A stretch of DNA of 42,453 nt from Desulfomonile tiedjei (GTDB lineage: Bacteria > Desulfobacterota > Desulfomonilia > Desulfomonilales > Desulfomonilaceae), in assembly GCA_020722215.1 (NCBI GenBank), contig DYLG01000004.1:1-42453 (forward strand), in the 5' to 3' direction. Both the position numbers and the translations under genes were made by a program. Shown here one piece after another: positions 1 through 42,453 of this stretch. The notes under the pieces are model-generated. The model worked only from the letters and a program-made list of their open reading frames with translations, was not told the origin of the DNA and ran no database searches. Position 1 is the first letter of the stretch. The number at the start of each line of letters is the position of its first letter.

Positions 1-47
1 CTCCGTGCCGGTCCTTGGGTGAACGACCGGCAGGGACGCCGGTCGTT
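1..47. repeat. Partial copy of dispersed palindromic repeat (related to 33394-33437, inverted); contains hairpin AACGACCGG/CCGGTCGTT
   Basis: Positions 1-45 match the reverse complement of 33394-33437 at about 42/45 (one 1-nt gap, two substitutions). Perfect 9-bp arms at 22-30 and 39-47. Truncated by window start. Confidence 0.8.
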
Positions 48-126
48 ACCATTGCGGAGCTTGGAGAGCCGTATCCCGGCAGAAGCAATACCTCACCGAA
101 TCTTTGGAAAGGTGCGCTTCGGGCGC

Positions 127-834
127 TCACTTCTGAGCTGCGTCCATTTCCAGCATGGCTGCGCTCATCTTGACCAGGTAGTCGTCCGCGGTCTTTATCG
201 AATCTAGAATGTCCCTGTACATGGTGGATGCCTGAGGCGCACAGAATCCGGCTTCCAGGCGCTCCCAGTGGTCGAGTTTGAAATCTTCCACCATCTGAAC
301 CAGGTTTTTGCCCTGGGACATGATGTGGTCCAGGAGAACCTTGTTGGGTGTGACAATGGCATCGCGGAGATTGGTCATCGTATCCGCCATGGTCCGGAAC
401 ATCTCATCGCACTCTTTGAAAGCAACGTCAGTAAAGGGGATACCGTCCCGGGTCTTGACTCGGAAGCAGTTGAGAATTCTTGACAGCGCGTCGCCGATTC
501 TCTCCATGCGAAATGGAAAACGGATGAGGCTCTTGCGAAGGCCCGGCTCCATCTCCGCGCCCACCATGCGCATGGTCAGCATCTTTTCCTGCTGACGAAC
601 TTCGTTCAAGAGTGCCTCGCACGTTGCCGCTTCCTCGTCCGGACAGATGGCTGCCAACTTGCTGAGAATCCTGGTCGCCTCGATGATCTTGCTGATCATC
701 ATCAACAACCCTTTTTCCAGGGTTACCGACTCGGATACGGGTTCTTCGTGGAGTCTTTCGATTCGCAGAGCCTCGGAATCAAGTTTCGGGCTGAGCATTC
801 TGAAAGGGTTGAAGAAAACGCCTTTATCCTTCAT
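127..834 (-). CDS. PhoU-like domain protein (DUF47/PhoU helical-bundle type)
   Basis: 235 aa all-helical ORF with PhoU-like pattern (LEKGLLMMISKIIEATRILSKLA...RIGDALSRILNCFRVK); stop near the repeat at window start. Confidence 0.6.
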   Translation of the reverse strand: MKDKGVFFNPFRMLSPKLDSEALRIERLHEEPVSESVTLEKGLLMMISKIIEATRILSKLAAICPDEEAATCEALLNEVRQQEKMLTMRMVGAEMEPGLRKSLIRFPFRMERIGDALSRILNCFRVKTRDGIPFTDVAFKECDEMFRTMADTMTNLRDAIVTPNKVLLDHIMSQGKNLVQMVEDFKLDHWERLEAGFCAPQASTMYRDILDSIKTADDYLVKMSAAMLEMDAAQK

Positions 835-1171
835 TTTCCGGCCTCCTTGTGGTCTTTCGGTTAGGATCGCATAGTGCGGATCAACACTTCACCTGGTCAT
901 TGCATCCGATTTCATCGCGTTCGGGACCGGTCCGGCCGTCCCAGGCGGGGACGCGCTTCCCGAACGTACCGGTCAGTGAGCATTTCACCAGGCCGATCCA
1001 GGAAAAAGTCCGGCCAATTCCTGGATAATCAATCCTCATCAATCACGTAACCGTTCATCGGGGGAAGTGTCAAGAACGAAGGAAGGGGAAAGCCTTCATC
1101 AGGTTTTCCCCTCGCATCCAGGGTTGGCCGGCGGACGTATCGGGCCTCAGTCCGCGGCAAATCCCGACCTG

Positions 1172-2194
1172 CTATTCTTCAGCCTCGGGAGGAGGCGCTG
1201 CCGGGGCACGGGGCACGCGCGCGGGCGGGGCGCTCTCAGGCGCTGGTGGGGCTTCCTCTTCCTCGCCGATTTCCTCGGGCGCTTCAAGACCTTCGGGAAG
1301 CTCTGCTTCCCCCTCGGGCGGAGCCGCCGCCGGGGGTCTCACCGTTCTTGCCAGGATGCCGCCCCTTATCTCCCTTCGCAGAGAAGGTCTGGAGATAACC
1401 GTTCCGGGAGGCGCAACATAGGAGGGATGGGCCAGGTCCATTCCCGAGCATTTCCAGATATAGACGAACGCGTCGAGAATACAATTTATGGCATCATTGT
1501 AAATGTCGTTGACATCCACGTCCGTCAGCACAATTTTCTGATCGAATTTTTCAGGAGCACGGAACATGGAGTACGGATCTTCTCTCATCTTTATGGGGAA
1601 ATGCTTGTTCAGCTCATGTCGGAATTCGGGCATGCCTTCTTCCTGGAATCTCTCCATCAACTCGCCCAGGGAATGGAAATCCCCGTACCCGTCGTAATAG
1701 ACCCAGACATCAATGAGATTCTCTGCTATTGCCGCATCGACCGTTCTTGAAACGTTCAACAAATATTCCAGGTCCGGAACCGCAGGCAACTTGGCCATGA
1801 CGATGGAAGCGGCAATTATTCCAAGGCGCCCGGAAAGGTTCGCGGCCGAAGTGTCCAGCTTGATCTCCCCGCCTTTGAATGCTTCCACGCAATAGGGGAT
1901 GTCCCGACTCAGTCTGGCATAGGCTTCGCGACGAACTTCTTCGAAATCCTTGAGTTTTCTCGGACTGGACATGATTGCGCGTCTCATGAACGTCATGCCG
2001 CGCATGAAGTCTTCCTGATTTTGGTACAGGAACTGCGCCATGGCTCTGGGCAAGAGTTTAGTTATGTCTTTGTTCACAGCTTGCAGGAAAGCTATGTGCT
2101 GGTCGTACGCGAGAAAACGCGCGTTCGCCGGAAATGCGGTGGCTGTGAGTATCAAAGTGATTGCAATAAGAAATCCGAGCCTTGTAATTGGCAT
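1172..2194 (-). CDS. Exported hypothetical protein with Pro/Glu/Ala-rich C-terminal tail
   Basis: ORF 1172..2293; start moved to 2194 because AGGAGG lies just upstream and the N-terminus MPITRLGFLIAITLILTATAFPANA is a signal peptide. C-terminus is PPEGEAELPEGLEAPEEIGEEEEAPPAPESAPPARVPRAPAAPPPEAEE. Confidence 0.7.
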   Translation of the reverse strand: MPITRLGFLIAITLILTATAFPANARFLAYDQHIAFLQAVNKDITKLLPRAMAQFLYQNQEDFMRGMTFMRRAIMSSPRKLKDFEEVRREAYARLSRDIPYCVEAFKGGEIKLDTSAANLSGRLGIIAASIVMAKLPAVPDLEYLLNVSRTVDAAIAENLIDVWVYYDGYGDFHSLGELMERFQEEGMPEFRHELNKHFPIKMREDPYSMFRAPEKFDQKIVLTDVDVNDIYNDAINCILDAFVYIWKCSGMDLAHPSYVAPPGTVISRPSLRREIRGGILARTVRPPAAAPPEGEAELPEGLEAPEEIGEEEEAPPAPESAPPARVPRAPAAPPPEAEE

Positions 2195-2402
2195 GGAGAA
2201 TCCTCCTGAAGAGGGAGATGCTTGCGTTCCCATAGAGGGTGCTTCTCCCATGGGATGGATCATATCACAATGCTGTGGCAAAATCAATGCCAATTACAAG
2301 CTGATATAGCGCTTGGTTCAAGCGAAATGTCATAGTTGGAACGACGCGGCCATCCGGAGGGGAATGTGTCGTCGCGGCGGCTCAAATAGAGGAAAAAGGA
2401 CG

Positions 2403-2428
2403 AGCCCGACCGTTGGGGTCGGGCTTTT
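2403..2428 (+). terminator. Rho-independent terminator-like hairpin AGCCCGACC-GTTGG-GGTCGGGCTTTT
   Basis: Perfect 9-bp stem with short T-run on the plus strand; also lies downstream of the minus-strand gene ending at 2618. Confidence 0.55.
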
Positions 2429-2617
2429 GAAGTTGGCCGCCGCGGCGGTGATCCATCCCGGGAATGTCCAACCCGGCCAGGCCGAAGTAGGACATTCAAC
2501 CGTCGGAAGGAGTGCGGCGCGTTGTTGGAGACTCCCGGGGGGCCTACGCAACGTCCGAGTTGTACAAGAAATCCTGAGACCTACACCCTGCCGGCGCCGG
2601 CCACAATTGCCGGCGTG

Positions 2618-3742
2618 CTAAAACACGACTCCCACTGACCCGATGAGTCCGTCCATGTTAACCTGATCCACATTGGCTCCTTCGTCCCTGTTGAGGACTA
2701 TCCACCTCCATCCTGCTTCAAGATATCCAAAGCGGCCGCAATTGAACGGGACGGCAAGTCGACCGCCTGCGTATCCATCCCAGCCGAAATAGCCCTCCAG
2801 AAATTGCACGGACCATTTGCAGTGCAGCGAGGCCTGGCCCGCGCCGGCGGTGGAACCGATCACCTTGTCGATGCCCATGCCGCCGAACGCAAGGCCAAAT
2901 CCTTTGGACCGTGTTCGCCTGGCCACATTTGAGCTAAGGGAAAGCCTGTCGTCATACAGGCTGTAGCCTCCGAAAATCGTAGATTCCGCGTGCGCTTGGT
3001 TGAACCAGCGGTACACAAGGTCCCATCGGTGAATGAGACGATCCCATTTGGCGTGAAGGCCCTGGCCCTGAACAAAGAGCCAGTTGCCGAAGTAAAATCC
3101 CCCCGGAGTGTCAATAACGCTGGTCCGCTCATACTGAATGGGCATGAAGGAGTACCGGATAGCCCAGTTGTCCCGTATCTGAAAACTTGCCTCGTACTCG
3201 GAGAGATACCGATGCTTGTCAAGATCCAGGTCCCGGTTCAAATCCAGTTCCGTGCCTTCGCCGCCGGCCAGATTCGTGCCCCAGAGAATAGTGGTGGAAT
3301 TGAGGCCCACATACCAGAGGCTCGCCCTGAAATGGAACTGCTTGTTTCGCGCCCTGGGCAGAAACGAATATGCATTGAGAGGCCCCAAGGGCAGACCGGT
3401 CAAAGAGCATACACTGGGAATACGGGGACTGCCCGGCGGAAGAACGGCTGCGGGCCTGGCAGCGTATGTGCCGCTATGGGCTCGCGGGTAGGTGTACTGG
3501 GGATGCGCGGTCCTGGGGGCGTATCCGGATTTGCTCCTTGGGAATGTCTCCGACCGGGGGGGGTGGGCCGATCGCGTAGGCTTAGGAGCTTTGTAGGTCG
3601 GGTCAGCAGAGAGAACTTCCGCCTCCACGCCCGGGGAGGCCGAGAATCCATCCCTACCTTGGGCAAGACATTGGGCCGCGATGGGCAATGCGGCGACAAT
3701 GGCAAGACAAACCAATACCATAAAGGGCTTTCTTATCACCAT
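2618..3742 (-). CDS. Putative outer-membrane beta-barrel protein
   Basis: Start at 3742 preceded by AGGAGG; signal peptide MVIRKPFMVLVCLAIVAALPIAAQCLAQG; Pro-rich linker, then amphipathic strand-like repeats and terminal Phe (GLIGSVGVVF). Confidence 0.65.
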   Translation of the reverse strand: MVIRKPFMVLVCLAIVAALPIAAQCLAQGRDGFSASPGVEAEVLSADPTYKAPKPTRSAHPPRSETFPRSKSGYAPRTAHPQYTYPRAHSGTYAARPAAVLPPGSPRIPSVCSLTGLPLGPLNAYSFLPRARNKQFHFRASLWYVGLNSTTILWGTNLAGGEGTELDLNRDLDLDKHRYLSEYEASFQIRDNWAIRYSFMPIQYERTSVIDTPGGFYFGNWLFVQGQGLHAKWDRLIHRWDLVYRWFNQAHAESTIFGGYSLYDDRLSLSSNVARRTRSKGFGLAFGGMGIDKVIGSTAGAGQASLHCKWSVQFLEGYFGWDGYAGGRLAVPFNCGRFGYLEAGWRWIVLNRDEGANVDQVNMDGLIGSVGVVF

Positions 3743-3905
3743 ACCCTTCCTCCTTAACTGAATGTCCTGGAATGGTGTCATGATTCATTAGGGAGATTAT
3801 GTCAAGTAAATTATGAGGAATGGTTGAGAATTTTTGAAGAGAGGGCGATAACTGCTTGCAATAACATGACTCTCATTCTGCCACAAACGCAGCCGCCCAT
3901 TGGGC

Positions 3906-3934
3906 TTGACTCGCCGGAGGTCCGGTGGTATCTT
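3906..3934 (+). promoter_or_regulatory. Candidate sigma70 promoter for rplM-rpsI (TTGACT-N17-TATCTT)
   Basis: -35 TTGACT at 3906-3911, 17-nt spacer, -10 TATCTT at 3929-3934, upstream of the rplM start at 3965. Confidence 0.55.
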
Positions 3935-3964
3935 TTCTAATTCCCATAAGCGGAGAGGTGCCTC

Positions 3965-4393
3965 ATGAAAACCTGGACCCCTACCCCAGGACAAGTTGAC
4001 CGAAAGTGGCTCATCATTGACGCCGAAAATAAAATCCTGGGACGAGTTGCCGCAGAAACCGCCCGAATACTGAGGGGAAAACATAAGCCTCAATTCGCCC
4101 CACATATGGATGTGGGCGACTTCGTTATCGTAGTCAACGCTTCCAAGATTCGTCTCACCGGAAGAAAGCTCGAACAAAAGACCTATTACCGCTACAGCGG
4201 CTATCCCGGAGGCCTCAAAGCAACTACCGCTGCAAAGTTGCTCAAAGCCAGACCCGAACGCCTGTTTCGCCTCGCGGTGAGGGGGATGCTCCCTAAGAAC
4301 AGGCTGGGCAGGACCCAATTGACCAAATTGAAGATATATGCAGGCGATACCCATCCCCACGCTGCTCAAAAACCTGAAAGATACGATTTCTAG
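3965..4393 (+). CDS. rplM: 50S ribosomal protein L13
   Basis: Clear L13 sequence: [59 protein letters not shown]. Confidence 0.97.
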
Positions 4394-4408
4394 CTCTGGA
4401 GAGAATGA

Positions 4409-4801
4409 ATGGCGCAAGACACCTATTATGCCACCGGGAAAAGAAAATCCGCTATCGCACGAGTCTATCTGAGACCGGGAACCGGCAGGATCGAGGTCAA
4501 CGGCCGCGCCGTGGATGACTATTTCGGGCGCCAAACTTCGAGAATGGTCATCATGCAACCGTTTGAACTGACCCAAACGGCCGGCCGCTTCGACGCGACT
4601 GTTCAAGTCCGCGGTGGCGGGCTCTCCGGCCAGGCCGGAGCGCTCAAGCACGGAATCAGCAAGGCGCTGCTCAATATTGACCCGGCATACAGATCAACGC
4701 TCAAGGCGGCGGGCTTTCTAACCCGGGACGCGCGGGTCAAGGAGCGCAAGAAATACGGCAAGCGTGGAGCCCGAGCCAGCTTCCAGTTCTCCAAGCGCTA
4801 A
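4409..4801 (+). CDS. rpsI: 30S ribosomal protein S9
   Basis: [26 protein letters not shown]...[17 protein letters not shown], immediately downstream of rplM. Confidence 0.97.
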
Positions 4802-5207
4802 TCCGGGCTTTTTGCCCTATTGAGGAAAACCGGGAACACATAGCTCTTGACACCCCGGAGTGTCTGCTGTATTGCTCGCGCCGGTTTCGGGGAACCGGGC
4901 CACCGCCCGGGCAGGGCGCGTCCAAGGTTCTTGAACTCTGAAGCTGCGTTTGATAGCATATCGGAACTGATCAGTTGACGTTGAATGAGCGGCGACGCTT
5001 TTCTTTTCGTGGGTGAACGGAGGTTGATGGAGTCGGTTGCCGGCGGTTTTTTTCCAGCCGGCGGGAGAACCTTCCCCACAAGCAACCTGCCGTTGATAAG
5101 TCTTGACTCGCAAGGTGCGATGCCGGCCTCGTACTTACTCCGGTCCGATTCTTGCTCGCTCCTCGCGCACGGAAAAGCGAACCTCGCTGCAAGTCTCTAA
5201 CGTTGCA

Positions 5208-6533
5208 ATGTTATCGGCGGTTGGAAGAAATATGGCTCGCAGTTGCTTGATACACGGTGCGATTGCAGGACTGGTTGTCTTGCTCGTCTGCGGCTTGCCA
5301 TGGGCTGATGAGCCTCTGAGCGCGTCGGGCAAGCTTGCAAGACTCATCTCCAACCAGGCCGCCCCTGATAGCCGGGAAGCCGCCGTCGAGGAATGGATCC
5401 TTCCCAAATGGCTAGATGACCTCCTTACCCATGTTCCTGCTTCCGATCAGGGGGACGACCATCTGAAGGCCGCTCCCCAAGACGACAACAGGGATGTGCC
5501 CGATCAGCCGCCGGCGGCCGCGGGACCGGTTGGTCAATACAGCGTGGAGGAAGTGGAAGCTGAACTTGAACAAACCCTTGCTGCTGTCGGCAGCGGGCCC
5601 CAGCAGGCGCAGCCCGATGTGGAGCCCCTCCTGGAGGATTCTGGCTTCGCTGCTCCGCCTCCCATTGCGCCTCTCTATTCGTCCCCACCTCTCGAGGGCG
5701 AGGGCGTTTGGACCGGAGAAGACCTTCCTGCTGACGCGCAAGGCAAGCCCCTGGTTTATCGGACCGTTTACCGCCCCAGTGTCGAATTCCCCAATTCGGT
5801 TGTGTACATGGCCGTGTTCGACATGAAGCGGATCAAGCTCCGTTTCTTCATTGGAAATACTGAACCGGGGATCTACCAGATTTCCGAACCGCGGCACAAC
5901 GAACGGCTTTCCCGCATCATTGCCATTACCAACGCCATGTGGATGCAGCAGCACGCCAGAGGGGCCGGCGCGATATTCAGAAGCCAGGTGGTCTATCCAA
6001 TGGTGGAGGGCATGGCCACTCTGGTGGTTTACACGGATGAATCCGTGGACGTCATTGAATGGACGGACGACATACCTCTTCGCATGGTCAAGGACGCGCG
6101 CCAATTGCGCCACCTCATCGTCAAGGACGGCAAGGTGGTCGAGAGAATCGCCAAGCGAGACAAGATCGAGGATTCGGAAATCGGCCTCGGGGGATTCCTG
6201 GTTGACAACAATGGCGCCAGTACCATGCGCAGCCAGTTCTGGTTTCTCGCCAATCGGACCGCGTTCGGCATTCGCGACGACGGGAACCTGGTGTTCGCCA
6301 TGGGTCACCACATCAGCACCAAGGACCTGGCCAAGGCTCTCGTACTGGCCGGCTGCAAAAGGGCCATTCATGGGGACGCCAACATCCACAACATCGTGTG
6401 CAATTTCTACTTCAGGAATGAAAAGGACAAAGTGGTCAGACGCGACAGGTTGTCCCCCGAGCAGTTGAAGTACACCATGAGCCGCTACGACACCGGCTAT
6501 GCAAAGGACTTCTTCGCTTTCTACGAAAAATAA
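5208..6533 (+). CDS. Exported protein with C-terminal region resembling the phosphodiester glycosidase (NAGPA-like) fold
   Basis: ORF 5103..6533; MLSAVGRNMARSCLIHGAIAGLVVLLVCGLPWA fits a signal peptide. C-terminal pattern NRTAFGIRDDGNLVFAMGHHISTKDLAKALVLAGCKRAIHGDANIHN. Confidence 0.55.
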   Translation: MLSAVGRNMARSCLIHGAIAGLVVLLVCGLPWADEPLSASGKLARLISNQAAPDSREAAVEEWILPKWLDDLLTHVPASDQGDDHLKAAPQDDNRDVPDQPPAAAGPVGQYSVEEVEAELEQTLAAVGSGPQQAQPDVEPLLEDSGFAAPPPIAPLYSSPPLEGEGVWTGEDLPADAQGKPLVYRTVYRPSVEFPNSVVYMAVFDMKRIKLRFFIGNTEPGIYQISEPRHNERLSRIIAITNAMWMQQHARGAGAIFRSQVVYPMVEGMATLVVYTDESVDVIEWTDDIPLRMVKDARQLRHLIVKDGKVVERIAKRDKIEDSEIGLGGFLVDNNGASTMRSQFWFLANRTAFGIRDDGNLVFAMGHHISTKDLAKALVLAGCKRAIHGDANIHNIVCNFYFRNEKDKVVRRDRLSPEQLKYTMSRYDTGYAKDFFAFYEK

Positions 6534-6737
6534 TTCATAAGCTCACAAAGAAACACTTCTGCAAGAGGCGCAATATTATAGGGTTTGCTTTGACCTATAC
6601 TGCAGGTTGGTTGGCAGGGCCGCTCGGCACGATCTTGGACATTGAGGAGGTTTCGGAACGGCCTCCTAGCGGGCGTAATCCGACCTACCGGCTGAAGTTG
6701 CGGGATTTGCGACGGTATTGGTGAAACGCCGTAACAA

Positions 6738-7694
6738 ATGGACAGGGTTCCCATGAGCAAGACAGCTTCCGGTCCTCGAGGGAAAGGCAGGGACCTCACC
6801 GGCCTTCCCGGGCTCGCTCTGTCCGCGGGCGGAGCCAGAGGCGCGTACCAGCTTGGGTGTTGGAAGGCATTCGACGAGCTGGGCATCTCGTTCGGCGCTG
6901 TCGCGGGCAGCTCCATAGGCGCGCTCAACGGAGCATTCATTTGTGCCGGCGATCTCCATTCAGGCTTTCGGTTTTGGGAAGATCTCACCCGGTACGGAGT
7001 GCTCACACCGGACTATTCCAAGCTGCGCAGACTTGCCCTGCGGCTGGGTTTCGACCTGGCGCTCCTGCTGGTTCCGGTCCCGAACCTCAGGGCAATGAGA
7101 TTGCTCAAGTACGCAACTTCCACCGCAAGGCTCCTATCCCGAGGGGGAACCCTGCGGACCCTGGGCAGGGAAGGTCTGTGGAGTTTGGAAAGACTGGAGC
7201 CCCTGCTTAAGCGGCATCTCAATATGAAGTCGGTCCTAGACCAGCCAGTGCCGCTGTTTGTCACTGCTTACAGCCTGCCTCGGATATCCGCGCCCACAGG
7301 ACACTCCGCATGGTTCCGGTTGCAGGATTACGACGAATCGGACGCCGGAAAAATCCTTGCCGCGTCCATGTCCCTCCCGATGGTTTTTCCATCAATCGAA
7401 TTGAATCGCAAGCAGTACAGCGATGGAGGCATTTCGCAGTGGATGCCGGTGCAGCCGCTCTACGAAATCGGGCGCCGAAGGATAATTGCGGTGTCCACCA
7501 GGCCCAACGTCCCCTGTGATCCAAAAGACTACCCGGCATGCAGCATCTCGTTCATCAAACCCGCGGAGTCTCTGGGGCGCTTTCCGATTGCCACGTTTCG
7601 TTTCACCGCGCGCTCCCTTGCCCAGTGGGTTGAGCAGGGGTATCGGGACGCGATGCGGGCGCTCTGCGATTGGGGACGGTCAGGCAAGGGGTGA
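6738..7694 (+). CDS. Patatin-like phospholipase family protein
   Basis: LALSAGGARGAYQLGCWKAFDELG (oxyanion GGxR), GSSIGALNG (GxSxG) and YSDGGISQWMP (DGG). Confidence 0.88.
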   Translation: MDRVPMSKTASGPRGKGRDLTGLPGLALSAGGARGAYQLGCWKAFDELGISFGAVAGSSIGALNGAFICAGDLHSGFRFWEDLTRYGVLTPDYSKLRRLALRLGFDLALLLVPVPNLRAMRLLKYATSTARLLSRGGTLRTLGREGLWSLERLEPLLKRHLNMKSVLDQPVPLFVTAYSLPRISAPTGHSAWFRLQDYDESDAGKILAASMSLPMVFPSIELNRKQYSDGGISQWMPVQPLYEIGRRRIIAVSTRPNVPCDPKDYPACSISFIKPAESLGRFPIATFRFTARSLAQWVEQGYRDAMRALCDWGRSGKG

Positions 7695-7739
7695 ACGAAC
7701 GCGGGTTTGGAGGAAGAATCGTAGGGCCGGCAATATCCG

Positions 7740-7829
7740 TTGCCGAAAGAAATTTCCGATTTCTTGATACTGTTGCGGGTTTCAAACCCGCCCCTCCGAG
7801 GCCCCGATTCGGAAAAGACTTTTGGCAAA
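7740..7829. repeat. Dispersed palindromic intergenic element
   Basis: Contains perfect palindrome GCGGGTTT-C-AAACCCGC (7775-7791). Left part resembles 42359-42417; right part (7806-7829) resembles the reverse complement of 23478-23500. Confidence 0.55.
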
Positions 7830-7875
7830 GACTATAGATTCTCGCCGCACCGTGCACGGCCAGAGTCCATCGGCA

Positions 7876-8190
7876 TCATAGGCCAAGCCAGAGGCGCACA
7901 GCGTGTTCTACCAAAGATAGTTGAGTCGACGATAAGACGCCTAGCTTTCGTATCAACTTCGCGCGCGGGATCGTCACCAGGTTTTGAGCGTCAAACACAC
8001 CCGTGCGCATAAAAGGCACTCTGATTGGAACCTCAAACCTGGATCCTCTCGGACTGGTTGTGTGAGCCACCAAGGTGACTAATGAACGATCCTGGTCCAA
8101 TGTGAAGACACTCAGAACCAAACAGGGTCTGACTTTGGCGGTATAACCCAGATCCACAACCCAAACTTCACCCCTATTAAAATTCCTCAT
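7876..8190 (-). CDS. Type II toxin, PemK/MazF family
   Basis: MRNFNRGEVWVVDLGYTAKVRPCLVLSVF...LVTLVAHTTSPRGSRFEVPI; start at 8190 overlaps the upstream small ORF. Confidence 0.85.
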   Translation of the reverse strand: MRNFNRGEVWVVDLGYTAKVRPCLVLSVFTLDQDRSLVTLVAHTTSPRGSRFEVPIRVPFMRTGVFDAQNLVTIPRAKLIRKLGVLSSTQLSLVEHAVRLWLGL

Positions 8191-8374
8191 TCCGGGCCTC
8201 GACGCGGTCCAAATCAAGGAACAAGGTCTCCGCGCTCAACACTAGGTCATCATCGGACAGCGGGGGCATGTCGGAGCGCACCGTGCGCCTAAGGATTTCT
8301 ACAACCAATTCGTGCTTTTCAGACTCAGACAAATCCATGAAAGAATCAAGAAAATGCTGTACGGCTGTAGTCAT
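8177..8374 (-). CDS. Putative antitoxin of the addiction-module component family
   Basis: 65 aa acidic ORF preceded by AGGAG; MTTAVQHFLDSFMDLSESEKHELVVEILRRTV...LSDDDLVLSAETLFLDLDRVEARNEEF; overlaps the toxin start. Confidence 0.75.
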   Translation of the reverse strand: MTTAVQHFLDSFMDLSESEKHELVVEILRRTVRSDMPPLSDDDLVLSAETLFLDLDRVEARNEEF

Positions 8375-8558
8375 TCCCGTACTCCTCACAAGGGGCGATA
8401 GAAGATGCAGCCTATCAGCAGGCCTTTTTTTGTATCATAACGCTTCATCGAAGAAGAAGGAAGACCCCGTTGCCGGGCCTTCACCATGGACCGTGGAAAT
8501 TGCCGGTACAGATCGTGGAGCGAACTTTGCCCGCCGATTCTGTCGGGCAGAGCCGGAT

Positions 8559-9434
8559 CTAGGATTCTTCGTCTGCGCAACAGTCTCTATGGGCTTTTCC
8601 GAAAAGCAGTCTCTCCGCGTTGCCCCCGAGTATAGCTTGGCGTGCGGATTCGTCCAGCCCAGCCCGGTCAATGTCTTTGAGGTACCGGTCCATGCCCAGC
8701 AGCGGAAAATCGCTGCCGAAAAGGATCTTGTCCGAACCCATGATGCTGCATCCAATGGTGAATATATCCGGAGCGTAAAGGAAAGGAGACGCAGCAGTAT
8801 CCAGGTAAGTTCTGCTGAGAATGCGCCGGATTTCCGGCATCAGAGCGCCGAAGAAGACGCCGCCGCCCCAGTGGGCCAGGATGAAGTCCACGTTGGGATG
8901 AGCCTCGATCATTTGAAGTAGCCCGTGAAAATCCACTGGGATTTTCCCCGGATAATGATGGCCTACCTGTTCATTGACATGAATGAGCACGGGAACATGG
9001 GCCTCTCCCGCCAAGACCAGCACTGAACTGAAGGCCTCGAAGCGCGATGCGGTCCAGCCGCCGTGATATACCCCCAGCTCCCCGATTCCCCCGAACCCCA
9101 TACCGATGATCCGTTGGGCCTCCATGCGGGCTTGCTCTCCTCCCAGGGGTGAAAGCACCGCGAATGGAATTATCCTGTCCGGGAAGTTCTCGTGGAACTC
9201 CCACACTTCGTCGTTGTTCTCTCTGATCAGGGCATGATTTTCCCAGGGGAAACCGAAAACTACAGCCTTGTCAATCGAGAAGCGGTCAAGATAATCAATG
9301 ACTTCCGGGCCCGAGACCATCCTGGCCTTTGGGGACGCATAAACGGAAGAATACGCCGCGTCGGTGGCAAAAAAAGAGCGCGGATCTCTTCGGACTCTTT
9401 CCGGGAGCAAATGAACGTGGCTATCTATGATCAC
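8559..9434 (-). CDS. Amidohydrolase-family (TIM-barrel metal-dependent hydrolase) protein
   Basis: MIIDSHVHLLPE, HVPVLIHVNEQVGHHYPG, DFILAHWGGGVF, KILFGSDFPLLGM. Confidence 0.85.
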   Translation of the reverse strand: MIIDSHVHLLPERVRRDPRSFFATDAAYSSVYASPKARMVSGPEVIDYLDRFSIDKAVVFGFPWENHALIRENNDEVWEFHENFPDRIIPFAVLSPLGGEQARMEAQRIIGMGFGGIGELGVYHGGWTASRFEAFSSVLVLAGEAHVPVLIHVNEQVGHHYPGKIPVDFHGLLQMIEAHPNVDFILAHWGGGVFFGALMPEIRRILSRTYLDTAASPFLYAPDIFTIGCSIMGSDKILFGSDFPLLGMDRYLKDIDRAGLDESARQAILGGNAERLLFGKAHRDCCADEES

Positions 9435-9872
9435 TGCAAGCGCCGAGACACTGTTTGGGATGATTGAGAATTCCGGGTCCCCCTGCGCGCACTCGAAGCA
9501 AGATCAGGCTCCACGGCCAGGGGTAACCCACGCCCCCGGCGGTGAGGACCGATCCGGAACCCAGAGCCATCTATACCACGCCGCCGCTTCCCTGGCAAAC
9601 ATCGAGAGGACAAACACGGCAGATGCCGCGATGCTTTGCGGAACGAAATTCTCGCGCAACCTGCCGGGTTGTCGTCGGGTTCCCGGCACGAAAAAGGGCA
9701 TAAGTCTGCGCTGGAAAAAAGAAACCCGACGATTCCGTTAGGTGGTTGAACACGGTCGCCGGGGTTCATGGTTTGGGATGATGTGGTGTGTGAAATAATC
9801 CTGACATAACTTTAGTATTCTCGTCAAGTACAAAGTTCCCCTGTCCCCCGGATGCCTCGTGAGAACGGCAAC

Positions 9873-9901
9873 TTGACAAGATCGGATCAATACTTAATTA
9901 T
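9873..9901 (+). promoter_or_regulatory. Candidate sigma70 promoter for the cbpA operon (TTGACA-N17-AATTAT)
   Basis: Perfect -35 TTGACA at 9873, 17-nt spacer, -10 AATTAT at 9896-9901; 120 bp upstream of the ATG at 10023. Confidence 0.45.
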
Positions 9902-10022
9902 TCAGAGGCGCCTCAAGACTGCTTGTTCAGGAGTTGTTTGCAGCAATGGGATTCTTCGGATCGCGTATACCAAGCCTGACAACCGTCCGCCTCCTTTTTT
10001 CGGATTAAGGGGAGGGTGAATC

Positions 10023-11015
10023 ATGCCCGGCAAAGATTTCTACGCAGCCCTCGGAGTGGACAAGAAAGCCACTACCGACCAGATCAAGAAAGCATATCGG
10101 AAACTTGCACGAAAATACCATCCGGACGTAAACCCGGGCGACGCGCAGGCCGAAGAGAAGTTCAAACTGATTTCTGAAGCCCATGATGTGCTTTCCGACC
10201 CTGAAAAGAGGAAGACTTACGATGAGTTCGGTGAGGAAGGCCTGAGGGCTGGTTTTGACCCTGAGCAGGCGCGCCAGTACGCGAGGTGGCAGCAATTTGC
10301 CGGCTCCGGAACGGGCACGGGCGGACGCAGTCACTTCAGGGATTTCTCCTTTGATGGGCAATCGGTCAGGTACTCGGGCTTTGAGGATCTGTTCAGCAAC
10401 CTGTTCGGAGGCGGTCCCCGAGGCGCGCGCTTCGAGACTCGCGGTCCGACAAAGGGCCAGGATGTCGAGTCGTCCCTGGAGGTGGATTTCGTCACTGCTG
10501 TTCGAGGAGGGACGACGAGGATCAGCATGCAGAGTCAAACGGGTCCGGGAAGCGCTCCCCGCACGGAAACCATTGACGTGAACATCCCGGCGGGCGTCGC
10601 CGAAGGCTCGAAGATCAGACTCGCGGGAAAGGGTGGGCCGGGGGTAGACGGAGGCCCGCCCGGGGATCTTATTATTGAGATCCGAGTGAAGCCCCACCCT
10701 GTTTTCAAGCGTGAGGGGGATTCGTTGAAGCTGGAGATACCCGTGACCGTGAGTGAGGCCATGAAGGGCGCGACCATTTCGGTTCCGACTCTCACCGGAC
10801 CGGTAAACCTCAAGGTGCCCCCGGGAACCGCTTCGGGCAAGGTGCTCAGGCTCAGGGGCAAGGGAGTGCCCAACCTGAAGACCAAGAGCCCCGGCGACAT
10901 GTACGTGACCATAAGGGTCCAGATTCCCGCGACCCACGACCCGGAAGCGATAAGAGCTGCCGAGATTATCGACGGTTTCTACCAAGGTGATTTGAGGCGA
11001 GACATCAGGCTGTAA
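10023..11015 (+). CDS. cbpA: DnaJ-class co-chaperone, CbpA-like (no zinc-finger region)
   Basis: J-domain [37 protein letters not shown] with HPD; C-terminal DnaJ domains; no CxxCxGxG repeats. Confidence 0.9.
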
Positions 11016-11034
11016 TTCTGTCGGGATAAGTGTC

Positions 11035-11343
11035 ATGGCGACCAGGTACTACTTCAGAAGGCAGATAGTCGAGTTGTTCGGGTGCGACGAGAGATTCCTC
11101 GACGAACTGGAGGCCGAGGACCTGATCCACTCCGTGGAACTGGACGAGGAGCCCCACCGGGTGTTTATGGAGGACCAGGTGGAACGGATTCGCATCATCG
11201 GCAACCTGATGCGGGATCTGAACGTGAACCTGGAAGGGTGCGCGGTAATCCTTGAGATGAGAGAGAACATGATCCGGATGCAGCAACATTTCGATGAAAT
11301 CCTGCAAACGTTGTTGAGGACTCTGAAATCCGATTCGGCATGA
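11035..11343 (+). CDS. CbpM-like chaperone modulator / MerR-type HTH protein
   Basis: Small ORF directly after cbpA; RRQIVELFGCDERFLDELEAEDLIHSV...FMEDQVERIRIIGNLMRDLNVNLEGCAVILEMRE. Confidence 0.8.
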   Translation: MATRYYFRRQIVELFGCDERFLDELEAEDLIHSVELDEEPHRVFMEDQVERIRIIGNLMRDLNVNLEGCAVILEMRENMIRMQQHFDEILQTLLRTLKSDSA

Positions 11344-13001
11344 ACATGCAACATGCCCGGAAAGCCGCCGTGCTGGGCGTCGCCCTATTTTGCGTGTTGG
11401 TCCAGGCCTCTGCGCCGACTGTCACGCAAGCTGAAGACTCAGCCGAAAGTCTCCTAAGAAAGGCGCGTTCCATCGAGAATCCCGTCCAGCGGATTGAATT
11501 GCTGGACCTGGCGCTCAAGGCCCATCCGAAGAACGCCAAACTCCGATCCGTCCTGCATTTTGAGCGCGGGCTTGCCCACAAGAGGATGAAAGACTGCTTT
11601 CAGGCCATTAGGGACTTCAATTCTTCAATGGTCCGTTCGCCTGACGCTATTCCCGCGCTCTTGGAAAAGGCTCATTGCTTGATATTGGTTGATCAGCTTG
11701 AGGAAGCCTCGCGTGTGCTGGAGCAAGCCCTGCTTGCCAAGCCAAACGTAGCCCGCTGTTATGTCCTCAAAGGGATGATCTACGAGAAGGAAGGTTTTCT
11801 CCAAAAGGCTCATGACGAATACACACGAGCCCTCTATTTCGATCAGCGCTCTTCAGAGGCTATGGAACTCAGGGCGATGGTTCTCCTGAGAGAGGGCAAA
11901 CCCCGGGAGGCTCTGGAAGACCTCAACACGCTCGTGAAACAGGAACCGCAGCGCCATGACATCCTGCGGGCTCGGGCAAGGGTGTTTGTGAAGCTCAAGG
12001 AATACGACAGGGCCCTGGAGGATTATGCGAACCTCCAGCGTGTCGCGAAGGAAGACAGGGACCTTATCAAGGAAAAGGTTGAGGTCTTCTTCAAGACCGA
12101 TCGTCCCGGGGACGTGCTCGCCGCGCTGTCCCATTGCCTCACGGATTACCCCGACGATGTGGATTGCCCCGTGCTTCAGGCTCGCGCTCACCTTCTTCTG
12201 AAAAACCGCTCTCAGGCTGAAAAAATTCTTGCCGGAGTCATTGCCCGAAAGCCGGATCACGCGCCCGCTCACCTTTATTGCGGCGTTGCAGCCATGAATC
12301 GTCGGGCCTGGGACGATGCCTTGGCTGATCTCAATCGGGCCATAGCTCTTGATCCGGGGCTGGTGGAAGCATACAAACAACGTGCACGGGTGTTCATGAC
12401 GCTGGGTGAACCTGTGCGCGCAGCAGACGACCTGACCCGAGCGATCGACTTGGATCCGGCAGATGGTGAGATTTACTCCATGAGAGGCTTGACCTTCATC
12501 AGCAGAATGCTCTACGACGCGTCAATCGCGGACTTCACCCGAGCCCTGGAATGCCTTCCGGGCAACCCGCGCGTCTTGTATAACAGGGCTGTGGCACATG
12601 CAAAGAAGGACGAATGGGAGGCCGCGTTGCATGATCTGGATATGATCATTGCCGCGAAACCGGACGCGGCCAGGGCATTGAGCCTTCGGGGAATCGTGCA
12701 TTACAACATGGGAAACCTTGCCGGAGCCGAAAGCAACCTGAATAAATCAACCGAACTGGGCTCCCAGGACCCCGTGGTTTGGAACAATCGAGGTTTCTTC
12801 CGTTACAAAACAGGCAAGTACAAGGCCGCCATGGAGGACTTCAACAGGGCCCTTCAACTCGACGGGACATATGAATCGGCGCTCCACAATCTCGGGCTCG
12901 TGTTGAGGAAACATACGGAAACCTCGGGGGCAACAGTCCCGGGAAGCTCTGCCGCGGACGCGGCAATCTCGTTGGGAAAGGATGCAGAAGAGGCCCAATG
13001 A
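11340..13001 (+). CDS. Exported tetratricopeptide-repeat protein
   Basis: Signal-peptide-like N-terminus (AAVLGVALFCVLVQASAPTVTQA) and many TPR motifs (DALADLNRAIALDPGLVEAYKQRARV...); 4-nt overlap with the upstream gene. Confidence 0.9.
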   Translation: MNMQHARKAAVLGVALFCVLVQASAPTVTQAEDSAESLLRKARSIENPVQRIELLDLALKAHPKNAKLRSVLHFERGLAHKRMKDCFQAIRDFNSSMVRSPDAIPALLEKAHCLILVDQLEEASRVLEQALLAKPNVARCYVLKGMIYEKEGFLQKAHDEYTRALYFDQRSSEAMELRAMVLLREGKPREALEDLNTLVKQEPQRHDILRARARVFVKLKEYDRALEDYANLQRVAKEDRDLIKEKVEVFFKTDRPGDVLAALSHCLTDYPDDVDCPVLQARAHLLLKNRSQAEKILAGVIARKPDHAPAHLYCGVAAMNRRAWDDALADLNRAIALDPGLVEAYKQRARVFMTLGEPVRAADDLTRAIDLDPADGEIYSMRGLTFISRMLYDASIADFTRALECLPGNPRVLYNRAVAHAKKDEWEAALHDLDMIIAAKPDAARALSLRGIVHYNMGNLAGAESNLNKSTELGSQDPVVWNNRGFFRYKTGKYKAAMEDFNRALQLDGTYESALHNLGLVLRKHTETSGATVPGSSAADAAISLGKDAEEAQ

Positions 13002-13786
13002 AATCAAGGCCATATCGTGGCATACTCTCGGACTTGGACGGGACGATCAACCGAGGAAACGTTCTGATCCCCGGAGCGATGGCCGTGTTCGATGATCTGT
13101 CCAAAAAGGGGATCAAGTGGGTGTTTCATTCCAATAATGCCGGATGCGCGGCCGCGGATCTGGCACTGAGGTTGAACCGCATGGGGCTTGCGGTTAACGA
13201 AAACCAAGTGGTGAACTCAGCCAGCGCCCTGATTGCGGCGCTTTCGCGCGAGCCTGCCGGCGCCCGAGTCATGGTGGTTGGCCAGGAAAAGCTTGTCCAA
13301 AAGCTCGAAGCTTCCGGGGTCAATGTTGTCAACGATTCCAGGAACGTGGATATCCTGGTTACGGCCATTGATAGCGGCTTCAACTACCACAAGCTCAAGG
13401 AGGCTCAGGCAGCCCTTCACAATGGAGCGCGCTTCTGGGCGACGAACCTGGACGCTTCTTATCCGGGGGAAGGGGCCTTCCTGCCGGGAGCGGGAAGCAT
13501 TGTCGCGGCAATCTCCACAGCAGCGGGCCGCGGGCCGGAAAGAGTCCTCGGGAAGCCGTCTCCGGACATGGCGCATATCGCGCTGGAATTGCTGGGACTT
13601 CCCGCTGAATCCTGCATCGTGGTAGGGGACCGCATGGAATCCGACATTCTGTTTGCCCGCAATTCAGGCATCGCGGCAGCCCTGGTTCTGACCGGCGCCT
13701 CGTCCAGGAATGATCTGCCGGGTTTTTCGTACGCTCCCGACTACGTGTTCTCCGGCATCTCCGAAATCGCCACGCTATTTGACTGA
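12998..13786 (+). CDS. HAD-IIA (NagD-like) hydrolase
   Basis: RGILSDLDGTINRGNVLIPGA, VFHSNNAG, GKPSPDMAHIALELLGLPAESCIVVGDRMESDILFARNSGI. Confidence 0.9.
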   Translation: MKSRPYRGILSDLDGTINRGNVLIPGAMAVFDDLSKKGIKWVFHSNNAGCAAADLALRLNRMGLAVNENQVVNSASALIAALSREPAGARVMVVGQEKLVQKLEASGVNVVNDSRNVDILVTAIDSGFNYHKLKEAQAALHNGARFWATNLDASYPGEGAFLPGAGSIVAAISTAAGRGPERVLGKPSPDMAHIALELLGLPAESCIVVGDRMESDILFARNSGIAAALVLTGASSRNDLPGFSYAPDYVFSGISEIATLFD

Positions 13787-13812
13787 TCTGACGGGAGAAA
13801 AGGAGTCCATGT

Positions 13813-14067
13813 ATGGAACAGAAACCGGTGAAACTCTACGCCCTGAGTACGTGCAGCCATTGCAAGTGCACCAAACAGTTGCTCGATGATTGCAAGATCA
13901 AGTACGATTGCACCGAGGTTGACTTGTTGCCAAGAGCCGAACTTCAGGCGATGCTGGATGAGATCAGGAAAATCAACGCCAAGTGCTCCTTTCCCACAAT
14001 CATCATCGGAGATACCGTAATCGTGGGGTACCGCGAAAAAGAGATCAGAGAGGCGCTGGGAATATGA
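13813..14067 (+). CDS. Glutaredoxin-family protein
   Basis: KLYALSTCSHCKCTKQLLDDCKIKYDCTEVDL...CSFPTIIIGDTVIVGYREKEIREALGI; CxxC active site. Confidence 0.88.
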   Translation: MEQKPVKLYALSTCSHCKCTKQLLDDCKIKYDCTEVDLLPRAELQAMLDEIRKINAKCSFPTIIIGDTVIVGYREKEIREALGI

Positions 14068-14399
14068 CCGAAGCGGAAAAGCTTTTCGACATGCTAAGGA
14101 AGGTCCAGGAACCCAAGGGCTACTACTTCAACAAGGATAGGCAGCGGGTTCTTGAACTCCTGGAGGCACTTCTGACAAACAAGGGACGCTACGGGTACAT
14201 GTCATGTCCGTGCAGGCTGGCATCCGGCGACCGGGTGAACGATCAGGATATCGTCTGCCCGTGCGTGTACCGAGAGGCGGATGTCAAGGAGTTCGGAAGC
14301 TGCTATTGCAACCTGTACGTGTCCACAGCTTGGAACAACGAGGAGATCCCACACGAATACGTTCCGGAACGCAGGCCTCCGGAACGACTTGGGTTCTAG
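14064..14399 (+). CDS. Ferredoxin:thioredoxin reductase catalytic-subunit-like protein
   Basis: Start at 14064 overlaps the grx stop (ATGA). SCPCRLASG...DIVCPCVYREADVKEFGSCYCNLY gives the CPC-CPC-CxC Fe-S/disulfide signature. Confidence 0.88.
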   Translation: MTEAEKLFDMLRKVQEPKGYYFNKDRQRVLELLEALLTNKGRYGYMSCPCRLASGDRVNDQDIVCPCVYREADVKEFGSCYCNLYVSTAWNNEEIPHEYVPERRPPERLGF

Positions 14400-14487
14400 A
14401 TGTTGTCCTGTTGCACGGGACGGGACCCGAACCCCAACTCGCCCTTGAACGAAGGCCCGATTGAGGGTATAAAAGAAAGTTGGGCGC

Positions 14488-15084
14488 ATGAGGATAATCG
14501 CCGGTCGTTTCAAGGGGAGGAAGCTCCCCTCACTAAAGATCGCCGGACTGCGCCCTACAACCGATCGCGTCCGAGAAGCGCTCTTCAGCGTTATCGGGAC
14601 GGCCGTGAGAGGCGCCCGAGTACTGGAGTTGTTCGCAGGCGCCGGAGCGTTCGGATTTGAAGCATTGAGCCGAGGGGCCTCAGGTGTGACCTTCGTTGAT
14701 CGTGACGGCAGAGCGGCCCGATATCTGGCCAAAGGCATACGGCTCTTCGGAGTAGGCAGCGCAGGCACGGTTCTCACTATGGACGCGCTGCATGCACTTG
14801 AATACCTTGGAGGACAAGGGCGCACATTCGATCTCGTCTTCTTGGACCCGCCCTACGGGACCGACTGGATTTCCAGGGTCTTATCACACCCTGGTCTGTC
14901 ATCCCTCGTCGAGCCGGGAGGGTTCCTGGTCACCGAGACTGAGGCGCGCCTCAAAGAGACCGCTGAGCCGGAGTGTTTCACAAAGGCGTTTTCCAGAAAA
15001 TACGGAGACACTTTCCTGGAGATGTTCAAACGGGAATTCTCAGGCGAGAGTGACAGCCATCAGAGAGGTCGGCCGGTACAATGA
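14488..15084 (+). CDS. rsmD: 16S rRNA (guanine(966)-N(2))-methyltransferase RsmD
   Basis: MRIIAGRFKGRKL...LRPTTDRVREALFSVIG...LELFAGAGAFGFEALSRGAS...DLVFLDPPYG. Confidence 0.93.
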   Translation: MRIIAGRFKGRKLPSLKIAGLRPTTDRVREALFSVIGTAVRGARVLELFAGAGAFGFEALSRGASGVTFVDRDGRAARYLAKGIRLFGVGSAGTVLTMDALHALEYLGGQGRTFDLVFLDPPYGTDWISRVLSHPGLSSLVEPGGFLVTETEARLKETAEPECFTKAFSRKYGDTFLEMFKREFSGESDSHQRGRPVQ

Positions 15085-15575
15085 CGGAAAAGATCGCAGT
15101 CTGCCCGGGTACCTTTGACCCGATCCATAACGGACACCTGGAGATCGTCAAACGCGCCCTGGGCACGTTTGACCGCATCATAATCGCACTTGGTCTCAAC
15201 CCCGAGAAGGAGACCATTTTCACGGTTGAAGAACGCATGGACATGATCCAGCACAGCATTGAGGATCTGGATGGCCGAGTGGAATGTGACTATTTCGATG
15301 GCCTGCTGGTGAGGTACGCGGAGAGAAAAGGCGCCCATGCCATAATCCGGGGACTCAGGGCTGTGTCGGATTTCGAGTACGAATTCCAGTTGGCTTTGAT
15401 GAACCGCAAGCTCAGCCGCAACATTGAGACCTTCTTTCTCATGACTGCTCATCGATATCTCTATGTGAGTTCCAGAATCATAAAGGCCACTGTTGTGGCC
15501 GGCGGGTCCCCCAAAGATCTGGTGCCCGAGTACGTCCTCGCGCAGCTCAAGAAGAAATTTCCGGGCATCAGATGA
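15081..15575 (+). CDS. coaD: Pantetheine-phosphate adenylyltransferase
   Basis: KIAVCPGTFDPIHNGHLEIVKRAL...AIIRGLRAVSDFEYEFQLALMNRKL...YVSSRIIKATVVAGG. Confidence 0.96.
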   Translation: MTEKIAVCPGTFDPIHNGHLEIVKRALGTFDRIIIALGLNPEKETIFTVEERMDMIQHSIEDLDGRVECDYFDGLLVRYAERKGAHAIIRGLRAVSDFEYEFQLALMNRKLSRNIETFFLMTAHRYLYVSSRIIKATVVAGGSPKDLVPEYVLAQLKKKFPGIR

Positions 15576-15613
15576 CGACATGTTGTGGCGTCACCGCAAT
15601 CCAGGAGCGAAAC

Positions 15614-16801
15614 ATGAAAAACCTGCTTTCCAAACGAGCCGCCAGCCTGAAACCTTCCGCTACATTGGCCATTTCTGCCAAAGAGAAGGAATTGAAAAGC
15701 CAGGGCATCGATGTTGTCGGCTTTGGCGCCGGCGAACCGGACTTCCCCACACCGGGGCACATAAGGGAAGCGGCCAAGAGATCACTGGACCGCGGAGAGA
15801 CTTTCTACACCCCTGTGGGCGGCGCCCTGGAACTGAAAAAAGCCGTGATCCGACGGTTCAAGGAGGACTACAACCTCGAATACAAGCCCGACGAAATACT
15901 CGTGTCCTGCGGAGCGAAACACTCTCTTTACAACCTCTTCCAGGCTGTAGTAGGCAACGGGGATGAAGTGATCATCTTGGCCCCGTACTGGGTCTCCTAT
16001 CCGGAAATGGTGGACCTGGCCGAGGGGGTGCCGGTAATCGTGCAAACAAGGGAAGAAAATCGCTGGATACCGGACCCGGATGAAGTTGAATCAAAGATCA
16101 ACCCGCGTACCAAGGTGCTCTTGCTTAACTCTCCGTCAAATCCGTCAGGAGTGCTTTATCCAACACGGGTCCTCGAGAGGCTCGCCGCGCTGGCCGAAAA
16201 ACACGATCTACTGGTCATATCGGACGAAATTTACGACAAGCTTGTCTACGATGGACAGAGTTACACCTCCTTCGCCGCCATGCCGGGAATGAAGAACAGG
16301 ACCATCGTAGTAAACGGCGTTTCCAAGACCTATGCCATGACCGGCTTCCGCATAGGCTACCTGGCCTCAACTCAGGCTGAGGTGGTCAAGGCTGCCACAA
16401 ACATTCAAAGCCAGTCCACTTCCAACCCGACGAGCACCGCTCAGGCAGCGGCAGTGGCCGCGCTCACAGGACCGCAGGACGAAGTGGAGCGCATGCGGCA
16501 GATTTTTGAGAAACGCCGGGATCTGATCGTAAGGGAGATCGAGAACAGCGAGGGACTCTCTGTGGTCAAACCGGACGGGGCTTTTTATGCCTTTGTCAAC
16601 ATCCGTCCCTTCTATCGCGGAGGCAAAGTGTCCGATTCCTCGGAAATGGCCAAATTCCTTTTGGAAACCCAACATGTGGCATGTGTGCCGGGTGGCCCCT
16701 TTGGTTCGGAGGATCACGTTAGGCTCTCTTTTGCAACCAGTGAAGAGCTGATCATCAAAGGCATAGAAAGGATCAGAACCGCTTGCCGGGAACTCGGATG
16801 A
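15614..16801 (+). CDS. Pyridoxal-phosphate aspartate aminotransferase-like protein
   Basis: GAGEPDFPTPGHIREAAKRSLDRGETFYTPVGG...LNSPSNPSGVLY...ISDEIYDKLVYDG...VNGVSKTYAMTGFRIGYLAS. Confidence 0.93.
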   Translation: MKNLLSKRAASLKPSATLAISAKEKELKSQGIDVVGFGAGEPDFPTPGHIREAAKRSLDRGETFYTPVGGALELKKAVIRRFKEDYNLEYKPDEILVSCGAKHSLYNLFQAVVGNGDEVIILAPYWVSYPEMVDLAEGVPVIVQTREENRWIPDPDEVESKINPRTKVLLLNSPSNPSGVLYPTRVLERLAALAEKHDLLVISDEIYDKLVYDGQSYTSFAAMPGMKNRTIVVNGVSKTYAMTGFRIGYLASTQAEVVKAATNIQSQSTSNPTSTAQAAAVAALTGPQDEVERMRQIFEKRRDLIVREIENSEGLSVVKPDGAFYAFVNIRPFYRGGKVSDSSEMAKFLLETQHVACVPGGPFGSEDHVRLSFATSEELIIKGIERIRTACRELG

Positions 16802-17571
16802 AGCACGCCGCGCCCCTCATTCTGCTAACCAACGACGACGGCATTCATGCAGAGGGCTTGCGGCATCTGCGAACCGCAATGAGCAAGCTGGGTCAAGTGA
16901 GCATCGTCGCTCCCGAATCCGAACAGAGCGCAGTTGGGCACTCGATCACTCTTTACGAGCCGATCCGGGTTCGAGAGATCTCCAAAAACGGGTCGTTCTA
17001 CGGACACAGCGTCAAGGGCACCCCCGCGGACGCAGTGAAGCTCGCCCTGTATTGCCTCCTGCCGCGACTTCCTGATCTGGTGGTGTCCGGAATAAACAAC
17101 GGCGCGAATCTCGGCATCAACGTGCTCTATTCCGGAACGGTTTCCGCAGCCACCGAGGCGGCGATTCTGGGCGTCCCTGCAATGGCGGTCTCCATCGCGC
17201 AGAAAAAGGATCCGCCCTTTGATTGCGCTCTGCCGCACATCGAGCGTCTTGCCCGGGCGGTTCTTACACATGGCCTGCCCAGCGGAGTGGCACTCAGTGT
17301 TAACGTGCCCGCCCTCCCCGCGGACAGGGTGCGCGGGGTAAGGATCACAAGACAAGGTCTGTGCAAATTCCGTGAGAGTTACGAACAGCGGGAAGACCCC
17401 AGAGGCGATGTGTACTACTGGCTTTCCGGCGAGATCCCAACCGAACAGGAGGACGAATCCAGCGACGTTCATGCCCTCGCCCAGGGATATGTGTCCGTAA
17501 CCCCGCTGTTCTACGATCTCACGGCTCATTCCCAGGCGAAAGATCTGGCCTCTATTCTGGAGAAGTTTTGA
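16798..17571 (+). CDS. surE: 5'/3'-nucleotidase SurE
   Basis: ILLTNDDGIHAEGLRHLRTAM...VAPESEQSAVGHSITLYEPIR...VSGINNGANLGINVLYSGTVSAATEA; ATGA overlap with upstream gene. Confidence 0.96.
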   Translation: MKHAAPLILLTNDDGIHAEGLRHLRTAMSKLGQVSIVAPESEQSAVGHSITLYEPIRVREISKNGSFYGHSVKGTPADAVKLALYCLLPRLPDLVVSGINNGANLGINVLYSGTVSAATEAAILGVPAMAVSIAQKKDPPFDCALPHIERLARAVLTHGLPSGVALSVNVPALPADRVRGVRITRQGLCKFRESYEQREDPRGDVYYWLSGEIPTEQEDESSDVHALAQGYVSVTPLFYDLTAHSQAKDLASILEKF

Positions 17572-18314
17572 AGGAAATGGAACGAGACTCCTCTCTAAGC
17601 GACATCGAGCGGATAATCGGGTACGAATTCAATGACCGATCCCTGCTCGTGGACGCACTGACTCGTCGGAGCTTCTGGCACGAGAACCGGGAAACATGCT
17701 CAGGGAATAACGAACGGATGGAATTCCTAGGCGACGCGGTTCTCGGACTTGTGATTGCGGACGTTCTCTACAGGGAGTTCTCCGACGACGAGGAAGGGGA
17801 ACTCCAGAAGAAGAGGGCTGGCCTTGTCAACCGCGCGGCGCTGGCCCAGCTCATGAGGAATCTGAACCTGGCGCCTTTCATAAGGATGGGAAGAGGTGAC
17901 GAACTCTGCGGATGCAGAAACCGTGACTCCATTCTAGCGGACACACTCGAAGCGCTGGTGTCAGCCGTATTCCTTGACGGCGGTTTTGAATCCGCGAGAA
18001 AGCTCATTGAGAAACACTTCTATCCGATGATCGAGAGCTGCTCAACCCGCGACGGAATGGATGACTACCGAAGCCTCTTCCAGGAACAAGTCCAGGCCGA
18101 GCTGGGTTTGACTCCCAGGTACAAGGTGGTTGACGAATGGGGAGAGGACCACTGCAAGACCTTTGACGTTGCTGTGCTCCTCGGCGACGAAATCGTGGGG
18201 CAAGGCACAGGGTTCAGCAAGCGGGAGGCCTCACAGAACGCCGCTCGCGACGCTATGGAACGGATGGAAGCGGAAGGAACTCTCTCCCGGCGGAAGGGGA
18301 TGGCTGAGACATGA
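17568..18314 (+). CDS. rnc: Ribonuclease III
   Basis: NNERMEFLGDAVLGLVIADVLY (signature), C-terminal dsRBD YRSLFQEQVQAELGLTPRYKVVDEWGEDHCKTFDVAVL. Confidence 0.95.
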   Translation: MKEMERDSSLSDIERIIGYEFNDRSLLVDALTRRSFWHENRETCSGNNERMEFLGDAVLGLVIADVLYREFSDDEEGELQKKRAGLVNRAALAQLMRNLNLAPFIRMGRGDELCGCRNRDSILADTLEALVSAVFLDGGFESARKLIEKHFYPMIESCSTRDGMDDYRSLFQEQVQAELGLTPRYKVVDEWGEDHCKTFDVAVLLGDEIVGQGTGFSKREASQNAARDAMERMEAEGTLSRRKGMAET

Positions 18315-19033
18315 CGGGGTCGGCCCGAAGCGGCGGGCTTGCCTGGCCTTCTTTGATCGAAGGAACTCTCGTAAGAAGATACAAACGATTCCTCGCCGAT
18401 GTGCGGCTGCGCAACGGCCGTCAGGTAACCGCACACTGCCCCAACTCAGGGAGCATGAAGGCCTGCTGCGAACCCGGCCGGCCCGTGTATCTCTCGAAAA
18501 GCGACAATCCCCGAAGGCGTCTCAAATACACGTGGGAGATGATCGCGATGCCTTCCTCGCTGGTCGGCGTGAATGCTCTGGCGCCCAACAGGCTTGTCAA
18601 ACAATCTGTAATAGCCGGGGAGATCCCCTGCCTGACAGGATATGAGACTGTCAGGAGCGAAGTGCGTTATGGAGTCAACTCCAGAATCGATCTACTGCTC
18701 GAAAACCTCCGCGGTGAGCGCTGCTTCATCGAGGTGAAGAACTGCACCCTCGTGGAACGCGGCGCGGCATACTTTCCGGACGCAGTTACCGCCAGAGGAA
18801 GCAAGCATCTCGTTGAGCTTCAGGCACAGTTGCGCCTCGGGCACAGGGCAGTGAATTTTTTTCTTATCCAGAGAATGGATGCAAAGATCTTCCGTCCCGC
18901 TGACCACATCGACCCCGGTTACGGCAAAGAGCTGCGAAAAGCGGCGAGGAACGGACTGGAAATCGTCGCTTACGACGTCCGTCTTGACCTGAACCGCATA
19001 ATGTTGAACGGTCCCGTCCCTTGTGAACTGTGA
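18311..19033 (+). CDS. sfsA: DNA/RNA nuclease SfsA
   Basis: EGTLVRRYKRFLADVRLRNGRQVTAHCPNSGSMKACCEPGRPVYLS...RIDLLLENLRGERCFIEVKNCTLVERGAAYFPDAVTARGSKHLVEL. Confidence 0.94.
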   Translation: MTGSARSGGLAWPSLIEGTLVRRYKRFLADVRLRNGRQVTAHCPNSGSMKACCEPGRPVYLSKSDNPRRRLKYTWEMIAMPSSLVGVNALAPNRLVKQSVIAGEIPCLTGYETVRSEVRYGVNSRIDLLLENLRGERCFIEVKNCTLVERGAAYFPDAVTARGSKHLVELQAQLRLGHRAVNFFLIQRMDAKIFRPADHIDPGYGKELRKAARNGLEIVAYDVRLDLNRIMLNGPVPCEL

Positions 19034-19127
19034 TATGGTAGAGGTGTGCCCTGAAACAAGACCGACGTTCGTGGTACGGCACGGACCAAGGTGGTCTACC
19101 CGTGCGAACACCGCTAGGCCGCGTTAT

Positions 19128-19222
19128 GCAGGGGCGATCCTTGTGATCGCCCTCTTTGCGCGGCCCAAGGGGCGGTTGGAGGTGGATGCGGAGAAGAAGG
19201 GCGAATACAAGATTCTCCCCTA
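19128..19222. repeat. Two-hairpin intergenic element (CAGGGGCGATC...CCCCTAG)
   Basis: Hairpin 1 GGGCGATC-CTTGT-GATCGCCC (19132-19152); hairpin 2 GGGCGAAT-acaag-ATTCTCCC. Both ends are highly similar to 40336-40427. Confidence 0.75.
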
Positions 19223-19306
19223 GAGCACAATCGCCAGACCGAGAAGCTTATTGCGACGGGCCCTCAGAACCCTGACGACCCCCATTACATGCAAAGGAGT
19301 ATTCCG

Positions 19307-20038
19307 ATGGATACCGGACTGAGCCGACGCGATCTTTTGGGAGGCGCGGGAGCCGTAGCCACGCTTGGACTGCTGGCTCCTTTTTTCACCTGGGAAGCGA
19401 TGGCTTCTTCAAGTAAAGAGGCTGGCGACAAGCCGGCCTTCGCGCACAAGCTGCCTCCGTTGCCCTACTCGGAGGACGCTTTAGAGCCGATTATCGACAG
19501 ACAAACCGTCAACATCCATTACAACAAGCATTTCGCCGGCTACGTCACCGGCCTGAACGATACTCTTGACAAGCTGGAAAAAGCCAGAGCAGCGGGCGAT
19601 TTCTCCGCGATAAAGTCTCTGAGCCGTGATCTCGCGTTCCATGGTTCAGGAGTGGTTCTCCATTGGATTTACTTCACCACTGTCCGACCCAAGCCCGCAG
19701 GCCCATCCGACGCGGTCCGGAAAGTGCTCGCAAGAGATTTCGGGTCTTTCGACAATTTCTGGAAGCAGTTTGCAGCCGCGACCAACCAGGTGGAAGCTTC
19801 CGGGTGGGGAATCCTCGGGTGGGAGCCCTTCAGCAAGCGGCTTGTAATCATGCAGGCGGAAAAGCACCAGAACCTTACCAGTTGGGGACTGATGCCGTTG
19901 CTGGTCTGTGACGTGTGGGAGCATGCGTACTATTTGAAGTACCAGAATCGCCGCTCCGAATACGTCGAGAATTTCAAGAACATCATCGACTGGAAAAAAG
20001 TCGAAGAAAGGTTTGCCACGTACTGCAGCCGCGGATAG
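19307..20038 (+). CDS. Tat-exported Fe/Mn-type superoxide dismutase
   Basis: AAGGAG upstream of ATG 19307; leader MDTGLSRRDLLGGAGAVATLGLLAPFF; SOD motifs HYNKHFAGYVTGLN, GWGILGWEP, DVWEHAYYLKYQNRR. Confidence 0.93.
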   Translation: MDTGLSRRDLLGGAGAVATLGLLAPFFTWEAMASSSKEAGDKPAFAHKLPPLPYSEDALEPIIDRQTVNIHYNKHFAGYVTGLNDTLDKLEKARAAGDFSAIKSLSRDLAFHGSGVVLHWIYFTTVRPKPAGPSDAVRKVLARDFGSFDNFWKQFAAATNQVEASGWGILGWEPFSKRLVIMQAEKHQNLTSWGLMPLLVCDVWEHAYYLKYQNRRSEYVENFKNIIDWKKVEERFATYCSRG

Positions 20039-20112
20039 GGCCGGTTCCGAATACGTGACGGCTAATCTGCCAAAGACCGTCAAAGAAACCAAGAAATCCC
20101 AATATCAATCTC

Positions 20113-20144
20113 CTCTTGGCGCCTTTGTGTCTTGGTGGTGAAAG
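20113..20144 (+). repeat. 'CTTGGTG' dispersed intergenic motif, copy A
   Basis: tcttggcgcctttgtgtcttggtggtgaaagt; similar to copies near 21522, 22808, 33078 and 40499. Confidence 0.7.
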
Positions 20145-20200
20145 TTCTTTGCTCTCAGATCCGTCGTGCGGACCCCGATTTTCAATCATAGGAATTTCTC

Positions 20201-20512
20201 ATGCTTGCAGAACTGAGTGTCTTCCCCCTGGACAAGGGGGTGGAAGGGCTGAGCCGGTACGTGGCCGAGTCCATCCGGATCATCGAAGAAAGCGGTCTCG
20301 ATTATGAGGTGCACGCGCTGGGGACTCTTATCGAAGGGCCCACGGACAAGGTGTTCGAGGTGATTAGCAAGTGTCACGAAAACATGGTCCTTCACAGCGA
20401 CCGCGTGGTCACGTATGTGAAAATCGACGACCGTAAAGGAGCCCGCGGCCGCATCAAAGGCAAGGTTCGGTCCGTGGAGGAAAAACTGGGCAGGGATGTC
20501 CCCAAAGGATAG
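20201..20512 (+). CDS. MTH1187/YkoF-type (thiamine-binding, DUF77) protein
   Basis: LAELSVFPLDKGVEGLSRYVAESIRIIEESGLDYEVHALGTLIEGPTDKVFEVISKCHE. Confidence 0.88.
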   Translation: MLAELSVFPLDKGVEGLSRYVAESIRIIEESGLDYEVHALGTLIEGPTDKVFEVISKCHENMVLHSDRVVTYVKIDDRKGARGRIKGKVRSVEEKLGRDVPKG

Positions 20513-20530
20513 GTATTGGGTCCGCTGACC

Positions 20531-21052
20531 ATGGCGCATTCCACAGACCTCGAAATTCTCGACATCGTGGATGCTCACGACAGGGTAATCGGACAAGCGA
20601 CTCGTGGGGAAATCCACCGCCGGGGGCTTGCCCATCGGGCAGTGCACATGTTCGTGTTCGATCCTCAAGGAATGATCTACGTGCAGAGGCGTTCCGCGGA
20701 CAAGGACAGGTTCCCTTCCGTCTTGGACTCCTCGGCTTCCGGGCACGTGGACCCGGGCGAGTCGTATCACGCGGCTGCCGTGCGGGAGCTGAAGGAGGAA
20801 CTCGGCATCGAGGCCGACCTGAAAGACGTTCTCCAGGTAAGGGCCTCGGAGATCACGGACAATGAGCATGTGGTCCTTTTCGTTGCGTTCACCGATGACG
20901 TGCCTGCTCCCGATCGCTCTGAGATCCAATGGGGTGCTTTTATGAGCGCGCAAGAACTTTCCGCGATGATGGACATGAATCCCGACGATTTCGTGCCGGC
21001 TTTCATTCATCTCTGGAACTTGTTCCTGGAGGCAAAGAAGTGCGAGCCGTAG
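20531..21052 (+). CDS. NUDIX hydrolase (isopentenyl-diphosphate isomerase/YfcD-like)
   Basis: LEILDIVDAHDRVIGQATRGEIHRRGLAHRAVHMFVFD...SASGHVDPGESYHAAAVRELKEELGIEA (NUDIX box). Confidence 0.9.
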   Translation: MAHSTDLEILDIVDAHDRVIGQATRGEIHRRGLAHRAVHMFVFDPQGMIYVQRRSADKDRFPSVLDSSASGHVDPGESYHAAAVRELKEELGIEADLKDVLQVRASEITDNEHVVLFVAFTDDVPAPDRSEIQWGAFMSAQELSAMMDMNPDDFVPAFIHLWNLFLEAKKCEP

Positions 21053-21480
21053 TCCAAAGAGTCTCCAAAGCGCGGGTATCAATTGGGAACCGCGTTGTGG
21101 GCGAGATAGGAAAGGGCCTTCTCGTGCTGCTCGCGGCCGCGCATGGAGATGGGCCGGACCAGGTCCGTTGGATGGCGGAAAAGCTTCCTGGGCTGCGAAT
21201 CTTTCCTGACGGCGAAGGCAAGATGAATCTCAGCCTTGTCCAAGTAGGCGGAAAGATGCTGGTTGTCTCCCAGTTCACCCTTTACGGCGATTGCAGAAAG
21301 GGAAAGCGCCCGTCCTTCGCCGGCTCCGCGCCGGGCGACGTTGCAGTGAGGCTTTATGAGGAATTCATAGAAGCGGTCAAGAGCAAGGGAATCCACGTTG
21401 AGCAAGGCGAATTCGGCGAAATGATGGATGTGGAATTGATCAACGACGGCCCGGTCACCCTCATTGTGGATTCTCCGTAA
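21040..21480 (+). CDS. dtd: D-aminoacyl-tRNA deacylase
   Basis: GTG start at 21040: VRAVVQRVSKARVSIGNRVVGEIGKGLLVLLAAAHGD...VVSQFTLYGDCRKGKRPSFAGSAP; overlaps the NUDIX stop. Confidence 0.95.
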   Translation: MRAVVQRVSKARVSIGNRVVGEIGKGLLVLLAAAHGDGPDQVRWMAEKLPGLRIFPDGEGKMNLSLVQVGGKMLVVSQFTLYGDCRKGKRPSFAGSAPGDVAVRLYEEFIEAVKSKGIHVEQGEFGEMMDVELINDGPVTLIVDSP

Positions 21481-21521
21481 AGCGTCTTTCGGTGCAAGCG
21501 TCCATCGGGAGCGGTAAGAAA

Positions 21522-21544
21522 TTAACCGCCAAGACACAAAGGGA
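21522..21544 (-). repeat. 'CTTGGTG' dispersed intergenic motif, copy B (inverted)
   Basis: ttaaccgccaagacacaaaggga is the reverse complement of tccctttgtgtcttggcggttaa. Confidence 0.65.
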
Positions 21545-21580
21545 ACCGATTCCGGATGAAGTCGAGAAGGTGTCAACACG

Positions 21581-21610
21581 TGTAGGGGCGGTTCCCGAAC
21601 CACCCCTACA
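21581..21610. repeat. 30-bp palindrome TGTAGGGGCGGTTCCCGAACCACCCCTACA
   Basis: 14-bp arms with one mismatch and 2-nt centre; intergenic. Confidence 0.85.
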
Positions 21611-21731
21611 GTCGCCTTGTGACACGATTTTCCGGGTTGAACAATCAGCATTGTCCGGCTAGCTCTGCCGGCTATCTTTGTCGAGGGGAGCCGGACCTGC
21701 GCGTACTGAAGACGTCGATGAGTCTGATTCA

Positions 21732-22706
21732 ATGCAGAAATCAGCGGTGAGCACCAAGTCCGGCATCGAAACCGAATACGTCCCTTGTGACTTGTGCTGC
21801 TCGACTGACCACGAGCTGCTCTTCACCAGGACAGACCCGATCACCGGCGAGGACTTCAACCTTTTGCAATGCTCCTGCGGCATGGCTCTGGTGAATCCCA
21901 TGCCCACGGAGGCCTCCATTCCGCTGCTGTATCCCCCCGAATATCTTCATGGCAAAGAGTTGAAAACCGTGATGTACGGGCGGATGCTTCGTCTACTCGA
22001 AGGCGCTCCCGGCAAGAAACTTCTCGATGTGGGGTGCGGCCGCGGGCAGTTCATCCATTATGCCTCTCGGCAAGGCTGGAAAGCCGAAGGAGTTGATCTG
22101 ATCCGATGGGACGATCCTTGTCCGGTTTCCATCAGGATCGGGGATTTTTCCACGATGGATTTGGCGGAGCGCTCCTATGACGCGATCACCGCGTGGGCCT
22201 TGCTGGAGCATGTAAGAAAGCCGTCGCTGTATTTCGGCAAGGTCTCGCGGCTTCTCCAAAATGGCGGCAGATTCGTTTTCGTTGTGCCCAACATCGCGGC
22301 TCCGGGAATGAAGACCAATTGCTCCGAGGACATTCCCAGGCATCTGTGGCTGTTCACTGAGGACACCGTGAAGCGGTATCTGGAACGCGTCGGCATGGAA
22401 GCGGTTTCAATTCTTCATAACGGCAGGATCTACAAGGCATATCCGTTCGGAGCATTGAGTTCCCGACTACGAGGGCGTGGAGAGACCCGCTGCGCGGTTC
22501 TCGAAAACAAGGCGGTTGCTTTGCTGAGAAACCGACAGGTCAAAGGCAACATGGGCGCATGGATAGCGGATGTTTTCCGGGAATTGGGTCCCGCGGACCT
22601 GATCATCGACTCCATGGATCTGGCTTTCGGTATTCTCCTGGCGGGCTTCTCCAGGCTCATCGGCAACTACGGCTCAATGACCGTGATCGCCAGGCGGGTG
22701 TCTTGA
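21732..22706 (+). CDS. Class I SAM-dependent methyltransferase with N-terminal Cys-rich (zinc-ribbon-like) segment
   Basis: YVPCDLCCSTDHELLFTRTD...LLQCSCGMALVNPMP; KLLDVGCGRGQFIHYASRQGWKAEGVDLI. Confidence 0.88.
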   Translation: MQKSAVSTKSGIETEYVPCDLCCSTDHELLFTRTDPITGEDFNLLQCSCGMALVNPMPTEASIPLLYPPEYLHGKELKTVMYGRMLRLLEGAPGKKLLDVGCGRGQFIHYASRQGWKAEGVDLIRWDDPCPVSIRIGDFSTMDLAERSYDAITAWALLEHVRKPSLYFGKVSRLLQNGGRFVFVVPNIAAPGMKTNCSEDIPRHLWLFTEDTVKRYLERVGMEAVSILHNGRIYKAYPFGALSSRLRGRGETRCAVLENKAVALLRNRQVKGNMGAWIADVFRELGPADLIIDSMDLAFGILLAGFSRLIGNYGSMTVIARRVS

Positions 22707-22742
22707 GGCGACCCCAATTGAGGGGTTTGGGGGCAGTGAGTT

Positions 22743-22778
22743 CCGGGGAGGCCCCTTTCTGCAAAAAGGGGCCTCCGG
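22743..22778. repeat. Palindromic element CCGGGGAGGCCCCTTT...AAAGGGGCCTCCGG
   Basis: Perfect 10-bp arms AGGCCCCTTT/AAAGGGGCCT. Sequence equals the two terminal repeats of the 32950-33161 element placed nearly back to back. Confidence 0.75.
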
Positions 22779-22807
22779 CCGCAACCAAGAAGAATTTAAT
22801 ATACGGA

Positions 22808-22843
22808 TTTCTTGGTGTCTTTGTGCCTTGGTGGTTGGATTCT
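22808..22843 (+). repeat. 'CTTGGTG' dispersed intergenic motif, copy C
   Basis: tttcttggtgtctttgtgccttggtggttggattct. Confidence 0.75.
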
Positions 22844-22848
22844 TGCTT

Positions 22849-23340
22849 TCACCCTTGTCGCGTCTTGATGGGTGAGCGTTTCCCCTGGATCACTATATAG
22901 AAGGTTTCCTCTTTGGCGTCGGAGTCGATGTACTTGGCCAGTTCATGGTAAGCAGGTCTGGAAAAGCGTGCGTGGAACGATCCCCGTTTCACCGTGATGT
23001 ACGGCACGTTTTCTTCGCCGATCCAGAAAAAGTCCGGGTCAAAGGGTTCGTCGGTTCCGTCGTTAAGACTGATGCGAAGCCCGTTCGGTCCCCCATCCAA
23101 CAGGCGCTCCACTACGAAGGGTGCGTCTTCCACCTGAACACGGCAGATCTCCCGGCCCCAGCGTATCTGGTACGCGCCGTCGGGTGTTTTTTCCAGACAT
23201 TGGTTGAAGTGAAGGTAAATCCGCCGGTGGATGATCTCGGCGCCGTTCTGGAACCAGCGTCCTTCCTTGTCAATGAACAGCTTCAGATAGGGCGTGACGT
23301 CGAATACCTCTTCGCCTGAACCTTCCCGGGATTGGGTCAT
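22849..23340 (-). CDS. DUF1285 domain protein
   Basis: VTPYLKLFIDKEGRWFQNGAEIIHRRIYLHFNQCLEKTPDGAYQIRWGREICRVQVEDAPFVV; start 23340 preceded by AAAGGA. Confidence 0.8.
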   Translation of the reverse strand: MTQSREGSGEEVFDVTPYLKLFIDKEGRWFQNGAEIIHRRIYLHFNQCLEKTPDGAYQIRWGREICRVQVEDAPFVVERLLDGGPNGLRISLNDGTDEPFDPDFFWIGEENVPYITVKRGSFHARFSRPAYHELAKYIDSDAKEETFYIVIQGKRSPIKTRQG

Positions 23341-23477
23341 CGGTGTCCTTTCCGTGGTGCCTTTCGCCGCAATGTGAGTCATTATGCGGATTGCCAATAG
23401 TTTTGTCTCGTTGGCCATGCCGGCGCCGTCACAGGTAGCCGGTGACCCACGGGATAGCACCAATTTAATCGGCTAAT

Positions 23478-23522
23478 ATGCCAAAAGTTTTTGCCGGGAA
23501 ATTCGGACAAAATCTTTGGCAT
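23478..23522. repeat. Inverted repeat ATGCCAAAAGTTTTTG...CAAAATCTTTGGCAT
   Basis: Near-matching 15-16 nt arms between the DUF1285 start and the transglycosylase stop; related to 7806-7829. Confidence 0.55.
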
Positions 23523-23549
23523 CTGCCATATGCCGGCCCGCGCATGCGT

Positions 23550-25613
23550 CTACCAGTATCCGGCCAGATCCTTTCTCCTATGGAGGAGAGAGTAGGCTCT
23601 GTACCCAGCCAGAACATTCTTCACATAGAGCCTTGTCTCCGAATAGGGGATACTCTCGATGAACTCATCCTGCTTCATGTGACCGTTTCTGCGTACCCAT
23701 TGGCGCACCTTGGCTATGTCTGCGTTGTAAGAGGCGATAGCGGGCACGAGTTTACCTTTGAAGGTTCCGATGTTGTCCGCAAGGATTCTTATCCCGAAGC
23801 GCAGATTCTTCTTCGGGTCCAGCATGTTGGCGATGAGCTTTGGGGGCACCTGGTCCCGCTTCCGAACCAGCCCGGTGGCTCCGGGAGTCACCTGCATAAG
23901 TCCCAAGGCCCCTGCGGGCGAGACCGCAGCGGCGTCGTACAAGCTCTCCTGGCGCATCACGGCCCAGACTAGATACGGATCAACCGAGTACTGCTTGGCG
24001 GCACGAATCGTCTCCTCGGGATGCACGCGGGGGAAGGCGATTTCCACGAAGTCCTTGGGCGCATCAGCCGGTGGATTCACCATGAGATTGCCGAACCTTG
24101 ACGCCAGTATCTCTCGGGCACGGCGATAATCCCCGGCCGCGTGCGCGGCTTTTGCACGGAGGAACGTAACCGCGGGCGACGACCTCACGTTGCTGGGGAG
24201 TGCTTCCAGATTGAGAAGAGCAAACTCCGGGAAGCCTTTACGCATAAGCTCCTCGGCATTGGCCACCAGCTTGTGGGACTGCTGTTCAGCAGTGAGCCTC
24301 AAGTCCGGGACTGAAGAGCGGGAAACGGTAACGATGGTGACTTTTTTGCCCAAGGACCGCAGGACCTTAGCAGCCTGGGTCCCGTAGTAAGTAAGCGGCG
24401 CGTTGCGGGCGAGGTCCTCCAGCAACGGCATTGCCTCATCGGAACGGCCGCAGTGCATCAAGCACCTTGCCTGCCAGTATTTTGACGGCTCGCCGAGGCT
24501 GCCTGCAGAGGAAGCGGCGCCGGCTTCCCGAAAAGCCATAGCCGCCTTCTCGTAATCTTTCTTATGATATTTGATCCACGCGGTTTTCCATAGCACGGAC
24601 ACCTTCATGGACAAAGGCGGCCCGGTGAGAAGCAGCTTGCGGAAGTAGCTCTCAGCTTGATCCAACTGATGCTTCTCGAGATGATGGACGGCCAAGTCGA
24701 AAAGCGCCTTCCTCTTCAAATTAACCGGACCCTTATTCGCGATCTCAAGACTCGTTTCGACGAATTCTTTGTCCCTGTCCAGCCGCCAGTAAAGAAGGCT
24801 GAGAAGGTGGAGTGCATCCATACGTGTAGCTTCGGGAAGGTTCTCTTTCAGGAGCTTCTTGAGCAGATCGACTGCTTCGTCGTTGCGCCGGGCCTTGTAC
24901 AGGCACTCCGCCACCTTCAGGACCAGGCGATTGTCGGAAGGCGCATGTTTCCAAAGAGAGCGGTAAGTCTTTTCCGCAAGATCGAATCGCCCCATGCGAA
25001 ACAGGCGAGACGCGCGGGATCGCTTCTCCGCTTCGGAGAACTCCGTGGGACGAATTTTGCCCGTGAATACTAGTCGAGACAGCTCTTCACCGGCCTGAAG
25101 ACCCTCAACTGAAGCCGGATAGTGTAGGTACAACTTTCGATAGTAGACATACGCCTGCTCGTAGTTGCCAAGCGCTCGTTCCAGCCGTGCAAGCTGGAGA
25201 ATCCGCATAGTCTTTTCCTTGCCGTTGGCTCCCACGATCAGAGTCTTGAGGCTGAGTTTCGCGTCCGCCTTCCCCTGAGCGCATTGCGCGTCAACCAGGG
25301 TCCTTTGGGCAACATCCCGATACGGGCTGTCCGGAAACTTGCCGAGGAATTCCTTTAACACCGCTTCGGCTCTGTCATGTCGGCCAAACTTTTCATGACA
25401 GCGCGCGGTAAGTATGTAGGCTACCGGTCCGTACAAAGGGTCCGCAAGGGTTTTCTCCCACAATTCTATGGCTCGTAGAAGCCGGTTCGCATCATAATGG
25501 CGTTTGGCTTCAATGAAAAGGTCCTCATCCGTAGCCACCGCAGGAAGCGTCGTCACGACAAGAGCCGCCAAGAGGCTGACCGAAAAAACAAATCCGAGAC
25601 GACCGCGCTTCAT
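23550..25613 (-). CDS. Lytic transglycosylase with TPR-like helical N-terminal region
   Basis: Signal peptide MKRGRLGFVFSVSLLAALVVTTLPAVA; SLT motif VDPYLVWAVMRQESLYDAAAVSPAGALGLMQVTPGA; NLRFGIRILADNI; AIASYNADIAKVRQW. Confidence 0.92.
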   Translation of the reverse strand: MKRGRLGFVFSVSLLAALVVTTLPAVATDEDLFIEAKRHYDANRLLRAIELWEKTLADPLYGPVAYILTARCHEKFGRHDRAEAVLKEFLGKFPDSPYRDVAQRTLVDAQCAQGKADAKLSLKTLIVGANGKEKTMRILQLARLERALGNYEQAYVYYRKLYLHYPASVEGLQAGEELSRLVFTGKIRPTEFSEAEKRSRASRLFRMGRFDLAEKTYRSLWKHAPSDNRLVLKVAECLYKARRNDEAVDLLKKLLKENLPEATRMDALHLLSLLYWRLDRDKEFVETSLEIANKGPVNLKRKALFDLAVHHLEKHQLDQAESYFRKLLLTGPPLSMKVSVLWKTAWIKYHKKDYEKAAMAFREAGAASSAGSLGEPSKYWQARCLMHCGRSDEAMPLLEDLARNAPLTYYGTQAAKVLRSLGKKVTIVTVSRSSVPDLRLTAEQQSHKLVANAEELMRKGFPEFALLNLEALPSNVRSSPAVTFLRAKAAHAAGDYRRAREILASRFGNLMVNPPADAPKDFVEIAFPRVHPEETIRAAKQYSVDPYLVWAVMRQESLYDAAAVSPAGALGLMQVTPGATGLVRKRDQVPPKLIANMLDPKKNLRFGIRILADNIGTFKGKLVPAIASYNADIAKVRQWVRRNGHMKQDEFIESIPYSETRLYVKNVLAGYRAYSLLHRRKDLAGYW

Positions 25614-25774
25614 GTGCCTTTGGACTCCTATAGGCCAACGGAACGCTACCTACGAGAAACGATTCAGTATTTTAGTATGCTGGAAGGCAAACGTCAACCA
25701 ACGCATGATTGCCGGCGCCGCCTGAGTTCCCAACAGGGCGCCGGGCCACAGGTTTCGGAGAGCTTCCGGGAGGG

Positions 25775-26746
25775 TTACTTCGATAGGGCGGCCGTCTTGC
25801 GGGAGACGTTCTCGTCCGCGGTTTCGCCGTTTGCCTCCGAGGACGTCCCGGCGTCTCGATCGCTCCATGCCCATCCCGGGAGGCCGGCATATTCGTCCGG
25901 TTTCACTTCCCTCTTGATCCGAAGGATTTCGCTGATGTTCTCCAGGAAAACATCAGTCACACGCCCGTCGAAGCTCCTGCCTCGGCCGGAACGAATAATC
26001 TCGAGAGCCTTGTCCACGGGGTAAGGATTCTTGTAAGGCCGTTGTGATGTGAGCGCATCAAAGGTGTCAACAATGGCTACTATCCTCGCGGGCAAAGGAA
26101 TGGCCTCTCCTGCCAATCCCTCCGGATAACCGCTTCCGTCCCATCTCTCATGGTGATACAGAGCTATGCTTTCCGCTAACTGAAGGATCTCGGACTTGGA
26201 CCCGGATAGGATGTTCGCGCCGATCCTGGTATGCTGCTTGATCACCTCGAACTCTTCTTTGGCCAATTTCGCGGGTTTCAGCAGTATTTTCTCCGGGATT
26301 CCGATCTTGCCCACATCGTGCATGGGAGCTGCATAGAGTATCTGCTGTACCTGCTTCTGCGGGAGTCCGAGGCGCTCGACCAAGAGACTGCTGTAACGAC
26401 CGATACGCACAATGTGGTCGCCGGTGGCCTCGTCTTTGTATTCAGCGGCCAGGGCTAGGCGATAGATCGTGTCCAGATATGCGTCGTTCAGCTCCTGGTA
26501 AGATTGTTTAAGTTCAGCCACCGTTGTGTTAAGCGACTCAGCGTACTGCATTAATTGCTTGTAAACGGATTCCAGTTCCGCTTGCTTCGCCTTGTGGGCA
26601 TCATGGAGCTTGCGAAGGTCTTCGGCATACTTCTTGAGTTGCTCGAATCCAACCTGTTGGTCCGCCTGGTCGTCCATTTCCGCCGTCACTTCCGCTTGAG
26701 ATTGGGCAAGGGGCTTTCGCTCCTCACTCATCATGATAATAGGCAC
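25775..26746 (-). CDS. HD-GYP domain protein (putative c-di-GMP phosphodiesterase)
   Basis: APMHDVGKIGIPEKILLKPAKL...HTRIGANIL...YHHERWDGSGYPEGLAGEAIPLPARIVAIVDTFDALTSQRPYK; N-terminal coiled coil. Confidence 0.92.
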   Translation of the reverse strand: MPIIMMSEERKPLAQSQAEVTAEMDDQADQQVGFEQLKKYAEDLRKLHDAHKAKQAELESVYKQLMQYAESLNTTVAELKQSYQELNDAYLDTIYRLALAAEYKDEATGDHIVRIGRYSSLLVERLGLPQKQVQQILYAAPMHDVGKIGIPEKILLKPAKLAKEEFEVIKQHTRIGANILSGSKSEILQLAESIALYHHERWDGSGYPEGLAGEAIPLPARIVAIVDTFDALTSQRPYKNPYPVDKALEIIRSGRGRSFDGRVTDVFLENISEILRIKREVKPDEYAGLPGWAWSDRDAGTSSEANGETADENVSRKTAALSK

Positions 26747-26786
26747 TGATGTTCACTGTGCAACTTGGGACTCGGCCGCCCGCGTG

Positions 26787-28271
26787 TCATGTCTCCCAGC
26801 CGGCTCCCAAAGACGGTCGTTGGGGGAACCTGATGGGAAGCCATACGGTGAACATGGTCCCGCCTTCTGCTGAATGGACGGAGACGGAACCGCCATGATC
26901 CTCGACTATGCGTTTTGCCAAGGTCAGCCCGATTCCTGTACCATAGTTCTTCGTGGTCGAGAAGGGATTGAATATTTTCCGGAGTTCTTCCTGGGGCAGG
27001 ACTGTTCCGTGGTTACTTATCTTGATCTGAAAGTAGCTTTCGGAGTCCAGTTCTCCGGCCTGGTGAGCCTTGCCGCCAGGCACGGAAACTGCCGTTTCGA
27101 TTCGTATGGTCTCGTCGTCCGGACTTGCCTCTATCGCGTCGGATAGGAGGTTGCGCACCGCCTGGTCGAATCTCAGGGGGTCGAGGTAGATCTCACCTAT
27201 CTCCCAGCAGAGATTGGCTTCTATCCTGAGATTCTTGCGGGCCGGCATTTCGCGGTAGACCCTGACGATGTTTTCGATGATCCGGTTCGGGTCCACGCTC
27301 TCCAGAACTATTTCCCCACGTTTGGTGAAATCCACGAGACGGCCCAGTATCCGTTCCAGCCTTTCAATCTCCTTCATGATGATCCTGATGGATTCAACTC
27401 GGACCGTGGCGTCGCCGGACTCGCAGGATTCCGCCCGCTTGCTCATTCTTCGGGCGAACCCGCCGATAATTGCCAAAGGCTGGCGCAGCTCATGAGCGAC
27501 TTCCGCGGTGTAATCCGCAATGGCCTTGGCTTTGCCCGCTTCCACAATGTGCGCGTACAGGTCGTCGATAATCCGAATCTTCTCCAGCAGCTCCTCTCTG
27601 GAAGCCTTGAGGTCTTGTTCGAGACGCTTTCTGAGCGTCGTGTCCCTCATCACCCCCTCGAATCGCAAAGGGTCTTCCGGCTTTAGCTTAACGGCCTTGC
27701 ATCGGATGCGCGACCACTTTCTGTTTCCCTGGGCGTCTAGCAAGGCTACTTCCTCGTCCCAGACGCCATCCAGGGGGATCTCCAGCAGCGCCGAGACCTT
27801 GGCACGATCCTCAGGCACCACATGGTCCGCCAGATTGGTTTCCAAAAGGTTCGATATGGAACAGCCGAGGAATTTTTCCGCCTGGGTGTTCAAATAGGTG
27901 AATCGACCCTGCCGGTCGAGGACGAACATCACGTCCGGCACCCCTTCAACGAGCACCCGATAGCGACGCTCCGAATCGATCAGCCACTCCTGCATCCTCT
28001 TGCGCTCGGAGACCTCCCGCTTGAGCGCCTCGTTCACTCGAATCAGCTCGGCGGTTCGCTCCTCAACGCTCAATTCCAGGGCCGCGCGGCTGTCTCGAAG
28101 TTCCCGTATGGTTCGGTTCAGTGAGTTGGCATAGTGCAGGAGTTGCTCATGCGCACGCCGGATTTCCTCGGACTTTTCTTTGTCGGATTCGTGGAGCATA
28201 CGGAGGTCCGCGGCGCACTTGAGGAGTTGGTCAAAGCTTACCGAAGGATCAAGCAGGTCTTCTTCATTCAC
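26787..28271 (-). CDS. PAS-domain histidine kinase (cytoplasmic, no TM)
   Basis: PAS region ERRYRVLVEGVPDVMFVLDRQGRFTYLNTQAEKFLG; H-box EVAHELRQPLAIIGGFARRM; G2 YGTGIGLTLAKRIVEDHGG. Confidence 0.9.
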   Translation of the reverse strand: MNEEDLLDPSVSFDQLLKCAADLRMLHESDKEKSEEIRRAHEQLLHYANSLNRTIRELRDSRAALELSVEERTAELIRVNEALKREVSERKRMQEWLIDSERRYRVLVEGVPDVMFVLDRQGRFTYLNTQAEKFLGCSISNLLETNLADHVVPEDRAKVSALLEIPLDGVWDEEVALLDAQGNRKWSRIRCKAVKLKPEDPLRFEGVMRDTTLRKRLEQDLKASREELLEKIRIIDDLYAHIVEAGKAKAIADYTAEVAHELRQPLAIIGGFARRMSKRAESCESGDATVRVESIRIIMKEIERLERILGRLVDFTKRGEIVLESVDPNRIIENIVRVYREMPARKNLRIEANLCWEIGEIYLDPLRFDQAVRNLLSDAIEASPDDETIRIETAVSVPGGKAHQAGELDSESYFQIKISNHGTVLPQEELRKIFNPFSTTKNYGTGIGLTLAKRIVEDHGGSVSVHSAEGGTMFTVWLPIRFPQRPSLGAGWET

Positions 28272-28350
28272 TGATTATTCCCCTGCCACGCCTACCGGAG
28301 CGGCATTGCCTGCATCAGTTCCGGAAGTCCCGCGGCCGGGTTCGGGGTGA

Positions 28351-28376
28351 CGGTCGAGGATACGCGACCGCATTTA
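28351..28376. repeat. Solo end of the 33335-33468 terminal-repeat element
   Basis: CGGTCGAGGATACGCGACCGCATTTA versus CGGTCGAAGAGATACGCGACCGTATTTA (reverse complement of the left end at 33 kb); 12 bp from the pilin stop. Confidence 0.7.
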
Positions 28377-28388
28377 GGAAAACCTGAC

Positions 28389-29003
28389 TCAGTACCCTCG
28401 ATAATTGCCCGAGGCGTCGAACACGCTTGCGGTATGTGTCGCTGCATAAGGCGCGGGTGACCAGCTCAGCGCGGTAGTCTCGTCCACGTACCCCCGGGAG
28501 GTTCCGTCTTCTTCCACCGCCGCATATGCTTTGGAAGGCGAGAACACGTCGCCGATGCAGGCCATCACGGTACGAACCACACCCTTTTCCGGTTCCACGG
28601 GATCAATTCGTGCATTGAGTCTCCCCTTCATCTTTATGAAGTACATAAATCTCGTGGCCCCACCCTTCGGACGGCTCCCGCGGATCGGGGTCGTGTAAAC
28701 GGTCAACGTCGGCGTGTCCAGGTAAGCCCTCACGTCGCACTTCTCCGATGTTCCTCCCCAACCGTAGAAAGGACCTGTCAGGTCTGACAACTTGGTCGGC
28801 GGCGCCTCGTTCTTGTTCAGGGGATCGCCCAGATACTGTTCCCAGGCAGCCATGATGTTTACCAGGTCCTGATGCGCCATCTTGTCGCAAGATGATAGTT
28901 TGTAGTCTATATAATAGGGCACGGCAATCATCAACAGCAGCGAGATGAACGTCAGGACGAACATAATCTCTATCATCGAGTATCCGTGCTTTCTCATGAA
29001 CAT
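28389..29003 (-). CDS. Type IV pilin/type II secretion pseudopilin-like protein
   Basis: RKHG|YSMIEIMFVLTFISLLLMIAVPYYIDYKLSSCD class III prepilin signature; AGGAGG 5' of ATG 29003. Confidence 0.82.
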   Translation of the reverse strand: MFMRKHGYSMIEIMFVLTFISLLLMIAVPYYIDYKLSSCDKMAHQDLVNIMAAWEQYLGDPLNKNEAPPTKLSDLTGPFYGWGGTSEKCDVRAYLDTPTLTVYTTPIRGSRPKGGATRFMYFIKMKGRLNARIDPVEPEKGVVRTVMACIGDVFSPSKAYAAVEEDGTSRGYVDETTALSWSPAPYAATHTASVFDASGNYRGY

Positions 29004-29362
29004 GGCGGTGCACCTCCTTGGAGCGAAAATCCTTGCGCTGCAACGCCCGGATTTCCAACGCGGACGTCGGACGGCCCTTTGGCTTTCCGCTCATCAGGGC
29101 CCTCACACATAGGCGTCATCGAGCCTTCCATCATGGTTTCGTTCAATGCTACCGGCAGCTCTTTTCGGCGCCGACTAACCCCGTTGTTAGTTTATCAGAA
29201 AGATGGACCGGGGGCAACCCCAAGAAGCGGCGACTCGGCACCCCCTGCCCCCGGAAGGCCGGATGGTTTCACGTTCCCTCCAATTTCGCTTGATCATCTC
29301 ACCGGATGGTCTAAAATAAAAGGGTAGGAGGCGTTTCGGGGTGTCCCAAATAGCGGAAGGCG

Positions 29363-30844
29363 GTGAATGCAGCAAGGATGGCCAAACGAAAAATAAGCGT
29401 TGAGCAGATAGTCCGGGACATTCGTTCGGGCCAACCTGATTCCGCCATTATGGAAAAGTACGATCTTTCGGCGGAAGACTTGCACAAAATACTTATCAAG
29501 CTTGTGGAAAGGGGGTTCATCAAGCCGGCGGATCTTGAGCGAGACCAGCCGGACACTGTCCAAACCGTTCTCGTGTCAGGCGACTTGGAGGTCGTGACCG
29601 ATCCCTTGGCTGCATCTATTGCACGCACAAGCGTTCAAACGCGTCAACAGAAAACCGGCCCCCAGCCTGCGATCATAGGAAAGCCCAAGGAGGACAAGCC
29701 TCCGTCGCGCATCGTCCCCCCAGCGGAAAAACCCGGACCGCCAGGTACTGAGCGGACAGTTGAGGTCGAACCCGCATCAGTGGACAAACAGCCCCGTGTG
29801 ACAAAGGCGCCTCCGGCCTCGGTCAGTCCTGCACAAGCAGAGGCTGCGCGGACGGATGCAAAGAAGAGTGCGGAGAAGCCTGTGATCAGCGCGGCTGACG
29901 TGATTGCCGACTTGAGAGCAGGCATGGACGACGCAGCACTCATGAGAAAATACAAGCTTACGGCCAAGGGATGCCAAAGCCTCTGCAGAAAACTGGTCAA
30001 GGCAAAGGTGATCTCTCAGGAGGAAATTGATGGAAGAAGCTCCGTTCTGAGATCTACGGTCAACATAGCCGGAGTCATGGACGAACTGGATGATTCAACT
30101 CCTCAGGAGGAGGCCGAAGCCCCGGCGCGCAAGTCCCCTCCGTCGGCTGCCCTGCGAAGGGAGGAACGGAAGGAACGCCCTTCAACGGTGAAGAAAGCTC
30201 CCGCTCCCAGGCCTCAAACTGAGCCGAAGGAAGGTGAACGCGCCGCGGTCCCGGCCAAACCGGCCCCGTTGGCCGCCAGGGAAGATAAGAAGGCTGCTCC
30301 TGCAGAGGAACAGGTCCCGGAAGAAGTTACTGAGGCAGGCGACGGTCGTTTCATCGTGGAGACTTTCTGGTACGACAACAACATCGTGACGGTGCTGCTT
30401 CTGTTCACACTGTTTCCCGTTGGCTTCTACGCCCTGTATCGCAACAGAGAACTTTCCCAAAATGGAAAGAGCCTTCTCTTGGGCGCTTGGACGTTGGTCG
30501 TGGTCTCCGTCGTGTACGTGGTTTTTTGGTGGAAGCCGGGGGAGTCTCCGGAGGCAGCCGACATTATGCGCAATCTAAACGCGCAGAAGAAATACTGCAG
30601 ATTCCAGGTGGAAGGTCTTTTCAGCCGAACCCTCACCATCGATTGGACAACACGGACTGGTGAACAGGACAAGAAGGAGATCCTTGCAGCGCTGGAACTC
30701 TCCAAGGGCCGGTTGACACACGATGGAGTGCGGTACGTCAAGTACCCGAATCCCGACGGGTCATACACGATCAAGAATCTGGAAACGGGTGAGGAAAAGA
30801 CAACGACGGAAAAGGCGCTTCCCTGGTTCCAGAGAGCACCGTGA
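29363..30844 (+). CDS. Membrane protein with two copies of a small N-terminal helical (HTH-like) domain, Ala/Pro/Glu linker and TM hairpin
   Basis: ISVEQIVRDIRSGQPDSAIMEKYDLSAEDLHKILIKLVERGFI and ISAADVIADLRAGMDDAALMRKYKLTAKGCQSLCRKLVKAKVI; TMs IVTVLLLFTLFPVGFYAL and LLLGAWTLVVVSVVYVVFWW. Confidence 0.75.
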   Translation: MNAARMAKRKISVEQIVRDIRSGQPDSAIMEKYDLSAEDLHKILIKLVERGFIKPADLERDQPDTVQTVLVSGDLEVVTDPLAASIARTSVQTRQQKTGPQPAIIGKPKEDKPPSRIVPPAEKPGPPGTERTVEVEPASVDKQPRVTKAPPASVSPAQAEAARTDAKKSAEKPVISAADVIADLRAGMDDAALMRKYKLTAKGCQSLCRKLVKAKVISQEEIDGRSSVLRSTVNIAGVMDELDDSTPQEEAEAPARKSPPSAALRREERKERPSTVKKAPAPRPQTEPKEGERAAVPAKPAPLAAREDKKAAPAEEQVPEEVTEAGDGRFIVETFWYDNNIVTVLLLFTLFPVGFYALYRNRELSQNGKSLLLGAWTLVVVSVVYVVFWWKPGESPEAADIMRNLNAQKKYCRFQVEGLFSRTLTIDWTTRTGEQDKKEILAALELSKGRLTHDGVRYVKYPNPDGSYTIKNLETGEEKTTTEKALPWFQRAP

Positions 30845-30866
30845 CGAGATTGGCGGAGCTGCGCAG

Positions 30867-32123
30867 ATGAGGGTTCTCCAGCTTAACACGTACGACATCA
30901 CAGGTGGTGCTGCTCGAGCCGCGTACCGGATCCATACCGGTTTGCGGCGCATAGGCACTGACTCCAGGATGTTGGTCAAGTACAAGGCCGGTGCGGACGA
31001 CAGCGTGATCAGCACGACCTCCGAGTTCTCTCGCAAGGTGCTGGGCAAGTTTTTCCACCCTGATCTCCTGCCTCTAGTTCTTTACCCAAAGGGTCTTCGG
31101 ATTCCCTGGGGCATAGGATGGCTGCCCAACGGAGTGCTGTCGCGCATACGGCGGGAGAGTCCCGATCTGATCCACCTGCACTGGATTTGCCGCGGATTCG
31201 TACCCATCAAAGCCTTGCGCGGCTTGAAAGCTCCGATTGTATGGACCCTCCATGATATGTGGGCATTCACCGGAGGATGTCATTACGCAAACGGATGCGA
31301 TGCATATACCCGGGTGTGCGGCTGCTGTCCCCAGCTCTCGTCCAGGCTGGATAATGACCTGAGCCGCTGGGTCCGGAACACGAAAGGGAAGGCCTGGGAA
31401 AACGTCGATCTGACCATAGTTACCCCCAGCAGATGGCTTGCTCAGTGCGCCCGCGCCAGTTCCCTTCTGAGAGACCGACGCGTCGAGGTGATTCCCAACG
31501 GAATAGACACGGACGTGTTCCGACCGCAGCCAGGAAGGCCACCCGAAGTCCTTGCGCAAGTCCAGGCAAACAAGAAGATCATCCTCATGGGCGGAATCAA
31601 GAGCAATACGGACCCGCGAAAGGGCTTTCAGTTCATCCAGCCGGCCTTGAGAAAGCTTGCTTCCGAGGGGCTGGCGGAACAGGCGGAACTGGTAGTCTTC
31701 GGAGACAGGAAAACTGCTCGCCAGCCCGACCTGGGCCTGAAAACGACCTATCTCGGCCACATACACAACGAGGACGTACTCTCCGGCCTCTACGCTTGTG
31801 CCGACGTTTTCGTGGTACCCTCCGTGCAGGACAATTTGCCCAACACGGTAATGGAGTCTCTCGCATGCGGCACGCCCTGCGTGGCTTTTGACATCGGCGG
31901 CATTTCCGACATGATCGAACATGACCGAACCGGTTACCTGGCCCGGCCTTTTGAAGTGGAAGATCTGGCGCACGGAATATCACGGATCCTGCGGGATGAC
32001 GTCCTGAGGAAAACAATGTCCGAGCAGGCAAGAACCAAAGTGGAGATCGAATTCGCTCTGGAGAAGGTCGCCGCGCGATATAGAAGCCTCTATGATGAAT
32101 TGCTGGACAAAAGCCGCAAATAA
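30867..32123 (+). CDS. Glycosyltransferase family 4-type protein
   Basis: MRVLQLNTYDITGGAARAAYRIHTGLRRIG...VIPNGIDTDVFRPQ...DVFVVPSVQDNLPNTVMESLACGTPCVAFDIGGISDMI. Confidence 0.93.
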   Translation: MRVLQLNTYDITGGAARAAYRIHTGLRRIGTDSRMLVKYKAGADDSVISTTSEFSRKVLGKFFHPDLLPLVLYPKGLRIPWGIGWLPNGVLSRIRRESPDLIHLHWICRGFVPIKALRGLKAPIVWTLHDMWAFTGGCHYANGCDAYTRVCGCCPQLSSRLDNDLSRWVRNTKGKAWENVDLTIVTPSRWLAQCARASSLLRDRRVEVIPNGIDTDVFRPQPGRPPEVLAQVQANKKIILMGGIKSNTDPRKGFQFIQPALRKLASEGLAEQAELVVFGDRKTARQPDLGLKTTYLGHIHNEDVLSGLYACADVFVVPSVQDNLPNTVMESLACGTPCVAFDIGGISDMIEHDRTGYLARPFEVEDLAHGISRILRDDVLRKTMSEQARTKVEIEFALEKVAARYRSLYDELLDKSRK

Positions 32124-32154
32124 TGAACCGTTGCCTTGGCCCAGACGAAAGAAG

Positions 32155-32937
32155 ATGTCGTCACAACCCCTCAGCATTTCGATCATAACCGCATGCAGAA
32201 ATTCGGAGGCTGTCATCGGCCACTGCATCGAAAGCGTGTTGAGTCAAGACTACCCATCTGAGCACATCATCGTGGACGGATGTTCGTCTGACAACACGTT
32301 GGCAATAGTTCGCCGGTACTCGTCGCGCATTGCCCGCGTGATCAGCGAGCCCGACCAGGGCATGTACGACGCGATGAACAAGGGGATCGCCGCAGCAACC
32401 GGAGACCTCTTGGGGATTCTGAACTCCGACGATTACTATGCCCATGAGGGAGTGTTGTCCCGTGTTGCGGGAGCCCTCGAATCTTCGGGGGCCGATTCTT
32501 GTTATGGGGATCTGGTTTATGTAGATCCCCGGGATACATCGAAGGTTGTTCGCCGGTGGAAATCGCGGCCGTACGAACGCAAGCTTTTCCTTCGAGGTTG
32601 GATGCCTCCGCACCCCACCTTTTTCGTGAGGCGGGCAGTGTACGAGAAGCTCGGCAGCTTCAGGCTCGACCTGGGTACTGCCGCGGACTACGAGCTGATG
32701 CTGAGATTCCTCATGAAGCACGGAATAAGCACCTGCCATATTCCCGAGGTGCTCGTGGTCATGAGGACCGGTGGCGCCGCAGGCAGGTCTTTGTTTACCC
32801 GACTCAGGGCCAACCGGGCAGACAAGCGGGCATGGAAGGTCAACGGACTCAAACCCAGGCCGTGGACGATTGTTGTCAAGCCGCTGTCAAAGATGGGCCA
32901 GTTTCTGTTTCGGGCCCCCAAGAGCGGGCTCCGGTGA
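32155..32937 (+). CDS. Glycosyltransferase family 2 protein
   Basis: PLSISIITACRNSEAVIGHCIESVLSQDYPSEHIIVDGCSSDNT...ISEPDQGMYDAMNKGIAAATGDLLGILNSDDYY. Confidence 0.93.
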   Translation: MSSQPLSISIITACRNSEAVIGHCIESVLSQDYPSEHIIVDGCSSDNTLAIVRRYSSRIARVISEPDQGMYDAMNKGIAAATGDLLGILNSDDYYAHEGVLSRVAGALESSGADSCYGDLVYVDPRDTSKVVRRWKSRPYERKLFLRGWMPPHPTFFVRRAVYEKLGSFRLDLGTAADYELMLRFLMKHGISTCHIPEVLVVMRTGGAAGRSLFTRLRANRADKRAWKVNGLKPRPWTIVVKPLSKMGQFLFRAPKSGLR

Positions 32938-32949
32938 GGTAAGAATTCA

Positions 32950-33161
32950 CCGGGGAGCCCCCTTCTTATAAATAACATGTGATTTCTTCGCTTCTCGCGA
33001 AGAAAACGTGGAAAATGGGCACGAAACCCCAACGATTCAGGTTCGTTAAGGGCGACCGCCGGTCGCCCCTACAGAATCCTTGGTGTCTTGGTGCCTTGGT
33101 GGTTAGTTTTTCTTTTTGGTTGCGGCCGGAGGCCGCGTCGTGCAAGAAGGGGCCTCCCCGG
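32950..33161. mobile_element. MITE-like 212-bp element with 18-bp terminal inverted repeats (17/18)
   Basis: CCGGGGAGCCCCCTTCTT (32950-32967) versus AAGAAGGGGCCTCCCCGG (33144-33161). Contains hairpin GGGCGACC-GCC-GGTCGCCC (33050-33068) and a CTTGGTG motif copy. No ORF. Confidence 0.55.
33078..33112 (+). repeat. 'CTTGGTG' dispersed intergenic motif, copy D
   Basis: ccttggtgtcttggtgccttggtggttagtttttc. Confidence 0.75.
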
Positions 33162-33334
33162 CCCCCTCCACCAAGAACTCTTCAAATGCCGGCCTGCATC
33201 CACCTTCGGCGGCTGCGGGCCGGATACTCAGCGCCACGCACCTGTTGGGTAGCCAACATGAGGCGGGTCCTGTCGGCACACGCAGTCAACAACCCGCCAA
33301 GGGAACGCTAGGCGGGACTTAGTAGACGATGGCG

Positions 33335-33468
33335 TAAATACGGTCGCGTATCTCTTCGACCGGGGCACGGTTCTCGACGGTGCGGATCGGTCGCGACCGG
33401 CGTCCCTCCCGGTCGTTGACCCAAGGACGGCACGGAGGCCGGTCCCTCCGGATACGCGACCGTACTTA
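33335..33468. mobile_element. MITE/BIME-like 134-bp element with 18-bp terminal inverted repeats (17/18)
   Basis: TAAATACGGTCGCGTATC (33335-33352) versus GATACGCGACCGTACTTA (33451-33468). Internal 44 bp repeated at window positions 1-45; end repeated at 28351-28376. 13 bp from the BY-kinase stop codon. Confidence 0.6.
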
Positions 33469-33481
33469 TGAAACGAACCCT

Positions 33482-35758
33482 TTAACCCTGGTTGGTAGTC
33501 TGGTGGTATTTCGACCCGCGGCCGTAGTAGTACTTGTTCCTGCAATAGTAGCTGTACCCGTCCGCACGGTCGTCCGCCATGTTCAGCACAATGCCCAGCA
33601 CGCGGCCTCCGCCCCGTGACAATGCGGCTTTAGCCTCGTTGAGGACGTCGAAAGGAGTGTGGCCTTGCTTTGTCACAAGTATCAGGCCATCCGCGTAGCC
33701 GTAGAGAACCCGCGCATCGGCCACTCCGAGAACCGGCGGGGCATCAAGGATCACCACGTCGAACATATTCCTGCACGAATCGATAAGCTCCTGCATTCTC
33801 CGGGACTTGAGCAGCGCGACGGGATTGTCATTGGCCGATCCGGCCGTGAGGTAGTAAAGATTGGGGATCTCAGTTCCGTGAATCAATTCGGTTAACTCAC
33901 GCGACCCGTCATCGACCGCATCACTGAGTCCGTGGACTCCGTTGCCGTTCTCGAAAATCTTGTGGATGCGAGGCCTTCTCATGTCCCCGTCGATGATGAG
34001 CACCCGCTTGCCTTCTGAGGCGAATACCGTTGCCATCACCACTGAAATGAGAGTCTTGCCTTCCATGGGAAGGGCACTGGAAACGCATATCACCGGCGCC
34101 GAATCACCCGGCAGAAAAGACAGGGCGGTATTCTGAATGATTCTGACCGAATCGGCAAACGCGGACTTGGGAAACTTGTGCGCAACAAATTCCGGATGGG
34201 TATCCCTGCAATCGATATCCGCGGACCGGTCGCGGCGGCGCAGTTTTGGCAGCGAACCGAGAACAGGAAGGTTTAGCCGTCTCTGAATCTCCCTGGTCGT
34301 CCGGACGGAATTATCCAGATACGAGCGCAACAACGCGGCGCCGATTCCGGCAAAAAGCCCCAATATACTGCCTAGGAAAAGGATCCTGCTCTTCCTGGGA
34401 TGAACCGGGTTCAACGGCAAGGTTGGGGGGCTGGTTACAGTGATGTTGTGCCCCACGATGCCCTGGTCCAGCTCAGCCTTCTTTGCCCTACGCCGAATAA
34501 GGAGGTACACTTGGGCGTTTGCTTCCATATCCCTTCTGAGTATTTCATACTGAACGCCGAGGTTGTTAGTGTTGATAGCCTCCTGTCTGGTCCTCTCATA
34601 AGCGTCCCTGGAAAGAACTTCTTTCTGGCGCGCAACCTCAAGCGCGGCAATGAGGTTGTCTTTTTCCATATCCGCAAGGGTTTCTTCCAATCGGGTAATC
34701 TTGCCCTTGAGCAGAACCATCTTGTAGAAATTGGGCGTATATATGGATCTCATATCCTGATACTTGGCCCTGAGTTCGCTCAGTTGCTCCTTCAGCCTCT
34801 TTGACGTAGCGTCCATCGCTTCTTCGGGCATGACTCCGTTCCTGGCCTGGGCCATCATCTGAAGGTTCATCACATCGGATTTTGACTCCAAGAGGCTTCT
34901 CCCCGCCGCGTCGAACAAAGTCAGAGCCTGGTCCGGATTCGTGTTGCGCAAAACTATGCCGTGCTTCTTCGTAAAGTCCAGCAGGGCCGATCGCGAGTCG
35001 TCAAGCTGCTTCTTGGCGTCGTCAAGCTGTTTCTTGAGCCACGAACGGACCCGCTCGTTCACCTCAAGCTGTTTGCGGCGACTCAGATCGATGTAAGCTT
35101 CCAAGTAAACGCTGAGCATTTGTTTGGCAACCATGGGATCCGTGGCCCCCATCTGCACTCGTATCAGACGTGTCCCTGGTACGGGAGCAGCCTTTACACC
35201 GCCCACCACGGAGTTGATTCGCTCGGCCTTTGCAGCCTCCAGGTCATACGTTGAGGCAAACCCGTTGCTCGGCTCGCCGGTCGCGAGCTGGGGAGGCTCA
35301 GCTCCCTCGCTCCGGCCGCCCGGCGATTGGGACCGGTCTTCGCTCATGCGCCTGATGAACTCATTGGCCAGATCTCTGCTCTTCAGGGCTTCCAACTGGG
35401 TTTGATAGAACAGTTCATACTCACTGAAATGGGCAAATACGTCGGCCAGTTCCGATGAGGGAGGATTGAACTTTTCCACCTCGACGATCGCGCTGGAAAC
35501 GAAGTAAGGCGTCGCGTGCATCAAATACGCGGTTGCTATGGCTATGCCCAATAGCAACACCGCAAGGACGGTCCACTTGCGATCCCATACGCTGCGAACA
35601 TAATGGGAGAGAGACCTCTGGCCCTCACCCGACGGGGCTAAAAGCCCTCTTAGCATGGTTTCCTCATAGATGGAATCCGGAACGCCAAGAGCGTCGAATC
35701 CGTGGCCGTTTCCGGCAATCACATGGAATGGCGCTTCTTTGCTGCCGTTGCTGGTCAT
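33482..35758 (-). CDS. Polysaccharide co-polymerase/BY-type tyrosine autokinase (Wzc/GumC-CpsD fusion)
   Basis: Wzz-like N-terminus with TM WTVLAVLLLGIAIATAYLM, coiled-coil region, Walker A SSALPMEGKT, Walker A' RVLIIDGDMRRPRIHKIF, Walker B DVVILDAPPVLG, Tyr-rich tail GYSYYCRNKYYYGRGSKY. Confidence 0.93.
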   Translation of the reverse strand: MTSNGSKEAPFHVIAGNGHGFDALGVPDSIYEETMLRGLLAPSGEGQRSLSHYVRSVWDRKWTVLAVLLLGIAIATAYLMHATPYFVSSAIVEVEKFNPPSSELADVFAHFSEYELFYQTQLEALKSRDLANEFIRRMSEDRSQSPGGRSEGAEPPQLATGEPSNGFASTYDLEAAKAERINSVVGGVKAAPVPGTRLIRVQMGATDPMVAKQMLSVYLEAYIDLSRRKQLEVNERVRSWLKKQLDDAKKQLDDSRSALLDFTKKHGIVLRNTNPDQALTLFDAAGRSLLESKSDVMNLQMMAQARNGVMPEEAMDATSKRLKEQLSELRAKYQDMRSIYTPNFYKMVLLKGKITRLEETLADMEKDNLIAALEVARQKEVLSRDAYERTRQEAINTNNLGVQYEILRRDMEANAQVYLLIRRRAKKAELDQGIVGHNITVTSPPTLPLNPVHPRKSRILFLGSILGLFAGIGAALLRSYLDNSVRTTREIQRRLNLPVLGSLPKLRRRDRSADIDCRDTHPEFVAHKFPKSAFADSVRIIQNTALSFLPGDSAPVICVSSALPMEGKTLISVVMATVFASEGKRVLIIDGDMRRPRIHKIFENGNGVHGLSDAVDDGSRELTELIHGTEIPNLYYLTAGSANDNPVALLKSRRMQELIDSCRNMFDVVILDAPPVLGVADARVLYGYADGLILVTKQGHTPFDVLNEAKAALSRGGGRVLGIVLNMADDRADGYSYYCRNKYYYGRGSKYHQTTNQG

Positions 35759-35948
35759 TGAAGGAATCCTTTTTCAGGTGCGGCCATGCCGTCCCACAGA
35801 GAGTGAATTGATCCGGTTACCAAGAACAATTGGAATCCCGCATGATGTGTTTCCCTTGGCCGCAGCAGGATGGGAAGAATGAGCGGTTTGACAAATTTTG
35901 GGGCATTCGACCATGTTGGGATCCGATTCTGACATTTTCACAATTGGG

Positions 35949-35964
35949 AGCAAGTTTCGTGCCA
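35949..35964 (-). promoter_or_regulatory. Sigma54 (RpoN) -24/-12 promoter upstream of the BY-kinase
   Basis: Minus-strand TGGCACGAAACTTGCT: TGGCACG-N4-TTGCT, full match to the established sigma54 consensus core; about 190 bp upstream of the start at 35758. Confidence 0.75.
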
Positions 35965-36345
35965 TTTTTGCACGACCGAGCGTAGTCACTGTATTAAGGA
36001 ATGATACCACGACCATGGAAATAGTTCAAACAATTCGAGTTAATCATTGACCACTCACCCGGGCCGGCAAAAAGTTCTTTCCTATACAGCGCATGCTTGC
36101 CGGGCCTGAGTCTCTCAAGGCTCAATGGCCCCTGTTTGCAGCTTGCCTGTCTTCAGCATTTCTCATCGGCCGTGCAACTTCAATCCCAAAGATTATCTCA
36201 CCGGTTCCATGTCATTCCATTCTGACTGGGCATTCTGAGATGTCAAGGCTCAGGACGAATGAACAACCCTTGATCTCGCTGCCGAAATAACGGGCGCCAC
36301 TCCGGCATCGGGGGACCACCTGTGTGTGCAAATCTCACACTCTCC

Positions 36346-36364
36346 ATGTGGAATTTTTCCACAT
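36346..36364. promoter_or_regulatory. Perfect palindrome ATGTGGAA-TTT-TTCCACAT; candidate regulator/enhancer site
   Basis: 8-bp perfect arms in the intergenic region between divergent BY-kinase and sigma54 activator genes; preceded by GTGTG-N7-CACAC (36324-36340). Confidence 0.45.
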
Positions 36365-36475
36365 TAACCCCTCTGCTACCTCACCACTTTCGATAGACGG
36401 CCCCAGGAGCCGCTATACCGTCAGCCTTTCCCGAGGCGCCTTGTTCGGTTTTGGCGCACACTCAAGCAACCGTGG

Positions 36476-36496
36476 TCGCCGGCCTTCTGCCGGCGA
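36476..36496. repeat. Hairpin TCGCCGGC-CTTCT-GCCGGCGA
   Basis: Perfect 8-bp arms in the intergenic region; resembles the other GTCGCCGG-type hairpins of the window. Confidence 0.6.
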
Positions 36497-36671
36497 TATC
36501 GCGCTGCACGGGATTCTCTTGTGTCTCAGGCACTTCCTCCGGTCAAAAAGCTTGTATGGCTGCCGAACTTTCATGTACTATGATGTAATCCGATGAGTAA
36601 TTGCGAACATTATTGAGCCGGGCCGCGGTGCTGATGGGCGTAGGCGTCCCGCACCGCGTCGGAGATGAGCT

Positions 36672-38447
36672 GTGGTAGACAGTCAATCAATCTGCAGCCT
36701 GCTGCTTGAAGCGGGAAGGATAACCAGAGACGATTTTCTCACCGCGCTTGCGGAATCCAAGCGGACAGGAAAATCGCCACAGGAGATCCTCGTGAAACAG
36801 GGCAAGGTCAGCGTTGATGAACTGGTTCAGGCCATCGCGATACATCTTGACATCACTTTGCTCAAGGAGGCCCTCGGCATGGAAAGCGATACTCAGACGC
36901 GCAACCTGCCGCCTCGGCCTCTGGGATCGTATCTCGAACGGATTTCTCTGCTTTTCAAGACCGGGCTGCTCATGAGCCGCGAGCGGAGCATGAGTTCCTT
37001 GATGGAGATCCTGCTTCAGGAAGCCCCGTCGGTCATGAACGCTGAACGGGCTACAATCTTCCTGGCGGATTACGAAACCCGCGAACTCTATTCGCATCTG
37101 GGTGTGGGACTCAGGCAAGGCCAGATACGCATTCCCTGGGATACCGGTATCGCGGGCGCGGTGTTCGTGAGCGGACAATCCCTCAACGTTCCGGACCCGT
37201 ACAACGATCCCCGATTCAATAAGCATGTAGACCCCAGAACCGGCTTCACAACTCGAAATCTCCTCTGCGTTCCTCTGAAGGTCCCGGGAGGACCGGTGAT
37301 CGGGGTATTCCAGGTGCTCAACAAACGCGCTGGGGTTTTCACCTCCACGGACAAGGAGATCCTGGAGATTCTGGCTTCTCAGGCTGCTCGATCCATTGAG
37401 AAAGTCCTTGAGTGGGACAGCGTGAGGAAGAGCATATCCCCGTTCTCCCAAACGAACGTTGACCGCAACGAGGCCTTGCGGGAGGAAGACCCACTGGATT
37501 TGATTATCGGAACGTCCGCAGCGATGAAGGGAGTCCGTTCTCTCGTTCGAAAAGTTGCGCCAACTGACAGCACAGTACTGATCCAGGGCGAATCCGGGAC
37601 CGGAAAGGAGCTGATTGCGCGTGCGATCCACGGGCTGAGTGCCAGACGGAAGGCCCCTTTGGTGATACTTAACTGCTCGGCCGTACCTTCGGAGCTTATC
37701 GAAAGCGAGCTTTTCGGCCACAAGAAAGGATCATTCACGGGCGCAACGGGAGACACCAAGGGTGTGTTCAGCTCCGCGCACGGGGGGACTCTTTTTCTGG
37801 ATGAGATCGAGGCAACTTCACCTGCGATGCAGGTGAAGCTCTTGCGGGCCATTCAGATCGGAGAGATCAGGCCTGTGGGAGATAACGTGTCCCACACGGT
37901 GGATGTGAGACTGATCACGGCCACCAATAAGGATCTCGCCGGCCTGGTGGACGCGGGTGAGTTCCGAGAAGACCTTTTCTACAGAATCAATGTCTTCCCT
38001 GTTACGATTCCTCCTTTGCGGGAAAGGAGAGAAGACATTCCTCTGCTGGTGGCACATTTTCTCCGCAAGCTGGCCCGCCAAAGCGGCAAGCGCGTGGAAA
38101 GCGTGGACTTGCCGGCATTGGACCTGCTGGTGAGGTATCCCTGGCCCGGCAATGTCAGAGAGCTGGAAAACGAGATCGAGCGGGCCCACGTTCTCGCCGG
38201 CGAGGAGCACAGCATTTCGGTGGGACGGCTTTCGGAGCGGATCACGAGGTCGGTTGAACAGTTGATCAAGACCAGCGCCCAGGACAAGCGACCCAGCCTG
38301 AAAGAGGCCGTGGAAGACCTGGAATATGGCATGATTCGCCAGGCCCTAGCCGAAGCCCAGGGAAACAGGACCGTCGCGGCAAAGTCGCTTGGTTTGTCCA
38401 GACAGGGACTGCTCAACAAGATGGCGCGATACGGAATGAGCTGGTAG
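36672..38447 (+). CDS. Sigma54-dependent transcriptional activator: MshEN-like N-terminus, GAF, AAA+, Fis HTH
   Basis: GTG start; ITRDDFLTALAESKRTGKSPQEILVKQGKVSVDELVQAIAIHLDI; GESGTGKELIARAIH; KGSFTGAT; GGTLFLDEI; RYPWPGNVRELENEIERA; NRTVAAKSLGLSRQGLLNKMARYGM. Confidence 0.92.
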   Translation: MVDSQSICSLLLEAGRITRDDFLTALAESKRTGKSPQEILVKQGKVSVDELVQAIAIHLDITLLKEALGMESDTQTRNLPPRPLGSYLERISLLFKTGLLMSRERSMSSLMEILLQEAPSVMNAERATIFLADYETRELYSHLGVGLRQGQIRIPWDTGIAGAVFVSGQSLNVPDPYNDPRFNKHVDPRTGFTTRNLLCVPLKVPGGPVIGVFQVLNKRAGVFTSTDKEILEILASQAARSIEKVLEWDSVRKSISPFSQTNVDRNEALREEDPLDLIIGTSAAMKGVRSLVRKVAPTDSTVLIQGESGTGKELIARAIHGLSARRKAPLVILNCSAVPSELIESELFGHKKGSFTGATGDTKGVFSSAHGGTLFLDEIEATSPAMQVKLLRAIQIGEIRPVGDNVSHTVDVRLITATNKDLAGLVDAGEFREDLFYRINVFPVTIPPLRERREDIPLLVAHFLRKLARQSGKRVESVDLPALDLLVRYPWPGNVRELENEIERAHVLAGEEHSISVGRLSERITRSVEQLIKTSAQDKRPSLKEAVEDLEYGMIRQALAEAQGNRTVAAKSLGLSRQGLLNKMARYGMSW

Positions 38448-38466
38448 GACGGGCATCTTGCCCGTC
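38448..38466. repeat. Hairpin GACGGGCA-TCT-TGCCCGTC immediately after the stop codon
   Basis: Perfect 8-bp stem, 3-nt loop, starting at the base after the TAG at 38445-38447; no T-run. Confidence 0.7.
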
Positions 38467-38600
38467 ATTGCTTGGCAGGCAAGACACATGTTTCTCCGGG
38501 GGGGTAGATCAACCGGAATACATCAGCCTATCTGGGCCACTATGCACCAAGTCGTCGGTTCGCGGTGCAGGGGTGACCGGCCGGCTGCCGCACTTGCTGC

Positions 38601-39299
38601 TCACTTTCCTGTAATCCCCGGAACGTGTCCGGGTGATTGCCCGTCCAGGAAGACCTGGAGCGGACAGCCCCCGCAGACGGGTTTTCGCCGGCAGAAGTGG
38701 TGTCCCACCGCAACGATCTGAGCATGAAAGTCGTTGTACAGGGCGGTGTCTCTAGGGATGGTGGAATGAAACAGCTCCTGAACGGCATCGTAGTCCGTGC
38801 CATCCTCCACCAGACCGTGGCGTAGAAGCACCCGCCTCGTGTAAGCGTCAACGACGAAAATGGGTTTTCCCGCTGCATACAGAATAATGCTGTCTGCCGT
38901 CTCCTTTCCGACGCCTTTGACGGAAAGGAGTTGTTGCCTAAGCTCGTGGATGGGCGGGGAAAACAGCGATTTCAGGTCTCCTTCATGATTTTCCACGATC
39001 AAGTCAATCAGATTGCGCAACCGTACCGCTTTGACGTTATAGTAACCGGCTGGGCGGATCATCTCGGCGAGTTCCTCATGCGGCATCCGGTACAACACGA
39101 AGGGATCGAGAGCTGACCTTGCCTTGAGGTTTGCGACGGCCTTGGCCACGTTTGTCCACGCGGTATTCTGTGTCAGGACCGCTCCAACGCAGACCTCGAA
39201 AGGGGAATCCCCCGGCCACCAGTTGCGGACGCCGAAGTGCCCCAACAGCGCGTTGTACAACGCCATAAGGAACTTGTAGCTGGGTTTTGACTTCTTCAT
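38601..39299 (-). CDS. Endonuclease III-like HhH-GPD DNA glycosylase/lyase (Fe-S)
   Basis: FEVCVGAVLTQNTAWTNVAKAVANL; LLSVKGVGKETADSIILYAAGKPIFVVDAYTRRVLLRHG; CRRKPVCGGCPL. Confidence 0.9.
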   Translation of the reverse strand: MKKSKPSYKFLMALYNALLGHFGVRNWWPGDSPFEVCVGAVLTQNTAWTNVAKAVANLKARSALDPFVLYRMPHEELAEMIRPAGYYNVKAVRLRNLIDLIVENHEGDLKSLFSPPIHELRQQLLSVKGVGKETADSIILYAAGKPIFVVDAYTRRVLLRHGLVEDGTDYDAVQELFHSTIPRDTALYNDFHAQIVAVGHHFCRRKPVCGGCPLQVFLDGQSPGHVPGITGK

Positions 39300-39444
39300 G
39301 ATTCGCCTTTTCCTCGTTCCAAAGCTCTTGGGAACGCAACGGTTTTGAAAGCTTTGCTTCGTGCCCCAAGACGCCCGGCGAACTTTCGATTCGTTCCCGA
39401 TGCCCGCCGGAAAATTGGCCCCAGCGGTGCGTTACGGGCCAGTT

Positions 39445-39521
39445 GTAGGGGGCCGACCTGAGCGTCCGCCCCAAACGACGGCTGCAGACAGGGAAAGGGC
39501 GGACACACAAGTCCGCCCCTA
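39445..39521. repeat. Two-hairpin intergenic element (GTAGGGG...CCCCTA)
   Basis: Ends GTAGGGG/CCCCTA; 3' hairpin GGGCGGAC-acacaa-GTCCGCCC perfect (39497-39518). Confidence 0.65.
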
Positions 39522-39661
39522 TGGACTAATCGCACATATCTGTCGGCAACGGCTATAACCTATGCTGCGCAAATGCGCAAGCTCTCTGCCCACCGCGCTC
39601 GACTTTTGCCGGGTCCTTTGGCATAATGCGCCGCCGTTTGACATTTCCCGGAGGAAGGACT

Positions 39662-40273
39662 TTGTTAAATGCTCAAATCCTCGCGCTGGCCTTGATGCCT
39701 TTGCTCTCGGGCGTTTCTCCCGGCGTCGGCCCCACCCCGGTGGATCTTCCCACTCTGCTCGGCCTGGGCCGACCTCTTTCCAGGGAGTTCCTGGTAGGAA
39801 CGTGGAAGCACTCGGACCATTTCGTGAGGTGGGGAGTGACGGACAAGCAGCGCGCCCGGATCCGTCGGTTCCATGGAGACGCGTTCATGTACCTGAGAGA
39901 GGACGGCACAATGAAGATGATCAACCTGTTTCGGCCCGCTGAAGGGCGGTGGGAGGTCATGGACGGAGCGATCAAGCTCTACGACCCGGCACACCCCCAA
40001 TGGGGGACTCGGATCCTTCCTGTAAGAAAAAGGGATGACAAGAGGATCTGGGTGCTCCTGCCATACGCGGGGGGCGCAAACGGCATCGGCATGGAGAGGG
40101 TGTCCGACACGGAATCCGTGTCCTCTGCCCGCAAACGCCCAAAGTCCGACAGGCAACGGACCTCAACGACCCCGAGGGCCACCGGAGAGGCCCCCGAAAG
40201 TCGTGGGCTCATGCCCCTGCCGGGTGAGCACGTGAACATTGAATGGAAGCTGCCCCAATACGAAGTGCGTTGA
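39662..40273 (+). CDS. Exported hypothetical protein (possibly lipocalin-like)
   Basis: In ORF 39626..40273; TTG start at 39662 with GGAGGAAGG upstream gives signal peptide MLNAQILALALMPLLSGVSPG. LVGTWKHSDHF...FHGDAFMYLREDGTMKMINLF...GRWEVMDGAIKLY. Confidence 0.6.
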   Translation: MLNAQILALALMPLLSGVSPGVGPTPVDLPTLLGLGRPLSREFLVGTWKHSDHFVRWGVTDKQRARIRRFHGDAFMYLREDGTMKMINLFRPAEGRWEVMDGAIKLYDPAHPQWGTRILPVRKRDDKRIWVLLPYAGGANGIGMERVSDTESVSSARKRPKSDRQRTSTTPRATGEAPESRGLMPLPGEHVNIEWKLPQYEVR

Positions 40274-40335
40274 CAAAGCATGGGAGCAACAGTCGGCAAC
40301 CCCTATAGGCGGGACTTACCGGCACTGCCGGTGAC

Positions 40336-40427
40336 GTAGGGGCGATCCTCGTGATCGCACTCTTTCGCAGCCCTAATGCTTGATTCGTGGCCGGATGCCG
40401 CGAAGAGGGCGAATACAAGATTCGCCT
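40336..40427. repeat. Two-hairpin intergenic element, copy related to 19128-19222
   Basis: GTAGGGGCGATCCTCGTGATCGCACTCTTT...GGGCGAATACAAGATTCGCC. Confidence 0.75.
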
Positions 40428-40490
40428 CGACAAAGACCGGCAAGATTCAAATTCCGCGTTGTTCGAGGCTGAGGACTAAAGGTCCTTTGA

Positions 40491-40526
40491 CTTCCTCGCG
40501 TCTTGGTGTCTTTGCGGTTGGATTTC
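40491..40526 (+). repeat. 'CTTGGTG' dispersed intergenic motif, copy E
   Basis: cttcctcgcgtcttggtgtctttgcggttggatttc. Confidence 0.7.
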
Positions 40527-40609
40527 CCGGGTTCCGGAGGAGTTCCGGCAGAACGACAACGGATCGGAATTGCGCAGGCCTTTGAGCCCATATCGGGGAG
40601 CATGCAGGG

Positions 40610-41524
40610 TCACGGCTTCATAACGGTGATAGCCGCTGAAATTGCTTCTCCGGTTTGGGTCCCCAGCTTGACCGCTTCCTTCATCTTTTCCTCGGTCATT
40701 CCCGAGCCGAGCCTTACGATCCACAAACCTGCCACCATGCGCCTGCGGTTGTTCTTTCCGTGGAAGATAGGAACAGACACAGCTCTCACGTCCGGGATGT
40801 ACTCTTCCACGTCCAGCGCAAAACCCTGTCGCCTGACCTTTTCCAATTCCTCCAGATAGGCTGCCCGGTCCGTGATTGACCTGGGTGTATACTGTGGCAG
40901 CGGCCACGCATCAAGGATCTGTCTCACCATCTCCGGCTCATGATACGCTAGAAAAATCTTGCCGGAGGCCCCGGCGTACATGGGCAGCCTTGTGCCCGGT
41001 CGGGCAAAAAGTTTGAGCTTCTGGGAGGATTCCACCTGGTCGAGAACGAGAATGGAGTATCTGGCGCAGGTTCCGAGAAACACATCTTCGTCGAGTTCCA
41101 GGGCGAGTTTTTCCAGCAGAGGCCTTGCCTCGGCCACCATGGGAATTCGCACCTGAGCCGAAGCCACAAGGTCCTTGAAGACATATCCGCAAGTGTACTT
41201 GCGACTCACCGGGTCTCGCACCACCCAGCCCGCTTCCTCAAGAGCAGCCAGGATGCCGTGCGTGGTGGACTTGGCAAGGGAAAGCCTGGACGCAATCTCG
41301 CTGATTCCAAGGTTTTGAGATGTGGCGACAATCAGGTTGAGCACCCGGACTGTTTTCTGGGCAACCGGCGCCGTGTAGGATGCGTCTCCCTTTGTGGGGA
41401 TTTTGCTCATGAGTCCGTTTCTTTTCTGAACATTCGGTCCCCGAGGCCTGGCGACAGCGGCCTGCCCTGGCAATGCGACGGAAGTTGAGGTCGCGGCTCC
41501 GTTCATCATGGAGAACTTCTTCAT
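40610..41524 (-). CDS. IclR-family transcriptional regulator
   Basis: QKTVRVLNLIVATSQNLGISEIASRLSLAKSTTHGILAALEEAGWVVRD; C-terminal effector domain ...AGASGKIFLAYHEPEMV. Confidence 0.92.
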   Translation of the reverse strand: MKKFSMMNGAATSTSVALPGQAAVARPRGPNVQKRNGLMSKIPTKGDASYTAPVAQKTVRVLNLIVATSQNLGISEIASRLSLAKSTTHGILAALEEAGWVVRDPVSRKYTCGYVFKDLVASAQVRIPMVAEARPLLEKLALELDEDVFLGTCARYSILVLDQVESSQKLKLFARPGTRLPMYAGASGKIFLAYHEPEMVRQILDAWPLPQYTPRSITDRAAYLEELEKVRRQGFALDVEEYIPDVRAVSVPIFHGKNNRRRMVAGLWIVRLGSGMTEEKMKEAVKLGTQTGEAISAAITVMKP

Positions 41525-41595
41525 TTTGTACGCTTCCCCTCCCCAGTGTCAACATCTTTCTCGGGCAAAGACACGCCAACGTGATCTCGCCTTGT

Positions 41596-42279
41596 TTAAC
41601 CCTCACGGATCCATCTTACGATCCGGCGGGCATCGGTGAGATCCGTAAGCACAAGGTCCGCGTTCGCCGCCTCGAGTTCCGGCGCCGAATAGGGACCGGT
41701 GGCCACCGCGATCGATAAGGCCCCGTGAGCATGGGCGCACTCCACATCCAGCGGAGTGTCTCCTATGACTATGCAATCCGAGTATTTCACGGTCACGTGC
41801 TCCGTTTCCATCAGTTTTAGCACTGCCACGGGCACGAGGAGATTCCTCTGTTCTCTGTCGCTTCCGAAAGCCCCGACGGGGAAGAACCGGTTGAGATCGA
41901 ATTTTTCGAGCTTGATCCTGGCTCCTGCCTCCACGTTTCCCGTCAACAAGCCGAGAAAGAAGTCTTGACGGCCTCTCAGATCTTCCAGCAGGGGAACAAC
42001 CCCGGGTTTCAGGCGCCCGTCCGTTGTCTTTACTGAGGTTCTCAAGTGCGTAGGGTAAAGGGCCATGAACTCCGCCATGAACCCGTCATCCGGGTTGATG
42101 GCCAGGTTTGCTGCAGCTTCCCGAAGGATCTGAACGTCGGTCTTGCCGGCGCAGTTCACCCCGCGAAACCCGTCCTCGATTCCGGTCAGATCCCTCATAG
42201 TGCGGGTCAACGCGATGAATCCGGCGCCCCCGGAATGGATGAGAGTACCGTCCACGTCGAACAGAATCAGCTTTGCCAT
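41596..42279 (-). CDS. HAD-superfamily hydrolase (phosphoglycolate phosphatase-like)
   Basis: MAKLILFDVDGTLIHSGGAG; LLTGNVEAGARIKLEKFDL; CIVIGDTPLDVECAHAHGA; start refined to 42279. Confidence 0.92.
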   Translation of the reverse strand: MAKLILFDVDGTLIHSGGAGFIALTRTMRDLTGIEDGFRGVNCAGKTDVQILREAAANLAINPDDGFMAEFMALYPTHLRTSVKTTDGRLKPGVVPLLEDLRGRQDFFLGLLTGNVEAGARIKLEKFDLNRFFPVGAFGSDREQRNLLVPVAVLKLMETEHVTVKYSDCIVIGDTPLDVECAHAHGALSIAVATGPYSAPELEAANADLVLTDLTDARRIVRWIREG

Positions 42280-42358
42280 GAAAACAGTCTCTCCGGGTTC
42301 CGTCCGTCCGATACCGACCCAAATACCTGGGGCGGTGCGCAATGAGAGAGTATATCAA

Positions 42359-42448
42359 TTGCCGAAAAAAATGTCAGATTTCCGGGTATGGCGTTGGTTT
42401 GAAACGACCCCTGCCCTGTTCATTCAGACAGAAATTCCGGCAATTGCG
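42359..42448. repeat. Dispersed element related to 7740-7797, with outer inverted ends
   Basis: TTGCCGAAAAAAATGTCAGATTTC...GTTTGAAACGACCCCT resembles TTGCCGAAAGAAATTTCCGATTTC...GTTTCAAACCCGCCCCT; right end cagaaattccggcaa is roughly the inverse of the left end. Confidence 0.5.
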
Positions 42449-42453
42449 GCCTC

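Follow-up and report, generated by a model that had tools for sequence, protein, structure and literature searches.

The window analyzed here is a 42,453-nucleotide stretch of Desulfomonile tiedjei DNA (assembly GCA_020722215.1, contig DYLG01000004.1), and beside the 3' end of a BY-kinase-like gene on its minus strand (33482 to 35758) it carries a complete 158-bp non-autonomous element, very probably an IS630-type MITE, which end alignment and a repeat search place on the plus strand at 33323 to 33480. The left terminal inverted repeat (TIR; 33323 to 33354, plus strand) begins with TAGACGATGGCGTAAATACGGTCGCGTATC, and the right one (33449 to 33480, minus strand) reads GGGTTCGTTTCATAAGTACGGTCGCGTATCCG as its reverse complement, both delimited by end alignment. 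Outside them lie the two copies of a target duplication, an exact CTTAG on the left (33318 to 33322; pattern match with 0 mismatches) and on the right a copy decayed to TTTAA in which the central TTA is kept (33481 to 33485). Two hairpins in inverted orientation, each with a degenerate GTAG tag, make up the core of the element: REP hairpin 1 (33390 to 33417, plus strand) reads GTCG plus CGACCGGC..CCGGTCG and is of the same type that flanks a RAYT gene in the relative G007 (L148), and REP hairpin 2 (33425 to 33449, minus strand) reads GGAG plus GGACCGGCCTCCGTGCCGTCC and forms a BIME/REPIN-like pair with hairpin 1. The neighboring gene has Wzz, GNVR, and AAA_31 domains, which bears out the BY-kinase identity given to it in an earlier, sequence-only reading of the window; a search for its relatives in named genomes found none.

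That reading had described a 134-bp element at 33335 to 33468 bounded by 18-bp TIRs. The repeats are exactly as described (33335 to 33352 and 33451 to 33468, 17 of 18 positions), and shuffling the region 200 times produced no equal pair. The element itself is real but its coordinates were too short: in an alignment of 65 ends the conserved end (consensus cCTNAG-TACTTCGTTTCACAAATACGGTCGCGTATTC) runs about 12 bp beyond these arms, up to a CTNAG motif, and the 134-bp repeat is therefore the inner part of the 158-bp element. Over the full TIR, the two ends of the window copy agree at only 21 of 36 positions. An Rfam search of the element returned no match.

Additional copies are present elsewhere in the window. 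A repeat search recovered a truncated copy at the contig end that retains the REP pair and one arm of the TIR-bounded shell (1 to 91, minus strand); the inverted recurrence of the internal block that had been claimed for the start of the window holds at 42 of 45 positions over the first 45, and the longer match, over positions 1 to 91, agrees at 72/91. One end of the element does recur at 28351 to 28376, also as claimed, and here we find a truncated copy reduced to its right TIR, which stands solo, and the start of a CGTC-like cargo (GTGACGGT; 28359 to 28387, minus strand), followed by a CTCAG target site (28388 to 28392); the pilin label proposed for the adjoining gene (28389-29003) was not confirmed by any Pfam match. 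A weak solo TIR relic (6704 to 6733, minus strand) adjoins the start of gene 6738-7694, and an isolated REP (GTAGGACGGGCATCTTGCCCGT) lies without a TIR shell at 38444 to 38465 on the plus strand. The window also holds several other repeats. One dispersed repeat (CTTGGTGTCTTTGTGCCTTGGTGGTT) occurs at four sites (20106, 22802, 33070, and 40485) and also adjoins several MITE copies in the genome; a hairpin (GGAGGCCCC..GGGGCCTCC) is present as 52-bp inverted copies with 87% identity at 22743 to 22794 and 33110 to 33161; and a GGGGCGATCCT(T/C)GTGATCGC repeat has two copies, at 19123 to 19218 and 40331 to 40426, with a second conserved block at equal spacing.

The genome from which the window derives (G000; 3.74 Mb in 289 contigs, 82% complete) gave 49 matches to a 154-bp query, 16 of them at E<1e-5, and its 41 matches to the core end CAAATACGGTCGCGTATC (up to 3 mismatches) compare with 1 in a reversed control. 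Copies of a MITE-like dispersed family, as the element had been labeled, are thus present far beyond chance; the genome-wide repeat search recovered more than three, with ends common to them, and many copies in G000 are degenerate or solo ends. A longer end pattern that includes CTNAG matched 90 times in G007 and 55 times in G008, two relatives from the same family, and 0 times in controls. We found 59 plus/minus end pairs, nearly all spanning 93 to 390 bp, and the 57 paired copies within this range are short, non-coding, and TIR-bounded, as MITEs are. Shell ends also occur in Acidobacteriota, in Bryobacterales MAGs, as ~150-bp elements (L223 and L224), one of them (L224) a short element with CTAAG on both flanks; judged from these sequences, this would imply wide spread or horizontal transfer of the element. 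A match in Bacteroidales (L215) is probably due to chance, and it sits in an apparent coding sequence.

CTNAG lies directly outside both ends of paired copies. We place it outside the inverted repeat because its two copies are direct repeats, whereas an inverted repeat would pair CTTAG with CTAAG. A check for target duplications, which had been proposed from the sequence, found CTNAG copied on both sides: the middle base N is equal in 35 of 58 end pairs, where shuffling predicts 20.9 (p=5e-5); among the 20 pairs with intact CTNAG on both sides, 16 agree. We sought empty sites by connecting the two flanks of each copy and comparing the result with the sequences collected for this analysis; this added to the evidence for target duplication and revealed two nested insertions. 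One is a 152-bp copy (L022) nested in a REP pair of the same type as the window's, within its spacer. Its flanks, joined around one CTAAG, show no gap at the junction when aligned to REP pairs that lack an insertion, including those at 52..1 and 33384-33441 of the window. The other (L040) is nested in another shell copy, and its empty-site alignment has one 1-base gap. We rejected a canonical TA duplication; TA is present in the element tip, but the empty site lacks it and the CTNAG repeats lie outside the tip.

An autonomous partner whose ends are of this kind was identified in another genome of the family (G015), where a 1298-bp end pair (L088) has CTAAG on both sides and encloses two ORFs in different frames with the HTH and DDE_3 domains typical of IS630 transposases (HTH_29/HTH_23 and DDE_3; Pfam HTH_29 9e-7, DDE_3 3e-12). 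G000 itself retains a truncated relative (C93:1-509) that begins with CTTAG plus the shell end and is 74% identical at the DNA level. The proposed check for a RAYT or a transposase with matching ends therefore came out against the former and in favor of an IS630-family DDE transposon. Two additional insertion sequences, one in another Desulfobacterota genome (L233) and one on a Polaromonas plasmid (L237), have this kind of end, 58 to 65% identical transposases, and flanking perfect 5-bp repeats (CTTAG and CTAAG, respectively), and a more distant one with a different end (L236) has CTTAT repeats. Scores against the NCBIfam IS630 model were 120.6 bits for L233, over the cut-off, and 38.9 and 95.1 for the two halves of L088, each of which alone is below the cut-off of 100. 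All four insertion sequences thus carry perfect 5-bp repeats (CTAAG, CTTAG, CTTAT, and CTAAG) in place of a TA duplication, while two other IS630 elements analyzed as controls by the same method gave the canonical TA; the partner transposase is therefore IS630-like by protein sequence, not by target. Consensus sites fit a duplication of three bases (TNA) or five (CTNAG) alike, but the CTTAT on both sides of L236 favors five, and a five-base CTNAG copy accounts for the sites more simply than TNA. For Streptomyces and Rhodococcus IS630 relatives, no clear ends were detected by the method used. IS5/DDE_Tnp_1 elements, considered on account of the TNA target, were rejected after one strong but isolated shell end was seen among the loci scanned (L172). 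No intact transposase of this type was found in G000 (82% complete) or in the two genomes with most of the copies, G007 and G008, and the family may therefore be immobile in all three now. In L088 the transposase region (319-1477) is split into two frames at a TTTTCCCCC run that is also present in the relic at C93 1-509 of G000, suggesting a putative programmed frameshift site.

The interior of the element has the character of a separate repeat system, with GC-rich imperfect hairpins, GTAG-like tags, inverted pairs, and many copies, as in REP/BIME families; the MITE/BIME label first given to the element was right on both counts, since it is a MITE shell with a BIME, an inverted REP pair, inside. 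The pattern GTAG+ACCGGC..GCCGGT occurs 88 times in G000 compared with 6 in the control, and also in other genera in which the shell pattern was not found (G002 and G012). Hairpins of this kind flank Y1_Tnp (RAYT) genes in G007 (CGACCGGCCTCCGTGCCGGTCG at L148 and GACAGGCAAGATGCCTGTC at L153), where another RAYT locus (L140) is adjoined by the hairpin CCGTGGGT..ACCCACGG. Shell interiors are of at least five kinds, namely the ACCGGC GTAG/GTGG type, the GACAGGC type, a CGTC-like type, the CCACGGG type, and the GAAGCAATCTC type; the CGTC-like interior (GTCACCCCGG..CCGGAATGACG) is found in 9 of the 23 paired copies of G000, and the interiors of 8 copies fall outside all REP classes defined. Two copies in G008 (L117 and L137) enclose a palindrome, GAGATTGCTTCGC..GCGAAGCAATCTC, unlike the GTAG or CGTC types.

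It could be that RAYTs placed REP pairs, independently at many loci, into palindromic shells already present there, in which case shell and cargo are no mobile unit; Di Nocera et al. interpret comparable arrangements as palindromes into which REPs have inserted, and REPs without shells do exist, as the 88 pattern matches in G000 and four individual cases (L006, L018, L025, and L026) attest. We consider this unlikely. Two copies (L101 and L127) are alike over nearly the whole of 152 bp, with unrelated flanks and CTAAG twice at each, and we conclude that cargo moves with the shell because subfamily copies of this sort have TIRs, arms, and REPs in common as one block, while their flanks are unrelated and every copy has a separate CTNAG duplication. 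Likewise, the empty site of L022 indicates that the inserted unit was the whole 152-bp block, including its cargo.

The position of the copies relative to genes was examined with calls from a simple, purpose-written hexamer model, not a full gene finder. Only 1 of 184 ends lies inside a predicted gene, compared with 659 of the 845 CTNAG sites that lie apart from elements in the stretches surveyed, and this near absence of insertions from coding sequence is likely due to loss by selection. For every N, TNA is a TAA or TGA stop codon on one strand. Distances from stop-facing ends to the stop codon peak at 0 (9 cases) and 1 (10 cases), with none at 4 to 7, because the stop codon lies in the target (CT-TAG, C-TAA-G, or C-TGA-G). 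In the window both the BY-kinase gene (TAA, 33482 to 33484) and gene 28389-29003 (TGA, 28389 to 28391, minus strand) end with a stop codon inside the target itself; the spacing of 12 to 13 bp from stop codons in the sequence-only reading was an artifact of truncated coordinates. Its proposal of targeting to, or retention at, gene 3' ends captured a real coincidence, with a stop codon inside the target at 19 of 137 insertions, but one better explained by C|TNA|G: free non-coding CTNAG sites contain a stop codon in 14 of 186 cases (odds ratio 2.0, Fisher p=0.093), and we rejected stop-codon targeting beyond CTNAG availability as not significant. The target sequence and tolerance of the insertions therefore suffice, with no extra targeting.

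Another reading is a functional element at gene 3' ends, a terminator or mRNA stabilizer kept by selection and not mobile. Folding of the element as single-stranded DNA is stronger than that of shuffles (z -3.47), and ends facing stops outnumber those facing starts (100 versus 67, p=0.013), both in line with such a role. Against it stand the wide diversity of interiors and the frequency of nested copies and solo ends; stop-codon overlap does not significantly exceed site availability, and the target duplication and match to an insertion sequence show transposition; we regard a purely functional element as improbable.

IS200/IS605-type transposition makes no target duplication, and a RAYT as mobilizer was rejected, with no Y1_Tnp found in G000 (82% complete) and shell ends at none of 30 RAYT loci of relatives. 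Least credible, and in our estimate very improbable, is a REP/BIME family moved by RAYTs with longer REP flanks or a TIRtron (a RAYT gene with TIRs, on record; PMC3733652) as its outer repeats, for although the core does consist of a true inverted REP pair with counterparts beside relatives' RAYT genes and Y1_Tnp genes are present in 6 of the 7 same-family genomes searched, the duplicated target, the match of the ends to an IS630 DDE element, and the enclosure of unrelated REP families by these ends all speak against it.

We conclude with high confidence that the element at 33323 to 33480 is an IS630-type MITE that uses a C|TNA|G target, carries a REP pair as cargo, and was presumably moved in trans by an IS630-family transposase; it is not RAYT-driven, because of the shared IS630 ends, the duplicated CTNAG target, and the empty-site counterparts. 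Its ~33-bp ends (TAC..TTTCACAAATACGGTCGCGTATTC) are those of an IS630-family (Tc1/mariner-type, DDE_3) insertion sequence, the transposase of which would act on the element in trans, with insertion at C|TNA|G and duplication of TNA or of all of CTNAG. An insertion on a stop codon would rebuild the stop and leave the gene intact, because the duplicated TNA is itself a stop on one strand. The interior hairpins would be part of a different repeat system, one associated with RAYTs; different REP pairs may have been gained by several founders, each of which then amplified as a unit, and the shell would thereby ferry REP palindromes around the genome. We infer an entry of REPs into the shell, for which RAYT insertion into a shell or REP capture between two neighboring shells is possible, and any hairpin effect at mRNA 3' ends is likewise presumed.

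REP palindromes rank among the most frequent repeats in bacteria, and the literature names the spread of those of CGTC type, which have no known transposase, as an open question (PMC3733652). A MITE shell of DDE type with several REP families as cargo provides a specific way for them to spread that can be put to the test, and the stop-codon-containing target gives a simple reason that such repeats can occupy gene 3' ends. More broadly, we give even chances to a scenario in which an IS630-type clade exchanged the TA target for C|TNA|G, duplicating 3 or 5 bp, and its miniatures became general carriers of REPs, CGTC-type REPs included, with a target that allows these miniatures to occupy stop codons harmlessly. 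A relative of IS630/Tc1-mariner that does not use TA would, if true, mean that a hallmark of the superfamily can change.

The closest known counterpart is QMITE2 of Coxiella burnetii, a 150- to 190-bp MITE with a GTAG REP inside that lies mainly in 3' untranslated regions and whose small versions resemble plain REPs (PMC5896051). QMITE2, however, has variable direct repeats of 7 to 11 bp and one cargo, whereas the Desulfomonile shell carries several REP families, has the C|TNA|G target, and has an identified autonomous partner of IS630 type. With IS630 and ISY100 (Tc1/mariner) and their MITEs, the family shares an HTH plus DDE_3 transposase, TIR-bounded ends, and a short target duplication; these two duplicate the dinucleotide TA (PMC2170065), while in the Desulfomonile-type clade TNA or CTNAG is duplicated instead, and TA belongs to the tip of the element. 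As in REPINs and BIMEs with RAYTs (PMC3116915, PMC3733652), there is an inner hairpin pair with a GTAG-like tag, and such hairpins lie beside relatives' RAYT genes, but the shell also carries CGTC-like REPs, which are said to lack a transposase. REP dimers inside palindromes have been mentioned briefly for Anabaena variabilis and H. neapolitanus; in the Desulfomonile family, the surrounding palindrome is recognized as the end pair of a transposon with a target duplication. Eukaryotic NuwaII transposons share the C|TNA|G target and its 3- or 5-bp ambiguity (PMC4482050), but the resemblance is limited to the target, as their transposase belongs to the PHIS superfamily and not to IS630. MITEs with a REP inside (QMITE2) and REP dimers within palindromes (Anabaena) are therefore already known. 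The literature searched, which left most subscription journals and ISfinder outside, held no precedent for an IS630-type clade with a C|TNA|G duplication or for one shell with several REP families, and we provisionally regard both as new.
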